From: Bacteroidia bacterium
Lineage (GTDB): Bacteria; Bacteroidota; Bacteroidia; J057
Length of the DNA: 64,000 bases
Direction of reading: 5' to 3'
Assembly: GCA_022760475.1 (NCBI GenBank)
Contig: JALEFZ010000035.1
Location: 1-64,000, forward strand
The notes beneath the pieces were generated by a model. It saw only the letters and a program-made list of their open reading frames with translations. It was not told the origin of the DNA and did not search any database. The translations under genes and the position numbers were made by a program. Below, one piece after another: positions 1 to 64,000 of the stretch (position 1 is its first letter; each line of letters begins with the position of its first letter).

Positions 1-1634
1 ACAAAGACAGCATGGTCTTCACCATGGGGGTTTTCAACTGTACCCGTTTTTCCAGCAATGGAAATATCCGAAATAAAGGCCCTTGAGGCAGTTCCTCCAT
101 TGACAACACTTTCCATTGCCTCTATGACGAGTTCGAAATTGTTTCTTGAAATATTTACCCCATTTTGCTCGTGGGGAATCCTGATCCAGTCTCTCCCGGC
201 TTTTGCCCTGATAGCCCTCACAAAATGCGGGTACACATAGCTGCCTCGGTTGGCAACGATGGCAGTCATATGTGCCATTTGTACCGGAGTCATCAGGATC
301 TCTCCCTGCCCAATGGAATTACTGATGATACTCATTCCATTCCAACGGCCTCTGTACAACCCATCGTAGTACTCCGCAGTCGGTAAAAGCCCTTTGATCT
401 CATAAGGAATATCCAGGCTTAACTTTTTCCCAATACCCATGTCTTCCATGTAATTGAACCAGGTATTGTAGCCTTCGTACTGATTGGCAAATTTTTTGGA
501 GTGAATGAAATCGTAGTAAGTCGCCGCAAAATAAGAGTTGCACGAAACTCGTATAGCTGATTTCAATTTCTGAGGGGCATGGAACCTACATCCAGGTTTC
601 CCCCTGTTTCGCTTGAAGCCTCCCCCACAGGAATAGTAGGTATTGGAGTTAATGATCCCTTCCTCCAATGCTGCGAGAGCCAAAGGAATCTTAAAAATAG
701 ATCCAGGCGGATAGCGCGCTCTTAGAGGGCGATTAAACAAAGGGGATAAAGAATCCCTTTTGAGACGACCGAAATTCTCACTGAATTTCTTCCCGGTAAG
801 TTCTGTAGGATCATATGTAGGTGCACTTACAAATGCTAAAATTTCTCCTGATTTGGGTTCGATGGCTACAATGCTTCCCTTTTTGCCAAACATCAGTTCT
901 TCGCCCACCGCTTGTAGCCTGGTGTCGATGCCCAGCATGATGTCTTGCCCCTTTTCTGCGGGGTCATCAAAATTCCCTCCTGCATATGAGCCAACCACTT
1001 TTTGACGGTTATTCACCAAGACCTTGTAGTTTCCTTGCTTTCCCCTCAAAATGGTATCCTGGCTCCGCTCAATACCTGTTCGTCCAACAAGGTCTCCCAT
1101 TCTATACCTTCCTTTGGAAGATCGGATATCCGCTGGCGCGACCTCATTGATATAGCCCAGCACATTCCCACCCACAGAATGGTTATAATGACGCTTATTC
1201 GCAACTGAAAAACTGATACCCCTAAAGTCTATCAGCCTTTCCAACATCACTCCATAGGTCTCTTTCTCAATGTTCCTCGCAACTACGAACTCCTGGAATC
1301 GGGACCTTTCCCGCGCCAATGAGATTCTGCTGTTTAGGTCTTCCAACTCCATCCCGGTTAATTCCAGGAGAAGGCTGGTATCAGGAATAAAAAGTTCGGA
1401 ATATGTTACGTTCAGGTTAAATACAGGCCGATTACTTACATAAATTTCACCGTGCCGATTGTAGATATTCCCCCTGGGTGGGATGATCGGCCTTGTCTGG
1501 ATAACAGTCCTATTGGCTCTTTCTCCATATTCTTGGCTTAAAACCTGAATGGAAAGCAACCTGAAAATGTATACCATGAAGCAAAGCCCCATGATAAACA
1601 AAATGACATTCCCTCTTATCCTCAGCGTATCCAT
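1..1634 (-). CDS. mrdA: Penicillin-binding protein 2 (partial, C-terminus outside window)
   Basis: Class B transpeptidase that cross-links peptidoglycan during lateral wall growth with MreBCD and RodA. The reading frame starts at an ATG sharing one base with the mreD stop (TAATG) and stays open to the window edge, so about 544 residues are visible and the last 80 or so are missing. One N-terminal membrane anchor (about residues 9-30) leads into a PBP dimer domain. The three transpeptidase motifs are present: SIFK with nucleophile Ser312, SCN at Ser364, and KTGT at Lys529. The spacing matches E. coli PBP2. It is the last visible gene of the mre operon; rodA would be expected next, but that is beyond the window. 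Identification is firm. Confidence 0.95.
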   Translation of the reverse strand, partial: MDTLRIRGNVILFIMGLCFMVYIFRLLSIQVLSQEYGERANRTVIQTRPIIPPRGNIYNRHGEIYVSNRPVFNLNVTYSELFIPDTSLLLELTGMELEDLNSRISLARERSRFQEFVVARNIEKETYGVMLERLIDFRGISFSVANKRHYNHSVGGNVLGYINEVAPADIRSSKGRYRMGDLVGRTGIERSQDTILRGKQGNYKVLVNNRQKVVGSYAGGNFDDPAEKGQDIMLGIDTRLQAVGEELMFGKKGSIVAIEPKSGEILAFVSAPTYDPTELTGKKFSENFGRLKRDSLSPLFNRPLRARYPPGSIFKIPLALAALEEGIINSNTYYSCGGGFKRNRGKPGCRFHAPQKLKSAIRVSCNSYFAATYYDFIHSKKFANQYEGYNTWFNYMEDMGIGKKLSLDIPYEIKGLLPTAEYYDGLYRGRWNGMSIISNSIGQGEILMTPVQMAHMTAIVANRGSYVYPHFVRAIRAKAGRDWIRIPHEQNGVNISRNNFELVIEAMESVVNGGTASRAFISDISIAGKTGTVENPHGEDHAVF

Positions 1635-2140
1635 TATCTTTTATAAAAAACGAAGAAAATCAGAAAACCTATTAGGGTAGAATAGATGGTACTAAAAAAT
1701 GTCTTCCCCAGTTTGTGTAAAAACCTCACGAAGGAGAAATCTTCCAACAAAAAATAGAAAAAATGATGCACAAAAAATAGTATGCCCAGGTAAATGACCA
1801 GCCAGATTGTGCTTTGTTCCTCAATCTCTATTTCGTCTACCCCTCGGAAATTAGAAGAGCTCAATAAACTTGCCAAACCACCTCTGAGTGAAATGGCGAT
1901 CAAAGCGGAAAAAGCGTGAAGCCCTGTAGCTGCATTATCACTAAATATATCCACGGTCAATCCCATGAAAAAAGTAAGTGGATAGATAATGAGTTTTGAT
2001 GTCTTTAAAGGAAGAACAAAGAGGAAGAGTAGAAAAACATAAGGTACTGCCAATCGAAATAGTACCAGATGGTTGAACAGAAATATCTGTAGCAACAGCA
2101 ACAATATAAAACCCGATATTTGCAGGACAATGTTTCTCAT
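1634..2140 (-). CDS. mreD: Rod shape-determining protein MreD
   Basis: Small integral membrane protein of the elongasome that links MreC and the MreB cytoskeleton to wall synthesis. At 168 residues with about five hydrophobic segments it has the normal family size. The conserved MreD signature is visible as GLTVDIFSDNAATG (about residues 60-73), with the invariant Asp in the middle of the protein. Its start overlaps the mreC stop by four bases (ATGA) and its stop overlaps the mrdA start by one base, so the three genes should be translationally coupled. MreD sequences are poorly conserved, so the call rests on both motif and position. Confidence 0.93.
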   Translation of the reverse strand: MRNIVLQISGFILLLLLQIFLFNHLVLFRLAVPYVFLLFLFVLPLKTSKLIIYPLTFFMGLTVDIFSDNAATGLHAFSALIAISLRGGLASLLSSSNFRGVDEIEIEEQSTIWLVIYLGILFFVHHFFYFLLEDFSFVRFLHKLGKTFFSTIYSTLIGFLIFFVFYKR

Positions 2141-3021
2141 TCTTCAGGTAGGCCTATTTCCAGGCTGTCAATTTTTACTTTATGGGCAGAAGTTAAAATG
2201 TAGACATTTATCAGGTTATCAAAATCCGTAGCCAGGTTCATATCTATCCTATAAAACCCCCCTTCCCCTTCCTTTTCTACATCCAAAACTGTTCCTACCA
2301 GGATACCTGGAGGAAAAACAATGCTATTTCCTGTAGTGATGACCTCATCATTGACATGGATCGGAACCGTTTCTGAAACGTAGGTGATGCTGGCTTGCTG
2401 GGGGTTCTTTCCATCCCAATCATAAAAGCCAATAGGCCCAAGGGTATCTTGCGCACCTTTTGGGATTGCCCTAATCATCAATTCGAAGTCTTTGTTGAGA
2501 GCCGATTGTACCAGACAATACTCATTAACCACACGGATGACCCTGCCCACGATGCCTTCAGGAGAAACAACTCCGATGTCTTTTTTTACCCCATGCTTTA
2601 GGCCTTTATTCAGGACTAAATAATTGTAGGACTTATGGGTCGTATTTTTGATCACATGTGCTGGCATATAACCAAAGGTATCAATGTCTGTGAGGTATAT
2701 GGAATCTAGTTTGACTGCATCAATGTTCTCCGACTTGAGAGCCCCCACATAAGCGTCTACCTGCTGGCGAGCAGTTTCCAGCTCAACTTGGAGCCTGATG
2801 TTCTGGTCCAGAAGTTTCTTATTCTCAACTCTGAGATTTAGGTAATCAGAAAACACAAGGCCAGTCTCTTGCAACCTACCGGATGCAGCAAGCATTGCGT
2901 CTCCACTCAGCTGTCGTTGGTGATCGTTAGCTCTGATAATCAGGTTGAAAGAGATCAATAGAAGTACGATCAATAGCAAGCTATCCCTGTACTTCGAAAA
3001 AAAACTTATCAACCGCAGCAT
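2137..3021 (-). CDS. mreC: Rod shape-determining protein MreC
   Basis: Periplasmic scaffold of the elongasome that binds and activates PBP2. The 294-residue protein has a short cytoplasmic N-terminus, one membrane helix (about residues 12-31), a coiled coil (about 60-95, rich in Leu, Gln and Glu) and a C-terminal double beta-barrel domain. That domain contains the family's GLKHGVKKDIGVVSPEGIVG stretch (about residues 140-159). It lies 42 bases after mreB and overlaps mreD by four bases. Length and architecture are typical of Bacteroidota MreC. Confidence 0.94.
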   Translation of the reverse strand: MLRLISFFSKYRDSLLLIVLLLISFNLIIRANDHQRQLSGDAMLAASGRLQETGLVFSDYLNLRVENKKLLDQNIRLQVELETARQQVDAYVGALKSENIDAVKLDSIYLTDIDTFGYMPAHVIKNTTHKSYNYLVLNKGLKHGVKKDIGVVSPEGIVGRVIRVVNEYCLVQSALNKDFELMIRAIPKGAQDTLGPIGFYDWDGKNPQQASITYVSETVPIHVNDEVITTGNSIVFPPGILVGTVLDVEKEGEGGFYRIDMNLATDFDNLINVYILTSAHKVKIDSLEIGLPEE

Positions 3022-3063
3022 AGCTGAGCCTTATTTGGTTTTGGAAAAAATATACCTATCTGC

Positions 3064-4086
3064 TTAGCCCAAAAGGTACTTGAATTCGTCTATGTTGGTC
3101 AGGGAAATACCTGTACCCCTAACCACAGCCTTCAATGGGTCTTCTGCTACGTGAATGGGCAGTTTGGTTTTCTCAGCCAAGCGAATGTCCAAACCTCTAA
3201 GAGACGCACCACCTCCTGTAAGGTGAATTCCTCTTTCGTAGATGTCTGCCGAAAGCTCAGGAGGAGTATTCTCCAGCGCTTTCAGGATTGCATCTTCGAT
3301 TTTAGTTATGGATTTATTGAGGGCATGAGACACTTCCTTGTAGGAAACCGAAATGGTTTTGGGGATTCCGGTCATCAAGTCCTTACCACGAATTTCTATA
3401 TCTGTTGGGGGTTCTTCCAGTTCGGGCAAAGCAGCTCCTACTTCAATCTTGATCCTTTCGGCACTTCTCTCTCCAATGAGCATGTTGTGCTGCTTCCGCA
3501 TGTAATCCAGGATGTCGTCGTTGAACTCATCTCCTGCGATGCGGATGCTTTGGTCAGTAACAATACCGGATAGGGCAATTACGGCGATCTCTGTGGTCCC
3601 TCCACCAATATCGACAATCATGTGCCCGGTAGGTTCCTTGACGTTCAATCCTATGCCTATTGCAGCTGCCATAGGCTCTGGAATCAAATAAACCTCTTTG
3701 GCTCCAGCCTGCTCCGCAGAGTCCTTAACTGCACGTTTTTCAACCTCTGTAATCCCGGAAGGAATACAAATTACCATTCTATAATTGGTAGAAAACAATC
3801 GGCGCTTCCTTGGAATCATGCCAATCATCTTCCTGATCATATGTTCAGCAACAGTAAAGTCCGCAATTACTCCATCTCTTAGTGGACGAATGGTCCTGTA
3901 CTTCTCGTGCGTCTTCTCATGCATCTGTTGAGCCTCACGGCCAACAGCGATCACCTTCCCTGACATACGGTCAATCGCAACGATGGAGGGCTCATTCACC
4001 ACAACCTGATCGTTGTACATGATCAATGTATTCGCCGTTCCAAGGTCAATTGCTATATCAGTAGTAAAAAAATCGAATATTCCCAT
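3064..4086 (-). CDS. mreB: Rod shape-determining protein MreB (actin homologue)
   Basis: Bacterial actin that forms membrane-bound filaments steering the wall-elongation machinery; it implies a rod or elongated cell. The 340-residue protein shows the actin-family nucleotide motifs: phosphate 1 at residues 14-20 (DLGTANT), phosphate 2 at 159-166 (DIGGGTTE) and the adenosine motif LTGGGASLRG near 290. Nothing is missing against the family. The 161-bp gap from purH is the likely site of the mre promoter; an imperfect minus-strand box TATTTTCG lies at 4142-4149 (weak evidence). mreC, mreD and mrdA follow downstream. Confidence 0.97.
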   Translation of the reverse strand: MGIFDFFTTDIAIDLGTANTLIMYNDQVVVNEPSIVAIDRMSGKVIAVGREAQQMHEKTHEKYRTIRPLRDGVIADFTVAEHMIRKMIGMIPRKRRLFSTNYRMVICIPSGITEVEKRAVKDSAEQAGAKEVYLIPEPMAAAIGIGLNVKEPTGHMIVDIGGGTTEIAVIALSGIVTDQSIRIAGDEFNDDILDYMRKQHNMLIGERSAERIKIEVGAALPELEEPPTDIEIRGKDLMTGIPKTISVSYKEVSHALNKSITKIEDAILKALENTPPELSADIYERGIHLTGGGASLRGLDIRLAEKTKLPIHVAEDPLKAVVRGTGISLTNIDEFKYLLG

Positions 4087-4247
4087 TAACGTTCTTGGTG
4101 AAATAGATGGAGATAAAAAACATCTCTATTGTTTGATCCTGCGAAAATACGCTTTTATGATTTTATATCTTAAAAAATGGGCAATAATTTCTGATGAAAA
4201 ACAACAGAAAGCTAAGCTCCACTTTCAACACAGGATTAATAGCAAAA

Positions 4248-5768
4248 TTAGTGCTTAAAATGTCTTATTCCTGTGAAAATTAAGCACATACCATGACTTT
4301 CACAAAAATTAATGGTATCCTCATCCCTGACGGAACCTCCTGGTTCAACCACGATTTCGATTCCTTTTTGATGAGCCAACTCTACGGAGTCCGCAAAAGG
4401 GAAAAATGCGTCCGATGCAAGTACAGAACCTGAAAGCTCGAAACCCCTTACTTCCGCCTTTTGAATAGCTTGCTTCAAGGCATCAATTCTGGAGGTTTGT
4501 CCAATTCCACTACCAATAAGCTGGCCATTCTTGACCAAGGCAATGGCATTTGATTTCAAATGCTTACAAACTAGGTCACCAAATACCACATCTGAAATTT
4601 CCTCGCGGCTAGGCTGCCTGCTGGTCTTGACTTCCAGGATGCTCTCGTCTGCCTTTTTATGGTCCTTATCCTGAACCAGATAGCCATTGATAGCAGATTT
4701 TACGATCTGAGGGTGCATTTCCTTGGAAAGACGCTTCAGGACGATTCTTTTCTTCTTGCTCCTCAATACTTCCAGGGCCTCCTCCGTAAACTCTTCTGCG
4801 ATCAAAACTTCATAGAAGAGTTTGTTGATGTCCTCTGCCAATTCCTTATCAATTTTTCCATTGCAAGCCAGGATACCTCCAAAAGCAGATACGGGGTCCC
4901 CCTCCAAGGCCCTGTGCCAGGCTTCCTTCATGTCATTTCCTAGCGCACAGCCACAAGGGTTGGTATGCTTGATGATGGCAAAAAATGGTTCTTCAAACTC
5001 GTCAACCAATTGCAAGGCACCCTCTATGTCTACAAGATTATTGTAGGACAACTCCTTCCCATTGAGTTGCTCAAATACCTTGGACAAGTTGCCAAGGAAG
5101 TAGCCCTTCTGATGAGGGTTCTCCCCATAGCGAAGTTGCTTGGGCTTTTGCAGAGATAATTTTAGGTTGGGAGACTCTGGATCAAGGTAAGCATGTATCT
5201 GTGTGTCATAGTGAGAGGACACATCAAATGCCCTTGCAGCAAAGGTTTTCCTTTGTTCAAGGCTGATCTCTCCGTTTTGCTCCCTTAACAATTTTGCCAA
5301 TTCGCTGTACTCCTCCTCACTTGCAATACAGGTTACATCAGTGAAGTTCTTAGCCGCAGCCCTGATCAATGCAATTCCTCCAATGTCAATTTTTTCAATG
5401 ATTGCAGCGTCTTCAGCTCCTGAAGCCACCGTTTCTTCAAAAGGATATAAATCCACGACCACCAGATCGATAGGCGGAATATCAAATTCTGCCAAGGTTT
5501 TAACATCTCCTTCCTCACTCCTCCTTGCCAAGATCCCTCCATGTACCTTGGGATGAAGGGTTTTTACCCTCCCACCAAGTATGGAAGGATAACCGGTCAG
5601 GTCAGCCACCTCTTCTACTTTGGCGCCGAGTGATTCCAGATAAGCCGCTGTACCTCCAGTTGAATATATAATTACATTTCTGGCTATCAACTCCTTGGCA
5701 ACTTCCTCAAGGCCTTCTTTATGATATACCGAAATAAGAGCAGAGCGTATAGCTTTTTTGGCTGTCAT
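4248..5768 (-). CDS. purH: Bifunctional AICAR formyltransferase / IMP cyclohydrolase
   Basis: Catalyses the last two steps of de novo purine synthesis: formylation of AICAR with 10-formyl-tetrahydrofolate, then ring closure to IMP. The N-terminal MGS-like cyclohydrolase domain (about 1-150) shows STGGT at 36-40 and GGRVKTLHPKVHGG at 65-78. The C-terminal formyltransferase domain contains the catalytic Lys267-His268 pair followed by TNPCG. The 506-residue length is standard. It starts 21 bases after the purN stop, so the two purine genes are probably one transcript. The mre genes follow in the same direction. Confidence 0.97.
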   Translation of the reverse strand: MTAKKAIRSALISVYHKEGLEEVAKELIARNVIIYSTGGTAAYLESLGAKVEEVADLTGYPSILGGRVKTLHPKVHGGILARRSEEGDVKTLAEFDIPPIDLVVVDLYPFEETVASGAEDAAIIEKIDIGGIALIRAAAKNFTDVTCIASEEEYSELAKLLREQNGEISLEQRKTFAARAFDVSSHYDTQIHAYLDPESPNLKLSLQKPKQLRYGENPHQKGYFLGNLSKVFEQLNGKELSYNNLVDIEGALQLVDEFEEPFFAIIKHTNPCGCALGNDMKEAWHRALEGDPVSAFGGILACNGKIDKELAEDINKLFYEVLIAEEFTEEALEVLRSKKKRIVLKRLSKEMHPQIVKSAINGYLVQDKDHKKADESILEVKTSRQPSREEISDVVFGDLVCKHLKSNAIALVKNGQLIGSGIGQTSRIDALKQAIQKAEVRGFELSGSVLASDAFFPFADSVELAHQKGIEIVVEPGGSVRDEDTINFCESHGMCLIFTGIRHFKH

Positions 5769-5789
5769 AGTAAAATTTGAGATCGAATG

Positions 5790-6395
5790 TTAATACAATT
5801 TTTTTTCTTGAAGGAGTGAATCACATACTTTTTCTATCACTCTTGGATAATGTTCATGTTCCAATTTTAATACTGCCTGTTGAATTTCTTCTGCAGTCCA
5901 TGAATCTACCAATGACACTTCTGCCTGAAATATGAGTTCTCCTTCGTCATATTTTTCATTTACCAAATGAATACTCATACCAGATTTTGAATCTCCTGAA
6001 GCCTTTACTGCTCTGTGGACATTCATTCCATACATTCCTTTGCCTCCATAGCTCGGGAGTAATGAAGGATGAATATTGAGTATCCTGTTTGGAAATGCTT
6101 GAACGAGCTGGGTCGGGATATATTTTATGTATCCCGCCAGCACTACCAAATCAATTTCGTGTAACTTAAGGATGTTGGTCAGGTATTCGCCTGATCGGAC
6201 CTGCTTTTTGGAGATCAAAATCACAGGGCAAAGACATGCTTTCCCCATTTCAATCACACCTGAAGCAGGATTATGAGTTACAAATAAGGACACAATTACG
6301 TTGGGATGGTTTTTAAAATGCTCAACAATCTTTCCTGCATTCGATCCACCCCCAGAGGCAAAAATTGCCAATCTTATTTGTTTATCTTCCTTCAA
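5790..6395 (-). CDS. purN: Phosphoribosylglycinamide formyltransferase
   Basis: Transfers a formyl group from 10-formyl-tetrahydrofolate to GAR, the third step of purine synthesis. The GGGSN phosphate-binding motif is at about residues 15-19. The catalytic region NIHPSLLPSYGG (Asn107, His109) and a conserved acidic residue in NEKYDEG (Asp150) are intact. The start is TTG: the codon just upstream is a stop (TAA) and the first beta strand begins at residue 7, so no other start fits. It sits directly upstream of purH, consistent with a purNH operon. Confidence 0.93.
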   Translation of the reverse strand: MKEDKQIRLAIFASGGGSNAGKIVEHFKNHPNVIVSLFVTHNPASGVIEMGKACLCPVILISKKQVRSGEYLTNILKLHEIDLVVLAGYIKYIPTQLVQAFPNRILNIHPSLLPSYGGKGMYGMNVHRAVKASGDSKSGMSIHLVNEKYDEGELIFQAEVSLVDSWTAEEIQQAVLKLEHEHYPRVIEKVCDSLLQEKKLY

Positions 6396-6537
6396 TTACC
6401 AGAATTTTCTTCAAAATTAATCAGGAAAAGCCAATATACAAGAAAGCTTATTCACATATCCCACCAATTAAAATCAGTTTGGAGTGATCTGAAGGCTTAA
6501 AATGGCATCGGCTAACGAATTCGAACACCATCAATGC

Positions 6538-6568
6538 AAAAAGGGCTCCCTCGTAGGAGGAAGCCCTT
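6538..6568 (-). terminator. Intrinsic terminator of the exbB-exbD-tonB operon
   Basis: On the minus strand a GC-rich hairpin with outer arms AAGGGCT/AGCCCTT and inner CCTC/GAGG is followed by a short T-run (the plus-strand A-run at 6538-6542). It lies 21 bases past the tonB stop, which is the expected place for the end of the operon transcript. Confidence 0.8.
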
Positions 6569-6588
6569 TATCATCAGGTAATCTTGTT

Positions 6589-7428
6589 TTAGTCGATCAG
6601 CTTGAAGTTGAATGGAATGTTTACCCAGAATTGGATAGGCTTCCCACCCTGAATCGCAGGAGTAAACTTCAAGTTAGGTAGTTTGGCTTCTACAGCTTTT
6701 GCAAGGATTGGGTGTACCTGGTTGATTACACGGTGGTCCTTATAGTTACCCTTTTTGTCCACAAGTACACGAACTACTACGTTACCTTCGATACCCGCAT
6801 CGCGTGCGATCTGAGGATAACCGATCAATTTCTTGATGTCGTCCATGTTGATGGGCTTGGGCTGCTGTTCAGCAAAGATGAATTCGTTTGGATCGGGAGT
6901 CTTTTCTACGATCACGTCGAACTCTTCACCTTCACCATCAATTTCTCCGGTAAATACCCCAAACTCTTCACCTTCCTGGTCTTCAAGGCCAATGTTTGGT
7001 GCTTCGTTCAGTTCTTCAACCTCTACGATGGTTTGGTCTTCTTCCGGGTCTAATTCCTCTTCAGGAGTAGGTTCTGGAATCTGGAAGGCAACAGTTGCTA
7101 CCTTCGGAGGAGGAATATCCGGTGGTGGTGGCGGAGGAGGTGTATCATCCACTGGTGGCGGAGGAGGCAAGTCTTCCAGCTTAATTTCCACCTTTACGGT
7201 CTTTCTTTCAGCTTTTTCTTCTCCAGCACCCAACAGGTTATATTTATCGATGATAAATGGTCCAAAGGTTCCTGCCAGAGCGATGAAGCTCGTAATAAGC
7301 GTTCCGATCAGGAGGTACATGGGATATCTCTGACGAAGGTAGTACGCACCGTAGCGTCTTTCCCTGTCTTCAAATACCATTTCATCCAGGTCGGCCAAAT
7401 TTGGAGCTAATGCATTTTTTGCAGCCAT
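6589..7428 (-). CDS. tonB: Energy transducer TonB
   Basis: Spans the periplasm to pass energy from the ExbB/ExbD proton channel to TonB-dependent outer-membrane transporters. The N-terminus carries the Bacteroidota-type cytoplasmic motif around residues 15-32 (FEDRERRYGAYYLRQRYP). One membrane helix follows (about 36-58), then a Pro-rich, Glu-rich spacer (about 84-140), and a C-terminal TonB domain (about 200-279) with YPQIARDAGIEGNVVVRVLVD-type sequence. At 279 residues it is a normal length. It is the last gene of an operon starting with exbB; the preceding exbD ends 40 bases upstream. A good intrinsic terminator follows. Confidence 0.93.
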   Translation of the reverse strand: MAAKNALAPNLADLDEMVFEDRERRYGAYYLRQRYPMYLLIGTLITSFIALAGTFGPFIIDKYNLLGAGEEKAERKTVKVEIKLEDLPPPPPVDDTPPPPPPPDIPPPKVATVAFQIPEPTPEEELDPEEDQTIVEVEELNEAPNIGLEDQEGEEFGVFTGEIDGEGEEFDVIVEKTPDPNEFIFAEQQPKPINMDDIKKLIGYPQIARDAGIEGNVVVRVLVDKKGNYKDHRVINQVHPILAKAVEAKLPNLKFTPAIQGGKPIQFWVNIPFNFKLID

Positions 7429-7468
7429 GATGATATAATTGTCTCTATTTAGAGTACTTTCTCTTTGA

Positions 7469-7975
7469 TTAATTTACTGTTAAATAAGATTCAAGCGCTT
7501 CTTTATCCTTAGCTGAGAAAGGGGCAATGACATACTTTTTGTGTCCAGTAATGATCAGTTCATCAATTATATCGATCAACTTCCCATATTTTGCCTCTTT
7601 TGTTGCTTTCAAGACCACGATTGGATCTTCTTTTCTCTGATGTTTTTGCAAAAGGGAGCGTATCCCTTTCGTAGAAAAATCACTTTTCAGGATTCCATTT
7701 TCGGCCATGCCTTCGAAGTGGTAAAACTTCGAATCCTTGTCCAAAATCAGTGTGAGCATTTTATCTTCATCTACTTGTAAAGACATACAATCCTCACACT
7801 TAGGTGGATAAGTCATTTTAATGCTCTTGATAGCGTGTAAGGAAGCAGAGAGTACGAAGAATGTAAGAAGCAAAAATGCTACATCAACCATCGCAGTCAT
7901 GTCCAGCCGGGGGCGAGACCTTCCCTTTCGCTTTTGGTTTCCTTTCAGTGGGTTTTGTTCCAGTTTTTGTGCCAT
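7469..7975 (-). CDS. exbD: ExbD/TolR-type biopolymer transport protein (third copy)
   Basis: Subunit of the proton-driven motor that powers TonB. The 168-residue protein has a basic cytoplasmic N-terminus, a single helix (about 26-47) with the proton-carrying Asp31 in the core DMTAMVDVAFLLLTFF, and a periplasmic domain. The helix is nearly identical to those of the two upstream ExbD copies while the periplasmic parts differ strongly. This copy has a Cys pair (CEDC, near residue 60). It is fourth in the exbB-exbD-exbD-exbD-tonB order. Its separate role is unknown; a different partner or substrate set is inference. Confidence 0.9.
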   Translation of the reverse strand: MAQKLEQNPLKGNQKRKGRSRPRLDMTAMVDVAFLLLTFFVLSASLHAIKSIKMTYPPKCEDCMSLQVDEDKMLTLILDKDSKFYHFEGMAENGILKSDFSTKGIRSLLQKHQRKEDPIVVLKATKEAKYGKLIDIIDELIITGHKKYVIAPFSAKDKEALESYLTVN

Positions 7976-8081
7976 GAGACTCTTTATTAAATAGAGTCGG
8001 CTTAAGCTGAAATTTCATAAAAACTCCAGAGAAAAGTAACAGTATTTGAAAGAACGAATTACAAGGGTAGAAAAAGGACAA

Positions 8082-8681
8082 TTATTCGTCTTCTTCTCTA
8101 CCTTCGATGTCTTTGATTCTGGACTCAGCTACAACGATGCTATCTGCCGGAGAAAATTTATCAATGGCATACTTGGTAGCACCTTCTATAGCAAGCTCGT
8201 CCAGAAGGTCAATTAGATTTTTATAACGAGAAGTTGGCTTCGCCTTGATCAGGAAGATCGGGTCCCAACATCCTTCAGCCTGACGACCTCTACAACGTGG
8301 AATTCCTAATACCCTGTCATAGTTCAGGTGACCTCTGATGGCTTTGTCGATTCCTCCTTCTGCAAAGGTGGTATTCTTTACTTCAGGGTTGGTGATACCA
8401 ACAAAGTGCTTCACGGTATCCTTCTCATAAAGAAGAATGGTCATGATTTTTTTCTCGTCGATCTCTTTATACTTCTCGTCCTCCATGGATTCATCCACTT
8501 TAGGAGGCATAGTAAGTTCCATCACATTTGTATTGGTCATGGTGGCCGTCAATACAAAGAATGTCAAAAGAAGAAAGGCCACATCCACCATCGCAGTCAT
8601 GTCGATTCTAGTGGATTTCTTTTTCGTTTTCGGGCCACTGCCTTTCTTCCCGGAGTCTTGCGACGTATCTACATCAGCCAT
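8082..8681 (-). CDS. exbD: ExbD/TolR-type biopolymer transport protein (second copy)
   Basis: Second of three ExbD-family proteins in the operon. It has 199 residues with a Lys-rich N-terminus, one helix (about 28-50) bearing Asp33 in the same core as its neighbours, and a periplasmic domain enlarged by a central insertion that includes a Cys pair (CRGRQAEGC, about residues 128-136). The C-terminus is very acidic. The gap to the next exbD is about 106 bases and the gap to the previous one 52. Family membership is secure; which ExbD pairs with which partner cannot be told from sequence. Confidence 0.9.
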   Translation of the reverse strand: MADVDTSQDSGKKGSGPKTKKKSTRIDMTAMVDVAFLLLTFFVLTATMTNTNVMELTMPPKVDESMEDEKYKEIDEKKIMTILLYEKDTVKHFVGITNPEVKNTTFAEGGIDKAIRGHLNYDRVLGIPRCRGRQAEGCWDPIFLIKAKPTSRYKNLIDLLDELAIEGATKYAIDKFSPADSIVVAESRIKDIEGREEDE

Positions 8682-8733
8682 GCGTACTACATGTTTATGG
8701 TGATTGGATCACCCGTTAATATACAAAATTTGT

Positions 8734-9387
8734 CTATTCTTCTTCTTCGCCTTCACCGTCTTCCTGCTCGGTAATCAAGCTAAACTGGTTGATTTTCCAG
8801 TCTTGCAAAGAAGAGATGACATTGGAAACGATTTCGTACTGTGTATCCACATCGCCTTTGATAGCGAAGCGCATACGCTGGTCAGTTAGACGCCCCCAAC
8901 GAATCCACTCTTTGAGTTCGTTTGGGTTTTCAACTGTGGCAGAGTCGGGATCGGGAGTTGGAATGCCCTCGTGGGGATAAGATTCAAGGGTGAAAGATTC
9001 ACCCGCTGAGCTTTCGCCCTCTTCATTCAACCAAGAGTCAATCTCGTCTATTTTTACACCAAATTCCTGAAGGGTAGAGAAGTATCTCGCCCCATCTTCA
9101 GAAATGGCTTTTTCTTTTTCCTGCATCAACAATTTCAGCACACCTTCTCTGGTACTGATGTCCGTGAAGCCTACAAATACCTGACCTTCTGAGCCTATAG
9201 AAACTGTCATCAGTTTCTCATCCTGAACCTCTAAGTCGGATACAGAAGAAGGCGTATCTACCTCAACTTTCTCTTCCTCACGGAAGCGAGTAGTGGTTAG
9301 AATGAAAAAGGTCAGAAGAAGGAAGGCCACGTCCACCATCGCAGTCATGTCAATCGTCGGTGCACCGCGTTTTGGTTTCTTTGCCAT
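8734..9387 (-). CDS. exbD: ExbD/TolR-type biopolymer transport protein (first copy)
   Basis: First ExbD after the ExbB-type channel gene. It has 217 residues, larger than the usual 130-150 for ExbD. The N-terminal helix (about 15-36) carries the proton-pathway Asp19. The periplasmic domain holds a long acidic insertion (about 95-165) that accounts for the extra length, and the protein ends in a Glu/Gly-rich tail. It is separated from exbB by 89 bases containing a strong stem-loop (9432-9457), which may lower or stabilise its transcript relative to exbB. Product type is certain, special role unknown. Confidence 0.9.
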   Translation of the reverse strand: MAKKPKRGAPTIDMTAMVDVAFLLLTFFILTTTRFREEEKVEVDTPSSVSDLEVQDEKLMTVSIGSEGQVFVGFTDISTREGVLKLLMQEKEKAISEDGARYFSTLQEFGVKIDEIDSWLNEEGESSAGESFTLESYPHEGIPTPDPDSATVENPNELKEWIRWGRLTDQRMRFAIKGDVDTQYEIVSNVISSLQDWKINQFSLITEQEDGEGEEEE

Positions 9388-9431
9388 GGGTTACTTGGAT
9401 TAATGAATGAAACAATGCTTCAAGTTAATGG

Positions 9432-9457
9432 CTTGCAGCCCTTTGAGGGGGCTGCAA
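9432..9457 (-). promoter_or_regulatory. Stem-loop between exbB and the first exbD
   Basis: The arms CTTGCAGCCC (9432-9441) and GGGCTGCAAG (9448-9457) form a perfect 10-bp GC-rich stem 20 bases after the exbB stop. No T-run follows on the minus strand, so it does not look like a full terminator. A role in mRNA processing or 3'-end protection that sets the ExbB:ExbD ratio is inference. Confidence 0.6.
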
Positions 9458-9476
9458 GTTATATCTTGAGGCTGAA

Positions 9477-10391
9477 TTAGTTGTTCACATCAAAAGTCTG
9501 AACGATGCTGTACCCAGCTTCATCCATCGCGTAAGTCATCTTGTCAATCTGAGTTGTGAAGAAGTTGTACAGCAACACAGAAAGGGCAGAGTTAAAGATA
9601 CCAAAGGCAGTGTTGATCAAGGCCTCGGAGATACCTACAGAAAGTTCTGCAGCGTTTGGAGCTCCACCTTCACCAAGAGCGGCGAATGCGCGGATCATAC
9701 CAAGTACTGTACCCAATAGACCTACAAGTACCCCAAGAGAGGCAGTAGTAGCAAGGATAGGAAGGTTACGCTCCAACATTGGAAGCTCAAGCATAGTAGC
9801 TTCTTCCAATTCAGCCTGGATAGCGTTTTTACGAGTCTCTTTGTCCAGGTCGGTTGCTTGTTCCATTTCCTGATACTTGCGAAGACCAGCTTTGATTACG
9901 TTTCCTACGGAACCTCTTTGTTTGTCGCATGCCATGGCCGCATCGGTTATGTTACCCTTTGCAAGCATGTGGCGAATTTTCTTCACAAATACGTCTGTGT
10001 TTCCACTTCCGCTGGCACTCAGCAGGGTGATCAAACGCTCAACGAAGATTACGAATACAACAAAAAGAATGGTCATCCCCATAGGAATTACGAAACCACC
10101 TTTGTAGATAAGCCCCATTAGGTTGTCCTTGGCGGGCTCACCTTCAGTCCAGTGTGGTGGTTTTGTGTCAGGATCTTTTCCGTTAGCAACCCACTCGTCA
10201 TGTGCAGCTTTAGCCTCTTTTCCACCTTTGAAGTTCTCAGGTTGACTAAATACACCATAGAAAATAGAGAATGCTACTATCCCGCAAACGATGATTGCCA
10301 GATAGGGAAAGATTGCCTTGAATGGACTTGCTGGCTTGATTTGCGCTTCCGCGGAGTAATCAGCCGGTGTCGGTTTGTTAGTATCAGCCAT
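9477..10391 (-). CDS. exbB: MotA/TolQ/ExbB-type proton channel protein
   Basis: Inner-membrane channel subunit that works with ExbD to convert the proton gradient into TonB movement. The 304-residue protein is longer than E. coli ExbB because of an extra N-terminal helix (about 26-48) and a periplasmic segment before the standard core. The core has helices near 97-122, 213-235 and 258-280. The MotA/TolQ motif region around residues 210-260 contains the conserved GLLGTVLGMI stretch. It is the first gene of the five-gene exb-tonB operon. A candidate minus-strand promoter lies about 220 bases upstream at 10607-10614. Confidence 0.92.
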   Translation of the reverse strand: MADTNKPTPADYSAEAQIKPASPFKAIFPYLAIIVCGIVAFSIFYGVFSQPENFKGGKEAKAAHDEWVANGKDPDTKPPHWTEGEPAKDNLMGLIYKGGFVIPMGMTILFVVFVIFVERLITLLSASGSGNTDVFVKKIRHMLAKGNITDAAMACDKQRGSVGNVIKAGLRKYQEMEQATDLDKETRKNAIQAELEEATMLELPMLERNLPILATTASLGVLVGLLGTVLGMIRAFAALGEGGAPNAAELSVGISEALINTAFGIFNSALSVLLYNFFTTQIDKMTYAMDEAGYSIVQTFDVNN

Positions 10392-10804
10392 TGTTTAAGC
10401 CTTTTATTGAATTAGATTTGATGTATGAATGAGTATGAAATGCGATCAAAAATATGTAAATGATGTAAAAACGCAAAGAATTAGAAAATTTAAACTCCCC
10501 TCTATTTCCATCTTATCTCATTTCCCCGATCATTCTTCCCCTTTCGCCACACAATTACTATTCTGTTTCTTCCCTTTTTCCACCTGTAAGAATTTCCGTA
10601 TTTTAACAAATATACAATTTAATGTATTTAGATCTAACAATTGATGTAACAACCAACGAACTTTTTTATCCCCCGCCACAGGACTTAGGGCAGCAAAGTT
10701 TCAGATTTTGATAGTTCAAAGAACGAATTACCAATAAGATTTAAATGAATTGCTAGTATCACTCAACTTTGTTTGTACCTTACTGATATAATTAGAGAGC
10801 AGTA
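10392..10804. other. Divergent intergenic region between exbB and the RNA methyltransferase gene
   Basis: This 413-bp AT-rich gap separates two divergently transcribed genes and must hold promoters for both. The only strong motif seen is the minus-strand box at 10607-10614. No further gene or RNA structure was recognised. Confidence 0.6.
10607..10614 (-). promoter_or_regulatory. Candidate Bacteroidota -7 promoter element for the exb-tonB operon
   Basis: On the minus strand the octamer TATATTTG matches the Bacteroidota -7 consensus TAnnTTTG exactly. A TTG lies about 23 bases upstream, somewhat farther than the usual spacing for the -33 element. This would give exbB a leader of about 210 bases. 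Sequence match only. Confidence 0.4.
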
Positions 10805-11950
10805 TTGAGCAGAAATTCCACAAACACCAACCCATTTTTTTTCATTGCCAAAACCTTTCAGGGTCTTGAGGAAGTATTAGCTCATGAGATTCAGGGAATT
10901 GGAGGATCTAATATCAGGATACTAAAACGTGCCGTTTCCTTCGAGGGAGACAAATCCACCATGTACAAGGCAAATATGTTCCTCAGGACTGCGGTCAGGG
11001 TCCTACGATCCATCAAAGATTTTGAAGCATTCAACGAAAGACAACTATACGAGCAGGTCTACCAGATACCCTGGGAAAATTTCATGGAAATTGGTCAAAC
11101 ATTTACCGTGGATGCCGTTACCGGCTCCCACCTGTTTAAAAACTCCCATTTTGTCGCCTTGAAAACCAAGGATGCCCTGGTGGATAGGTTCAGAAAAAGG
11201 GAAGGGAAGCGGCCTTCAGTAGATCTTCAAAAACCTGACTTACGAATCCATATCAATATCCAGGGCAACATGGCCAGGCTTTATCTGGATAGCTCGGGAA
11301 ATTCTCTTCACTTAAGAGGTTACAGGAAGGCGATGACCAAAGCTCCTCTAAGTGAAATCCTGGCTGCCGGAATGATCCTTTTGTCTGGCTGGGATGGCAA
11401 AACCCCTTTTTTCGACCCCATGTGTGGGTCAGGTACCCTACCAATTGAAGCATCTCTTATTGCATCAAATACAGCTCCAGGGCTTTTCCGAAAATCATTT
11501 GGTTTTTTCTCCTGGATAGATTTCGAAGAAAAATTGTGGCAAAAAATAGTTGACCAGGCACTGGAACAGGAAACAGAGCTGACAACACCTATTTATGCTT
11601 CTGACATTTCACCCCTGAGTATAAAAATCTCTACAGAAAATATGAAGTCTGCAGGTTTTGAGGATGATATCAAACTGGAAAAAATTTCATTTCAAAAAGC
11701 TCCTCTTCCCTGCGATTCAGGATTCCTGATCATGAATCCCCCCTATGACCAAAGACTTTTTCACCAAAATATCCAAGGATTTTACAAAGAAATTGGAGAC
11801 CACCTAAAACAAACCTACAAAGGCTGGACTGCCTGGATCATCAGTTCCAATATGGAAGCGATGAAAAGGGTAGGACTTAAACCCAGTAAGAGGGTTCAAT
11901 TATTTAATGGACCTTTGCAATGTAAATATCAAGGATATGAGCTTTATTGA
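10805..11950 (+). CDS. THUMP-domain class I SAM-dependent RNA methyltransferase (RlmL N-domain / YpsC type)
   Basis: Predicted to methylate N2 of a guanine in 23S rRNA, like the N-terminal half of E. coli RlmL (m2G2445). The N-terminal ferredoxin-like/THUMP part is about 1-165, followed by a Rossmann methyltransferase domain with the SAM motif DPMCGSGT at 204-211 and the catalytic NPPY at 311-314. At 381 residues it has the single-domain YpsC length and lacks the second RlmK methyltransferase. It starts with TTG: the first ATG (residue 53) would delete the conserved N-terminal strand (FFFIAKTFQGLEEVL), so TTG is required. The exact rRNA position is inferred from the family. Confidence 0.9.
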   Translation: MSRNSTNTNPFFFIAKTFQGLEEVLAHEIQGIGGSNIRILKRAVSFEGDKSTMYKANMFLRTAVRVLRSIKDFEAFNERQLYEQVYQIPWENFMEIGQTFTVDAVTGSHLFKNSHFVALKTKDALVDRFRKREGKRPSVDLQKPDLRIHINIQGNMARLYLDSSGNSLHLRGYRKAMTKAPLSEILAAGMILLSGWDGKTPFFDPMCGSGTLPIEASLIASNTAPGLFRKSFGFFSWIDFEEKLWQKIVDQALEQETELTTPIYASDISPLSIKISTENMKSAGFEDDIKLEKISFQKAPLPCDSGFLIMNPPYDQRLFHQNIQGFYKEIGDHLKQTYKGWTAWIISSNMEAMKRVGLKPSKRVQLFNGPLQCKYQGYELY

Positions 11951-12126
11951 AAGCCGTTTTTCTTGTTTTTCCTGAATAAAGAAAATTTTTTTACTATACA
12001 CACCAGATTTCTCAACAAAATTCGTATTTTATATTTATAATACATTAGGTTATATAACTATCCCTACAAGGCACAGAAAACTACAATTAACCTGGAATTC
12101 AAATCCACCTATCAATCGGACGCCAA

Positions 12127-12531
12127 TTGACAACAGATTTTCAAATAATAATGATCGAGGATAATGAAGCCGACGTCTTCTTATTCAAGATGATCCTTGA
12201 AAATCTTCAATACCAAGGCCAATTCAGCAGATTTGCCAACGGAAATGCTTTTCTACAAGCTGTAGAAGATGGTCAAAATAAACTTCCTCAAAAAAAGCTG
12301 ATTTTTATAGACCTTAACCTTCCTGTACTGGATGGCTGGCAAATTTTCCTCCAATCCCATTCCAAAGAATTCTTTCATGATTCTCTTTTCGTGCTTGTTT
12401 CAAATCTCTTTCCTCAACATTTTCAAAAGTCAAGAACTCAATATTCCAACTTGATTTTTCTTGAAAAGGAATTTGAATTTGATCTTTTTTCCCAAAAAGT
12501 TGCCGAAATAATTAAGTCCTTTGGGACCTAG
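12127..12531 (+). CDS. Single-domain response regulator (Rcp1-like receiver protein)
   Basis: A stand-alone CheY-like receiver domain of 134 residues with no output domain. The acidic pocket is seen at residues 11-13 (EDN) and the phospho-acceptor is Asp62 in FIDLNLPVLDG. The conserved switch Ser/Thr region and a Lys near residue 117 (FLEKEFEF) complete the site. The sequence resembles cyanobacterial Rcp1-type receivers. The start is TTG; the first ATG would remove the first beta strand. No kinase gene is adjacent, so its partner is not visible here. Confidence 0.85.
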   Translation: MTTDFQIIMIEDNEADVFLFKMILENLQYQGQFSRFANGNAFLQAVEDGQNKLPQKKLIFIDLNLPVLDGWQIFLQSHSKEFFHDSLFVLVSNLFPQHFQKSRTQYSNLIFLEKEFEFDLFSQKVAEIIKSFGT

Positions 12532-12632
12532 CTCCACCAAGCCATTCTTCCAGGCATCCAAACTTTCCAGAAGCCAGATTTGCAGTAAAATGCCTAAGTT
12601 CTTTATTTTACCTAGAATAGCTAGTCCAAAGC

Positions 12633-13463
12633 ATGATTTCAGCAAAGCTCCACAACGAAATAGTTGATTTTGTAAAAGGTAATGGCCGCCTGACAGTATT
12701 GACAGGTGCAGGGGTCTCCGCAGAAAGTGGTATTCCTACTTTCAGAGGTCCTGAAGGCTATTGGAAGGTCGGCTCGAAAAATTATACTCCGCAGGAAATC
12801 GGTACCCTGGCCATGTTCAAGAGAAACCCCAAAGAAGTTTGGAAATGGTACCTATTCCGACGAACAGTTTGTCATGAAGCTCAGCCCAATCCAGGCCATA
12901 TGGCCATTGTAGAGATGGAGAAGTTGCTCGGAGATCGCTTTACACTCATCACACAAAATGTAGATGGCCTCCACCACCGAGCAGGAAATAGCATTGAAAA
13001 GACATTCCTCATCCATGGTACCCTGGACTATGTAAGATGTAGTGTCCCTTGTAGCAACAAGCTATACCCATTTCCGAAGGGCATAGAGCCTAAGCAAAGA
13101 GACAGCGACCTTAGTGATGAGGAAATGAAGGTTCTGGCTTGCCCCAATTGCGGAGCACTTACCCGACCACATATCCTTTGGTTTGACGAATACTACAACG
13201 AAGAACATTTTCGTTTCAAAAGTTCCCTGGATGTTGCTAGCGAAACCGAACTGCTAATCACAGTAGGAACTTCAGGCGCTACTACCCTACCCTTACAGGT
13301 AATGGATACAGCCCTCAGTTCAGGAAGTATGATGATAGATGTAAACATCGAGCCCAATATTTTTGCCCATTCCGCAATTGAAAGCGGTCGAGGGCACTTC
13401 CTCCAGGGACCCAGTGGGAAAGTTTTGCCTGAAATTGTCGAGGTAATTAAAGCAAGCCTATGA
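12633..13463 (+). CDS. cobB: NAD-dependent protein deacylase, sirtuin (CobB/SIRT5-like)
   Basis: Removes acyl groups from protein lysines using NAD+, giving nicotinamide and O-acyl-ADP-ribose. The Rossmann motif GAGVSAESGIPTFRG is at 25-39, QNVDGLH at 108-114 and the catalytic His at 129. The zinc site is formed by Cys136, Cys140, Cys170 and Cys173. The YxxR signature of class III sirtuins is present (Tyr73, Arg76), which in SIRT5 and CobB binds the acid group of succinyl- or malonyl-lysine. Desuccinylase activity is therefore likely in addition to deacetylation. It follows the receiver gene by 101 bases and converges on the next gene. Confidence 0.93.
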   Translation: MISAKLHNEIVDFVKGNGRLTVLTGAGVSAESGIPTFRGPEGYWKVGSKNYTPQEIGTLAMFKRNPKEVWKWYLFRRTVCHEAQPNPGHMAIVEMEKLLGDRFTLITQNVDGLHHRAGNSIEKTFLIHGTLDYVRCSVPCSNKLYPFPKGIEPKQRDSDLSDEEMKVLACPNCGALTRPHILWFDEYYNEEHFRFKSSLDVASETELLITVGTSGATTLPLQVMDTALSSGSMMIDVNIEPNIFAHSAIESGRGHFLQGPSGKVLPEIVEVIKASL

Positions 13464-13533
13464 TGTGATAAAACTTCTGAGTCCTTTGTTAGAGGGATTA
13501 GCCTCATCCTGTATTTCTTGTAGGGAAATTCAT

Positions 13534-15459
13534 TTAGTTTTCTAGCCAGACATTAAGCCTGAAAGAAACAAAAGGCCGAAAGCTCACATCCACCTCCCTC
13601 AATTGTTGCTCCTTAAAATTAGCCGATAAGGAAAAAAACTCTTCGACTTCCTTATATACAAAATCCTGGATCTGCCACTGCCACCAAATACCCAATACCA
13701 ACATCTCCCTGTTTTGCTTAGCAAGTAGACTTACAGAAGTACTGGGTCCCGTCTGCCTGGTACGAATGTGGAGATTGATTGGAGTAAGAATGTTTTCAAG
13801 GCTTGTCATGGAAGTATTTAGCTGACGAAATCTTCCAGCATGCTTGTACCCAAATTCAGATAAGATTGAATAGGGACTACGCTTAAAGCGATGCCTATAG
13901 GTATTTTTCCACTCTATTCGCAGGGTGATCGTAGTGTCAAGGGTAGTTTCTGAGAACTCTTCCCAATTCAAATAAGAGACATGAATCTCTTTCCGATAAA
14001 ATTGAAGTGAACTTTTCCATTTCCCCTTCAACCTATAATCCGCAGATATCCTGGATTCAAGGTTTCTCGTAGACCTGTCTGTGAGGTTCCGGTCAGTGAA
14101 ATCCTTAACATTATAGGTAACATAGATTCTCTGTTCCCCAACCAGCCTCATGCCATTAAAAGGGACCCATTTATAGGCAAAATCCAGCCTCAAGTTTCTC
14201 TGGGTGTAGTTATCCTGGCTCCTTTCTGCAAATAAAAATGCATACCTACGCAAGCCCGCAGTCAGGTTATAACTCAATGTAAAATCCTGCTTCCAATTGG
14301 AAACCAGCCCCAACCTTCCTCCATAATAAAGCTCATCATGGTCATCAAAATTCTCCTCAGAGGGTGTATCATATTGAATATATTTATTGTTTCCCTCTAT
14401 GTTGAGGCTGTGCTTTGGTGAAAGCTGGTAAAAGGCCTGAAGGTTGAAGGTATTTGTTTTTCGAAATGCGTCTTTTTGCCTTTCTCGATTGACCAATCTA
14501 TCAAATTCCCTCAAAGGTAAATTCAGGTTATTCTCTAGTTCATAATAGCGTTCCAGGTAGTCGTATTGATATTCTCCCCTGATTTTCCATTTTTCCTGGG
14601 TGATATCCAGTTGTTGATGGGTTAAAATTTCCGTTTGATTAAATCTCAGGTCATTAAAATCCGGGAGGTCGGTTTCAAATATCTCATAGTCAAATATCCT
14701 GCGATTGAGAATCATCCTGTTGTCAGAAGTCCAGACATATCCCGGTCTCAATTGGTAACGAAATTGAAAATAGGCTGCGGCGGTATCAGACTCAATTTGT
14801 TCGATGGAAGAGAGCCGGTAGTCATCCATTTGATTGCTTCCAATCTCAAATCCCCACGCCAGATCAGCCTGATTTTCGATACTTTTGGTCCAGTTGCTCT
14901 TCAGGCTCACGTTACGTTGATGCCTGGGCTCGATGTATTTTAGCCTTGCCCAAAGGCTTGTCGCCATGGAAGTGCCATCTTCAAATGTATACCTGCCTCT
15001 GAGAAAAGCAGCAGGAGAAAACCCCTGATCCAATCTCCTTGAACGATAATCCCAGCTATAGCCCAAAAGTGGTGTGAATATGAGCCTTTCTTCCTTACCT
15101 ATATTGATCCCTACATATTGGCTATAACGCTGATTAAGAGTCGTCCAAAATTGTTCTACTTCGGTAAAAGAAGTGAGTTCCAACTTTTTCTTCAATTTCC
15201 AATATTGCCACCACTCAGCATCGACATTCAGCAAAACAAGAGAAGAAGGCTTTCGATTGGTATTGATTATTAAGTCCTGATCCCAGATCGCCCTGCCCCG
15301 ATATTTATTTTTCTGATAAGCATAACGCAATTGCGAGCGAACGGAATAGGTGAAGTTGTTCTGGCGGTTGAATGAAATGCGAAGATTCTGCCCGCTTAGC
15401 ATGCCTGCGAGCAAGAAAAACCACATCAAAAATGCCATTATCCTTTGGAACACCTTCAC
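13534..15459 (-). CDS. Putative outer-membrane beta-barrel protein of unknown function
   Basis: The gene encodes 641 residues with a signal peptide (about 1-23, ending LSGQ). The rest is rich in aromatic and alternating polar/hydrophobic residues in repeated stretches of 8-12, as in a large beta-barrel. Many segments have the form of a Tyr/Trp-girdled strand separated by charged turns, and the protein ends in an aromatic strand (FRLNVWLEN). No plug, TonB box or enzyme motif was recognised. Its 3' end faces the sirtuin gene. A barrel in the outer membrane is a reasonable inference; the substrate or partner is unknown. Confidence 0.7.
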   Translation of the reverse strand: MKVFQRIMAFLMWFFLLAGMLSGQNLRISFNRQNNFTYSVRSQLRYAYQKNKYRGRAIWDQDLIINTNRKPSSLVLLNVDAEWWQYWKLKKKLELTSFTEVEQFWTTLNQRYSQYVGINIGKEERLIFTPLLGYSWDYRSRRLDQGFSPAAFLRGRYTFEDGTSMATSLWARLKYIEPRHQRNVSLKSNWTKSIENQADLAWGFEIGSNQMDDYRLSSIEQIESDTAAAYFQFRYQLRPGYVWTSDNRMILNRRIFDYEIFETDLPDFNDLRFNQTEILTHQQLDITQEKWKIRGEYQYDYLERYYELENNLNLPLREFDRLVNRERQKDAFRKTNTFNLQAFYQLSPKHSLNIEGNNKYIQYDTPSEENFDDHDELYYGGRLGLVSNWKQDFTLSYNLTAGLRRYAFLFAERSQDNYTQRNLRLDFAYKWVPFNGMRLVGEQRIYVTYNVKDFTDRNLTDRSTRNLESRISADYRLKGKWKSSLQFYRKEIHVSYLNWEEFSETTLDTTITLRIEWKNTYRHRFKRSPYSILSEFGYKHAGRFRQLNTSMTSLENILTPINLHIRTRQTGPSTSVSLLAKQNREMLVLGIWWQWQIQDFVYKEVEEFFSLSANFKEQQLREVDVSFRPFVSFRLNVWLEN

Positions 15460-15631
15460 TATAGAAATGTACTGATTCTTTTTTTAAGAAAGAGGGAAAG
15501 AACTTTACACTTTGACCACTTTCCCTGAAGATTCTCATTGAGAATAGAGATACTTCATAATATGGACTAAAAACGAACCTGAACGGCAGTTATTCTAACA
15601 TGGTTGGAACATGAAATCGTGGAGGATAAAT

Positions 15632-15639
15632 TATATTTG
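15632..15639 (+). promoter_or_regulatory. Candidate Bacteroidota -7 promoter element
   Basis: TATATTTG matches the TAnnTTTG consensus exactly, with a TTGG 24 bases upstream. It would drive the small secreted-protein gene at 15747 through a leader of about 100 bases. Motif match only. Confidence 0.4.
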
Positions 15640-15746
15640 TAGTATAATTTAATCATTGAACTAACCCAAACATACAAAAGCAAAGACCTAAGCAAAGACA
15701 GCAACCCAATTATTCTTTTTTTCAGTTGTCTTTTTCTTTTAAACCC

Positions 15747-16316
15747 ATGAAAAACAGGTCATTAGCTTTAATTACCCTGCTTCTGATTCCTTTTTTTTGC
15801 AATGCTCAGAATCCCATGTTTAAAGGCTGGGGAAAGAGTAAAGAAGTTGTATTAAACAGCATTTCGAAGATTCCAGAGGTAAAAATTTACAATAAACCAA
15901 CAGGTCTATATCTGTTGGCCTCATACAAAAAGTCAAACTTTTCTTACACGTTTAACAAATCAAGTCTCTATGAAGTCGTTATGGAGAAAAGCTTTACCAG
16001 CAAAAAATCTGCCGATCAATCCTTTGATAATTGTTTGGCCTACTTCGGTACGATAAGGGCTCAACTTGTAGCCAAAAGTGATGAGGAAAAGGACCTAAGC
16101 GAATATGTATTTGCCTCTCAAGGCAAAGTATACTGGCTTAGCCTTAAGACACATTCCAGGAAAAATAGTAAGATAAGCCTCATACAAAGAGATCTTACTG
16201 AAACTCCACTGGAATTATGGTCAGAACTTGAGCACAAAGTAGCCAGTGAAATTGGCGTTCGGGATGCCAGCCTCGCCCTACCCATAGCCAATGCTATGGA
16301 CGTAGTTCAGGATTAG
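15747..16316 (+). CDS. Hypothetical secreted protein
   Basis: A protein of 189 residues that I do not recognise. It has an N-terminal signal peptide (hydrophobic 6-18, then FCNAQ), so the mature protein is probably periplasmic or exported. The chosen ATG gives a clean signal sequence; an in-frame TTG 21 bases upstream would add seven residues and is less likely. The mature part is Lys/Ser rich with no cysteine motif or repeat. Its last 23 bases overlap the 3' end of the convergent di-haem peroxidase gene. A candidate promoter lies at 15632-15639. Confidence 0.65.
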   Translation: MKNRSLALITLLLIPFFCNAQNPMFKGWGKSKEVVLNSISKIPEVKIYNKPTGLYLLASYKKSNFSYTFNKSSLYEVVMEKSFTSKKSADQSFDNCLAYFGTIRAQLVAKSDEEKDLSEYVFASQGKVYWLSLKTHSRKNSKISLIQRDLTETPLELWSELEHKVASEIGVRDASLALPIANAMDVVQD

Positions 16317-17403
16317 TAACAAAAGCCGTATCATTCAGGGACAACAAAAATGCTTTGAGGTCAGCTTTTTCCTCATCCGTGAAACCCATGGTCCGCATTA
16401 GGTTGTCCCTGTTAATGTTATTTGGATCTCCTCCTTGTTGATAAAAATCCAGTACCTCATCAAGGGTCTGAAACCTGCCATCATGCATATAAGGCGCCGT
16501 AAAGGAGAGATTTCTTAAAGATGGAACCTTAAAACCTACTTCATCTCCGAAAATCCTGAAGCTACCCAGGTCTTCACCAAACGGATCATTGGATGGAAAA
16601 AGACCATTGTTCCTGAAAGTAAGTCCAGGATCATCCAAATTCGGTCCTCCATGGCAATGAAAACACTCTGCATGAAGTTTGCCTTCCCTTTCATCAAAAA
16701 ACACCTTGAACCCTCTCCATTCCTGTTCGGTAAAAACTGTACTATCCAGTCCCCTCTCAAAGTACAAGTCATATTTGGTCTCATAGCTAACCAACATCCG
16801 TTCAAAAGAAGCAAGAGCCATAGCAATGTAGATATCCTTAACTGTATCCTGAAAAGCAATCTCGAATTGTTCGACATAAACAGGGTCTTGCTTCAACCTT
16901 CGATTGACCTCTTCCAGTGTATTGATCATCTCCACCTCATTCAAAATGGGCTTCAAAGACTGAATTTCCAATTCATCAAAAGCACCATCCTCCGCAAAAA
17001 TAGCCCCATCCCAAAATAGAAATCGGTCATTTTGAATGTTAAACAAGGCCATGGCATTCCTTCTTTGTTCTGGGAATAAACCCGTTGCCCCTCCTACACC
17101 TAGACTAAATGGCCTGGGATCGGAAAAAGCCAGGTTCGGGTCATGGCATGAAGAACAGGAAATGGTAGAATCCAAAGACAATATCGGATCGTAGAAGAGC
17201 ATTTTCCCCAATTGAACCTTGGCTTTGGTCATGGGATTGTAGTCAGGGATGGTCATGGGCTCAACATGAGCTGGGAGTTGGGGAACAAATACAGCCCTGA
17301 GATCATCCAGGATTGGGTCCTCATTGTTGCAACATGCTGAAACCGCAAATACGAGGGCGACTAAAATAATATACCTCCAATACGTCATGGAATTGCTTTT
17401 CAA
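16294..17403 (-). CDS. Di-haem cytochrome c peroxidase, MauG/MbnH-like lipoprotein
   Basis: A 369-residue member of the CcpA/MauG superfamily. It begins with a lipoprotein signal (lipobox SAC, Cys24). Two c-type haem sites are visible: CSSCH at 83-87 and CFHCH at 247-251. The family motif APYMHDGRF follows at about 303-311. It lies 35 bases downstream of an MbnP-family gene on the same strand. In the characterised MbnH-MbnP pair, the di-haem enzyme oxidises a tryptophan of MbnP to kynurenine to create a copper site. By analogy this protein may modify its neighbour rather than act as a plain peroxide scavenger; that is inference. Confidence 0.9.
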   Translation of the reverse strand: MKSNSMTYWRYIILVALVFAVSACCNNEDPILDDLRAVFVPQLPAHVEPMTIPDYNPMTKAKVQLGKMLFYDPILSLDSTISCSSCHDPNLAFSDPRPFSLGVGGATGLFPEQRRNAMALFNIQNDRFLFWDGAIFAEDGAFDELEIQSLKPILNEVEMINTLEEVNRRLKQDPVYVEQFEIAFQDTVKDIYIAMALASFERMLVSYETKYDLYFERGLDSTVFTEQEWRGFKVFFDEREGKLHAECFHCHGGPNLDDPGLTFRNNGLFPSNDPFGEDLGSFRIFGDEVGFKVPSLRNLSFTAPYMHDGRFQTLDEVLDFYQQGGDPNNINRDNLMRTMGFTDEEKADLKAFLLSLNDTAFVTNPELRP

Positions 17404-17438
17404 TAAAAATAGTTAATAAGATATTCCCAATCTAATAT

Positions 17439-18173
17439 TTATGGTCGGCGGATGGCCTCGTTCGCTAGGTTCAACATGACTCGCTCCGCTAATTTATAAG
17501 CGCTTGAACCTACAGGAGTAGAATGGCTAAAATTTTCTGTCGCAAGATCCAAGGTATCAGAAGGTGAGGCAATCAAATAAGGAACCTCCACAATCAAGTC
17601 ATAGGCTAAAGGATCTTCTCCATCAATATTTATGCCTTCATCTATACACACATCTTGATACAGCCCCATGGTACCAGGATGGTATAAGAAAAACTTATCA
17701 AAGTTCCCGTTTCCCTCGCTGTCCCAATCCCCCTCAACCTTCGCAAAAATATAACCCGTAGACCAGCTCCAATGCATATTGGTACGGATGCTCAAGGGGT
17801 GATCCTCGCTGTACTGAGCAGGGTTGTCAAGGTTTCTATCTTCAGGAACCCCTAGTCCGAAACAAAGTGAAGTATAATCTCCCTCTGGGATACTTAGGGT
17901 AATCTGACGAGAACCATCTACCATATCTATGAGGAAACTTTCATCTATAAACTCCTCCGTACCATCAGCTTTTTTCAGCGTCAGACCTGAAACAAAAAAC
18001 TCCAGGTGATCCACTTTTACCTGATCAGTTCCCCTGAGGGTAAATGCTGTTTCTGCTGTCCACGCACTGCCATTTACCTCCGGCTTAAAGTTGATCTCCA
18101 AAATTGAAGGCTCCTGCTTACAGGATATAACGGAAAGTCCTACAAAGATCAATACAAATATTTTCTTGTTCAT
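17439..18173 (-). CDS. MbnP-family copper-binding lipoprotein
   Basis: A 244-residue lipoprotein (lipobox ending at Cys18) with the MbnP fold: an N-terminal strand with NFKPEVNG (28-35), a central LEFFVSGLTL (57-66), and the diagnostic TNMHWSWSTGY at 131-141 with His134, Trp135 and Trp137. A second conserved His lies in YHPGT (His165). In the family a tryptophan near the histidines is converted to kynurenine to complete a high-affinity copper site. It is directly upstream of, and probably co-transcribed with, the MauG/MbnH-type gene. No TonB receptor gene is adjacent here. Confidence 0.85.
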   Translation of the reverse strand: MNKKIFVLIFVGLSVISCKQEPSILEINFKPEVNGSAWTAETAFTLRGTDQVKVDHLEFFVSGLTLKKADGTEEFIDESFLIDMVDGSRQITLSIPEGDYTSLCFGLGVPEDRNLDNPAQYSEDHPLSIRTNMHWSWSTGYIFAKVEGDWDSEGNGNFDKFFLYHPGTMGLYQDVCIDEGINIDGEDPLAYDLIVEVPYLIASPSDTLDLATENFSHSTPVGSSAYKLAERVMLNLANEAIRRP

Positions 18174-18382
18174 GAATCGATGTTTGGGAAATTATGTATA
18201 AAGATAACGACCTGGATAAGGCTTTGGTTTGTAAATAAGTGTGCGAAAAATGGGATAAAAAATGACACAAATCATGTAAAAACCTTTAATCCTTCGTCAA
18301 TCTGAAGGATTAATAAGTTTCATTTATTTTACATTGCCTGTAACACAAGTATCATTTCAGATTCTAAAAACACACTTAAATT

Positions 18383-19873
18383 ATGAATGCAATCACCAGA
18401 CCGCTACTTTTAGCACTGGCAGGTCTTTCTCTTCTTATTATTACCACTTCTTGTGAGGAAACCCCAATTGAAGGTAATACAGAAGAGCTGTTGACTGTTA
18501 CTGTTGCCCCGGAGATAGTATCGGGAGCCCCTTTCCAACCGGTTGACCTGACTGGTTATGTACCCGATGGCGAAGAACTCTCCATTCCTGTACCTAATGG
18601 GCCAACCATTGGCAACCTTGAACCGACTACCCCTGAGACCAAGCCTGAACCGGGTGATTTTACCCCTGGTGCCAAGGCGGTTGTTTACCAGCAGTATGAG
18701 GACATAGATGATGCGGTACCCAGCACATCTCAAACTGCTCCAGAGGTAAGTGTCGCAGAAAACGATCAAACAATCATGATGACTGGTAACTGGTGGATGT
18801 CTCTTTCTACAGATGGGGGTGCCAGCTTTAACGATTTCAACCCCACCACCATTTTCCCCGAGGCCGATGGAGGTTTTTGTTGTGATCAGGTACTCCATTA
18901 TGTCCCTCAGGTGGACAGATTTTTCTGGCTGCTGCAATACCAAAGAAATGGTTCAGGTAACAATCGCCTGAGGTTAGCTGCCCAGTCCACAGCAGATGTG
19001 GTGAGCAGCAATGGGAGCTCCTGGACATATTGGGATATACCAAGCACTGTCTTTGATTCGGAAGGTTGGGTAGACTACAATGATATGTCCTTCAGTGAAG
19101 GTAGCCTTTACATCAGTACCAATGTCGTGGGCAAAGGGAGGGTTGTCATTAGAATCCCACTTACTCAGCTACAGGCGGGAGGTTCAATTACCTATTCCTA
19201 TACAGGAATTACCGACAATGCATATTTCTCCCACATCAGCCAAAACTCAGATGGTACGGTTTATTGGGGAGGACATGAAAGCAACTCCAAGCTCAAAATT
19301 TATAGCATGAGAGATGGAGATGGATTCTATTCATGGAGAAGTCTCGACATCAACAGCTGGCCCAATAACAATAATTCTTCTGTTTGTTCTGATGGCCAGG
19401 ACTGGCTTAAGGGAGAAATCACGGATCATAGGATCTTTGGGAATGTCGTTAGCAGAGATACCCTCTGGTTTGGCTGGATAGCCTCGGCAGGGGGAGGATT
19501 TCCTCGCGCCCATGTCCAGATGGCCAAAATCAACACCAAAACCTGGAGTCTGATCAGCCAGGGCCAAATCTGGAACAATGACTTTGCCTTTGGTTTCCCT
19601 TACCTGTCAACAAATCGTGATGGAGAAGTGGGCATGTCAGTTGCATTTGGTGGACCCAATGACTTTGCCAGCCATGCAGTTGGAGTTTGGCGAGATTGGG
19701 TGGTGTACTACCCCAAACTGAGTAATCGATGCACTGAAAGGTGGGGAGATTACAATACCGTTCGACGCTCGACTGTCAGGCCTCAAGAATGGGTTGCCGG
19801 GGGCTATGTGAATAGCACGAATGGCGGCGGGGCCAACATTGTAGAACCGCATTATATAAGATTCAGTAGATAA
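18383..19873 (+). CDS. Secreted lipoprotein, sialidase-like beta-propeller fold (function unknown)
   Basis: A 496-residue lipoprotein (lipobox TSC, Cys24) followed by a Pro/Thr/Glu-rich linker (about 25-100). The remainder resembles a six-bladed sialidase/BNR propeller: an Asp-box STDGGASF is visible at 142-149, and further Trp/Gly-rich strands follow. Catalytic residues of true sialidases (Arg triad, Tyr/Glu pair) could not be assigned. It may be an inactive or differently specific propeller on the cell surface. It is transcribed away from the MbnP gene and ends at a strong terminator. Confidence 0.6.
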   Translation: MNAITRPLLLALAGLSLLIITTSCEETPIEGNTEELLTVTVAPEIVSGAPFQPVDLTGYVPDGEELSIPVPNGPTIGNLEPTTPETKPEPGDFTPGAKAVVYQQYEDIDDAVPSTSQTAPEVSVAENDQTIMMTGNWWMSLSTDGGASFNDFNPTTIFPEADGGFCCDQVLHYVPQVDRFFWLLQYQRNGSGNNRLRLAAQSTADVVSSNGSSWTYWDIPSTVFDSEGWVDYNDMSFSEGSLYISTNVVGKGRVVIRIPLTQLQAGGSITYSYTGITDNAYFSHISQNSDGTVYWGGHESNSKLKIYSMRDGDGFYSWRSLDINSWPNNNNSSVCSDGQDWLKGEITDHRIFGNVVSRDTLWFGWIASAGGGFPRAHVQMAKINTKTWSLISQGQIWNNDFAFGFPYLSTNRDGEVGMSVAFGGPNDFASHAVGVWRDWVVYYPKLSNRCTERWGDYNTVRRSTVRPQEWVAGGYVNSTNGGGANIVEPHYIRFSR

Positions 19874-19882
19874 AAAGTAACC

Positions 19883-19920
19883 AGATGGGCAGCTTTTCGT
19901 AACTGCCCATCTGTCTTTTT
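19883..19920 (+). terminator. Intrinsic terminator after the propeller lipoprotein gene
   Basis: A perfect 10-bp stem (AGATGGGCAG / CTGCCCATCT) with a 10-base loop, followed by GTCTTTTT. The end of the T-run is also the stop codon (TAA on the minus strand) of the convergent gene at 19919. Confidence 0.9.
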
Positions 19921-20644
19921 AATTCCAATAATAAACGGTTGTATCAGTAAACCTGTCCCATTGTGCCTTGGCATAAGTCTGTAAGGCCATGTGCGCCTCT
20001 TCAAAATTATCTGATAGTTTTTTCTTACCGGACATATCCATTCCTCCCATCCTTAAAGAGGTCGATCCACGGATGGCGTACTTTTCTCCATTTTCCAACA
20101 ACATTAACTTGGCATCAAGGGGGCTTACATCAGAAACACAACCCATTTGATAAAGGAATGTAATCTCCCCATACCTATTCGAATCCAGATCCGTAACCGT
20201 GAGAGATCCAGGAATCATGTCCAAAATCAAATCAAATTCGCAGTCTTCTACGAAATCTATGACCCGCTTCAAAACCCTAAACTTCCCCTTCCCCATGTCA
20301 GCAGCATGGAATGCCTGAATACGAGTAAGCGTTTTTGCCTTATCCTCTTCCAGAAAAATCCCAAAGTAATTTTCTCCATTTCCATCCAGCCACGAAGCAC
20401 TTTCCAAGGCCTTTTTTACTTTAAGCTCACCTTTGATGATGGCAGGAATAGCCTCTCTTTTATCACTAGTAAAGGCGAATGCTTGATCAACAGCATACAC
20501 ATGCTCCTTTTTATCCCAGTCTGGCAAAAGATTGGCTCCTTCTTTTGGAGGTGGGGGGAGTTGCTCCTCTACCGTCTCCTCAGGTTCAGAACCGCAAGAA
20601 AGCAGGGACAAGCTGATGAGAATTAGCCAAACTACGTATTTCAT
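19919..20644 (-). CDS. Lipoprotein resembling the M949_RS01915 surface polysaccharide family
   Basis: A 241-residue lipoprotein with signal ending LLSC (Cys17) and a short Pro-rich, acidic linker. The middle and C-terminal parts read like the Bacteroidota family named M949_RS01915: a KFRVLKRVIDFVEDC stretch, a calcium-site-like TDLDSNRYGEITFLY segment (about 148-162) and YAIRGSTSLRMGG (about 187-199). That family is associated with surface polysaccharide, but its biochemical role is not known to me. The gene converges on the propeller lipoprotein and shares its terminator T-run. Confidence 0.65.
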   Translation of the reverse strand: MKYVVWLILISLSLLSCGSEPEETVEEQLPPPPKEGANLLPDWDKKEHVYAVDQAFAFTSDKREAIPAIIKGELKVKKALESASWLDGNGENYFGIFLEEDKAKTLTRIQAFHAADMGKGKFRVLKRVIDFVEDCEFDLILDMIPGSLTVTDLDSNRYGEITFLYQMGCVSDVSPLDAKLMLLENGEKYAIRGSTSLRMGGMDMSGKKKLSDNFEEAHMALQTYAKAQWDRFTDTTVYYWN

Positions 20645-21038
20645 TTTTGATTTATTTTTGGATCAAATAAAAAATGCACAAATAGCATTCCAATACCAAA
20701 ACTGTTGTCATTAAAACTTTTGTTATTTTATCAACAAAAAAATCGAAGTCTCTATTGCATTCCATTCATTTTTTTTGACCCTGATTCCAACCTACAATTC
20801 CTGCTGTATATCTGTTATGAAAGGGTTGTTTCATTGGCCCTGCTTTAATTCCATTACCCATAATAAACAATGATTAAAAATAACCAAGAATCATAACTTT
20901 TCCATTTTCCTCTCGTAATTATTTATAAATTCACAAGATTTTGCTGTACCATGCCAATATTGAAACAGGATTTTAGCTTCCTGAATGAAATAGCAATGCT
21001 ATAATTCATTATATTTTGGCAACTAAAGTGATTCTATC
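20645..21038. other. Divergent intergenic region before the YqiJ-like gene
   Basis: A 394-bp AT-rich gap between divergent genes. It should contain promoters for both. A TATAAT-like box and a TATATTTTGG stretch lie at about 20998-21020, but neither fits the Bacteroidota consensus well. No other feature is seen. Confidence 0.5.
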
Positions 21039-21725
21039 ATGAAAGAACTTATCCAGGTAGCTTTCCAGCCTACAAACCTGATCTACACTGTCCTATTGAT
21101 GGTAGTGCTGGTCTATTGGCTTACAGTTTTTCTAGGCTTCCTTGATCTGGACTTTCTAGATATAGATATTGACACAGACCTTGATTTGGAAATGGATGTC
21201 GACATCGACGCAGATATGGATGTTGACGTGGATGCAGATACTGACACAGATATAGATGGGGATGGTGCAGGTTGGTTCCTGAAGGGCTTGAGTTTTTTCA
21301 ATCTTGGAAAAATTCCTTTCATGGTATTCCTTAGTTTCCTATCCCTGAGTATGTGGGCAATTGCCATGTTCAGCTTCGCCTATTTCGGCCAAAGTCTGCC
21401 CTGGATAGGGCTTATCATATTGTTGCCGAATTTTATGGTGTCTCTTGTGGTAACCAAGTTCTTTACCTGGCCCATGATTCCTGTATTCAAATCCCTTAAC
21501 AAAGAAGCAAGTAGCTTTAAGGATTTGGTAGGAAAAGTAGCTACCTTAAAAATGGATGCTTATCCAAATAAACGAAGCCAGGCCGAGATCATGTCAAATG
21601 GAAGTTCATTCCTATTGAATGTCAGATCTAGTGATGATCAAATAATCAAGAAAGGGACGAAAGTGTTACTAGTTGAGTACAGAGCAGATCCCAGTGAATT
21701 TTTGATCACACATTTTGAAGTCTGA
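21039..21725 (+). CDS. YqiJ-like membrane protein with alternating-aspartate tract
   Basis: A 228-residue inner-membrane protein related to YqiJ, the membrane partner of the YqiK flotillin. One helix spans about 14-35. From residue 41 to 75 every second residue is acidic (18 in a row, 17 Asp and one Glu), alternating with hydrophobic or small residues. Two more helices (about 92-115 and 122-145) and a C-terminal OB-fold/NfeD-like domain (about 165-228) follow. The Asp tract is encoded by a degenerate GAY-NNN hexamer repeat. The flotillin gene starts 70 bases downstream, so both are probably co-transcribed. The tract could bind cations or form an acidic strand; that is inference. Confidence 0.8.
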   Translation: MKELIQVAFQPTNLIYTVLLMVVLVYWLTVFLGFLDLDFLDIDIDTDLDLEMDVDIDADMDVDVDADTDTDIDGDGAGWFLKGLSFFNLGKIPFMVFLSFLSLSMWAIAMFSFAYFGQSLPWIGLIILLPNFMVSLVVTKFFTWPMIPVFKSLNKEASSFKDLVGKVATLKMDAYPNKRSQAEIMSNGSSFLLNVRSSDDQIIKKGTKVLLVEYRADPSEFLITHFEV

Positions 21726-21795
21726 GTTTCAACCTCCAAGAGCTTAATTAATCATTAAATAAATTTGATATCTACCCACAACCAAGTTTAAGTAT

Positions 21796-23979
21796 ATGTT
21801 TGAAAACATCTGGATTGTAATTGCTATCATTCTGGTAGTCGTCATATTTGGCACTCTGGCCTTGATAGCCACATTTTACCGAAAAGTTCCTCAGGGGAAA
21901 GCCCTGGTGAGAACTGGCCCCAATGGGGTAAAAGTTTCAACGGGAGGTATTTTGGTTATCCCAGTGGTACATACCCTGGAGACCATGGACATTAGTGTCA
22001 AACAAATGTTGATAGAAAGAGAGGGGAAGGATGGATTGATATGTAAGGACAACATGCGTGCTGACATCAAGGTGGCATTCTTTGTGAGGGTTAATCCCGA
22101 AAAGGAAAGTATAGCCCGTGTAGCTCAAACCATCGGTTGCGAAAGAGCTTCTGACCCAGAATTGCTACGCACCCTTTTTGAGGCCCTCTTCTCAGAAGCA
22201 GTAAAAACTGTTGGTATCAACTTCAATTTTGTAGACCTCTACAATTCACGTTCGCGCTTGAAGCAACTGGTAATGGAGGAGATTGGAGATGACCTTAACG
22301 GATACGCCCTTCAGGACATAGCCATTGACTACCTGGAGCAAACTCCGGTAGAGTTTCTGGACGCTGACAACATCCTTGATGCTGAGGGTATCAAAAAGAT
22401 CCGTGATTTGACAGCCAAGCAGATCACCCTTGCCAACAAAATCCAGCGTGAGAAGGAGAAGGAGCTTAAAAAGCAGGACGTAGAGGCCAGAGAGGCCATA
22501 TTAGAGCTTGAGAAGCAGCAGGAAGAAAAGGAAGCGGTTCAAAAAAGAGAAATCGCCAACATCCGTTCTAGAGAGGAAGCCCAGATCAAGCAGGTAGAAG
22601 AAGAAGAAAGAGCCAAGTCTGAAAAAGCCAGGCTTACAAGGGAAAGAGAGGTTGAAATCGAGGAGCAAAACAAGCAGCGTGATATCATTGCTGCTAAGAA
22701 AAACAAAGAACGTACAGAGGCGGTCGAAACAGAGAAAGTAGAGCGCGACAGACAACTGGAAGAGACCGAAAGGCAGAGAATTGTTGAGCTTGCTCAGATT
22801 GAAAAAGAAAAAGCCCTTGAAGAAGAGCGCAAAAACATTCAGGATGTCATCAGGGACAGGGTCGCAGTTGAAAGAGAGGTTGTTGAGGAGAAGGAGCGAA
22901 TGAAAGACACTGAATCTATCGCTGGGGCAGAAAGAGAAAAAACTGTTGCGATTCTCAATGCAGAAAAGCGTGCGCAGGAAAAATTCGTTGAGCAGGTCAA
23001 GTTGGCTGAGGCTGGAAAAGATGCTGCAGAGCTGGAAGCGCAAAAGCGTATCATCGAGGCCAATGCAGCCAGAGAGGCCGCTGACAAGGAAGCTGAAGCG
23101 AAGAAAATCATGGCTGATGCAACCGCAGAGGAGCACGCCGCCCTTGGTTTGGCAGAAGCTCGTGTAGCTGAAGCAAAGGCACAAGCCCGCGAAAAAGAGG
23201 GTGAGGCAGAAGCAAATGCCCTTGAATTCAAAAACGTAGCTGAAGCCAAAGGCATTGAGTTGAAGGGTGAAGCACAGGCCGAAGCCAGTCGCAAGCAAGG
23301 ATTGGTGGATGCCCAGGTTGAGATAGAAAAGGGTATGGCAGAAGCCAAAGTCCTGGAAGCCAAAGCCAATGCTGAGGAAAAAATGGGACTGTCAGAAGCC
23401 AAAATCATCGAAGAAAAAGGACTGGCAGACGCCAAAGGCGTAGAGGCGAAAGCCAAGGCAATGAAGCAGTTGGATGGTGTCGGCAAGGAGCACGAAGAGT
23501 TCAAACTTCGTCTTGAAAAAGATACCCAGATTGAACTGGCAGCCATTGATATTCAAAAACAGATTGCTGCTGCACAGGCTCAAGTATTGGCAGAAGCCCT
23601 TAAGTCGGCCAATATCGACATCATGGGAGGTGAGCAGGAGTTCTTCGACAGGCTGTCTCAGGCAGTTACCACAGGTAAATTCGTGGACAAACTTTTCTCG
23701 GAAAGTGATACCATGAAAGACCTGAAAAAGGCTCTACTTGGCAATGGGACAGGAACCGGAAACGGTTCATTTACCAAAAGTCTTGGATCACTCATCAATC
23801 AATTCAACATCAGCAGTGAGGATGTGAAAAACCTCAGTATTTCTGCCCTGGTTATGAAAATGATGCAGGAGAGCAAAGACGAAGGACAAAGAAATTTGTT
23901 GTCTACCCTCTTGAATATCGCCCGTTCACTGGGGGTATCAGATAAGACAGCAGAGGCCATCGGATTGGCGCAATCGTGA
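21796..23979 (+). CDS. yqiK: Flotillin family protein (YqiK-type)
   Basis: A 727-residue membrane scaffold. An N-terminal hydrophobic hairpin (about 5-28) is followed by an SPFH/band 7 domain (about 30-200). A very long Glu/Ala/Lys-rich coiled coil follows (about 205-590), with repeated EAKA-type heptads and an A-rich second half. The C-terminal globular part (about 600-727) is less charged. Flotillins oligomerise into membrane domains and help organise other membrane proteins. It is longer than E. coli YqiK (553 residues), mostly because of the coiled coil. The YqiJ-like gene is its operon partner. Large antisense open frames here are composition artefacts. Confidence 0.92.
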   Translation: MFENIWIVIAIILVVVIFGTLALIATFYRKVPQGKALVRTGPNGVKVSTGGILVIPVVHTLETMDISVKQMLIEREGKDGLICKDNMRADIKVAFFVRVNPEKESIARVAQTIGCERASDPELLRTLFEALFSEAVKTVGINFNFVDLYNSRSRLKQLVMEEIGDDLNGYALQDIAIDYLEQTPVEFLDADNILDAEGIKKIRDLTAKQITLANKIQREKEKELKKQDVEAREAILELEKQQEEKEAVQKREIANIRSREEAQIKQVEEEERAKSEKARLTREREVEIEEQNKQRDIIAAKKNKERTEAVETEKVERDRQLEETERQRIVELAQIEKEKALEEERKNIQDVIRDRVAVEREVVEEKERMKDTESIAGAEREKTVAILNAEKRAQEKFVEQVKLAEAGKDAAELEAQKRIIEANAAREAADKEAEAKKIMADATAEEHAALGLAEARVAEAKAQAREKEGEAEANALEFKNVAEAKGIELKGEAQAEASRKQGLVDAQVEIEKGMAEAKVLEAKANAEEKMGLSEAKIIEEKGLADAKGVEAKAKAMKQLDGVGKEHEEFKLRLEKDTQIELAAIDIQKQIAAAQAQVLAEALKSANIDIMGGEQEFFDRLSQAVTTGKFVDKLFSESDTMKDLKKALLGNGTGTGNGSFTKSLGSLINQFNISSEDVKNLSISALVMKMMQESKDEGQRNLLSTLLNIARSLGVSDKTAEAIGLAQS

Positions 23980-23997
23980 GCCCGGGCTTAGGCCCTG

Positions 23998-24018
23998 CCC
24001 CCTGAAAAGGGGGTTTTT
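23998..24018 (+). terminator. Intrinsic terminator of the yqiJ-yqiK operon
   Basis: CCCCCT, a GAAA tetraloop, AGGGGG and then TTTTT, starting 18 bases past the flotillin stop. Compact and convincing. Confidence 0.9.
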
Positions 24019-24089
24019 GTGGTCACCAAAAACTATATTTGCTGGAAGGGATAGCTATAATGTTATTCCTTCCATTAATTTTTTCAGGA

Positions 24090-24728
24090 ATGACCAATCA
24101 CATCCGCCTAGATATCCTGCTCCTCATCCTACTCGTCGGCATTCTTACTGCCTGCGATTCTGCACAGGGTCCACCCTGTTTGAATCCTCCCCAAACAGAG
24201 CTTCACAAAAGGATGAAAAAGGTCATGGAAGTTGTCCATTCAGACAATTTGAAGGATTTTCAGTTCGAAGTTGATGGTCTCATAGAAGAAAAAGATCAAC
24301 TTTGGAGTGAGGTTACCAGTCCTCAGCCTGAAGTCTATATTCAAAAATCAATTACCAACATTTACGAGAAAAATAAGTCTCACAAAGAATATTATGCCCT
24401 CGAACAAATCATTGACCTGAGTGATACCACCAACAGGCAGCCCATTTTTGAGTACCAATTCGTGGTAAATTCGGATACTGCTTTTGTAAGGGTTTTTGAT
24501 GAAAAGGAACTCAGGTACACAGGTATTTCAGTTGATGGGATATACCTACTTGAGGGTTATGCCCACGATGGCGATCCCAGCCCAGAACAATTCAGGTGGT
24601 GGTCTCCAACATATGGCGACTTGATCATCTGGTATGGAGAAAAGAGGTTTTTAACCCTTACAAAGCCTATTTCTCCTGAGATAAGGCAACTCTTGGAGGT
24701 CTTGAAACAGAAGTTCGAGCAACCATAG
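24090..24728 (+). CDS. Hypothetical lipoprotein
   Basis: A 212-residue protein from this ATG, with a lipoprotein signal (LTAC). In-frame earlier starts (TTG at 24039, ATG at 24060) would put 10-17 residues ahead of the signal peptide and are less likely. The mature part is acidic and I do not recognise a family. It is separated from the flotillin operon by a terminator, so it has its own promoter. It lies upstream of a TetR-family regulator in the same direction, with a 75-base gap. Function unknown. Confidence 0.65.
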   Translation: MTNHIRLDILLLILLVGILTACDSAQGPPCLNPPQTELHKRMKKVMEVVHSDNLKDFQFEVDGLIEEKDQLWSEVTSPQPEVYIQKSITNIYEKNKSHKEYYALEQIIDLSDTTNRQPIFEYQFVVNSDTAFVRVFDEKELRYTGISVDGIYLLEGYAHDGDPSPEQFRWWSPTYGDLIIWYGEKRFLTLTKPISPEIRQLLEVLKQKFEQP

Positions 24729-24803
24729 AATTTTGAGGCAGGTAAACTGCCAGACAAAAAGAATATAAAAATTTGTTAAAATTAGACCAGTCAGTATAAG
24801 ATT

Positions 24804-25388
24804 ATGCGGAAAAAGTATAACAAAGAAGATATTATAGCGAAGGGGGCTTCCTTGATTCGAAGAAGTGGCTATCATCAAACGGGCATCAATGAGATTTTGC
24901 AGGCGGTGGGTATCCCCAAAGGCTCTTTTTATAATTTTTTTAAATCAAAAGAAGAATTTGCAGAGTTGATCATTGAGCACTACGGGTCTATGCAGACTGA
25001 TTTCATCAAAAGTCATTTGGAAGAGCCAGGTGTTAAACCCTCAGTGAGGCTAAGGAACCTTTATACCGCCATTATGGAAGCCAATCGCAGTGAAGGGTTC
25101 AGATACGGTTGCCTTGTCAATAACATGAGCATGGAGACGGCTGGCCACAATGAAAAGCTTGCCCTTAAGAATGCTATCCAATTTGATTCATGGCTCGTAG
25201 AAATAGCAAAAACCATTAAGGAGGGACAGGAAGCAGGTGAATTCCGGAATGATTATGAGGCGAAAGACTTGGCTGATTTTATTCACTCCAACCTGTATGG
25301 GGCGCTCAGCAGGGAAAAAATGCTTAGGAGTGCCAACACCACTCAAAAGAACCTTGAAAAGACCCTACGATTTTTGGAAGATAAATGA
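24804..25388 (+). CDS. TetR/AcrR family transcriptional regulator
   Basis: A 194-residue ligand-responsive repressor. The N-terminal helix-turn-helix (about 10-55) has the classic TetR layout, including GINEILQAVGIPKGSFYNFF. The C-terminal effector-binding domain resembles the TetR_C_6/AcuR group, with a conserved CLVNNMSME-type stretch near residues 110-118. No efflux or enzyme gene lies divergently next to it, so its target is unclear; the lipoprotein gene upstream is one candidate. It ends three bases before the convergent gene. Confidence 0.9.
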   Translation: MRKKYNKEDIIAKGASLIRRSGYHQTGINEILQAVGIPKGSFYNFFKSKEEFAELIIEHYGSMQTDFIKSHLEEPGVKPSVRLRNLYTAIMEANRSEGFRYGCLVNNMSMETAGHNEKLALKNAIQFDSWLVEIAKTIKEGQEAGEFRNDYEAKDLADFIHSNLYGALSREKMLRSANTTQKNLEKTLRFLEDK

Positions 25389-25391
25389 TGC

Positions 25392-25805
25392 TTAATATAA
25401 CTCGTCCTTATCGAGGTTTTCTAAGCGTATTTCAGAAAGCCTAAGGTTGGTATAGGACTCAACCTGCTTTGCTCGTTCTCTATCGGCACGTTTTAGAGAG
25501 AGTCGGAGTTCACCAGCAGGGATATTTCCCGTTGGTTTGGGAAAATCAGCAATAGAAGCCAGTCTAATTACACGAATGATAAAGCGGGTCGAAAAAAGAT
25601 TGGTTTTAAGGTTTATAGACTCCATATCCTCAAAAGGGATAACGATTTCCATGGGTTTGCTTTTAACCAATCCGACAATATTATCTTCAGACTGATAATC
25701 GAGCCTCATTCTATCTTTTTCCAGGTGCAGGAGCCCCTTCACCTTGCCAAATCCTCCATATACATTGGAGAGGCTAAAAGGAAGGGGAATTTTTTGAATT
25801 GCCAT
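25392..25805 (-). CDS. Conserved hypothetical cytoplasmic protein
   Basis: 137 residues, no signal peptide or membrane helix. The first 95 residues show alternating beta-strand pattern (for example MRLDYQSEDNIVGLV and MEIVIPFEDMESINL), consistent with a small PH-like/GRAM-like barrel. A charged helical C-terminus follows (about 100-137). It is the third gene of a row with two response regulators upstream on the same strand (gap 37 bases), so a shared transcript is possible. I do not recognise the family. Confidence 0.65.
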   Translation of the reverse strand: MAIQKIPLPFSLSNVYGGFGKVKGLLHLEKDRMRLDYQSEDNIVGLVKSKPMEIVIPFEDMESINLKTNLFSTRFIIRVIRLASIADFPKPTGNIPAGELRLSLKRADRERAKQVESYTNLRLSEIRLENLDKDELY

Positions 25806-25842
25806 GTTACCGCTTTTTGCGGATACAATTTAGAAAGAATCC

Positions 25843-26244
25843 TTAAGAATCGGTACCTGTAAGGCTTGTAGTATCAGAATTAAGGATGAAATTTACTTTG
25901 GCGACCAGTTCATCCATCCCTATGGGTTTGGCAACATAGTCAGAAACACCCGCTGCAAGGGCTTGTCTGATGGCTGACTTTTCTGTTTTGCAAGTAACCA
26001 TCATAAATGGGATGTCTGCAAGTTTTAGGTTTGACTTGATTCTTTTGCAGAAATCCAAGCCATCCATGTCAGGCATCATCCAATCGCATAAGATGATATC
26101 AGGCTGATTTTTTTGTAAAAATTCAAGCGCGGACTTTGCTCTCAGAAAGGTAATTACTTCAAATCCCCTTTTCGCAAAGTTGTACTCATAGAGATCCAAC
26201 AAGTCCTCTTCATCATCTATGATGACAACCAATGGCTTCACCAT
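25843..26244 (-). CDS. Single-domain response regulator
   Basis: A receiver-only protein of 133 residues from the chosen ATG. The acidic pair is Asp10-Asp11, the phospho-acceptor Asp54 (in ILCDWMMPDMDG), the switch Thr at about 83 (MVTCK) and the conserved Lys in AKPIG at about 105. An upstream in-frame ATG at 26307 would add 21 residues that do not fit the receiver fold, so the shorter start is preferred. It follows the PhoB-type regulator gene by about 95 bases; a shared operon with it is plausible. Confidence 0.85.
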   Translation of the reverse strand: MVKPLVVIIDDEEDLLDLYEYNFAKRGFEVITFLRAKSALEFLQKNQPDIILCDWMMPDMDGLDFCKRIKSNLKLADIPFMMVTCKTEKSAIRQALAAGVSDYVAKPIGMDELVAKVNFILNSDTTSLTGTDS

Positions 26245-26339
26245 ATCCTTATATAATTTTGAAACCCTATTTTTCACATTCCTAAACATTAAGCAAAAAT
26301 ATGCCAAGGAAATTAACCATCAGTTAAGAGATTGTAATT

Positions 26340-27047
26340 TCATTCTGGCAAAAACTTATATCCTACCCCTTTGACTGTAACGATGTATTTTATACCGATT
26401 TTTTCTCTCAATTTTCTTACATGTACGTCGACAGTCCTGTCTGTTACATGGACATTATCCCAAATTCGAACTAGAAGATCTTCTCTACTAAATACTTTTC
26501 CAGGCCTGGAAGCGAGGTAGAAAAAGAGCTCAAATTCTTTCCGTGGGAGGGCGATGGAATCTCCGCTCGCCTTTCTAACTACATATTCATCCTTAACGAT
26601 CTCCAGGTCATGAATTTTGATGAGATTAGGATCTCCCTGGGGACGAATATGCTGGCGACGAAGCATCGCTTTGATTCTGCTTTTGAGCACCCGAGGTTTG
26701 ATAGGTTTGTAAATGTAATCGTCAGCCCCTGCTTCAAAACCAGCGACTTCAGAATACTCCTCTGCCCTGGCAGTAAGGAAAACGATGGCAACATCCTGTA
26801 GACCTGGAAGGGATCTCAAAGCAAGACAGGTAGAGACTCCGTCCATTTTTGGCATCATAATGTCCAGGATAATCAGGTCTGGAAGTTCTTTTTGTGCTAC
26901 TTCCAATGCTTCTTCACCATCCATGGCTTTAATTACTGTATAGCCCTCCTGTTCGAAGTTGTACTGAAGCAGTTCCAGAATGTCCGCTTCATCGTCGACT
27001 ATAAGAATTTTTGCTGGTTTGGTGGCTGTATCTTGCTCCCTTATCAT
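26340..27047 (-). CDS. PhoB/OmpR-family response regulator
   Basis: A DNA-binding two-component regulator of 235 residues. The receiver domain (about 12-128) has Asp18-Asp19, phospho-acceptor Asp62 (ILDIMMPKMDG), Thr and Lys (YKPIKP) in place. The C-terminal winged helix (about 138-235) contains LPRKEFELFFYLASRPGKVFS and the DRTVDVHVRKLREKIG recognition region. The start used here gives the normal domain edge; the longer frame up to 27185 adds a non-family 46 residues. No histidine kinase is adjacent, so its sensor is elsewhere. Confidence 0.9.
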   Translation of the reverse strand: MIREQDTATKPAKILIVDDEADILELLQYNFEQEGYTVIKAMDGEEALEVAQKELPDLIILDIMMPKMDGVSTCLALRSLPGLQDVAIVFLTARAEEYSEVAGFEAGADDYIYKPIKPRVLKSRIKAMLRRQHIRPQGDPNLIKIHDLEIVKDEYVVRKASGDSIALPRKEFELFFYLASRPGKVFSREDLLVRIWDNVHVTDRTVDVHVRKLREKIGIKYIVTVKGVGYKFLPE

Positions 27048-27247
27048 AGTGATCGTAAGTAGGACTCGGCAAGTGAGTTTTAGGTTGGTATAAAGATAAA
27101 AATTAATAGTTCCAACGATGTCTTTAGCACAGCTTTTGGTAAAGAAAATGGATGTTTTAGTGAAAAAACTATATTGGCTTAACAAGCCCTTAATATGTCT
27201 TAAATTATTACATGTCAGTCAAAATATTTGGAAGTAACATACTTTAA

Positions 27248-28516
27248 TTGACGCACAAAGTGATCAAACCTCATCAATCAATAACCCTTTACATAAGCGT
27301 TTTATTCGCTCTATTTTTCGTGGCTTGTAATGCAGAAAAAGGGATTTCAGATATCCCATTAGAATTCAGAAACAGGGATTTTCAATCCGATTCGGTCCTA
27401 AGCATGTGCTTGGATAGGTTGAGTATATTGGCTGCATCACATACCTCAAAAGATAGCATCCCGCGTAGTTGGGATGAATCCAAAGGACAAATCATTGCTG
27501 ATCCACCACATGTCTGGACTGTTGGCTTTTATCCTGCTTGTTTGTGGAAAGCCTTTGCCGCAAGCGGCGACAGCAGTTGGAAAGACAAAGCCCTGGCCTA
27601 CCTTCCTCTTTTAGAAAAGCAATCGAACAATAGAAGCACTCACGATCTTGGCTTTATGATTTTTCTGGGCTTGGGCAGTGATCAATTTCCTGACATCCCT
27701 GAAAGTGATTCTCTTAAAAAGGTAATGCTTCAAGCTGCCGAAAGTCTTTACTCAAGATACAATCAAAGTATAGGAGCGATAAAGAGCTATGACGTGGCGA
27801 ACTCCGAACAATTCCCTGTCATCATTGATAACCTGATAAACCTGGAGTTACTTCTTTGGGCAGGAGGGACCTTAAAGGACTCATCATTTACCAAGGCTGC
27901 TATGCGCCATGGAGAATTTACCCAGAGGTATTTTGTGAGGAAATCCGAGGGCTGCAAAAGTTTCCACAAAATTGAATTTAATCCCTCTCTGACTGAAAAA
28001 CATCAGGTTTTTGCAGGACAAGGAGCAGGTTCACACTCAGTTTGGAGCAGGGGATCTGCATGGGGAATTTATGGATTTTCAATGCTATACACCTACCTTC
28101 ATGAGGAGCAATTTCTGGCTACAGCCTCATGTATGGCAGACTATTGGTTGGAAAATGTACCGGAAGATGGCATCCCCTACTGGGATTTTGAAGCGAGGCA
28201 AATTCCGAATGTACCTAGAGATGCCTCTGCAGCAGCAATTGCAGCTGCTGGCTTGCTTCAATTGGCTACAAAACTTCCCCCAAAAGAAGGTTCTAAATAT
28301 TTTTTTCAGGCAGAAAAAAGCCTCAAAAGCCTTTCACACCCTACTTACTTCCTCCCTGAAGGGAAACCTTTTATCCTTGACCATTCAACTCTAAGTATCC
28401 CACATAAGATAGATGTCGACCGTCCACAAACCATGGCTGATTACTATTTTATTGAAGCAATCCTCAGGTACATCGCCATCGCCCCCTTATTTAAAGCGGA
28501 ACCTCAGCTTCCTTGA
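27248..28516 (+). CDS. Glycoside hydrolase family 88 (unsaturated glucuronyl hydrolase) lipoprotein
   Basis: Removes the unsaturated uronic acid that polysaccharide lyases leave at the non-reducing end of oligosaccharides, by a hydration mechanism. It has 422 residues with a lipoprotein signal (VAC, Cys27). The two catalytic aspartates are seen in HDLGF (Asp133) and IIDNLINLE (Asp194), 61 residues apart exactly as in the Bacillus enzyme (Asp88/Asp149). The start is TTG because no ATG precedes the signal peptide. Its last 26 bases overlap the convergent comEC gene. No lyase or sulfatase genes are nearby, so it is not part of a local polysaccharide locus. Confidence 0.88.
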   Translation: MTHKVIKPHQSITLYISVLFALFFVACNAEKGISDIPLEFRNRDFQSDSVLSMCLDRLSILAASHTSKDSIPRSWDESKGQIIADPPHVWTVGFYPACLWKAFAASGDSSWKDKALAYLPLLEKQSNNRSTHDLGFMIFLGLGSDQFPDIPESDSLKKVMLQAAESLYSRYNQSIGAIKSYDVANSEQFPVIIDNLINLELLLWAGGTLKDSSFTKAAMRHGEFTQRYFVRKSEGCKSFHKIEFNPSLTEKHQVFAGQGAGSHSVWSRGSAWGIYGFSMLYTYLHEEQFLATASCMADYWLENVPEDGIPYWDFEARQIPNVPRDASAAAIAAAGLLQLATKLPPKEGSKYFFQAEKSLKSLSHPTYFLPEGKPFILDHSTLSIPHKIDVDRPQTMADYYFIEAILRYIAIAPLFKAEPQLP

Positions 28517-30026
28517 AGATATCGGAAACTTTGAAGTGTTTCAATATCATAATCAAACCTAAGGCAAGGACAAATTCCAACATCAAGCACTGGATACCCT
28601 CGAAGAGAACATTGCCCTTCTCAATCACCGCATATGGCAAGGAGCTAACCCATCGGATGACCCACAATAAAAAATCAATCAAATGTCCAAGTATCCAGGC
28701 CAAACTTGCATTTAGGAAAGGGATATAAGCAAAAATTACTGTCAGGAAACCTAGCCAAACAAGGAGGCTTACAGGCAAGCTTACCAACACATTTCCCAAG
28801 AGAAAATAGGTTGGAAATTGACCAAAATTGATCCAGATCAAGGGACTTGTAGCAAGAGTCGCTATTACCGTTACGCCAATCCATGATAATATCGCATCCC
28901 TCCAACCTAGCCCGGTACTCAGGTAATTTTCCCAAAGAGGGTAAAACAATATCAGTGCAATTACGGCAGAATAAGACAATTGAAATCCCAAATCAAAGGC
29001 CAACTCAGGTGAAATCACCAATTGGGATATACCAGTCAGTGATACAATGTTGAGGCTCTGGTGCCGCTGAAAAGTCATTTTTGCAATCAAAATCCCAGAA
29101 AACATCAAACTTGCTCTGACAACCGCAGGGCTGGAACCACTGACAAACATAAAAAGCAAAAGTGTCAAAAGGATAAGAAGTTGTTTTAATTGATACCCCC
29201 TTCTAAGGTAACTCATGAAAAAAAGAAGTTTGTCCAGTATCAAAAAAATTATTCCCATATGCATACCGGAAATGGCCAGGATATGGCTTATTCCTACCCT
29301 GGAGAAGTCTTCTTTGATTCCTTTGTCCAAGCCATTTTTCTCCCCCAGTATCATGGCCTTAATTAGTCCGGATTGGGAAGAATCGGGGAGAAGAGCCTCA
29401 ATTCTACCAGCAAGTCTTTGCTGAATTTGATACGAAAGGGCAGCCACAGTCCTGGCTTCGCCTATCTTCTCAATCCTACTTGTTGAAATCTGATGACTCA
29501 AGCCTTTGTTCTTAAGGTATTTCAAATACGAAGGATAGGATGAGTAAAGTGTAGACATCTTTCCTTCAAAATGAATTCTATCGAACCTATCAAGTCTTTG
29601 ATCTTCCTTCTTGCCTAAGTACATCATAATCCGTCCAGAAGCAGTGGCCCATCTTTCATTTTCCAAGATCCCCTCGACTACCACCCATGTTTTGCTTCCG
29701 TATGCTCCCTTCTTTACAGGTCTTATAATTGTCCCATACGCTTCTACTTTCCTACAATTAAATGCTTCCAATTCATCGCTATTTTTCCAGGTAGAGGTAT
29801 TTTGACCAAGGAAAAGTCCTGAAAACAATACCATTAGCAATAAAAGAATACTCTGGAACCACTCTTGAACAGGGCCAATACTCATGCGAAGTCCAGCCAA
29901 ACTTAGGAGGAGCAAAAGAATTGAATACACCCAGACATAAGTAAGCGACAAATAACTAGAAAGAAATATCCCCCCGCCCAAGGACAGAAACAGGGGGAAT
30001 AAAGGTGAGTTGTGCTTTGTTTTCAT
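28491..30026 (-). CDS. comEC: ComEC/Rec2 family DNA-uptake channel protein (short form)
   Basis: Predicted inner-membrane channel for single-stranded DNA in natural transformation. The 511-residue protein has an N-terminal DUF4131-type OB region (about 1-200) with two helices and the Competence domain (about 225-490). The latter shows GISHILAISGMHMGII (about 246-261) and FVSGSSPAVVRASLMF (about 294-309), the most conserved parts of the family. The C-terminal metallo-beta-lactamase domain of B. subtilis ComEC is absent, as in many shorter homologues. It converges on and overlaps the GH88 gene by 26 bases. Confidence 0.9.
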   Translation of the reverse strand: MKTKHNSPLFPLFLSLGGGIFLSSYLSLTYVWVYSILLLLLSLAGLRMSIGPVQEWFQSILLLLMVLFSGLFLGQNTSTWKNSDELEAFNCRKVEAYGTIIRPVKKGAYGSKTWVVVEGILENERWATASGRIMMYLGKKEDQRLDRFDRIHFEGKMSTLYSSYPSYLKYLKNKGLSHQISTSRIEKIGEARTVAALSYQIQQRLAGRIEALLPDSSQSGLIKAMILGEKNGLDKGIKEDFSRVGISHILAISGMHMGIIFLILDKLLFFMSYLRRGYQLKQLLILLTLLLFMFVSGSSPAVVRASLMFSGILIAKMTFQRHQSLNIVSLTGISQLVISPELAFDLGFQLSYSAVIALILFYPLWENYLSTGLGWRDAILSWIGVTVIATLATSPLIWINFGQFPTYFLLGNVLVSLPVSLLVWLGFLTVIFAYIPFLNASLAWILGHLIDFLLWVIRWVSSLPYAVIEKGNVLFEGIQCLMLEFVLALGLIMILKHFKVSDIFKEAEVPL

Positions 30027-30179
30027 GCCCCATTGAAATACATCAACATCAATCTTCTATGGAAAAAAGTCCCGAAAATTCCTTGTCGGATTTTAAGGCT
30101 TTTGAATAATTATCTGTAAAAAAAGCCTTGAGTTCCCTTAAATGAGGGTTCATTTGTCATTTATTAAATAGGGGTAAAT

Positions 30180-30207
30180 AAAAAAGGGAATGAATTTCTT
30201 CATTCCC
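30180..30207 (-). terminator. Intrinsic terminator of the ABC exporter genes
   Basis: On the minus strand a 9-bp stem (GGGAATGAA / TTCATTCCC) with a 4-base loop is followed by a T6 run (plus-strand A-run 30180-30185). It lies 25 bases past the stop of the downstream ABC gene. Confidence 0.85.
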
Positions 30208-30231
30208 CTTTCATACATCAATCAATTCAAA

Positions 30232-32028
30232 TTATTCTACGCTTCTTACCTGCTGGGTATAAAGCTGGTAATAGTGGCCTTTTTGCGCCAACAGGCTTTC
30301 ATGATCACCATCTTCGATGATTTTCCCATGTTCCATCACCAAGATTCGATCACAGTTTCTGATCGTCGAAAGGCGGTGAGCGATGATGATCGCAGTCCTA
30401 TCCTTGATCATCTGATCTACCCCTCGCTGGACCTTGGCCTCAGCCAGGGTATCCACCGACGAGGTTGCTTCATCCATGATTAAGATCTGAGGGTCTTTCA
30501 ACAAAGCCCTGGCAAATGAAATCAGTTGCTTTTCACCTGCTGACAAATTGCCTCCCTCTTCTCCAACTTGCTCATCCAGGCGATCTCCATACTCAGGTAT
30601 ACCGATTAATTCAAGCGCTTGCTTGATTTCACCGTCAGTTGCATCCAATTTCCCATAGCGCAGGTTTTCTCTAAATGTACCTGAAAACAAATGCGGGGTC
30701 TGCAAGATGATCCCCAGTTGGGAACGATAGCTTTTAAGTTTACGCTCACGGTAATCAATGCCGTCAATCAGCAGCTCCCCTCCTTTCGGCTCATAAAACC
30801 TTGCTATCAACGAAGCCAAAGTAGTTTTACCACTACCCGTAGCACCGATAAGTGCTACTGATTTACCTGGCTTAAGTTTCAGGTTCATTTTTTCGAAAAT
30901 GGGTTTGTCTTCCTTATAGTAGAAACTCAAATCCTTGAATTCGATTTCTCCACGGATGGTATGGAAGTCTGACAAACCTTCTCTGTCTCCTATCTCGATA
31001 GGCTCATCGATCAGGGAGAAAATCCTTTCACCGGCAGAAAGTGCATCTTGTAAGGAGGCATAATACCTCGTAATGTCAAATATGGGTTCAAAGATCATTT
31101 TTGCATAGAAAAAGAAGGCTGCAAAAATACCCACAGAAACGCCTGTATTCTCTGCCAACGCCAAATGTCCTCCCAGATAAATCACCAAGGCTGCTGCCAA
31201 GGAACCCGTAACAACTACGATTGGGAAGTACATAGATGAATAAAAAGACGATTTATAGGCTGCATCGCGCAGGGTCTTTGTTACCCCACGGAAGTTCTCC
31301 GCAGAGCGATCCTCTTGAACAGTGGTTTTATTCACTTCAATCCCATTGATGTGCTCCGTCATGTAGGCCGCCATCTGGCTATAGGTCTTCCTTGCCTTCC
31401 TGGAATATCCCAAAAGAAGTGTCCGTACTTTTATCGCCAGAAACAACAAAATTGGAATTGAAAGCATGACGATTAAACTCAGTTTCCAGTTGAACCAAAA
31501 CATGGCTGTCAGCGAAACTATTATCATGAATAATCCAAAGCTCACATCTGTAAAGCCCCAAGAAATGACCCTTGTAACTTTGCTTACGTCCGCAGTAAGC
31601 CTGATTGCAAGGTGTCCAATCGCAGATTTATCATAAAAACTGTAGGACAGGTATTGCAATTTCCTGAACATCTGGTTGCGTAGATCATAAATTACATACT
31701 CCTGAATCCTTCCTGCGGCATAGATCATCCCAAAAATGGCAATGGCCTGAACAAGGTATGAGCCTACGAAAGCCGCACCATAAAGGAAAAAGCCGTCTAG
31801 TCCGGTATCATTTCCCGCTTTATAGGAATCTACAACCGGAGTAATCCAGTTATCGATGTACTGCCTCCAAATGATTGGCAGCATGGCATCAATGGCTGCG
31901 GTAACCAATGCAGAAACCAACAGAAGGCTCATCCATTTTTTATATTGGAAAGCGGCTAAAAAAATCCGTTTAAGAAAAGGTCCAAGGGATCTTTTTTGTA
32001 ATTGAAAGTCATCCTCTTCTATTTGCAT
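30232..32028 (-). CDS. ABC exporter half-transporter (catalytic-Glu subunit)
   Basis: A type IV (MsbA/LmrA-like) exporter half of 598 residues with six membrane helices (about 35-330) and an ATP-binding domain. Walker A is GATGSGKTT (about 395-403), Walker B ends LIMDEATS with the catalytic Glu present, and the switch His is in IIAHRLST. The ABC signature reads LSAGEKQ rather than the consensus LSGGQ. The neighbouring gene has the complementary defect, so the two probably form a heterodimer. It lies 72 bases downstream of that gene. Substrate unknown; lipid or drug export is usual in the family. Confidence 0.93.
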   Translation of the reverse strand: MQIEEDDFQLQKRSLGPFLKRIFLAAFQYKKWMSLLLVSALVTAAIDAMLPIIWRQYIDNWITPVVDSYKAGNDTGLDGFFLYGAAFVGSYLVQAIAIFGMIYAAGRIQEYVIYDLRNQMFRKLQYLSYSFYDKSAIGHLAIRLTADVSKVTRVISWGFTDVSFGLFMIIVSLTAMFWFNWKLSLIVMLSIPILLFLAIKVRTLLLGYSRKARKTYSQMAAYMTEHINGIEVNKTTVQEDRSAENFRGVTKTLRDAAYKSSFYSSMYFPIVVVTGSLAAALVIYLGGHLALAENTGVSVGIFAAFFFYAKMIFEPIFDITRYYASLQDALSAGERIFSLIDEPIEIGDREGLSDFHTIRGEIEFKDLSFYYKEDKPIFEKMNLKLKPGKSVALIGATGSGKTTLASLIARFYEPKGGELLIDGIDYRERKLKSYRSQLGIILQTPHLFSGTFRENLRYGKLDATDGEIKQALELIGIPEYGDRLDEQVGEEGGNLSAGEKQLISFARALLKDPQILIMDEATSSVDTLAEAKVQRGVDQMIKDRTAIIIAHRLSTIRNCDRILVMEHGKIIEDGDHESLLAQKGHYYQLYTQQVRSVE

Positions 32029-32065
32029 GGCTGGTTGTTTTGAGGAATGGAAAAAAAGAAAAAGG

Positions 32066-32099
32066 AAAGGGAATTTGACTGGATCTCATTCCCTCTTTT
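32066..32099 (-). terminator. Weak stem-loop between the two ABC exporter genes
   Basis: GGGAAT / ATTCCC arms (32069-32074, 32088-32093) sit in the 72-base gap and are followed on the minus strand by T-rich sequence. It could act as an attenuator that lowers expression of the second subunit, or simply be chance. Confidence 0.35.
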
Positions 32100-32100
32100 A

Positions 32101-33942
32101 TTATTTGGTGTCAGTGGTCTCTCTTAGAATGGTCTTCTCAACATCAGCCTGGATCTTATGGATTTCCTGGTAATAGCCAGGAATTTTTTCCAATTCTGCA
32201 GGCGTTCCTTGCTGGACAAGTTTTCCTTTGTTAAAGACAAAAACCCTGTCAGCTTGCTGTATGGAGGTAATTCTATGAGAAAGAATGAAGGTGGTTTTGT
32301 TGGCCAATTCATCCTTCAAAGCCCTGAACATTGCCTGTTCAGTCTCAGTATCTACGGCAGATGTAATGTCATCCAGGATCAGGATCTCAGGTTGAGGAAG
32401 AATAGTTCTAGCCAAGGCAACTCGTTGCTTTTGCCCTCCTGAAAGGGTAACCCCTTTTTCTCCCACCAATGTCTCATATCCCTCAGGGAAAACTCCGCTG
32501 ATTTCAGCAAATTGAGCTGTATTTGCTGCTTTCAGAACCCTTTCAAGGGGACTTTTAGGCAAGCTGTAGGCTATGTTTTCCCTGATTGAAGTGGAAAAAA
32601 GAAATGGTTTCTGATGGGCCATCCCGATTTTCTTCCTCAAAAATGAGCGTTTGTAGGTATTCAGTACCTTGTCATCCAGTTCAATCTTCCCTTCATTGGG
32701 CTCATAGAGCCTCAACAATAATTTGATCAAACTTGATTTTCCTGAGCCTGTCGGACCAATGACAGCGATTTTCTCTCCGGCATTCACCTTGAAGCTCACA
32801 TCTGAGAGTGCCCAGATGTCGTCATTCTTATAGCCGAAGGTTACGCCATCAAAAACGATGTCTCCCTGTATTGCTTCAGCTTCGGCACCTTTGTCATCTT
32901 CTTCAGCAGCATTGATGATCTCCCCCAGACGTTCCAGCGCAACTTGTGCCATCCCCATTTCTGAAAGGGTACGCCCCAGTTGCCTTAAAGGCCAGGCAAT
33001 CATCCCAATGTAGGTGTAGGAGGCCAGCAACTGTCCGATGGTGATTTCTCCAACCATGGCAAAGTAGCCACCTGCAATGATGGAAATACTGATCTGAGAA
33101 AAACCCAGGAAATCAGAAACTGGCCAAAAGAACATGTGAAGCCTGTTGTGGCGAATTCCAATTTCTCGTGTTTTTTCATTTTGCTCACGAAAACGCATGC
33201 TTTCATGTTCCTCATTGGCATAGGCAATGACTGTCCGGATGCCATTCAGATTTTCCTGAACCAGATTGTTGAACTTGTCTGACTCCTCTTCATGTATCCT
33301 CCAAACTTTCTTTTCTTTCTTGAAGAAGAAGTAAGAGGATAAAACAAGGAAGGGTGCCAGACAGATACACAAAAGTGCGTACTTCCAGCTCATAAGCGCC
33401 ACCATGCTGATGGAGAAGCCAAAAATCGACAACAACCTGACAAGGTTGATCACCTGGCCACTGATGAAGCCCTTCACTGTATCCACATCTCCGGTACTCC
33501 GTTGGATCAGTTCGCCTCTTGTGATTTTGGTAAAGAATGAAAGAGGCAGCCTTTGTATGTGAGCAAACATCCTATCTCGCAAGGACTTACTCAAGTTCTC
33601 TCCACACCAGGAATTGATAACACTGGAGGAGAATAGAAAGGCACCATGAAAGAATGAGATGATTACGTAGATGACTGCCAAGGCAATCAACAACCATCCA
33701 AAGTTTTCCAGAATGGAATTTGGAATCAGGTTTGTTAAGGCCTGAGCGATGGGGTCAATACCCTCAGAAGCATTTGCTTCGGCAGGCTTCCCCAGTTCGA
33801 TCACCTTGTCAATGGCGATTTGCAGGATCTTTGGTTCAAAGCTCCTGACAAAGATGGATAGAATCAATAAAAGGGCTGAGGAGATATACCATATACGGTA
33901 TTTTCCCAACAACCTAAACAACGTGCGTATAGATGAACCCAT
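32101..33942 (-). CDS. ABC exporter half-transporter (degenerate-site subunit)
   Basis: The first-transcribed half of the exporter pair, 613 residues, with six helices (about 15-320) and a nucleotide-binding domain. Walker A is GPTGSGKSS (about 395-403) and the signature is a consensus LSGGQKQR. Walker B ends LILDDITS, with Asp in place of the catalytic Glu. That substitution together with the altered signature in the partner makes one degenerate ATP site in the heterodimer, as in TM287/288-type exporters. An inverted repeat upstream (33953-33987) could be a regulator site. Confidence 0.92.
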   Translation of the reverse strand: MGSSIRTLFRLLGKYRIWYISSALLLILSIFVRSFEPKILQIAIDKVIELGKPAEANASEGIDPIAQALTNLIPNSILENFGWLLIALAVIYVIISFFHGAFLFSSSVINSWCGENLSKSLRDRMFAHIQRLPLSFFTKITRGELIQRSTGDVDTVKGFISGQVINLVRLLSIFGFSISMVALMSWKYALLCICLAPFLVLSSYFFFKKEKKVWRIHEEESDKFNNLVQENLNGIRTVIAYANEEHESMRFREQNEKTREIGIRHNRLHMFFWPVSDFLGFSQISISIIAGGYFAMVGEITIGQLLASYTYIGMIAWPLRQLGRTLSEMGMAQVALERLGEIINAAEEDDKGAEAEAIQGDIVFDGVTFGYKNDDIWALSDVSFKVNAGEKIAVIGPTGSGKSSLIKLLLRLYEPNEGKIELDDKVLNTYKRSFLRKKIGMAHQKPFLFSTSIRENIAYSLPKSPLERVLKAANTAQFAEISGVFPEGYETLVGEKGVTLSGGQKQRVALARTILPQPEILILDDITSAVDTETEQAMFRALKDELANKTTFILSHRITSIQQADRVFVFNKGKLVQQGTPAELEKIPGYYQEIHKIQADVEKTILRETTDTK

Positions 33943-33952
33943 GGTAAAATTG

Positions 33953-33987
33953 GTTACAGATGGAATAGGTACAGCGATGTCTGTAAC
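33953..33987. promoter_or_regulatory. Inverted repeat upstream of the ABC exporter genes (candidate operator)
   Basis: Perfect 8-bp arms GTTACAGA (33953-33960) and TCTGTAAC (33980-33987), separated by 19 bases, lie 11-45 bases before the ABC gene start. The placement fits a repressor or activator site for this operon. No protein binding is known; symmetry only. Confidence 0.4.
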
Positions 33988-34198
33988 ACCAAGCCGTATT
34001 TACCTTGAGGGGGGAGCGGGGGAAAGGAGATAAAATATCCGCGTACTTTCACCATCCCATGAAGAGATTTTCCGAGAGGAAGTTGTTCTACGGGGAATAC
34101 ACAGGGAGGTTTCCCTAAATCCAATAAAGAAATTGTTAAGGGAACTCAGCCTGGTTCTAGCCGGGCTTTTTGGGAAGGAAGAAATTGTTATTTTTTTC

Positions 34199-34405
34199 CT
34201 AGAAATTGGTCAGCCTGGCTGCATACCTGAGGCAAGCCTGAAAATCTTCTTTTTCAAGAAAAGGGAAATTGGACATAATCTGATCCGGAGTCTGTCCTTC
34301 TGCCATCATTTCAAGCAACATGCTGACAGAAACTTGTTGGTTGCGAATGGAGGGTCTGCCGTTGCAGACTTCAGGGTTCAAAGTAATTCTAGTTAATACT
34401 TCCAT
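34199..34405 (-). CDS. DUF433 domain protein (antitoxin-like), no toxin partner visible
   Basis: A small 68-residue protein from the chosen ATG; an upstream in-frame ATG at 34471 would add 22 residues. The sequence has the DUF433 pattern: RITLNPEVCNGRPSIRNQQVSV at the N-terminus (shown from residue 6 on), a helix-turn-helix-like middle and a short C-terminal helix. DUF433 proteins often act as antitoxins for DUF5615 PIN-like nucleases. The 256 bases downstream hold no open frame of that kind, so it is orphaned here or has lost its toxin. Confidence 0.75.
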   Translation of the reverse strand: MEVLTRITLNPEVCNGRPSIRNQQVSVSMLLEMMAEGQTPDQIMSNFPFLEKEDFQACLRYAARLTNF

Positions 34406-34471
34406 TTGCGATATCTTTAATTCAATCACACGATAATTCACAAGTCTGGACTTCTCACAAAGCCCTGACAC

Positions 34472-34910
34472 ATTTGGGATAGTATATACGCAAGTTGCTC
34501 ATCCTCAGTTGTCCATTTCTTAAATTAGGAGACAAAAATAGCCTGACAAACGTTCATTTGCAGGCAAGATGATGAATGAAATCGTATGTTTTACCCCAAA
34601 AAAACACCTCCAATAAGATAATCGGACTCAAGCCGGAACCACAATGACATTTGTTTTCCCGGTTTTTTTGACTCCAAAAAGGGAGTCGGTTATATGTATG
34701 AATCCATTTACTCACGAATTCCTTTAGAATTCTTTTTTTATCTCATTTTAGCCAAAAGACTAAATCAGTGTCGATTCTAAAATAAGTAATCTCTTGAAAA
34801 GATCTCGCTTTTTATCTGTTAATTTTATCTAAATGGCAGAAAAAACTGCGAAGAATGGCCTTTTTTATCGAAAAAAGTACCAATCATTGAAATATATTTA
34901 TCCATCAATA
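34472..34910. other. Intergenic region without recognised gene
   Basis: A 439-bp AT-rich gap upstream of the DUF433 gene and downstream of the LuxR-type regulator. A short hairpin (GACTCC / GGAGTC, 34670-34687) is present but lacks a T-run in either direction. No coding potential, tRNA or known RNA was seen. Confidence 0.55.
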
Positions 34911-35555
34911 TCAAAAATCCCAGTCTAAGACCCAGCCCTGCCTAATTGCCTCACGAACAATACCTGCAGAGTTTCGAACCCCTAATTTTTCTCGGATATT
35001 CTTCCTATGTGTGTGAACGGTTTCTCCAGATATAAATAATTTATCTGCTATTTCTTTAGCTGAATATTCCTGGACAATCAATTTCACTATCTCCACTTCA
35101 CGAGTCGTCAAATTACTCTTAGGTCTTGCACCAAATTTCCCCTTCAACATGCCCGCCACCTTTTTCATAACTTCGAAGCCATAGTAAGTTCCTCCCTTTG
35201 AGACGGTACGGATTGCCTCCAAAATTTCCCTGCTATCAGACTCCTTTAGTATATAACCATCCACTCCCTCTTCCAGGAGACGCATGATCAATTTGCTCTC
35301 ATCATAAATGGTCAGCATGATAACCCTAACTTCCGAGTGATTTTCCTGAAGATGTTTTAACGTTTCCAATCCATCCATCACAGGCATATTGATGTCGAGT
35401 AACAAAATATCAGGGCTTTCTTTTTGGAGAAAATCCAATACCTGCTGACCATTCCCAACCTCACCTGCTATATGAATGTCCTCCTGGCCATCAAGGCTAA
35501 ACCTTAAGCCATCTCTGTAAATGGGTTGGTCGTCCGCTATTAGTACATTTATCAT
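34911..35555 (-). CDS. NarL/LuxR-family response regulator
   Basis: A 214-residue two-component regulator. The receiver domain (about 1-120) has Asp8-Asp9, phospho-acceptor Asp54 (LLLDINMPVMDG) and the conserved Lys in LKES (about 104). The C-terminal LuxR-type HTH (about 148-210) includes LTTREVEIVKLIVQEYSAKE and TVHTHRKNIREKLG. Its start overlaps the stop of the histidine kinase gene by four bases (ATGA), so the two form a translationally coupled pair. It is the last gene of a probable four-gene operon. Confidence 0.94.
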   Translation of the reverse strand: MINVLIADDQPIYRDGLRFSLDGQEDIHIAGEVGNGQQVLDFLQKESPDILLLDINMPVMDGLETLKHLQENHSEVRVIMLTIYDESKLIMRLLEEGVDGYILKESDSREILEAIRTVSKGGTYYGFEVMKKVAGMLKGKFGARPKSNLTTREVEIVKLIVQEYSAKEIADKLFISGETVHTHRKNIREKLGVRNSAGIVREAIRQGWVLDWDF

Positions 35556-37480
35556 TTTTCTTTTAACCAGCTTTCTGTAGGTGAAGGAAAGGGGATGAAA
35601 ATCCTTGCAGAAAAACCATTTCCAGGACTTGACTCCATCTCAATGGTGCCCGATAGTTTTCTGACTCTTGCCTTAATGTTCTTAAAACCTATGCCTTCTT
35701 TCTCTAGCCCTGTCTCCAAACTCATTCCTATTCCATCATCAGAATACTTCAACCCCAGGCTATCTTTTTGGTGATTCAACTCTAGGTAAATTTTTTCTGC
35801 CTTTGCATGCTTAAGTGTATTGGAAATCAGTTCCTGACTTATCCTGTAAACCCCATGTTCCACCATAGAAGGTAATCGACCATGCTCGAAACCATAATAA
35901 TTAAGCCCTACATCAATGTTGTTGGACTTGTTCAATTCATCGATCAGGCTTTCGAGGGCGTCAATCAACCCAAGGTGCCGGAGCGTACCGGAAAGCATAT
36001 CATGTGATAAGTTTCGAACTTCCTTAACTGCCTTTGCAAGGGTGGACTTTGCCTTTTCTACTGCCTGAAACTGTTGTTCCTCTTTTTCTTCGAGCTTTTG
36101 CTCCAGAGAAGAAAAATGGAGCTTGACAGCAGATAGCAGCATTCCAATGTTGTCATGAAGTTCTTGTGCAATCTTGTTTTGAGTTTGTTCCTGCCCTTCT
36201 AGCAAGGCTTCCAGCGCAATGTCTTCTTGATTGTTGAGTAACTGATTGATTTCTTCTTCATAAAAAGTTTTTCGCTGGAAAGATTGGAAACGGAGTAACA
36301 GAAACGCGACCAATAAAATACTTGCAATCAGCAGGACAATCCCCACAAACAGGCTTAAGCGATAATTGTCTGCCCTCAACTTTTCATTTTGGTACTTTTG
36401 GGTAATATCAGTAATGGCTTCAAGGCGATTCAGGCTATCAATGGCTTCTTTCTCTTCAGAATAAATTTCAAAGTATGACATGGCAGAGTCTAGAACTCCT
36501 GATTTGCGGTAGACTACCCCCAGGTTGCGGGTGGTATTCATTATCAATTCTCTATCAGAACTATTTTGTAATTCCTCATGTGCTTGTAGCAATAGTTCTT
36601 TGGCCATTTGATACTTTCCACTTTCCGTTAAGATGGCTCCATAATTGACGCGGGCACGGGTGAAGAAATTAGGGCGAAAATGAGATTGATACTTCTGGAA
36701 TACTTCGGAATAGATGGATTCAGCTTCTTCCAACTTTCCTTTCTCATAGGCGAGGTTTCCCAGTTTGCTGTAGTCTTTCAGCCAAAGAGATGAATCAGGA
36801 ATCATCAGGTAGGTTTGCATAGCCTGATCGAAATACCTGGATGCCAGGTCAAAGTTATCCTTTGCCACAGCAATGTTTCCAAGGCTTGAAAAGCCATCTG
36901 CACGATTTTTCAATGCCCTGGAATCTGAAGCCTTCTGCCAAAATTCAACACTGCCCCGGTAATGCAATTCCGCAGAAACAAGGTCTCCCTGATGGGCGTA
37001 AAGGGCACCCAGGTTGGTTTGAAAATAGCCTTCCAGAAATGGATGGTCAATTTTATGGATCTTCATGCTATTCAAGCCGTTCAGGTATTGAAGCAAGGCT
37101 GAGTCAGGGGCATTCAGTTTTTTGTAGCACTGCCCTTGGTTAAAATAAACTTTGGCGATGTCCAAATGGAGGCCAAGTTCTTGATAGATCGCCATGGCAG
37201 ATCGGTAGAAAAGCAAGGCGGAGTCGGGTTTTCCTTCTCGACTCTTGAAATCCCCAAGGACTTTTCTGGCGAGGGCAATGCCTTCCCGAAAATTAGCCTT
37301 TTCACTTTCAGCCAAGATTTCCCTTACCATTTGGGTGTAGTTTTCAGGCTTTTCATTAAAACTACTGCGGTAATTGGCCAACAATTGAAGTTGTTCTCTT
37401 TGATGATCAGATGGACTGTTTTGCCCAAAAGAAATTGAGCAAAACAGCCATAAACAAATAAGAAGTCCTTTACTTTGCAT
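35552..37480 (-). CDS. TPR-containing NarX/DesK-type sensor histidine kinase
   Basis: A 642-residue sensor. Signal sequence (1-19), then a periplasmic domain of about eight tetratricopeptide repeats (about 60-345), one membrane helix (about 375-397), a HisKA_3 dimerisation domain with phospho-acceptor His442 (AQELHDNIG) and an HATPase_c domain. The latter has the N box (ELISNTLKHA, about 546) and G box (DDGIGMS, about 575). The TPR region probably senses a protein or peptide in the periplasm. It is coupled to the response regulator downstream. The gene for an unknown small protein ends only 11 bases upstream. Confidence 0.94.
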   Translation of the reverse strand: MQSKGLLICLWLFCSISFGQNSPSDHQREQLQLLANYRSSFNEKPENYTQMVREILAESEKANFREGIALARKVLGDFKSREGKPDSALLFYRSAMAIYQELGLHLDIAKVYFNQGQCYKKLNAPDSALLQYLNGLNSMKIHKIDHPFLEGYFQTNLGALYAHQGDLVSAELHYRGSVEFWQKASDSRALKNRADGFSSLGNIAVAKDNFDLASRYFDQAMQTYLMIPDSSLWLKDYSKLGNLAYEKGKLEEAESIYSEVFQKYQSHFRPNFFTRARVNYGAILTESGKYQMAKELLLQAHEELQNSSDRELIMNTTRNLGVVYRKSGVLDSAMSYFEIYSEEKEAIDSLNRLEAITDITQKYQNEKLRADNYRLSLFVGIVLLIASILLVAFLLLRFQSFQRKTFYEEEINQLLNNQEDIALEALLEGQEQTQNKIAQELHDNIGMLLSAVKLHFSSLEQKLEEKEEQQFQAVEKAKSTLAKAVKEVRNLSHDMLSGTLRHLGLIDALESLIDELNKSNNIDVGLNYYGFEHGRLPSMVEHGVYRISQELISNTLKHAKAEKIYLELNHQKDSLGLKYSDDGIGMSLETGLEKEGIGFKNIKARVRKLSGTIEMESSPGNGFSARIFIPFPSPTESWLKEK

Positions 37481-37491
37481 TGACAGACAGC

Positions 37492-37995
37492 TTAGACGTT
37501 TTGTTTCTGGGTAGGATCACCTACCACATCATGATCCACTTCCGCGAAACTATAAGTAACTACAGCCTTCTTTTTTACATCGGAATTGATACCGCCATTA
37601 TAGCTTGCAGGTGGAATCACCCTGATGGTAAACCCACGGGTTTTTTCAGGTTTTTTAAAGGGAAAATCAGTCCTGTAACCTTCTGAAGGTCCTACCTCAG
37701 GTTCGTCTTTATAAGAAAACCCAACAAGGACATATTTATTTTCAATTGGTGGATTGGATATCTTCTGTGCCTCTTTAATGTCTATTGTGAAAATCCCTCT
37801 TCCTTCAGCATAATATGTTCGATTATAATATTCCCACCATGCCCGTTTGCACGCCTTCACAAAGGCCTCTTCACAACCAGCCTCAACCCATGTGGAGACC
37901 TGAAAATATATTTTCCCATCAGAGGTGCTGGAAATATGAACCATAGGTTTATACAATTCACTTTTATCGATTCCTCCTGATTTATAATTTTTCAT
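37492..37995 (-). CDS. Unknown protein P1, paralogue of the upstream P2
   Basis: A soluble 167-residue protein without signal peptide or membrane helix. It shares with the next gene upstream a beta-rich layout: a VH pair near residue 19, YFQVSTW (about 30-36), FTIRVIP (about 122-128) and a C-terminal block VKKKAVVTYSFAEVDHDV (about 139-156). It has three Cys/Trp-rich positions in the centre (about 40-60) lacking in P2. Its stop is 11 bases before the histidine kinase start, so it should be co-transcribed with the two-component system. I do not recognise the family and no function is assigned. Confidence 0.7.
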   Translation of the reverse strand: MKNYKSGGIDKSELYKPMVHISSTSDGKIYFQVSTWVEAGCEEAFVKACKRAWWEYYNRTYYAEGRGIFTIDIKEAQKISNPPIENKYVLVGFSYKDEPEVGPSEGYRTDFPFKKPEKTRGFTIRVIPPASYNGGINSDVKKKAVVTYSFAEVDHDVVGDPTQKQNV

Positions 37996-38102
37996 GATAA
38001 TTTAATTTAAGAAATAATGAATAAAATTTTTCATTATAGTCCCGCTCCCCATTGTGAATAGGGATGCAAGAACCTTAATGTGTTTAAATAAGATAGAATG
38101 AG

Positions 38103-38127
38103 GGCTGCTTCGATTATTTAAGCAGCC
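38103..38127 (-). promoter_or_regulatory. Stem-loop between the P2 and P1 genes
   Basis: Perfect 8-bp arms GGCTGCTT and AAGCAGCC with a 9-base loop lie 12 bases past the P2 stop. On the minus strand no T-run follows, so it may be an mRNA-stabilising or leaky attenuating hairpin. Confidence 0.5.
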
Positions 38128-38138
38128 TCTAGGCTGAA

Positions 38139-38576
38139 TTAATGATTTAGGATATTGTGATGTGGATCAATTACATCACCTTCTACTTCAGCGAAACTAT
38201 AGGAAAGAGCTGCTTTTTTCTTTACTGTTGGGTCCGTGCTGGAACCCGGGTTGTAAGGAACAATTCTCACTGTAAAACTGGGGTGATCAGGTTTATGGAA
38301 GGGATTAGGGTATTCATAAAAAGCCCAATAATCCTGTTCTAAAGGTCCAGACTCTATAAGCTCTACAGGAAGGGTGAAATAAAAACTACCTTCCTCCATT
38401 TCTGTATCCATATCTTTGTTTTTCCAGGCTGCATTTTCCTCGCCAAGTCTTTGCTCTTTTCTAAGCCAAACCGCCACTTTGAAGTAGTAGGCATAGTCTT
38501 CTCTGTCTCCTATTACGACTTTATCTTTTGTTCTTGTCAAATGAACCAATGGTTCGTCATAATTTTGAGTGTTCAT
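38139..38576 (-). CDS. Unknown protein P2, paralogue of P1
   Basis: A soluble protein of 145 residues from the chosen ATG (residue 23 of the longer frame that begins at 38642); this start lines up with the N-terminus of P1. Shared blocks with P1 are PLVHL, YYFKVAVW, FTVRIVP and VKKKAALSYSFAEVEGDV. Identity outside these blocks is low, so the duplication is old. It is the likely first gene of the P2-P1-kinase-regulator operon. No family was recognised. The conserved C-terminal block suggests a shared fold or binding site. Confidence 0.68.
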   Translation of the reverse strand: MNTQNYDEPLVHLTRTKDKVVIGDREDYAYYFKVAVWLRKEQRLGEENAAWKNKDMDTEMEEGSFYFTLPVELIESGPLEQDYWAFYEYPNPFHKPDHPSFTVRIVPYNPGSSTDPTVKKKAALSYSFAEVEGDVIDPHHNILNH

Positions 38577-38976
38577 GTTGTAAAAATTTACTGTGTAAAA
38601 AGGGATACTGTATGATTCAATTTTTCTATTGGAGCCCCACACCTGCCCTATCTAAGAATCAGGCATGGGGATCTATATCACCATCCAATCAGAGAAGATT
38701 GGCCTCATATTTAAATTAATCAGTCCTTTCCTTTATGGTAACTTCCTCCTGGATTCGAGTAAAGTGAACCATAAGCTCTAAATACCTTTATAGCTACAAA
38801 GCAATCTCACGATAACTAACTAAAAATCAACTAATTAGAGTAGAAATAAATCATGGGAAGAAAATGGCGGATTGATATGAGGTTTTGGTACTATAAGAAT
38901 ATTGATACAGAGGTAGAATTATTTCTCGATGAACTTTCTTAAGAAGAGAATTCATGCACATATAAGATTTTGAGTA
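38577..38976. other. Intergenic region upstream of P2
   Basis: A 400-bp gap between the P2 start and the convergent-side end of the T9SS gene (same strand, upstream). It should contain the promoter of the P2 operon. Only a 29-codon open frame (38853-38942, plus) is present, judged to be chance. Nothing else seen. Confidence 0.5.
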
Positions 38977-40107
38977 TCATTTGACCAGTCTTTTGCGGCC
39001 AATTAGGGTATTGTTATCTGTTCTGATAACTAGCTGGTAAGTTCCTTTAGGGAGGAAAGAAGTTTCAAAGGGTAAAGTTTGAACACCTTCTTTGGAAAAA
39101 TATTTCCTTTCCCAAACTATACGACCTGCCACATCAATTAGTTCTATGTAAACATTGCTATTTCCTACTCCATACCATTCAACATAAGCCATTTCTCCAA
39201 CAGGATTGGGATAAATTTTCAATCCGGCAATTACCTTTTCCACCTCCAGAACATTTAGGCCTACGTTTTTTCCTAAAGTCCAGCGTGTATCATTCAGGAA
39301 AACCGAAGCAGAAAATAAGTCCTGGATGCTATCCTGATTGGCATTGGTATTGGGATCCCAGGTCATGCTGTTGTTTAGGCGTGAAAAAAGTTCCAGGGAA
39401 TCTTCAGAAATACCATTTAGCTCGGCATCAAAGTACTGGAACTCAATGCTTGCCTCCGCAGCACCGGCATTTCCTAGCATCAGGTCGTAATACCGCAAGA
39501 TTCCATCCTGTCCGTTGATGTCCTGGGGATCATGCCCACGGCTAACCAGCGTCATGCCCAGGTTGGCGGGTGAACTGATGGTCAAACCAAGGCTTCCGGG
39601 ATTGGCCATATTTGGGCTATTGAGCATATCCATCCGAAAGATCAAGCCTCCTGCTTGGCTGCTAAATGCCCTTTTGGCTTCTGTTTCTCCAATCAAACTT
39701 CCTGTGTTTCCCAAATCTACCTGATTGCCATTTAGGTCCAATTTGCCTTGAATGAAAATAAGCTCATGAACGACTTCAATGGAACTTTGCAAGGCAAGAT
39801 CCTGGCTACTTTTGCTCAGTTCTATGTCATAGAAGGTGGTTCCAGTTCCCCCCACATAAACCTGACTAGCGGGAAGGTCTCCAGTAAAAATCACTTTTGA
39901 ATCGGCTGCGAGGAAATTGCCTTCCTGAATCCATGCAAGGTCATCCATGACAATTTGGACAGTTCCATCACAGACCATAGAAGATCCATTTTCAATGATC
40001 AATTGCCCTTGAGAAGGAATAATGAAGGCAATAAATCCAAAGAATATGAGCAGCTTTCTTTGTGAATACCTGCTAAGCCGATTAAACTTTAATGTTTCCA
40101 TTTTCAT
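38977..40107 (-). CDS. T9SS-exported surface protein with C-terminal type A sorting domain
   Basis: A 376-residue exported protein. Signal peptide (about 18-34), then a repetitive beta-rich region typical of Bacteroidota surface proteins, in which ordered motifs such as GKLDLNGNQVDLGNTG occur. The C-terminal type A sorting domain (about 295-376) starts at KIYPNPVGEMAYVEW and ends in Lys-rich KRLVK, so the type IX system should export it and cut off the tail. It follows the S74 protein gene by 20 bases, so both are probably made together. Its ligand is unknown. Confidence 0.85.
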   Translation of the reverse strand: MKMETLKFNRLSRYSQRKLLIFFGFIAFIIPSQGQLIIENGSSMVCDGTVQIVMDDLAWIQEGNFLAADSKVIFTGDLPASQVYVGGTGTTFYDIELSKSSQDLALQSSIEVVHELIFIQGKLDLNGNQVDLGNTGSLIGETEAKRAFSSQAGGLIFRMDMLNSPNMANPGSLGLTISSPANLGMTLVSRGHDPQDINGQDGILRYYDLMLGNAGAAEASIEFQYFDAELNGISEDSLELFSRLNNSMTWDPNTNANQDSIQDLFSASVFLNDTRWTLGKNVGLNVLEVEKVIAGLKIYPNPVGEMAYVEWYGVGNSNVYIELIDVAGRIVWERKYFSKEGVQTLPFETSFLPKGTYQLVIRTDNNTLIGRKRLVK

Positions 40108-40127
40108 TGAGTTAGTCCATTGGGTAA

Positions 40128-41810
40128 TTAGTTGTTTTCCAGCGCTGCGATTCTGGCTTCCAGCCTTTTGATCATTTCTTGCTGCTCCTGGATCGCTTTG
40201 ATAGCCAGAATGCCAAATCCACTATAATCCACCGTGTAGACGGCCTCTTGTTCTCCCTCTGCAGGCGCTGTTACCAATTCCGGAAATAGAGGTTCAAGTT
40301 CCTGAGCAATCATACCTATATGGTTTCGCTTTTCTGGATCACTTTTGTAGTGGTAAGAGCTCGGTTTTAGTTGAACTAGCCTTCCCATTACTGATTCAAG
40401 TGGTTTGATATTTGTTTTGAGCTTCCTATCAGATGTAGCTGAGTATGCACCTGAACTGGTACTGAAAGTACCTCTCAGGTTTCCATTGTAATAGAGAGAT
40501 AGTACTCCATTCGCAAAGACAAAAAATTCCCAATTTGCGCCCGTAGAATTTTCCAGATTTAGGCCTCCAACGTTTCCTCCTCCTGTAACCGTTTGTTTGA
40601 TTTTTAGTTTGGAATTTCCTGGGGCGGCACATCCCAGGCAGGTATTTCCATTTTTTAACATGGTCAAGGCATTGGATCGATCCGTGGGGCTGATCCCATT
40701 TCCGATGGTAAACAGGCGGTCAGTTGAAACATAAAATTGAGAAGAAGAAGCAGTGTAGTTGATGGAATGGGTTCCAAAAACAGATTCTGCGTAGGAGGGA
40801 TTTGAATTATTTATGCCAGTGGTGAAACTCCTCCAGCCATCTGCCACATTTCCTACTCCTGCAGCAATGAAGGCCCCACCGCCATTGGCTAAGTTGGAAA
40901 ATCCACCTCCTATAAAAGTCTCTGTTCCATTGGCTTCGTTGGAGTCGCCTCCTCCAATGAAGGATTCAGAATCCGAGATTGAATTCAATTCCCCGCCAGC
41001 TATAACGGACTTATCACCAAAAACTTTACTTTGAAAACCTCCAATGATTCCTGCATGATTAGCGCGAATGGAATCATTGAATCCTCCTGCAGCAATTGAA
41101 AAGGAACCTCTTACATACCCATTTCTGACACCTACCAGGCTCGATCCTGTCCCATCCACATGGTTGTCTCGGCCACCAAATACCGAAGTTTCCGCACCCA
41201 AAGCTTTTGAACGAAGCCCCATCACCACAGAATGTAAACCGATGCTATCGCGGTTCCAATCGCTGCTATCCACAGTCCCTGCTCGAAAGGCCGAAAGACC
41301 TGGAATCCACATCATTCGGGTTCCTGTACCAGAATCTGGTAGGCTCAACACTGTTGTGGGCTCAAAATCTCCCCTGGCAAGCAGGTTGAGGTTGGTAATT
41401 TTGAGCATGCTTGAGTCAATGGTGATGACCTCCTTTCCCGCTGCATCCATTCGGATGATGTCTTCATCGCTAGATTCCTCCACCTGAATTTTGGTATCTG
41501 CGTCTGCATCTTCCAGGGAAGCTGGCAAAGTAGCAGAAGGAGAAATTTGCTTCCAGGTAATACCATCGAAGTACCAGAAGTCATCGGTATTGGTATCAAA
41601 TACCAAAAGGCCACGCGCAGGGCTTGCGATGGCATTGCGCGCTGCGCTGGTCATACGCGGGATCAACATGCCCTTGGAAGTGGAACTTACATCGAGCATG
41701 GCAGAGGGGTCAGGGGTGGTGCCATTGGCATTGATTCCGATAGATTGAGCAAATATGCTCGTAGCCAGCATCATCAGCAACAGGCTTAGAATCAGATTTT
41801 TTGCATTCAT
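40128..41810 (-). CDS. Exported trimeric protein with YadA-like head repeats and S74 chaperone domain
   Basis: A 560-residue protein with a signal peptide (1-21). The centre (about 190-340) is made of 14-15-residue repeats with a GG turn, as in YadA-type trimeric heads. The C-terminal part (about 455-560) is a peptidase S74 intramolecular chaperone: TSDRKLKTNI carries the Ser-Asp cleavage site, and IGMIAQELE and VDYSGFGILAIKAIQEQQ are diagnostic. A coiled coil ends the protein. In phage tail spikes this domain folds the trimer and then cuts itself off. An adhesin or surface-fibre role is inference. The T9SS gene follows in the same operon. Confidence 0.85.
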   Translation of the reverse strand: MNAKNLILSLLLMMLATSIFAQSIGINANGTTPDPSAMLDVSSTSKGMLIPRMTSAARNAIASPARGLLVFDTNTDDFWYFDGITWKQISPSATLPASLEDADADTKIQVEESSDEDIIRMDAAGKEVITIDSSMLKITNLNLLARGDFEPTTVLSLPDSGTGTRMMWIPGLSAFRAGTVDSSDWNRDSIGLHSVVMGLRSKALGAETSVFGGRDNHVDGTGSSLVGVRNGYVRGSFSIAAGGFNDSIRANHAGIIGGFQSKVFGDKSVIAGGELNSISDSESFIGGGDSNEANGTETFIGGGFSNLANGGGAFIAAGVGNVADGWRSFTTGINNSNPSYAESVFGTHSINYTASSSQFYVSTDRLFTIGNGISPTDRSNALTMLKNGNTCLGCAAPGNSKLKIKQTVTGGGNVGGLNLENSTGANWEFFVFANGVLSLYYNGNLRGTFSTSSGAYSATSDRKLKTNIKPLESVMGRLVQLKPSSYHYKSDPEKRNHIGMIAQELEPLFPELVTAPAEGEQEAVYTVDYSGFGILAIKAIQEQQEMIKRLEARIAALENN

Positions 41811-41980
41811 TTTCTTGAGCTTTAAATGGGTTAATGTTTTGATTCAAAGCTCTTGGATTTAATTATGGAATGGTATTCCCTTGATTCAGGATTTTTGTGT
41901 ACCCTTATTGGGGTATATGGGATGGAATGAGTATGGTGGGACGAAAATACGGGAACATGCCCCATGCCCCCGGGGCAGCA

Positions 41981-41999
41981 TGAGCAATAGCGAAGGATC
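41981..41999 (-). repeat. Degenerate copy of an intergenic CCTTCG...GCTCA element
   Basis: On the minus strand GATCCTTCGC, four bases, then GCTCA matches the start of the larger palindromic element at 58012-58128. It is followed by a CATGC-CCCCGGGG palindrome. The similarity is short, so common origin is only suggested. Confidence 0.4.
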
Positions 42000-42046
42000 T
42001 TCTTGCTCAAAGAAGGTAAAACCCTAGGCAACAATCTCTACCTATC

Positions 42047-43585
42047 CTACCAACGGAAGGGGTCGAAGGCCAATTCTTCATTGTCGAACCTGCGCAGCAG
42101 AACGATCGCCGCCATACCAATGTAGAAAAAGATGCTTGAGGGAAGGGACATGAGGGGATTTTGGGAATAATTACCTATGATCAAGGCAAAAATTCCACCT
42201 AGAAAGGCCAATAACCAGATTTTCAACTCGGGTCGTTGAATTTTGAAGTAATAGCGGACTCCAATGTACATCACCAAAAACAGTAAGCCCAAATAGAGCA
42301 GGAGTCCAATCCAGCCCATTTCAACTGCAATCAAAACAAACCCACCTTCTGGGCGATATTGGGAGAATAACTGAAAGGGGGAGAATTGTTGGCCTCGCTT
42401 ACCTGTCAGGCCAAGCCCCCCGCCGATTGGATGACTCCGAATATATGGTTTGATGTATTCCTGATTTTGAAGGCGTTCTTGCAGGGAAGCTGCCGCCGTT
42501 GGTTTGAAGGTTGACCTGTATCTTTGGATGATGGGATGATCCAGGGGCAGAAAAAAGACCATTAGCCACAAACCAAAAATAGCAATCCCTATGGGCAACA
42601 TCTTTCTATTAAATGAAAGTACAAGTAGGAAAAGAAAAGATGCAGGAACCACAATAAAGGCTGTTCTGGTACCGGATAGCAACATAGCGACCCACATTAG
42701 AAGTACACAACAGCCCAAAATAATTTTTTCGAAACGTTTGAGGTTGGGCTGAAAGAATAGTGGCAATGAAAATACGCTCGTTGAGGCCATAAGCATCCCC
42801 ATCACCCCTGGTGTAGAGAAAAAGGAAAACTTCCTTATGCGACCATCCAGGAACAAACGTTCAAATTGCTCCACCTCCTGTGTGATCCATATTTCTTCAA
42901 ATGCCCGTAAACCAAATACTTCTTGCAGGATGGCATAAACTGCGCCCAATGTCGTTAACAAAATCCAAAATTTTGCCAGGGATTCCAGGTGTCTGAGTTT
43001 GGTAAGTGCAAAAAGGGGCACAAAAAATAAGACCATTCTAAGTGCAGTATCCCGAACTGCATATAACCAAGCCATTTGATTGGGGCTAGAAGGGTTAAAA
43101 AGTTCTATGAAGTTATAGGCAATCCAGCCAAATATGGCCAGGGTGAAGATGTGAAAAACACCTCTCCAGTCTCTACGCCTGATTTGAGCCAAATAGATCC
43201 CCAGGATCATCATCAGAATACAAGCATCTAGCAAAATACCCAAGGGTAGGCCCCCTGTTATTTTCTTCAAACCCATAAGGGTAAAAGAGGCGAAGACGGT
43301 GAGAAAGAGCCCGAAACGTAGGTTAAACATGGAGGCAAGCAGGAGAGGAATTACCTGTAGAATAGCCAATAAAACAATCCCAGCTTGCTGCCCTCGGTGG
43401 GCTACCAACCACGAAAAACAAAGCACAAGTGCGGAAAAAAGCAGATATCCAAAAGGAGATTCCAGTTTCCTCCTGACAAATTCTTCCCATAGCCATCCCT
43501 GCAGAGAGTTTGATCGCTTGTCAATCTCTTCGTTCTTATCATTGAGCTTGAATAGAAAAGGCTGCATAGATGGACCTGTTTTCAA
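42047..43585 (-). CDS. O-antigen ligase/polymerase family membrane protein (Wzy/WaaL-like)
   Basis: A 512-residue inner-membrane protein with about ten to twelve helices. The Wzy_C domain is recognisable in the region of GTRTAFIVVPASFLF (about 300-314), followed by a long periplasmic loop with HPIGGGLGLTGKRG (about 385-400), the usual site of ligase catalysis. Members join or polymerise surface glycans on the periplasmic side. No glycosyltransferase genes lie next to it, so its substrate cannot be read from context. The N-terminal cytoplasmic stretch (about 45 residues) is longer than usual. Confidence 0.8.
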   Translation of the reverse strand: MKTGPSMQPFLFKLNDKNEEIDKRSNSLQGWLWEEFVRRKLESPFGYLLFSALVLCFSWLVAHRGQQAGIVLLAILQVIPLLLASMFNLRFGLFLTVFASFTLMGLKKITGGLPLGILLDACILMMILGIYLAQIRRRDWRGVFHIFTLAIFGWIAYNFIELFNPSSPNQMAWLYAVRDTALRMVLFFVPLFALTKLRHLESLAKFWILLTTLGAVYAILQEVFGLRAFEEIWITQEVEQFERLFLDGRIRKFSFFSTPGVMGMLMASTSVFSLPLFFQPNLKRFEKIILGCCVLLMWVAMLLSGTRTAFIVVPASFLFLLVLSFNRKMLPIGIAIFGLWLMVFFLPLDHPIIQRYRSTFKPTAAASLQERLQNQEYIKPYIRSHPIGGGLGLTGKRGQQFSPFQLFSQYRPEGGFVLIAVEMGWIGLLLYLGLLFLVMYIGVRYYFKIQRPELKIWLLAFLGGIFALIIGNYSQNPLMSLPSSIFFYIGMAAIVLLRRFDNEELAFDPFRW

Positions 43586-44085
43586 ATAATGGGTCTTAAG
43601 GTCTCTAAACTAAGCAATTTTTGGAAATTGCAGACAGGATATTGGGGAGGGATTTTCATGAGCACCTTCATCTCATGATTGTAAAATCAATTGGGTAGTC
43701 GGGCTTAAGCCAGTCAATCATTCCAGTTAGAACAAGACGATTTTGACAAAGAATACCAGGCAAACAGCGAGGCAAGCAACCAAAATCAGCTTTTCATGAA
43801 TTCTTTCAGAGTTGGTAAGAACGTATTCTCTTTTTCTTGGAGTGTAGTGGCTCATTTATAAAAACTTATGTCGTTGTTCATTTATTACAATACATAGATA
43901 ATCAAACCTATTAAGGATAATTGGTCAAATCAGGGAAGTGGTACTTTTCTCCACTTCAATTGAACCATCCCCCTCCTGAGTGGTCATGGCACCATTTTTA
44001 ATTTTTTCCCTCCTATTACGCAACTCTTTTCATAGGTAGTCGTTAATAGTCACAAACTACTTTTTTTTACAAAGTTCTATCCATC
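43586..44085. other. Intergenic region with one small membrane ORF
   Basis: A 500-bp gap between a minus-strand and a plus-strand gene. It contains the 42-residue membrane microprotein gene (43727-43855, minus). The remaining sequence is AT-rich promoter-like DNA with no further feature that I could support. Confidence 0.6.
43727..43855 (-). CDS. Small single-helix membrane protein
   Basis: A 42-codon ORF missed by size-limited gene calling. A basic N-terminus (MSHYTPRKREYVLTNSERI) precedes one hydrophobic helix from about residue 22 to the end (LILVACLAVCLVFFVKIVLF), with two Cys in the helix. The charge pattern predicts the N-terminus inside. Start and stop are clean, and codon use looks coding. 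No family was recognised. Small proteins of this kind often modulate a membrane complex; that is inference. Confidence 0.55.
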   Translation of the reverse strand: MSHYTPRKREYVLTNSERIHEKLILVACLAVCLVFFVKIVLF

Positions 44086-45552
44086 ATGAAAGCTAATCGA
44101 CTTGCAATTACCCTGTTTGCGACTATGATGTTTGATGCCCTTTTCTGGAATGAATTGATAGGGGTCAATCTCTTGCTATTTACCCTCTTGCTCATGGGAA
44201 TTGGATTGTATCTAAACCCCAAGGCTCTAAAAAGTACCCATACCCTGCTTATTGCAATAGGCACCTTAGTCAGTGGTGCAATGGTCGTCTATCATAATTC
44301 AGGAACCGCCAAAATAGTTCACATTCTCTCTGCGCTTATTTTTATGGTTATGTGCCAATACCTGCAATTCAGGTCTTTGGCACATGCTTTTGGACAGCTT
44401 CTCAGCAACTTGGGGAATTCTCTAGGGACTTTTTGGGAAAATCTGTCTCTCAACTGGGTAAAATCTAAAAATTTGAAAAAACTGAGCAGTATCCTCAAGC
44501 TGAGTTTTATCCCAATATTCTTCCTTATCATATTCTTTGGAATATTCCGTTTGGCCAATCCAAAATTCATGGAAGCCACTAACCAGCTTTGGACAAATAT
44601 TACGAACTGGTTTATCGGATTTTCAATCCTCAGAATCTGCCTTTTGCTCCTGGGATTGGTGATAGCGGTAATTTCCATACTTCCCAATAGCAAATCAGGT
44701 TTTTATGACAAAGATGCCAGTGCTAAGGATCAATTATTCCGAAAAAGAATAAAGCATGGCTTTAGGTTTTCCATGGTAGATCTGAAGAAGGAATACATGA
44801 CTGGACTTCTGTTAGTCGCTTTGGTGAATGTCATGCTCTTTTTCAACAATGTCCTGGATATCCAATGGCTGTGGTTCAATTTCGAATTGCCTGCTGGTGG
44901 GAGCTACAAACAATTGGTGCATGAGGGGACATACCTATTGATCCTGAGCATACTTCTATCGATGGGGATTATGCTTTATTTCTATCGAGGCAATCAAAAT
45001 TTCTACAAAAAGGGAAAACTCCTGAAATACTTTACTTACACATGGATCCTCCAAAACCTGATTTTGGTCATCTCAGTAGGGATCAGGAACTACCACTACA
45101 TTGCCAACCAGGGCTTGGCTTACAAACGAATCGGGGTAATTTTCTTCCTTCTCCTGGTAGTGGTTGGCCTACTTAGCCTCTTTATGAAAATCAGGGACAA
45201 GATGAGTTCTTTTTACCTGCTACGGGTAAACAGTTGGGCAGTATACGGGCTGGGAATCTTCTTGTGCCTGGTGAGTTGGGATGTATTCATTGCCAAATAC
45301 AATTTTGCCCATTACCATGAAACCGGCCACCTGACACTTAAGCTTTCGGCCAAAACACTGCCCATCATGTACTCGAACATGGATCTCGTTTCCAAACATT
45401 ATGAAGACAATGTTTATTTCTACAGCACAAGATTCAGAAGAAAAGAAAGGTTCTACCAGGAAGTCTGGCCAAAGCAAAGCTGGAAATCGTGGAATTATGC
45501 GGATGCAAAAGCTGCCAAATGGCTAAAAGAATATAAAAAATCACAACCATGA
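44086..45552 (+). CDS. DUF4153/DUF4173-type multi-pass membrane protein
   Basis: A 488-residue protein with about eleven or twelve predicted helices, rich in Leu, Ile and Phe. The central part contains the family-like stretches LPAGGSYKQLVHEGTYLLIL (about 268-287) and a VISVGIRNYHYI (about 329-340) segment. The last 90 residues are a soluble domain with several Tyr/Trp/Lys (about 420-488). The family has no assigned biochemical role. The gene starts with ATG 231 bases from the microprotein gene and ends before a very good terminator. Confidence 0.75.
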   Translation: MKANRLAITLFATMMFDALFWNELIGVNLLLFTLLLMGIGLYLNPKALKSTHTLLIAIGTLVSGAMVVYHNSGTAKIVHILSALIFMVMCQYLQFRSLAHAFGQLLSNLGNSLGTFWENLSLNWVKSKNLKKLSSILKLSFIPIFFLIIFFGIFRLANPKFMEATNQLWTNITNWFIGFSILRICLLLLGLVIAVISILPNSKSGFYDKDASAKDQLFRKRIKHGFRFSMVDLKKEYMTGLLLVALVNVMLFFNNVLDIQWLWFNFELPAGGSYKQLVHEGTYLLILSILLSMGIMLYFYRGNQNFYKKGKLLKYFTYTWILQNLILVISVGIRNYHYIANQGLAYKRIGVIFFLLLVVVGLLSLFMKIRDKMSSFYLLRVNSWAVYGLGIFLCLVSWDVFIAKYNFAHYHETGHLTLKLSAKTLPIMYSNMDLVSKHYEDNVYFYSTRFRRKERFYQEVWPKQSWKSWNYADAKAAKWLKEYKKSQP

Positions 45553-45580
45553 ACTGGATGAGAGTCTGAGGCGATGGGTC

Positions 45581-45612
45581 GAGGCTGTCTCAATTGAGGC
45601 GGCCTCTTTTTT
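45581..45612 (+). terminator. Intrinsic terminator after the DUF4173-type gene
   Basis: An almost perfect 26-base palindrome GAGGCTGTCTCA...TGAGGCGGCCTC with two G-U pairs is followed by six T. It lies 28 bases past the stop. Confidence 0.9.
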
Positions 45613-45646
45613 ATTCCTATATTTAATGCTAGTAAATGACTAGCTG

Positions 45647-46231
45647 ATGTATGACACGCTTTGGACATATATAGATCAATTTGTCCGTTTTGATGAGGAA
45701 GAAAAAAAAATCTTTGAAGGCCGAATGAAGCCTCGTAAGGTGAAAAAAAATGAAATCCTTGTGGACCTGGGAGAAATTTGTGGAGAAACCTATTTTATCC
45801 TGAGTGGCTTGATACGATTTTACTACCTGACAGATCAAGGGCTGGAAATCACAGGTTTTATCTTTGATGAAGGGCTATTTGCCACTTCCCATGAGAGTTT
45901 TTTTACCCAAATGCCTTCATTTCAAGTATTGGAAAGCCTGGAAGATGGGGAAGTATTATGCCTGGGATATAAAGACCTGGAAGAATTGTATAGCCTTGTG
46001 CCGAAATGCCAGGAGCTTGTCAGAAAAATCTCTCAGCAAAGGATGTCAAATGCCCAGCGCGTCATGGCATCATTGATCATGCACAAACCTGAGGAGCGCT
46101 ACACCAGTTTCCTGGAATCCAGGCCTGATCTCGTAGGGCGCATTCCCCAAAAAGTCCTGGCAACCTACCTGGGAATTACTCCTGTATCGCTAAGCAGGAT
46201 CAGGCACCGGATTGGAAAAGGAAAAAATTAA
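45647..46231 (+). CDS. Crp/Fnr-family transcriptional regulator
   Basis: A 194-residue regulator with an N-terminal cyclic-nucleotide-binding-like domain (about 20-125) and a C-terminal winged helix (about 145-190) with LATYLGITPVSLSRIRHRIG as the recognition helix region. No Cys cluster for an iron-sulfur centre is present, so it is not an Fnr-type oxygen sensor. Homologues in Bacteroidota are numerous and mostly uncharacterised. The first 35 codons contain two long A-tracts (A9 at 45702-45710 and A8 at 45743-45750). The SRPBCC gene follows. Confidence 0.9.
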   Translation: MYDTLWTYIDQFVRFDEEEKKIFEGRMKPRKVKKNEILVDLGEICGETYFILSGLIRFYYLTDQGLEITGFIFDEGLFATSHESFFTQMPSFQVLESLEDGEVLCLGYKDLEELYSLVPKCQELVRKISQQRMSNAQRVMASLIMHKPEERYTSFLESRPDLVGRIPQKVLATYLGITPVSLSRIRHRIGKGKN

Positions 46232-46328
46232 CAATTGTAAATAGAATTGATTGTGGGGTGCTGTTTCTTGGGACATGAATCACATAGTCATTTATTTACT
46301 TATGAGTCAATTGGTAATCAACACCCAC

Positions 46329-46778
46329 ATGCCCAATACAGACAGTTACAGTCACAAGGAAATTGTTACAGAAATCACTATTCATGCTCCTGCAAGCAAG
46401 GTCTGGGAAATCTTGACAGATTTTGAAAGCTATGAAGATTGGAATCCCTTTATTGTAAAAAGCGAGGGGAGCTTGGTTCTGGGCGAAAGCATCACCAACC
46501 ACATGAAGTTGAATGATAAGATCAATACTTTCTCACCTACCATCACCCTGGTAGAAGAGGGAAAACAGTTCGAATGGCATGGTTCTTCTCCACTAGGAAT
46601 GTTCAATGGCAATCACTATTTCATCCTGGAGGCCCTGGCCGATGGGAATTGTAAACTGATCCATGGAGAAAGGTTTTCAGGTTGGCTTCGGTGGCTGCTC
46701 ATGCGCCAGATTGGTCAGGAAACCTTCTCAAGTTTCAAAAGCATGAACGAGGCCTTAAAGGCAAGGGCTGAAGCATAA
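46329..46778 (+). CDS. SRPBCC-family (polyketide cyclase/START-like) protein
   Basis: A protein of 149 residues from this ATG; earlier in-frame starts exist (TTG 46251, ATG 46275 and 46302) and the true start is uncertain. The fold is clear from EITIHAPASKVWEILTDFES (about 14-33) and WNPFIVK (about 39-45), which begin the helix-grip domain of the START/Bet v 1 superfamily. Members bind small hydrophobic ligands. Function here is unknown. It follows the Crp/Fnr regulator by about 100 bases in the same direction, so co-regulation is possible. Confidence 0.85.
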   Translation: MPNTDSYSHKEIVTEITIHAPASKVWEILTDFESYEDWNPFIVKSEGSLVLGESITNHMKLNDKINTFSPTITLVEEGKQFEWHGSSPLGMFNGNHYFILEALADGNCKLIHGERFSGWLRWLLMRQIGQETFSSFKSMNEALKARAEA

Positions 46779-46805
46779 AAAAGACGGCATCCTCGCGGAT
46801 GCCGT
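46777..46805 (-). terminator. Intrinsic terminator of the DUF2541-like gene
   Basis: On the minus strand a 9-bp stem (ACGGCATCC / GGATGCCGT) with a 4-base loop is followed by T6. The A-run on the plus strand also contains the TAA stop of the SRPBCC gene. It lies 35 bases past the minus-strand stop at 46841. Confidence 0.85.
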
Positions 46806-46840
46806 ACCCCCATGAAATACATCTACACGTCTAAAAGTAA

Positions 46841-47263
46841 TCAGTACCTACCCCACAACTGTATGGTAGCTCTTGATCTTGAATAATTTTTTGAATCATA
46901 CCAGAATACCACCTTCTTGATAACTCGTTTCCCCCCCTTCAAATCAATCACCCTGGATTCACCACCACGAGCAAAATTTTTCTTCAGCACGACTTCTTGT
47001 GTGGAGCCATTTCTGTAATGGATAACCATCTTCCTCATGTTGATAGGCGCCTTGAGAACTCTCAGTTTTACCGCCGTAAATGTACCCTCACGTGCTGTAA
47101 CGAAGATTTCATCCCGTTCTACACGGTAGTTCACTTTCTTCATTCCCAACTGTTCCCACCTTGGCGGATGTGAATCATAAGTCGGGATATTCGCCATTCC
47201 ATTTGAAGCCAGAAAAAGAAACAAAAGTAAGGGCACAATAATTCTGTTATGAGCCTTGTTCAT
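46841..47263 (-). CDS. Secreted DUF2541-like protein
   Basis: A 140-residue protein with a signal peptide (1-24, ending GMA). The mature part is a single beta-rich domain with a VTAREGTFTAVKLRVLKAPI (about 55-74) and IDLKGGKRVIKKVVFWYD (about 106-123) pattern that resembles DUF2541 proteins. It is basic (many Lys and Arg), suggesting contact with an acidic partner or the membrane. A run of seven G (minus strand, 46931-46937) lies in the LKGGKR region. Function unknown. Confidence 0.65.
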   Translation of the reverse strand: MNKAHNRIIVPLLLFLFLASNGMANIPTYDSHPPRWEQLGMKKVNYRVERDEIFVTAREGTFTAVKLRVLKAPINMRKMVIHYRNGSTQEVVLKKNFARGGESRVIDLKGGKRVIKKVVFWYDSKNYSRSRATIQLWGRY

Positions 47264-47567
47264 AAACTGTGGTTTGTTGTAAGTTGTAATGAGTTATTCC
47301 AGATACATCTCTTTGACTAGCCTTCATCAAGAGAGTTTAATCGGCATATGGAATTTTTTGGAAAAAATCTTCCAAACATGAAAAACTAATAATCAAAAGG
47401 TCAAAACGAATCTCTCAGTTAGCTTGGCAGATAATCTTCGAAGCAACTTTGACCACAAATCTACTGTTGAAAGTGCCGTATTTTCAGTAAAGGTCAGCAA
47501 ATGTCCGATTTGGGTAAGTGCTACCAAAAATTTTGTATTAAATTTTGAATCCCAATTACAAACATCC
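47264..47567. other. Divergent intergenic region before a T9SS lipoprotein gene
   Basis: A 304-bp gap between divergent genes. The inverted repeat GGTCAAA (47399-47405) / TTTGACC (47448-47454) is the only symmetric element seen. Promoters for both neighbours are expected here but no box is clear. Confidence 0.45.
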
Positions 47568-48461
47568 ATGCGCAAATCATTCTTCGTACTCATAGCGCTT
47601 AGTGCAATTTTCCTAAGCAGTTGTGGAGATTTGGTTTTATTCAAACAAAAAATTGAAGGCAGAAACCCCAATTCATTAGAAGGTAAGTACATCGTCGAGT
47701 TTGATGTTGAGGGAGAACAAAAATATGATACCCTTGAATTCAGACAGGTACTCCCCTATCAGTTTATCATCTATTCCAGCTTGGTAAAAGATGATTCTGA
47801 AAATTATGAAGATGGCCATCCTTACAAGAGAGGAGAAATTTACAATGGGGAGATTCACCAAAAAGGCAGCGATTATTTCATCCAAAAGAAGGATGAAGAA
47901 ACGGGGAAATGGGAAATAGGAGCCTTTAGAATTAAGAATGGTCTGGCTTATCACCTTCTTGAAACCCTTTATTATCAAGAATACAATGAGTCCTTGGTGA
48001 ATGCGGTAAAAAACGGCAAATTCAAAGTTATTTTAGAAAGTGAGCGGGAAATAGAGGAGACTACCGACACTGATAAGACCAAAAAGGTCTATGAAGTGGC
48101 TGCAAGCCCAAGGAAAGTCATAAGGATTTGGAGGAGTATCCTTAGAAAGTCTGATAGATTTCCAATAAGAAAGCTGGATGAAAGTAAAGCAGGTGAAGGT
48201 ACAAAGCCCGAAATAAAAATCAGCGATGTCTCAACTGTTTACCCCAATCCAACTTCAGGTAAAATTCATATATCCCTTGAAGAGGATAAATACTGGCAAG
48301 CAGAATTGTATGACCTGACGGGGAAGAAACTTATTGGGGCAAATTTTTCAGGCAAATTTTATGACTGGGACCTGAGTGAAATGCCTTCAGGGACTTATAT
48401 ACTCAAGTTGGGTTCTAACTACGAACGAAGCCATAAAACTTTTAAAATCGTAAAAAAATAA
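47568..48461 (+). CDS. Exported protein with lipobox and T9SS C-terminal sorting domain
   Basis: A 297-residue protein from this ATG (the open frame extends back to 47424 but without a signal). The signal peptide ends LSSC, which reads as a lipobox (Cys19). The C-terminal 80 residues form a type A sorting domain starting at VYPNPTSGKIHISL and ending KIVKK. The middle part is charged and has no recognised family. Having both a lipobox and a T9SS signal is unusual: T9SS cargo normally uses signal peptidase I. Whether the Cys is lipidated is uncertain. A strong bidirectional terminator follows. Confidence 0.78.
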   Translation: MRKSFFVLIALSAIFLSSCGDLVLFKQKIEGRNPNSLEGKYIVEFDVEGEQKYDTLEFRQVLPYQFIIYSSLVKDDSENYEDGHPYKRGEIYNGEIHQKGSDYFIQKKDEETGKWEIGAFRIKNGLAYHLLETLYYQEYNESLVNAVKNGKFKVILESEREIEETTDTDKTKKVYEVAASPRKVIRIWRSILRKSDRFPIRKLDESKAGEGTKPEIKISDVSTVYPNPTSGKIHISLEEDKYWQAELYDLTGKKLIGANFSGKFYDWDLSEMPSGTYILKLGSNYERSHKTFKIVKK

Positions 48462-48472
48462 TCATCCATCAT

Positions 48473-48520
48473 AAAAAAAAGTCCCCGTCTAACCTAGCTG
48501 TAGACGGGGATGTTTTTTTT
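48473..48520. terminator. Bidirectional intrinsic terminator between convergent genes
   Basis: A 9-bp perfect stem CCCCGTCTA / TAGACGGGG with a 9-base loop is flanked by A8 (48473-48480) and T8 (48513-48520). It can end transcription from both sides. The T-run overlaps the stop codon of the minus-strand gene. Confidence 0.92.
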
Positions 48521-48815
48521 ATAGTCCTAACTCTTTCTTCCTTTCTTTGATCAATTGGTTTACGACTACCTTTTCACCATCAAACTCTTCCGTTACTTCA
48601 AGTAGGAGGTATTTTTTCTTCTTAACAAAGAAGTAAATCTTCTGACCGACCTTCAGATCTACACGGCTGTTAGACATTGGGGAAAGATTGGGATTCATGA
48701 CGCCCGGAATCTTCAAATAGATAGACTTTGTACTGTTGTTTCTCAAGGTGAAGGGTACAGCGTAAGAAATGGCTACTGAGCATGTCAGCAAAATGCTTAA
48801 AATGATTGCTTTCAT
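48519..48815 (-). CDS. Small secreted basic protein
   Basis: A 98-residue protein from this ATG, with a clean signal peptide (MKAIILSILLTCSVAISYA). The in-frame ORF extends 49 codons further upstream but without a signal, so the shorter start is preferred. The mature domain (about 79 residues) has a LRNNSTKSIYLKIPG segment and ends in a Lys-rich helix. I do not recognise a family. It converges on the T9SS lipoprotein gene and shares the bidirectional terminator. Confidence 0.65.
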   Translation of the reverse strand: MKAIILSILLTCSVAISYAVPFTLRNNSTKSIYLKIPGVMNPNLSPMSNSRVDLKVGQKIYFFVKKKKYLLLEVTEEFDGEKVVVNQLIKERKKELGL

Positions 48816-49256
48816 AAATATTGTTGATTTGAAAATACAACTATATAACAACCTGGAGAGGATTTTGATTTGTAAAACAATGTAAAGCCTATATGACACG
48901 CGCTGACAGATATCAGGATTTTCATATAAGCAAAAAGATGAGCAAAGCAATTTACAAGGCAAATCAGGCCTCTTAAACCCAACTCACATTTGATACCAGC
49001 TTGTGATATTCCTGTGATACATAAAGCTTAACATTGCAGCTATAACCAAGCAAAGCACTTTATACCGGTATCCATAAAGGAGCGATTGGTCTGCCCTTCA
49101 TCCCCAGCAATTTTTTCATGAAATAGATCATTTTGGCGACTCTCTCCCTCTTTATAGGTGTACCTGCAAATTTGTAAACCAACAACAATTAAACATAAAT
49201 TAGGCAGCTCTTTGATTAGAGCCTGCCTTTTTTAATTTTTGGGGAAATAAGTTCTC
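48816..49256. other. Long leader/intergenic region before the hydrolase gene
   Basis: A 441-bp gap. Its last part holds an orphan terminator-like structure (49202-49237) directly before the alpha/beta hydrolase start. No coding frame was found in it. A leader attenuator or a small RNA ending at that structure are both possible. Confidence 0.5.
49202..49240 (+). terminator. Orphan intrinsic terminator / attenuator-like hairpin
   Basis: Arms AGGCAG / CTGCCT and CTCT / AGAG with one bulged base are followed by TTTTTT, AA, TTTTT. It is 17-20 bases ahead of a start codon and is not preceded by any plus-strand gene, so it may terminate a small RNA or regulate the hydrolase transcript. Confidence 0.7.
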
Positions 49257-50072
49257 ATGCTCTCACAGAATTTTACCTTTAAAGATAGCAGTCAAATTTC
49301 CCTATCCCTTTTCCAGCCCAGGGGAGAAGTCAGTGAAGTCATCATCATTTATCCTGCCTTAGGCGTGAGGGCTTCTTACTATAATTTGCTGGGAGAGCAG
49401 CTTGCAGAAGCAGGTTTTATGGTAATTACATGTGATTGGCGAGGACATGGGAGTTCTACGGAAAGGCCCAAAAGGGGAGTTGATTATGGATATGAATCCT
49501 ATGTGATGGACATGGACGAGGTGATTGATTGGGCTAAGTTAAAGTGGAATGGAAAAAAAGTGTCTGTCCTGGGACACAGTCTTGGAGGACAAATTGCCTG
49601 TTTGCACCGGGCCAGGTTTCCCGAAAAAATTGACAGAATTATCCTATCTGCCTCTTGTTCCCTCCATATTCCGAATTGGCCTGCGAGTTTTCGTTGGAAA
49701 TTGGTCCTTGCCGGGAGGCTACTCCCCCTAATTGGAGATATACTGGGCTATTATCCCGGAGATAAGTTGGGTTTTGGAGGGCGAGAATTCAAATCAGTCA
49801 TGAAAGATTGGGGCAAAAGTACCCATAATGGGGAATATTTTCCCAAGGATACCCCATTCAATTATGAACAAGCATTCCCCCAAAGCAAACCAGAGATTCT
49901 GGGCATCCATTATACGGGAGACAAATGGGTTACCGAAGAAGCCGTCAAACACCTGGCCAACAAGTTTCATGAAGAAAAGAACTTCAACTTTCACATTATC
50001 AAGGGTTACTCACACTTTAGCTGGGCAAAAAAACCAGAAGAAACGGTTCAGTTAATTGTGGCCAACTCCTGA
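49257..50072 (+). CDS. Alpha/beta hydrolase
   Basis: A 271-residue cytoplasmic hydrolase. The nucleophile elbow GHSLGG has Ser108. The acid is probably Asp in YTGDKWV (about 223) and the base His in YSHFSWA (about 249). An oxyanion-type HG-like segment near residues 31-36 (IYPALG) and a WRGHGSST stretch (61-68) resemble serine aminopeptidase/monoacylglycerol lipase-type members. The substrate is not predictable. Its expression may be controlled by the hairpin just upstream. It converges with the DJ-1/PfpI gene, 11 bases apart. Confidence 0.88.
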   Translation: MLSQNFTFKDSSQISLSLFQPRGEVSEVIIIYPALGVRASYYNLLGEQLAEAGFMVITCDWRGHGSSTERPKRGVDYGYESYVMDMDEVIDWAKLKWNGKKVSVLGHSLGGQIACLHRARFPEKIDRIILSASCSLHIPNWPASFRWKLVLAGRLLPLIGDILGYYPGDKLGFGGREFKSVMKDWGKSTHNGEYFPKDTPFNYEQAFPQSKPEILGIHYTGDKWVTEEAVKHLANKFHEEKNFNFHIIKGYSHFSWAKKPEETVQLIVANS

Positions 50073-50083
50073 TTTCAGCTGAG

Positions 50084-50815
50084 TTATTTTTTCAAATAAG
50101 GAATTTTGTCTAGTTCCCAGTCGATTACAAGTCCCTTTGCCAATCGTTTGGCAATCTCCTTTCCATAAAGCAATTCACAGACATAAAGGGAAGGCTCAAA
50201 AGACCTGACTCCACCTTGCGAGGTGATGAACTTACCATCATGGACGAAGTACACATCCTCATATACATCCAAATGGGGAAACATCTTTTTGTAGGCATCT
50301 ACATCTGAAGGGAAGGTCGTAGATGCGCTTGAATCCAGTAGACCTGCCTTGGCCAATACAAATGCCCCATCACAATGGGACATCACAAAGATAGCATCTT
50401 CCGAGGCCTTTTGGACCCAATCAATCATGGCGGTATCCTCAAGGTCTGTATCCAGGTGATGCTCTGCGCTAGGCACAACTAAAATGTCTATGGATGGCAA
50501 ACTGTCTGTAAGGTAATTGAAGTCAGGCAAGAATTTAAGGCCTTCAAAGGTGGTGATATGTTTTCGGGTATTGGCCACAGAAAACACATTCATAGCCTTT
50601 ATCCCTTCTCTAAAAATGGTATGCTGAAAAATATCAAATGGAGCGGTAAACTCTGTATTGTAGACTCCATCCATTACCAGAAAAGCTACATTGTATCGTC
50701 CTTCGACTATCTCAACCTCCTGCAAGGATTCAGCCTCGCTGGCTTCGGGGATACGCTTCCTTTCGCAGGAAAGGAGCAGAAGTATAACAACAATTGACAA
50801 GGTGAAATTTTTCAT
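50084..50815 (-). CDS. DJ-1/PfpI-family lipoprotein
   Basis: A 243-residue protein from the chosen ATG, with a lipoprotein signal (LLSC, Cys17). The rest is a DJ-1/PfpI (glutamine amidotransferase class I-like) domain. The nucleophile Cys148 sits in MSHCDGAFVLAKAG. A conserved acidic residue in YNTEFTAPFDIF (about 52-63) matches the family. Most relatives are cytoplasmic, either proteases/chaperones or AraC-fused regulators, so a lipid-anchored, exported member is unusual. Substrate unknown. Confidence 0.85.
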   Translation of the reverse strand: MKNFTLSIVVILLLLSCERKRIPEASEAESLQEVEIVEGRYNVAFLVMDGVYNTEFTAPFDIFQHTIFREGIKAMNVFSVANTRKHITTFEGLKFLPDFNYLTDSLPSIDILVVPSAEHHLDTDLEDTAMIDWVQKASEDAIFVMSHCDGAFVLAKAGLLDSSASTTFPSDVDAYKKMFPHLDVYEDVYFVHDGKFITSQGGVRSFEPSLYVCELLYGKEIAKRLAKGLVIDWELDKIPYLKK

Positions 50816-50999
50816 GCCACAAAAATAGGGGAATGCTGACAAAGGTAAAATGCTAGGAAATATTTTGCTCGACAACCAATTAGCGTAATAAATCAACCAA
50901 ACAAGCCCTGATGTAATTCATTCATTAAACTTTTCTTTTAAATTAAATATTTGAAAATGAAATTACTTATAGTTCATTGCTTCAACCCCAAACCTGAAC

Positions 51000-52937
51000 A
51001 TGAAGAAGCTAATTCTTACTTTGACTGTTATCTTTGCTCACCTATGTTCTTATTCTAAAATAATCTATGTCTCTCGGGATGCCACTGGTTTTAATGATGG
51101 CACAAGTTGGACAGATGCCTTCAACAATTTCCAGGATGCCCTGGATGCCAGTAGTCCCACACAGACTGACACTGTCTGGGTCAAATCAGGCACTTACTAC
51201 CCAGATAGAGAAAAAAATGGAGTTCCAGGTCAGGGAAATCCAACAGACTGGATGTTTTATTCTACCCATCCGGTATGGATTTATGGTGGTTTTGCCGGTC
51301 ATGAAAAAATGCTCACGCAACGAAACTGGGAAACCAATCCAACCATCCTTGACGGAGACATTGGAATTCCAGGCGTAGCGGCTGACAATGCTGCCTGCAT
51401 CGCCTTTCTAGGCAATGGGAGCCACGCACTCATGGATGGCTTCACCATACAAAATGCCTTTTCCAATAAAACCGGAGGAGGGCTAACCGTGGGAAATCTC
51501 AACTGTGTCTTTTTAAAGAATATCCGCATTCAAGACTGTTACTCTGCAGGATCAGGAGCGGGATTAACCCTGTTTGATCTACGAGGTGGAGAAATCAATA
51601 ATGTAGTCTGTTCCAATAATTCTGCAGATAGAAAAGGGGGAGGTTTTTTTCTATCCAGGTTAAGCCGTGTACGCTTTACCAAAGTATTTGCCTTACAAAA
51701 TATGGCTGAGTTGGGTGGTGGTATGTTTGCCGATTCCCTGGACAATGTGGTAATGGATGGGATGTTCTTTTGTGGGAATACAGCTTTACTGGATGGTGGG
51801 GGATTGTTTGCCAATAGCTTCTCAACCGTAGATATGGTCAACCAAACCTACAATGAAAATGTAGCTCTCAGAAACGGTGGGGGAGCATTTTTCCAGGCAT
51901 TCGAAAATGTAAACCTCTCCAACATCACCTGTATCTTTAACATTGCTGCGGGAATCTACGGAGGATTGGGAATCAAGAGTGCTTCCAATCTAAAATTATA
52001 CAACTCAATATTCTGGGAAAACAGCGACACAAATGGTTCCCTCCATCAGAGTTCGCAAATATTCAGAACACAGGCAGTTTTAGACCTTGAGGCCAGGTAT
52101 ACCATCATTGAAGGTTCTCATGGAAGTGGCAGTTCCTGGAACTCCAGCCTTGAAGACTTGGGCAACAACCTGGATATTGACCCTGATTTTTCAGACACCT
52201 ATGGATTGGACACCCTTCCATGCACATTGGATGATGATTACACACCTAAAATCACCTCGCCAGTCATCGACGCAGGTACCACCCATGCGCCTGGCATAGG
52301 AGCCTTGGACGCCAATGGCAAACCAAGGATTGCAGGAGGACAAGTTGACTTGGGAGCCTGCGAGAGTCAGACAAGTTTCCCGGTAGAATGGCTTTCTTTC
52401 AAAGGTAAGTATGAGCAGGGAAATGTGGTTTTAAACTGGCTAACTGCCTCAGAAAGGAATTCAGACCATTTTGTGGTACAACGGTTACAGGAAGAATATC
52501 AGAATTGGTCAAATGTTGGCAAGCTAAAGGCAAGAGGGGAAAGCCAGGTACCAAGCAATTACCAGTTTGTAGATGGGCTCGTGCCTAGCGGGCAAACAAT
52601 CAGGTACAGGATCAAGCAAGTTGATAAGGACGGGACGGAAAACTTTAGTTCTGAAGTAGAAATTTCTACATGGGTACGAGACCCATCAACAAAAATCAAT
52701 GTTTATCCTAACCCGACGAATGATGTTTTAAATATTGATTTTCAAGAGTTTAACTCTGAAGGAGAAATATCAGTTAAGTTAATCAATCAACTTGGTGTTG
52801 TTGTTAACCATAACAAGTATAATTCCCTGATGAACAACAGACTAAGGCTAGACCTGAGTCAGTTACCTTCTGGTTTTTATACGCTGACAGTCAATGCAGG
52901 AAATACTCAGAGAAGAACAAATATTTTTAAAGAGTAA
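51000..52937 (+). CDS. T9SS-exported right-handed beta-helix protein
   Basis: A 645-residue surface protein. Signal peptide (1-19), then a parallel beta-helix (about 20-380) with repeated short strands and GGG turns, like polymorphic outer-membrane/pectin-lyase proteins. A choice-of-anchor Q-like region (about 385-460) has DIDPDFSD and VDLGACES. It is followed by a fibronectin-like domain and a C-terminal type A sorting domain (about 570-645) starting at VYPNPTNDVLNIDF. No catalytic residues are evident, so binding rather than cleavage is likely. A very strong terminator follows. Confidence 0.85.
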   Translation: MKKLILTLTVIFAHLCSYSKIIYVSRDATGFNDGTSWTDAFNNFQDALDASSPTQTDTVWVKSGTYYPDREKNGVPGQGNPTDWMFYSTHPVWIYGGFAGHEKMLTQRNWETNPTILDGDIGIPGVAADNAACIAFLGNGSHALMDGFTIQNAFSNKTGGGLTVGNLNCVFLKNIRIQDCYSAGSGAGLTLFDLRGGEINNVVCSNNSADRKGGGFFLSRLSRVRFTKVFALQNMAELGGGMFADSLDNVVMDGMFFCGNTALLDGGGLFANSFSTVDMVNQTYNENVALRNGGGAFFQAFENVNLSNITCIFNIAAGIYGGLGIKSASNLKLYNSIFWENSDTNGSLHQSSQIFRTQAVLDLEARYTIIEGSHGSGSSWNSSLEDLGNNLDIDPDFSDTYGLDTLPCTLDDDYTPKITSPVIDAGTTHAPGIGALDANGKPRIAGGQVDLGACESQTSFPVEWLSFKGKYEQGNVVLNWLTASERNSDHFVVQRLQEEYQNWSNVGKLKARGESQVPSNYQFVDGLVPSGQTIRYRIKQVDKDGTENFSSEVEISTWVRDPSTKINVYPNPTNDVLNIDFQEFNSEGEISVKLINQLGVVVNHNKYNSLMNNRLRLDLSQLPSGFYTLTVNAGNTQRRTNIFKE

Positions 52938-52983
52938 GTATCTAGCCGCAGGGAACTCATGGGAGTTTGATAATGTATATTGA

Positions 52984-53018
52984 GGGGCCATCTCGATTGA
53001 GATGGCCCCATTTTTTTT
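52984..53018 (+). terminator. Intrinsic terminator after the beta-helix gene
   Basis: A perfect 11-bp stem (GGGGCCATCTC / GAGATGGCCCC) with a GATT loop is followed by A and T8. The T-run runs into the TAA stop of the convergent amylase gene. Confidence 0.93.
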
Positions 53019-54879
53019 ATTCAATCTCCAGTATCAAGGCGGATTTGGGTTTAAGGGTAATTTTATCCCTCAAAACAAGGCTTTGACCTGTAAGAACATC
53101 CTTCGCCTTCGAATCATTTGGAAGTATTTCTGCGAAGCGGCTCAGTCCCAATGGGGTAGAGGCCTTGTTCTTATTCAAAACCACCATCACTTTCTTGTTC
53201 CCCTTGTACCTGAAATAGACATAGGTTCCATTTTGAGGGGCAAAATGCATGGTTTTCCCACTGGTAATGGCTTCATTGTCCAACCTCCAATTGAGAAGTT
53301 TCTTCATGTAGTCCTTCATGTCTTTTTGCTCCTTGCTCAGACCGATCTCCCCGAAACCATTTAGTTTGTCTCCTTCCCAGCCTCCTGGAAAATCCGATCT
53401 GATCAAGCCATGATCATCGGGCTTGGCGCTGTTTTCCATCAGAATTTCTGTTCCGTAGTAAATCTGCGGAATTCCCCTGGTGGTAAGCAGGTAGGCAACA
53501 GCCATTTTAGTTAGTGCTACATCATTGTTCAACTGGGTATGAATCCGTCCCATGTCATGGTTATCTCCAAATATGAGGAGATCGTTGGGTCTTACATAGG
53601 CGATGTCATTCGCGAGGTTCTCATAAAGTTTGACCAGTCCTTTCCCCCACTCCTCTTTTTCGTTTAGGGCATCCCTCAAATTTGCTTGCATAGGAAAGTC
53701 CATCACACTTTTCAGGCAAGAGGTATAGCCATCTTTATTGACATGTCCTTCCTGCCAGTAGGAAACCACAAGTGGATTGTAGCTCCACTCTTCACCTACA
53801 ATGCTAAAATCGGGATATTCAGTCATGATGGCACATGTCCAATCAGAAAGGAAATTTTTGTCCGGGTATGGATAGGTGTCCTGACGAATTCCGCCAAGTT
53901 GCAAGGTCTCTACCCACCAGATGCTATTCTGAATCAGGTATTTGGCCATAAAAGGATTGGTCTGATTCAAGTCCGGCATCGAAGACACAAACCAGCCACC
54001 GTTCATCAGTTTTTTATCGGCATTTGAAGCATAAGGATCCTGGTTGGTTGTCCTCCTATGGGTAGTCACTTTAAGCGAATCGGGGAAGTTAACCCAATCC
54101 TTAAACGGCATGTCCTCCATCCACCAATGCTTGGAACCACAGTGGTTGACAACCCCATCGAAAATCAACTTCATATTCATTTCCCTTAGGGTTATCCCCA
54201 GTTCTCTATATTCTTCAAGGCTGCCGAATCTGGGATCAACTTTATAATAATCGGTGATAGCATATCCGTGATAAGACTGCTGTGGCATGTTGTTTTCCAA
54301 CATTGGGCTTGGCCAAACGGCGGTGAAGCCCATATCCTGAAGGTAATCCAGGTTTTTCAGGATACCATTTATATCTCCACCATGCCTTGCATAATCATTT
54401 TTGCGATTTATCCCTTGCTCAAGGCTGCTATCAAAGATATCATTGGAAGGGTCTCCATTGGCAAAACGGTCAGGAGTGATCAGGTAAATTACGTCCTTCG
54501 AATCAAAGCCATCCAGTTGGGTATAATCGAATTCTCTGCTTTTCAGCTCGTAATTCCATTCTATCGTTTTGGCGGATTTTTTTTCAAAGAAAATGGTGAA
54601 GTTTCCTGCTTGGGCACCATCCAGGTCAAGGTCGATGAACAAATAATTTTTGCTGTCTGCCTTGTGAAAATCAATTAGCTGAACGCCCTCAGCCTCGATT
54701 CGGGGTTCATATTCTCCAATCCCATCTCCCTGAACCAGAAGTTGGAGTTCGGGATTGGTCATGCCTGCCCACCAATTTGGGGGTTCAACCCTTTGGATCT
54801 GGGCATGACCCGATTGGAAGCCTGTCAGGATAAAAATGAGGCAAATGGCCGCGATTTGAGCCCAAGAAGTCCTTATCAT
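53017..54879 (-). CDS. SusA-like GH13 alpha-amylase / neopullulanase
   Basis: Cleaves alpha-1,4-glucans into maltooligosaccharides in the periplasm. The protein has 620 residues with a signal peptide (1-26), a cyclomaltodextrinase N-terminal domain (about 27-120), a GH13 barrel and a C-terminal beta domain (about 540-620). Catalytic residues: nucleophile Asp334 (GIRQDTY), acid/base Glu363 (VGEEW), transition-state stabiliser Asp442 (GDNHDM). The architecture and length match SusA of B. thetaiotaomicron. Here it is not next to susC/susD genes. The ATG used gives the signal peptide; the frame extends 24 codons further upstream. Confidence 0.92.
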   Translation of the reverse strand: MIRTSWAQIAAICLIFILTGFQSGHAQIQRVEPPNWWAGMTNPELQLLVQGDGIGEYEPRIEAEGVQLIDFHKADSKNYLFIDLDLDGAQAGNFTIFFEKKSAKTIEWNYELKSREFDYTQLDGFDSKDVIYLITPDRFANGDPSNDIFDSSLEQGINRKNDYARHGGDINGILKNLDYLQDMGFTAVWPSPMLENNMPQQSYHGYAITDYYKVDPRFGSLEEYRELGITLREMNMKLIFDGVVNHCGSKHWWMEDMPFKDWVNFPDSLKVTTHRRTTNQDPYASNADKKLMNGGWFVSSMPDLNQTNPFMAKYLIQNSIWWVETLQLGGIRQDTYPYPDKNFLSDWTCAIMTEYPDFSIVGEEWSYNPLVVSYWQEGHVNKDGYTSCLKSVMDFPMQANLRDALNEKEEWGKGLVKLYENLANDIAYVRPNDLLIFGDNHDMGRIHTQLNNDVALTKMAVAYLLTTRGIPQIYYGTEILMENSAKPDDHGLIRSDFPGGWEGDKLNGFGEIGLSKEQKDMKDYMKKLLNWRLDNEAITSGKTMHFAPQNGTYVYFRYKGNKKVMVVLNKNKASTPLGLSRFAEILPNDSKAKDVLTGQSLVLRDKITLKPKSALILEIE

Positions 54880-54959
54880 ATCAGTAATTTTGTAGTTCTG
54901 GGGATAAAGATAATAGCTCAATAGATATATATAAATATCAGAAGGCGTCAATCTTCGAA

Positions 54960-55694
54960 TCAGTTCCTGGAAAATAGCTTTATCGTATAATCCAGCAACT
55001 CCAACCCACCATGTTTCCCGTGCCCAGGTATCACATATTCCGCATCGTTGTACTTCCTACGGACCTCTTTTACTGTTTCAGGCCACATGAACATGTTAGC
55101 GTTGGCTGTGTTTCCTTGATTGGACCAAAGCGATTTGATCATGCATCCTCCGAACAAGACCTTCTCAGAGGGAATATATGCGATGATGTTGTCGTCGGTA
55201 TGGGCACCTCCCAAAAACTCCAGGATGATTTTCTTCCCTCCTACGCTTAGGGTCTTTTTTCTATTAAATCCTTTGGTAGGAACGATGGCGCTATCCTTTG
55301 AAGCGAGGTATTGTGTCCAGGAAGAAGCATAGCTTGGAATCCCTAACTTATGAACTGCTTCGAGACCACCAAGGCAGTCCACATGAAAGTGATTTACCAC
55401 CACACCTACAATTTGAGCTTGAAGGCTGTCTTGAATCCACTTGATCAGGGAATCAGTATAGGGAACATTAGGTGGAGTATCAAAAATCACACATTGTCCG
55501 TCCTTTACAAAAACCATCCCATTGGACGTAAATCTCCCAAAGCCCTTCACAGTTTGGAAAGTTCGGTGGATATATACTCGTTCAGAAAGTTTGTAAATTT
55601 CCAGGTCCTGAGCGAGAGACAAAGTACCTCGGGTCTGGCTAAAGATTGGGAGAACGGAAAAACTCAACAAGATTACAAGAGCAAGGTTTTTCAT
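54960..55694 (-). CDS. Subclass B1 metallo-beta-lactamase
   Basis: A periplasmic zinc hydrolase that opens the beta-lactam ring, including carbapenems. The 244-residue protein has a signal peptide (about 1-19). All B1 zinc ligands are present: His102, His104 and Asp106 (NHFHVD), His165 (GGAHTDDN), Cys184 (GGCMIK) and His225 (PGHGKHG). Lys187, three residues after the Cys, matches the B1 carboxylate-binding Lys224. The Cys ligand separates B1 from B2/B3 and from other hydrolases of the fold. It is chromosomal, as in many environmental Bacteroidota. Spectrum and expression cannot be read from sequence. Confidence 0.88.
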   Translation of the reverse strand: MKNLALVILLSFSVLPIFSQTRGTLSLAQDLEIYKLSERVYIHRTFQTVKGFGRFTSNGMVFVKDGQCVIFDTPPNVPYTDSLIKWIQDSLQAQIVGVVVNHFHVDCLGGLEAVHKLGIPSYASSWTQYLASKDSAIVPTKGFNRKKTLSVGGKKIILEFLGGAHTDDNIIAYIPSEKVLFGGCMIKSLWSNQGNTANANMFMWPETVKEVRRKYNDAEYVIPGHGKHGGLELLDYTIKLFSRN

Positions 55695-55747
55695 TTCAAA
55701 TACATTTAAATGAAAGAATTCCTTGGGGGAAAAGGTTCTTAGAATGT

Positions 55748-56182
55748 TTAGGAAGAGTGATCTGCTACGATGAGCCATTTGCCATCAATTTTTTTCCAGA
55801 CCAGGGTAAAGTGTCCACCTGCATCTCCAATTTCTCTGGTGAGGTGCCATTTTCCTAGCATGAACGCAGACTTTGGTCCCAGCTTTTCAAGCCTTAGGAT
55901 CTCAAAATCCAATTTCCCCATTGCAGCTTTGTTGGGGTATGATTTCTGGTAACGCTTTAAGGTAGCGTCCCAGCCTTCATTTACACCTTTTGAGCCAACG
56001 AATAGCAATTTGGGGTCGTTCCAGTATCCGGTCATGAAACAATTAATGTCTCCTTTGTTCCAACAATCTTGCTGTCTTTGGAGCTCAGCACGAACTGCAG
56101 CATCATTTTTAGGACTGAGTCCCTGTGCCATAGAAACAGCCGCAGACAGGCATAAAAAGCTGATTAAGAAGAAACTCTTCAT
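55748..56182 (-). CDS. Secreted NTF2-like protein (DUF4440/SnoaL-like)
   Basis: A 144-residue protein with a signal peptide (1-20, ending SMAQ). The remainder is a small cone-shaped NTF2/SnoaL-like domain: RQQDCWNKGDINCFMTGYW (about 35-53) and a C-terminal sheet with FTLVWKKIDGKWLIVADHSS (about 125-144) fit DUF4440. Many members bind small molecules without catalysis. It is the gene immediately upstream of the metallo-beta-lactamase on the same strand (gap 53), so it may share its transcript. A good candidate promoter lies just upstream (56207-56237). Confidence 0.82.
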   Translation of the reverse strand: MKSFFLISFLCLSAAVSMAQGLSPKNDAAVRAELQRQQDCWNKGDINCFMTGYWNDPKLLFVGSKGVNEGWDATLKRYQKSYPNKAAMGKLDFEILRLEKLGPKSAFMLGKWHLTREIGDAGGHFTLVWKKIDGKWLIVADHSS

Positions 56183-56206
56183 AAAAATTTTCTAATAATT
56201 CCGAGG

Positions 56207-56237
56207 TAAATATACACATTCTGCTAAGACCATTAAA
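56207..56237 (-). promoter_or_regulatory. Candidate Bacteroidota promoter for the NTF2-like / beta-lactamase genes
   Basis: On the minus strand TTTA (56237-56234), a 19-base spacer, then TATATTTA (56214-56207). Each box differs from TTTG / TAnnTTTG by one base, with normal spacing. It would give an approximately 20-base leader. Confidence 0.5.
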
Positions 56238-56396
56238 TTTGGTAGAATTGATTTTTCTCAATCATGATTATTTCGAGATTGATTTTTTTCAACAAAACAA
56301 CAACTATCACAAATTAAGCCCCTGATAAACAGAGGCTTAATAAACAGTTGAATTTTTGTATACCGATTTTTACTAAATCAAGAAAAAACTGGATTC

Positions 56397-57893
56397 TTAC
56401 CTTGCTTGAACTAGCTTAGAGCTTACGCTCTCTCCTACCCTAAGCTGCAAAACATAATTGCCGGGAAGGATGCCAGCTCGTTCTATTCTAAATGAAAGGC
56501 CATGGGTTTGGGTCTGAAAAATAAGTTGCCCTTTCATATCGAATAATTTAGCGGTTACCTCTTCCCTATCCTCATTGGGGAACTGTATATTGAGGTGATC
56601 GCTGAATGGATTTGGGAATAGTTTCACGGAACCTTCTGGAAAGGCAGGGTCAACAGAAAGTGTTCTGCTATTCAGTATTTTATCCATGGGGGTCTCACGT
56701 ACAGGCTTAATGGAATATACGGAAAATGGAGTTTGCCACCTGGGATCGCTTGTGAAAATGGTATCGGTAAGCGTTTTCAGGAATGCCACCAGGGCTTCTT
56801 TTTGATAGGTTGTCAGGTTCATTCTGATGGGATTTCCATTCTCACCCTTTAATTCTGAGGCAAGGTTGGGATTTGCTTTGACACCGGAATTATAATGCTC
56901 AATGACTTCTTCAAGGGTATTGAACCTTCCATCGTGCATGTATGGAGCAGTCAGTTCTACATTCCTGAGTGAAGTAGCCTTAAAAAGTCCCTCTTCATAA
57001 AGATTACCTGTTTCTCCACCCAGGCCTTTGTCGTTGACATTATCTATATCCAGTCCATTATTACTGGGGAAAAATTGGACAAAGTTGGATGAGAGGTGGC
57101 AGGCATGACACCCCTTGCTTATGAATAATCGCATCCCGGCATTCTCCTTTTTGGTAAAATGATCCAGGGAGTCTATGGAAATTATGAAGAACATGGAGTC
57201 TACGTGTTCTTTGGGATCCAGTACCATAGCTATGTCGAACTTGGAGTTTTTGGAAGTCATCGATCTCACAAACTGCCCAATGGCGGCTGATGCTTTTTCT
57301 GCTGTTATTTCTGGTGAGCCAAAGGCATTGTCAAATAAATTTGAATAGAAGCTGGTACTTTGCATCCTTGCCACGAGGGTATCGAGGGTAAGACCCATTT
57401 CTATACTTGAGGTGATTGCTGCTTGAATTTGATTTTGCAGAACATCTTCACTTGCAGACCAAAAAAACTTTTGCATAGGCTGAGCGGAGGCATTTGTAAG
57501 TCCCATGGATTGACGATGGCCTAAGGCTCCATCAAAGCCTCTGCTTACTTTGGCTGTGTCCGAAAATCCAAATTGAGGAATGTGGCAGGAAGCACAACTT
57601 ACAGTGTGGTTGACAGATAGCCGGGTATCATAAAATAGGACCCTTCCAAGGGTAGCACCCATATCGGTAAGGGTGTTGTTAGGCGCCTTGTAATTAAAAA
57701 AAGCCTGGGCCGAGATATGTCTTGGTAGCCGTTGATTGCTGTAGTTGTAAGGGATGGCTGGTAAAAGAGGATACGGCAAGTTTTGACCTTCTTTGATTTG
57801 ATTCAGGCTGTCCACACCTGTGGGCAAGTATGGCATTCCAGCAAAAAATAAAGTGATCACTAAAATTGAAAGAGGTAGTAATAATTTTTTCAT
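56397..57893 (-). CDS. Di-haem cytochrome c peroxidase with T9SS sorting domain
   Basis: A 498-residue CcpA/MauG-type enzyme. After a signal sequence (about 1-20), two haem c sites are seen: CASCH at 100-104 and CHACH at 262-266, with the family motif APYMHDGRF at about 316-324. A C-terminal type A sorting domain (about 415-498) begins at LFPNPFSDHLNIQF. Exporting a di-haem enzyme through the type IX system means it should work at the cell surface. The substrate may be hydrogen peroxide or a surface protein residue. It has no MbnP-type gene next to it. Confidence 0.88.
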   Translation of the reverse strand: MKKLLLPLSILVITLFFAGMPYLPTGVDSLNQIKEGQNLPYPLLPAIPYNYSNQRLPRHISAQAFFNYKAPNNTLTDMGATLGRVLFYDTRLSVNHTVSCASCHIPQFGFSDTAKVSRGFDGALGHRQSMGLTNASAQPMQKFFWSASEDVLQNQIQAAITSSIEMGLTLDTLVARMQSTSFYSNLFDNAFGSPEITAEKASAAIGQFVRSMTSKNSKFDIAMVLDPKEHVDSMFFIISIDSLDHFTKKENAGMRLFISKGCHACHLSSNFVQFFPSNNGLDIDNVNDKGLGGETGNLYEEGLFKATSLRNVELTAPYMHDGRFNTLEEVIEHYNSGVKANPNLASELKGENGNPIRMNLTTYQKEALVAFLKTLTDTIFTSDPRWQTPFSVYSIKPVRETPMDKILNSRTLSVDPAFPEGSVKLFPNPFSDHLNIQFPNEDREEVTAKLFDMKGQLIFQTQTHGLSFRIERAGILPGNYVLQLRVGESVSSKLVQAR

Positions 57894-58011
57894 GGTAGAT
57901 AAGTGGCTGTGGGTTAAACTAAGGTGCGTTCCCTTTCAATTTACATATAATTCAGGACGATTCGAAGGCAAAAGATGCTACCCTTTTTACTTTATTGAAA
58001 GTGTTGTATTG

Positions 58012-58128
58012 ATCCTTCGCAAAGGCTCAAGATAACATGCAGTTCTGGGATGTTACCGCCTTCAGGCACATGTGCCTCACAACACAGGTGTTATCCTGAA
58101 GAAGCAGGCAACAACAAAATGACGAAGG
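58012..58128. repeat. About 115-bp nested palindromic intergenic element
   Basis: Outer arms CCTTCG (58014-58019) and CGAAGG (58123-58128) enclose near-complementary CTCAAGATAACA (58026-58037) and TGTTATCCTGAA (58089-58100). An inner perfect palindrome AGGCACATGTGCCT is at 58064-58077. The whole could fold into one long hairpin. The CCTTCG...GCTCAagATAACA start resembles short dispersed repeats seen in Bacteroidota intergenic DNA (from memory). It fills most of a 308-bp gap that otherwise holds the RtcB terminator. Confidence 0.6.
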
Positions 58129-58144
58129 CCTAATTTCGGTTGTA

Positions 58145-58178
58145 TAAAAAATAAGGCCAAAGCTGGAAGGCTTTGGCC
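58145..58178 (-). terminator. Intrinsic terminator after rtcB
   Basis: On the minus strand a 9-bp stem GGCCAAAGC / GCTTTGGCC with a 6-base loop is followed by TTATTTTTT. It starts 24 bases past the rtcB stop. Confidence 0.88.
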
Positions 58179-58201
58179 ACGTACAATTCTTGGGCAATCA
58201 T

Positions 58202-59608
58202 TCAATCCCCCGCCATCCTTACAATCTTGGGTGCAAACTTTCCAATCACCTCCACCAGATCATGCTGATAGCTCATTACTTGATTGATGTCCTTGTAGGC
58301 CAAAGGCGCTTCATCAGGACCTCCTCCAATGAGGGTAATTCGCTTTTCATTCATTAATGAACGCATAGCGCTTCTGGTAATGGTTGACTTTGCTTTGGAT
58401 CTGGAAAGTTGTCTGCCAGCTCCATGCGAAGCTGAGTTGATGGACTCAACATTCCCTTTGCCTCGGACGATATATCCGGGATCGGTCATCGAACCAGGAA
58501 TAATTCCCAACACTCCCTTTCCTGCCGGAGTCGCACCTTTTCTATGCACGATTACATCGCTGCCATCTCCAAGTTGTTCCTTCCAGGCGAAGTTGTGATG
58601 ATTTTCAACTACAAATAGAGGTTTTTCACCTAGTGCATGGGAAATCCTGTGGTGGATATGCCTATGGCAGGCTGACGAATAATCTCCTGCGAGATTCATG
58701 GCAGCCCAATATTCCATTCCAGCTTCCGACCCCATATCCAGCCATGCCAAATGCTTGGCCACCCTAGCTAGGCGTGTCCTTGACATAGCCACCTTCGTAT
58801 AATGATTCGCAATACCGGCACCCAGGGCCCTAGAACCCGAATGGGAAAGCAAGCCTACGTAGGTTCCAAGGGGGAGATCCCACTCATTGTCTGGATCGGT
58901 AATGTCTACCAAACCAAATTCCACGAAGTGGTTGCCGCTGCCTGAAGAACCAATCTGTCTCCAGGCTTTGTCTTTGAGTTTCTTGGCGATATCGATGAAC
59001 CTAAATTCATCCCTTTCCAGGACTTCATCATCCATGGGTCGGTCGGGACCTCTACCTGCACCAAAGAAGGTATGCGTTTGCAAAAGCTCCTTCCAATTTC
59101 GCCTGTTTCGTTCCAAATGCTCTCTCCTCAGGCTATAAACAGATAGTGCCATCCTACATCCGATGTCAACACCAACAGCATAAGGAATTACCGCTCCTTC
59201 GGTAGCTAGCACACCACCGATGGGCAAACCATAACCCTGATGCGCATCCGGCATCAAAGCTGCTGCCTTTGAGACAGGTAGTTTGGCTGCTGTGTACATC
59301 TGATTCAATGCTCCTGGCTCTATAATCGCCTTGCCATATACCTCAAAATCAAGGGGTTTATCCTTCAATACAGGTAAAACTATACCTTCATCTTCCCCTT
59401 CAGGCAGAAGTTCCTTGGCAGTCAATCCCAGAATATCGTGATTCACAAAATGCTCAGGGCGATTCAGCAGGGCTTGCAGCATTTCCAGTTTGGCCTGGCG
59501 GCCTTTTTTGGCATAGGCGTCGTGCGCCATTGCAACCATGGCTTCGCGGAGGGCTTTTCCTTCATCAAAGCCAATGCGAAGCAGGTGCTTTTTCTTAATC
59601 TTTGCCAT
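58202..59608 (-). CDS. rtcB: RtcB-family RNA-splicing ligase
   Basis: Joins 2',3'-cyclic phosphate or 3'-phosphate RNA ends to 5'-OH ends using GTP and manganese. The protein has 468 residues with the metal-site motifs DIGCRM (Cys151), GSGNHFVE (His227), HSGSR (His256) and HHNF (about 337-340), and the guanylylated His in SHGAGR (His395). It is about 70 residues longer than E. coli RtcB at the N-terminus. No RNA cyclase (RtcA) or release factor PrfH gene is next to it. The role may be RNA repair; that is inference. Confidence 0.92.
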   Translation of the reverse strand: MAKIKKKHLLRIGFDEGKALREAMVAMAHDAYAKKGRQAKLEMLQALLNRPEHFVNHDILGLTAKELLPEGEDEGIVLPVLKDKPLDFEVYGKAIIEPGALNQMYTAAKLPVSKAAALMPDAHQGYGLPIGGVLATEGAVIPYAVGVDIGCRMALSVYSLRREHLERNRRNWKELLQTHTFFGAGRGPDRPMDDEVLERDEFRFIDIAKKLKDKAWRQIGSSGSGNHFVEFGLVDITDPDNEWDLPLGTYVGLLSHSGSRALGAGIANHYTKVAMSRTRLARVAKHLAWLDMGSEAGMEYWAAMNLAGDYSSACHRHIHHRISHALGEKPLFVVENHHNFAWKEQLGDGSDVIVHRKGATPAGKGVLGIIPGSMTDPGYIVRGKGNVESINSASHGAGRQLSRSKAKSTITRSAMRSLMNEKRITLIGGGPDEAPLAYKDINQVMSYQHDLVEVIGKFAPKIVRMAGD

Positions 59609-59673
59609 AATTGTAATATTAAAAAATAGGAATCACCTGGAAGCCCGCCAATCAGTTTCACCCGAAGCTGATT

Positions 59674-60423
59674 TTATTCCCAGTGATAAAATTCTTCTGT
59701 AAATTTTTCCACCCACTCTTCCGATTTTTGGGTGGCTGTTACTTTGTAAAACATATCCCCTACATCCAATTTCTGATAGGGTATTTCCAAAAAATCAACA
59801 ATCCTTTTTATGGTTCCTTCAAAGTTCTGAATCATATCCTCATAGACTATGGATAGGGGTTCGTAGCCATAGCTGGAAAAAAATTCCTGTATATCAGCCT
59901 CTTTTCTGACCGTCTGGCGAACCAGGGTATCCAAAGCAGCGGGTACATAATTCTCCTTGTAAAACTCTTCTTTGTCAGTAAACTCTTGCCCTTGCTCGAG
60001 GTGCCATACTTCGTCCTTGATGGCTTTCCACCAGGAAACTGCCTGACGAATTTTATTCCTCCGGGTTAGGTAAATGTGCTTACAATTGGGAAATAGTTCT
60101 GCGAACACAGCTTCATTATCCGTATCAGATGCAAGTCCCTGGAGCTCTGCAACTTCCTTTACCCATTTGGGATAAATACTTCCATTCTGATCGAGTTTCA
60201 TACCGAAGACACCATTGGGGGTAGAACCTACCTTCCAAAGCTCTTGCTGTAATTTTTCAAATCCCTCTACTCCATATTTTTCCTGGAGGTTCTTTTCATG
60301 GATAAGGTTAAAATGCTCACCGGGTTTGCCAGCAATGCCTGTCGATTCCAAACCCTTGCATAGCAAGGTGGAGCCCGTCCGCTGGGTCATCCAGATTCTA
60401 TAAGTTAGTATAGGTTTATTCAT
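59674..60423 (-). CDS. Stf0-family sulfotransferase
   Basis: Transfers sulfate from PAPS to a hydroxyl acceptor. The protein has 249 residues with the 5'-phosphosulfate loop RTGSTLLC at 15-22 and the 3'-phosphate region RRNKIRQAVSWW near 127-138. The family was defined by mycobacterial Stf0, which sulfates trehalose. The acceptor here is not known; a surface glycan or a lipid is possible. It overlaps the upstream GNAT gene by eight bases, so the two are translationally linked. A 65-base gap separates it from rtcB. Confidence 0.87.
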   Translation of the reverse strand: MNKPILTYRIWMTQRTGSTLLCKGLESTGIAGKPGEHFNLIHEKNLQEKYGVEGFEKLQQELWKVGSTPNGVFGMKLDQNGSIYPKWVKEVAELQGLASDTDNEAVFAELFPNCKHIYLTRRNKIRQAVSWWKAIKDEVWHLEQGQEFTDKEEFYKENYVPAALDTLVRQTVRKEADIQEFFSSYGYEPLSIVYEDMIQNFEGTIKRIVDFLEIPYQKLDVGDMFYKVTATQKSEEWVEKFTEEFYHWE

Positions 60424-60973
60424 TTTCGGTAAGTTTTTGATAAGGTTTTGTCATAGAATAGATGACCATATTTCGCACAGGTACCTCATTTCTCTCGTCG
60501 TAGATGTAGCTTTTTAACATGGCATCTCGTTTCAATCCGCATTTTTCCATCACCCTCCATGATCCAATATTTACTTCATCTGCCTTTGCCTCTATTCGGT
60601 AAATGTTTTCCAAAGTCCAGGCAAACTCAATGATGGCCTTCATGGCCTCGGTGACATAGCCCCTCCCCCAATAAGGCTTGTCAATGACATAGCCAATTTC
60701 AACCCTTGGCATATGTGGCATTACACCAATGGTACCAATGATGTGATCAAGCTCCTTGGGGTAAATCCCGAACTCAATGAGGCTACCCTCTGCCATTTTC
60801 TTCTCCACCTCTGCAATGAAGCGATAAGAATCGTCCACAGTCTTATGCGCTCGCCAACTCAAAAAATGGGCAACCTCAGGATTAGAAGCATATCGGAAAA
60901 TATCCGGTGCATCTGCCCAAGTCGGGGTTTTCAGGATCAAACGTTCGGTTTCAATAGGTTCTGGTAATTGCAT
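60416..60973 (-). CDS. GNAT-family N-acetyltransferase (RimJ/RimL type)
   Basis: A 185-residue protein from this ATG. The RimJ/RimL-like domain shows ETERLILKTPTWAD (about 8-21), the acetyl-CoA-binding IGYVIDKPYWGRGYVTEAM (about 101-119) and EKCGLKRDAML (about 148-158). Relatives acetylate N-terminal residues of proteins or small amines. The target is not known. Its stop lies within the start region of the sulfotransferase gene (8-base overlap), so both are likely in one operon; a shared substrate is speculation. Confidence 0.88.
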   Translation of the reverse strand: MQLPEPIETERLILKTPTWADAPDIFRYASNPEVAHFLSWRAHKTVDDSYRFIAEVEKKMAEGSLIEFGIYPKELDHIIGTIGVMPHMPRVEIGYVIDKPYWGRGYVTEAMKAIIEFAWTLENIYRIEAKADEVNIGSWRVMEKCGLKRDAMLKSYIYDERNEVPVRNMVIYSMTKPYQKLTENE

Positions 60974-61041
60974 ATGGATTGTTTCAATTCTAAAAATCAG
61001 GGGAGGGAGCCCCTCCCCCTTTATATACAAACAACAATGGG

Positions 61042-61539
61042 TTAGCTCATAAGTAAATATGGCTTCCAGCTATCATCAACCCGACCAGAAAATTGGCTCA
61101 GGAACATGATGAAACTGGGACGAAACGGCTTCACCTTCAAGGTCATACCTGCTTCTTTCAAACTTAAATCTCCTTTGCGTGAATTACATTTGTAGCAAGC
61201 AGTAACCATGTTGTTCCAAACAGTCCGCCCACCTTGGGCCTTGGGAATCACATGATCAAGGGTCAATCTTTCTCTGCTACCACAATAGACACACTTATTT
61301 CCATCTCGTCTGAATACGTTCTGACGGGTCAGGGAAATTTTCTTAAAAGGGAGATTCACATACGAATTAAGTCGGATTACAGATGGAAAGTCAAATTCCT
61401 CCTTAACCGAACGAAGTTTCACATCCTCATAGGCCTCAACTGTATTGGCCTTGTTCAATAAAATCAGGATGAACGCCCGCTGGACATCCACCAGGCTGAT
61501 AGCCTGGTAATCCTGATTGAGTACCAGTACCTGATTCAT
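61042..61539 (-). CDS. HNH endonuclease
   Basis: A 165-residue nuclease of the HNH/RE-like group common in Bacteroidota. The zinc knuckle has Cys83, Cys86 (CVYCGS) and Cys115, Cys118 (CYKCN). The catalytic core is LDHVIPKAQGG with His96, followed by WNNMV. A helical N-terminal domain (about 1-70) is shared by a large family of chromosomal HNH proteins whose role is unclear. It lies 68 bases upstream of the GNAT gene and 63 bases downstream of the PcfJ-like gene. It is not next to any recognisable mobile element. Confidence 0.9.
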   Translation of the reverse strand: MNQVLVLNQDYQAISLVDVQRAFILILLNKANTVEAYEDVKLRSVKEEFDFPSVIRLNSYVNLPFKKISLTRQNVFRRDGNKCVYCGSRERLTLDHVIPKAQGGRTVWNNMVTACYKCNSRKGDLSLKEAGMTLKVKPFRPSFIMFLSQFSGRVDDSWKPYLLMS

Positions 61540-61602
61540 ACATAATTTGATTTAAAGGTTATTGATAATCAAAGGAATAGGGGGGACTGATTCTACATAT
61601 AG

Positions 61603-62910
61603 TTACTCATTTAGCATGATACCTAGCTCGTTTTCCAGCCTCCACAAGCTGATGATCTCAAGCTCTTGATCAGTGGCCTCACGGTTTTCATAGCCGAGGG
61701 CTTCCACCAGGACGAGATCACTATTCAACTCAAGGGTGAGTACTTTTTGTGGATGGCCTTTAGGCTCCTTCACGGTCATAGACCAGATCGAAGTAAAACC
61801 ATTGATGCAGTCCGCTACATATTCACCTACACAATGGTTCATTTCACTACCTTCAATCAGAATCTCTTCCCGTGTCTTTAAAGGAAGAATTTCATAAAGG
61901 AGTCCCTCATGTTCGACAGAAAATCTTGTTATGCCTTCTGCCCAGTTAGGTAAGGTGTTGTCAGCCAGCCCTTGGGTTCTGCGGTACCATACTTCGGCTT
62001 CTGACTTGAGCTTTTCAAAGTTTCGGCCTTTGATGCAGAAATTTGGCTGAAGTGGTGGGTGGTAGTCGGTCAACCATTCGTTGTCCACTCCGCGCATCCT
62101 TGAACCAAATTTCAAGGCATTCACATAAGTAAGGACATGATTAAGAACCCATTCACTCTGTGGCTTTTGCAGGATCAGGTAAGTCCAGACAGTTCTCCAA
62201 AATTCATTTCGGCCAGGCTTGCTTATCTCCGAACTCACATCAGATACCTGAATCGCCCAAAATAACTGGTCGGTTCCTCCAAGGCCTTTGATTTCAGCCA
62301 TGAATACAGCGTTATTGAAGTCTGATACCTCCCTGGTCTTCCCCAGGATAGAAAGCATTTTCCTGCTCAATGGATATGGAAGCCCAGGCAGATTTTTTAG
62401 GTCATGCCCTTCTGCGATAAACACAAATCGTTCAATATCTTCCTTTTTCATGTACCATTGGAGGGTATTTTCAAAGAATGGGGGAACTTTATGCTTTTTG
62501 ACAAAAAGATGCCTCATCAAATCCAATCGGATGGGAATCTTAGGGTCATTTTCATAGTTTCTCTTCCATTTTTTCATTGGTCGAATTGCCCTGCTTAAAA
62601 ATGGTTCTAGTGTCTCGTACTCCTTATCCCCAATATCTGAAGGCCTTGAATCGCCAGAATTTCCCTTGAAAATTTTCAGGTCATACATTTTGCGTTCCAT
62701 GGTTTCTTTGAGATTGTAAAGCCCAATAGAAGTCAAGAATCCAATATTTAGGATGTAAATCCTCTCGACGGGATCCATTAACCAAACTATCAAAGCCATG
62801 GCCATACCCACAAATAAGGTGAAGCAAACGGCTGCATAAGCCAACAACCAGGCAAGGGTCCACACAAAACGGACAATCCTTTTGAAGGATTTTTTGAATT
62901 GATTTCTCAT
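61603..62910 (-). CDS. Membrane-anchored PcfJ-like protein
   Basis: A 435-residue protein with two N-terminal helices (about 15-45 and 48-65) ahead of a PcfJ-like domain. The conserved C-terminal block (about 350-435) contains EGSEMNHCVGEY (Cys near 362) and a VEALGYENREATDQE segment. It is a clear paralogue of the next gene upstream: both share KGRNFEK/KGRNYNK (about 290), the E-M-x-H-C-V-G motif and IWSM. PcfJ domains are best known from conjugative plasmids but also occur on chromosomes. The function is not known. Confidence 0.78.
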   Translation of the reverse strand: MRNQFKKSFKRIVRFVWTLAWLLAYAAVCFTLFVGMAMALIVWLMDPVERIYILNIGFLTSIGLYNLKETMERKMYDLKIFKGNSGDSRPSDIGDKEYETLEPFLSRAIRPMKKWKRNYENDPKIPIRLDLMRHLFVKKHKVPPFFENTLQWYMKKEDIERFVFIAEGHDLKNLPGLPYPLSRKMLSILGKTREVSDFNNAVFMAEIKGLGGTDQLFWAIQVSDVSSEISKPGRNEFWRTVWTYLILQKPQSEWVLNHVLTYVNALKFGSRMRGVDNEWLTDYHPPLQPNFCIKGRNFEKLKSEAEVWYRRTQGLADNTLPNWAEGITRFSVEHEGLLYEILPLKTREEILIEGSEMNHCVGEYVADCINGFTSIWSMTVKEPKGHPQKVLTLELNSDLVLVEALGYENREATDQELEIISLWRLENELGIMLNE

Positions 62911-62938
62911 GATTGTTTAGGTATGCTGAATAAAATTT

Positions 62939-64000
62939 CTAGGGAAAATTCATGCAATTCGGAATACGCAACTTTTCAGTTGACGCCCATTTTCTTAAGA
63001 CTTCGAGTTCATCTTTCTTTGGATCTCGGTTGGCAAATCCTCTCACCTCCACCATTTCTAGATTCTTGGTCAGACATATGGTCAGAAGTCTTTTGGGTGG
63101 CTGTGCATGTCGAATCAAACGCATAGACCAAATGGAGCTCTCACCAAGTTCGCATGACCAAACATAACTTCCCACGCAGTGTCTCATTTCCGCGCCTTCC
63201 TCTTGAATTTGAGACTCGCTCAAAAGTGGTACAATTTTATACGCTGATTTCCATGACTGAGAAAGGCTAAAGTCCCCAACTCTATTGTAGATGTTGTTTT
63301 TAGGGAATGGGTTGTTGTTGCAGGAGTTTTCATTGTATAATCGAGCTTCCGCAAGGAATTTGTTATAATTTCGACCTTTGACTTCCAATCCTGGTTTAGG
63401 AGGAGGAAGCAAATCATAAGATCCATTCCTGTTTAGCAGTCTTTGTGGTCGGAATTTTACTTGCTCAATATACTTGAGGATCTCATTGACCTCACTAGTA
63501 TCGTTGACCTCCTGGTGAGCTAACCACAGAATCAATCTTTCAATGAAGGCCTCCTCCGAGGGGTTATGATTTAGCATATGTGGGGTACCAAAAAAACTCG
63601 ATGCCATCATGTTAGCAAGAAACTGGCTCCCTCCAAGACCCAAAACCTGGGCATGGCGAAGGTTGGCCAAAATCCCCAACTGCTCTTTCCCATCCATGAA
63701 AAAGGCTGCCATTTTCTTCGTAACAGGAAAGGGTAAACCCTCACATTTCCTAAGGTTTTTACCCTGGGCAAGGTGGAAAAACCAATTCATATATAAGGTA
63801 TTTTGCTCAGCAAAAGCCCTAAACATAAAAGAAGGCATCTGATAACGTACGAATAGGAACTTGAGTAAATCACCACAAAAATGTCCATGAGTATCCCCAA
63901 TATTTATCGCAACCTTTTTATAATCCTCCCATGGAAATTTCTTAAGGGAGTTGATAAATCTATTTTTATAGGTCAAAATTCTTTGCCCGAGCCCCTGAAT
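62939..64000 (-). CDS. PcfJ-like protein (5' end outside window)
   Basis: The frame is open to the right edge (at least eight more codons beyond the TTG at 63974-63976), so the true start is not visible and at least 353 residues are present. The C-terminal block (from the visible end about 255-345) has EEGAEMRHCVGSYVWSC and MVEVRGFANRDPKKDE, matching the neighbouring gene. Unlike that gene no N-terminal membrane helix is seen in the visible part. Both genes are 28 bases apart on the same strand. Function unknown. Confidence 0.78.
   Translation of the reverse strand: MQGLGQRILTYKNRFINSLKKFPWEDYKKVAINIGDTHGHFCGDLLKFLFVRYQMPSFMFRAFAEQNTLYMNWFFHLAQGKNLRKCEGLPFPVTKKMAAFFMDGKEQLGILANLRHAQVLGLGGSQFLANMMASSFFGTPHMLNHNPSEEAFIERLILWLAHQEVNDTSEVNEILKYIEQVKFRPQRLLNRNGSYDLLPPPKPGLEVKGRNYNKFLAEARLYNENSCNNNPFPKNNIYNRVGDFSLSQSWKSAYKIVPLLSESQIQEEGAEMRHCVGSYVWSCELGESSIWSMRLIRHAQPPKRLLTICLTKNLEMVEVRGFANRDPKKDELEVLRKWASTEKLRIPNCMNFP

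Follow-up and report, generated by a model that had tools for sequence, protein, structure and literature searches.

Small genes immediately ahead of TPR-HisKA_3 sensor kinases in Bacteroidota: a putative partner family with P1 and P2 as likely diverged members

Dedicated accessory proteins of phosphorelays are exemplified by IgaA, an inner-membrane protein dedicated to the Rcs phosphorelay (PMC5978795). Small proteins encoded together with effector enzymes are in turn known from the EAD-based prokaryotic conflict systems described by Kaur et al. in 2020 (PMC7159879) and 2021 (PMC8195603); no histidine kinase domains were reported for the vWA-associated effectors of the 2020 survey (PMC7159879). 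TPR-HisKA_3 kinases with NarL-type regulators are the third point of reference in Bacteroidota, and the kinase and the regulator of the locus presented here are ordinary by domain content. The large genomes of the family to which this locus belongs carry many TPR-HisKA_3 kinases, and a partner protein would be a handle on what they sense and on who modulates them. No published description of the kinase-partner arrangement discussed below was found in the open-access literature searched.

The P1-kinase-regulator locus and its paralogous genes

The locus lies on the minus strand of the window, by which we mean the whole stretch of 64,000 nucleotides of Bacteroidia DNA that was analysed, and consists of the following features:

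34911..35555, minus strand: NarL/LuxR-type response regulator, 214 aa (ORF; Pfam Response_reg 2.3e-29, GerE 2.9e-17)
35552..37480, minus strand: sensor kinase, 642 aa (Pfam TPR_12 1.3e-26, HisKA_3 3.5e-11, HATPase_c 8.8e-11)
37492..37995, minus strand: P1, 167 aa, without signal peptide or transmembrane segment (ORF; 11 bp before the kinase)
38100..38129, minus strand: terminator-like hairpin just past the P2 stop codon (-13.6 kcal/mol, z -2.6)
38139..38576, minus strand: P2, 145 aa, a paralogue of P1 (blastp 31% identity, E 7e-15)
38659..38778 (about), minus strand: probable decayed third copy, MVHFTRIQEEVTIKERTD*...LDGDIDPHA* (translated similarity to P2)

The kinase has a signal peptide, periplasmic TPRs, one transmembrane segment near 377-396, a HisKA_3 domain with the phospho-acceptor His442, and an HATPase_c domain, while the regulator combines a REC domain carrying Asp54 with a GerE HTH; all the elements of a TPR-HisKA_3/NarL pair are thus present. 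Close relatives of the kinase are lacking within the order, where the best match shows 39% identity in the kinase part only.

The gene positions, the 11 bp separating P1 from the kinase and the overlap of 4 bp between the kinase and the regulator are all as given in a preceding sequence-only reading of this DNA, which had also proposed a single four-gene operon. The tight packing of P1, kinase and regulator agrees with this proposal, but P2 stands apart, and its inclusion in the same operon is doubtful. Because a gap of 143 bp separates P2 from P1, and a hairpin with a T-rich tail follows the P2 stop codon within this gap, P2 probably forms its own transcription unit, separate from P1-kinase-regulator. 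Only 1 of 200 shuffles was as stable as this hairpin; its tail is T-rich but imperfect, it is absent from the output of the terminator scan, and the matches of both the sigma-70 and the terminator scans were no commoner than in shuffles. The coordinates of P2 are counted from an ATG, and a GTG at 38642 would lengthen the protein. The scanned neighbours of P1 and P2 comprise a Por-sorted protein, a Peptidase_S74 protein, a Wzy_C protein and a DUF433 protein, the gene of the latter being located downstream of the regulator (34199-34471 of the window, minus strand).

P1 and P2 are homologous, with 31% identity over 157 columns (blastp E 7e-15) and an alignment score of 151, the maximum in 2000 shuffles being 64; the shared sequence blocks noticed beforehand were found again, and the paralogy was borne out. 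The view that the two proteins have no known family also held, since Pfam, NCBIfam, PHROG, PADLOC and the PDB sequences gave no match, and no recognised EAD or effector domain was present according to Pfam and PADLOC. A T-box identity (E 0.018) misses the cut-off and was rejected, and a likeness to the PixA/AidA inclusion proteins is not claimed. The AlphaFold models of P1 and P2 (pLDDT 38.5 and 35.3, respectively) are too poor for fold comparison.

Upstream of P2 there is a further region, overlooked by the sequence-only reading, that resembles P2 at both ends and is broken by two internal stop codons and an extensive deletion. Its first block scores 52 against P2 in translation, none of 1000 order-1 Markov sequences having scored above 48, and its similarity to P2 at the DNA level is not significant. 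This frame, at about 38659-38778, is probably a degenerate third copy of the P1/P2 type. Together with the extra copy P2 and the divergence of these proteins, it suggests a rapid turnover of the partner.

Small genes upstream of TPR kinases in related genomes

The survey was based on 96 HisKA_3 kinases from 13 genomes of the family, and the loci of most of them were retrieved. A small, unclassified and signal-less gene was found upstream of 17 of the 45 TPR-length kinases, mostly in the slot occupied by P1, while many TPR kinases of the family are devoid of it. P1 itself qualifies by position, as a small, non-regulator, signal-less gene located 11 bp directly upstream of a TPR-HisKA_3 kinase. 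The automatic pass, in which the longest ORFs were taken first, detected a small gene at 150 bp or less before 14 TPR kinases, plus one more at 399 bp (L097). Two further cases, hidden from that pass by a longer ORF on the opposite strand or by the length filter, came from a re-scan by eye: L105, where the small gene encodes 185 aa starting with MKLFKPYIY (gap 28), and L093, from contig C70 of the same genome as the window, where two ORFs in tandem encode 83 and 92 aa and the gap is 363. Since this re-scan was limited to kinases labelled 'none', the counts that include L105 and L093 lean towards the hypothesis. The L093 module has the two small ORFs, alike by eye, at 2571-2822 and 2865-3143, and the TPR kinase at 3507-5555, all on the plus strand, followed by a regulator and a caspase.

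When only non-regulator, signal-less genes of 100-260 aa with a gap of at most 150 bp were counted, they preceded 14 to 16 of 42 TPR kinases, against a background of 8 in 107 genes (Fisher p between 2e-4 and 2e-5); the range reflects whether cases that looked unrelated, or that came from the re-scan, are counted in. The denominator of 42 is the kinase list after removal of four rows whose upstream sequence was too short, the TPR rule of the script alone having caught 17; from the background set, four rows, either truncated or derived from modules, were taken out manually. Several of the counts, as well as the tree labels, the four profile versions and the caspase count given below, were devised once the pattern was already in view. 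By eye, the small ORFs preceding L071, L064, L072 and L044 looked unrelated. A different recurring pair was also observed, in which the gene of a short HisKA_3 kinase (255-290 aa) overlaps that of a membrane protein of 211-226 aa lying upstream (L045, L061, L067, L081, L083, L098 and L108).

In a tree built on the kinase cores (last 260 residues), the kinases bearing a small gene cluster, with 6 changes compared with 13.4 after shuffling, and none of 500 shuffles was as low. These labels preceded the re-labelling of L105 and L093; with both re-labelled and three rows left out for want of upstream sequence, the count was again 6, with no new shuffle. The group of 13 rows that contains the window kinase has weak support (SH-aLRT 86); 11 of its rows have the small gene. 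Sister kinases are accompanied by the most similar small proteins, as seen for L048/L097 and for the L054 and L094 pairs, and L050 and L051 share one starred clade. Clear pairwise relationships between upstream proteins were found for L048-L097, L050-L051, L042-L097, the L054 pair and the L094 pair.

Profile searches extended these relationships beyond the family. When run on 395 genomes of the class, profile A2, built from seven aligned upstream proteins, recovered its members and added a single newcomer, G710 (E 5.8e-4), which belongs to another order. Its gene order is regulator-small-kinase, with a TPR-HisKA_3 kinase, and therefore it is the adjacency to the kinase that is kept. The G710 protein (L128 4615-5343, minus strand) has a hydrophobic, membrane-like segment at the N-terminus, unlike the other members; it may be membrane-anchored, with its domain in the periplasm on the same side as the TPRs of the kinase. 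Profile A5, enlarged from A2 by G710 and L105, matched three proteins of another class among 394 genomes of the phylum: G098 (1.9e-7), G086 (6.6e-5) and G212 (0.0014). Their genes, of 113-118 aa, overlap or lie at most 25 bp from a TPR HisKA_3-type kinase, followed by a regulator; as they share this gene order, they were counted as one event. The other A5 matches (E 0.002-0.008) fall within frames of at least 494 aa and were set aside. All four out-of-family matches in small frames are thus directly upstream of a TPR-HisKA_3 kinase, and none away from a kinase was seen in the class and phylum genomes searched.

The scanned small proteins of the family had no convincing match in Pfam, NCBIfam or the PDB. 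Since the upstream proteins of L043, L054, L059, L093 and L094 also fail to match the profile, the slot upstream of the kinase could hold unrelated proteins.

Probable relationship of P1 and P2 to the small upstream proteins

The sequence-only reading had suggested a profile search for homologues of P1 and P2 beside TPR-HisKA_3 kinases, and in that form the search came back without any. Outside the window, none was found in the 13 genomes of the family, the 22 genomes of the order, the 395 genomes of the class, the genome contig collection, viral contigs, phages or plasmids, and the 395 genomes of the phylum gave just four matches at chance level (E 0.015-0.04 per genome). Two pattern matches in the genome contig collection were attributed to chance (one within an ArgC-like gene, the other antisense to a sugar-transferase-like gene), and the weak profile matches L004-L007 to noise, L005 being the end of a SecA-like frame.

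This absence of homologues is what would be expected if P1 and P2 were ORFans confined to their lineage, without kinship to the other small genes, and had come to lie before the kinase by chance. Their third-position GC of 33%, compared with 42-50% in the neighbours, would agree with this and is compatible with young, foreign or weakly expressed genes, and about 7.5% of the background genes likewise have a small upstream gene. However, we regard this origin as very doubtful given the spacing of 11 bp between P1 and the kinase, the position of the kinase in a (weakly supported) tree group where 11 of 13 rows have the gene, and the N-terminus-to-N-terminus fit of P1/P2 to the profile, which exceeds that of all controls.

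This fit was obtained with hhalign. With all profile versions P1 was aligned from residue 14 to the N-terminus of the family, and with the 12-member profile residues 14-40 of P1/P2 were aligned to 3-29. The score of P1/P2 was 20.4 with the 7-row profile, 20.3 with the 8-row profile (at least 1 of 300 column shuffles reached it, the highest scoring 20.75), 22.5 with the 9-row profile (1 of 500) and 21.3 with the 12-row profile (0 of 600), column shuffles being a lenient null for beta proteins, whose strand patterning they break. P1 alone scored 19.3 with the 12-row profile, the best of 247 control proteins (250 minus three that were family members) reaching 18.6. In a nine-residue motif scan, P1 and P2 ranked among the best 1-2% relative to 622 control N-termini. 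On the other side, the hhalign probability for P1/P2 was only 5 to 11%, and HMMER with the family profile was not significant for either protein (P2 3.8 bits, P1 -0.8). Taken together, a remote homology of P1 and P2 to the small kinase-partner family is likely, even though it is not proved.

Possible role of the putative partner and comparison with known systems

Several modules have enzymes beside them, all of them signal-less: Peptidase_C14 proteins at L144, L141, L140 and L139, animal haem peroxidases at L142 and L143, and a Tectonin plus Trypsin_2 protein at L138; in L093, a caspase is located downstream of the regulator. In L139, L142, L143, L138 and L144 a distance of 11 to 126 bp separates the enzyme gene from the small gene downstream of it. 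With 97 caspase matches in about 83 Mb of the family, 0.18 would be expected within about 5 kb of the 15 module loci, where 4 or 5 were observed, in a post hoc comparison. No enzyme was found near L042, L043, L057, L058, L059 or the modules of the other class, and no effector enzyme beside P1/P2 in the window neighbourhood.

These enzymes bear on two other explanations of the small proteins. They could be the output of the system, that is, effectors or recognition proteins under the control of the kinase and the regulator and driven by conflict to evolve fast, sometimes joined by a signal-less enzyme. The fast divergence, the extra copy P2 and the probable decayed copy would fit such a role, as would the tandem small genes of L093, the repeated modules of L054 and L094, and the caspases and other enzymes just described. 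Nonetheless, the gene stays beside the kinase where there is no enzyme nearby, and also where the regulator has moved; profile matches in small frames stay with a kinase as well, no catalytic domain or secretion signal was recognised in the small proteins, and P1/P2 have no adjoining enzyme; we hold an output role to be rather unlikely. Alternatively, the small protein could be an adaptor linking the kinase to the co-encoded enzyme, following a logic like that of effector-associated domains, as the closely spaced enzyme genes upstream of five small genes would allow. This is very unlikely, since the gene also occurs in enzyme-free modules, that of P1/P2 among them, and no stretch matching convincingly was found between the co-encoded enzymes and the small proteins.

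Because the gene keeps its place next to the kinase, and not next to an enzyme or the regulator, we favour an accessory partner. In this reading P1 and P2 belong to an unnamed kinase-partner family, with P1 as the dedicated accessory regulator of its kinase; for this whole explanation we hold the chances to be about even. The family would comprise small, probably beta-rich proteins of this phylum whose genes immediately precede those of TPR-HisKA_3 kinases, and P1, with P2 by descent, would have diverged strongly from the other members. P1, predicted to be cytoplasmic, would be produced from the kinase's own transcript, bind the kinase and set its activity (we infer both the binding and the direction of control), with the NarL-type regulator as the output of the kinase. 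Of the 'accessory or output module' envisaged from the layout, the accessory half is thus better supported, the gene remaining with the kinase as other parts change. The functional link itself gains from the recurrence of the slot in several genera and from the profile-found members of another order and class, always adjacent to a kinase; for P1/P2, for which no homologues were found, it rests on gene position and a weak N-terminal similarity that is better than that of the controls.

The partner family would thus keep its place and not its sequence, and P1/P2 exemplify how a protein without detectable homologues can be placed by gene position. The company of caspases and haem peroxidases in some genomes hints at conflict or cell-fate control. 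A bolder proposal, which we consider quite unlikely, is that the specificity of the two-component module lies in a hypervariable, kinase-bound small protein, wired in some lineages to caspase-like, peroxidase or trypsin-like enzymes, thus constituting a kinase-governed system of conflict, self-recognition or cell death.

Compared with IgaA and Rcs, the likeness lies in a separate, system-specific protein that would tune a sensor kinase; the difference is that the small proteins described here mostly have no signal peptide or transmembrane segment and are in no named family. With the EAD-based conflict systems they share the encoding of caspase and trypsin-like effectors together with small, variable, uncharacterised proteins, whereas the modules here are built on a kinase and a response regulator, and P1/P2 fit no Pfam or PADLOC model. 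Finally, what sets this locus apart from the TPR-HisKA_3/NarL systems of Bacteroidota is the small upstream partner gene, which fits no family model searched.
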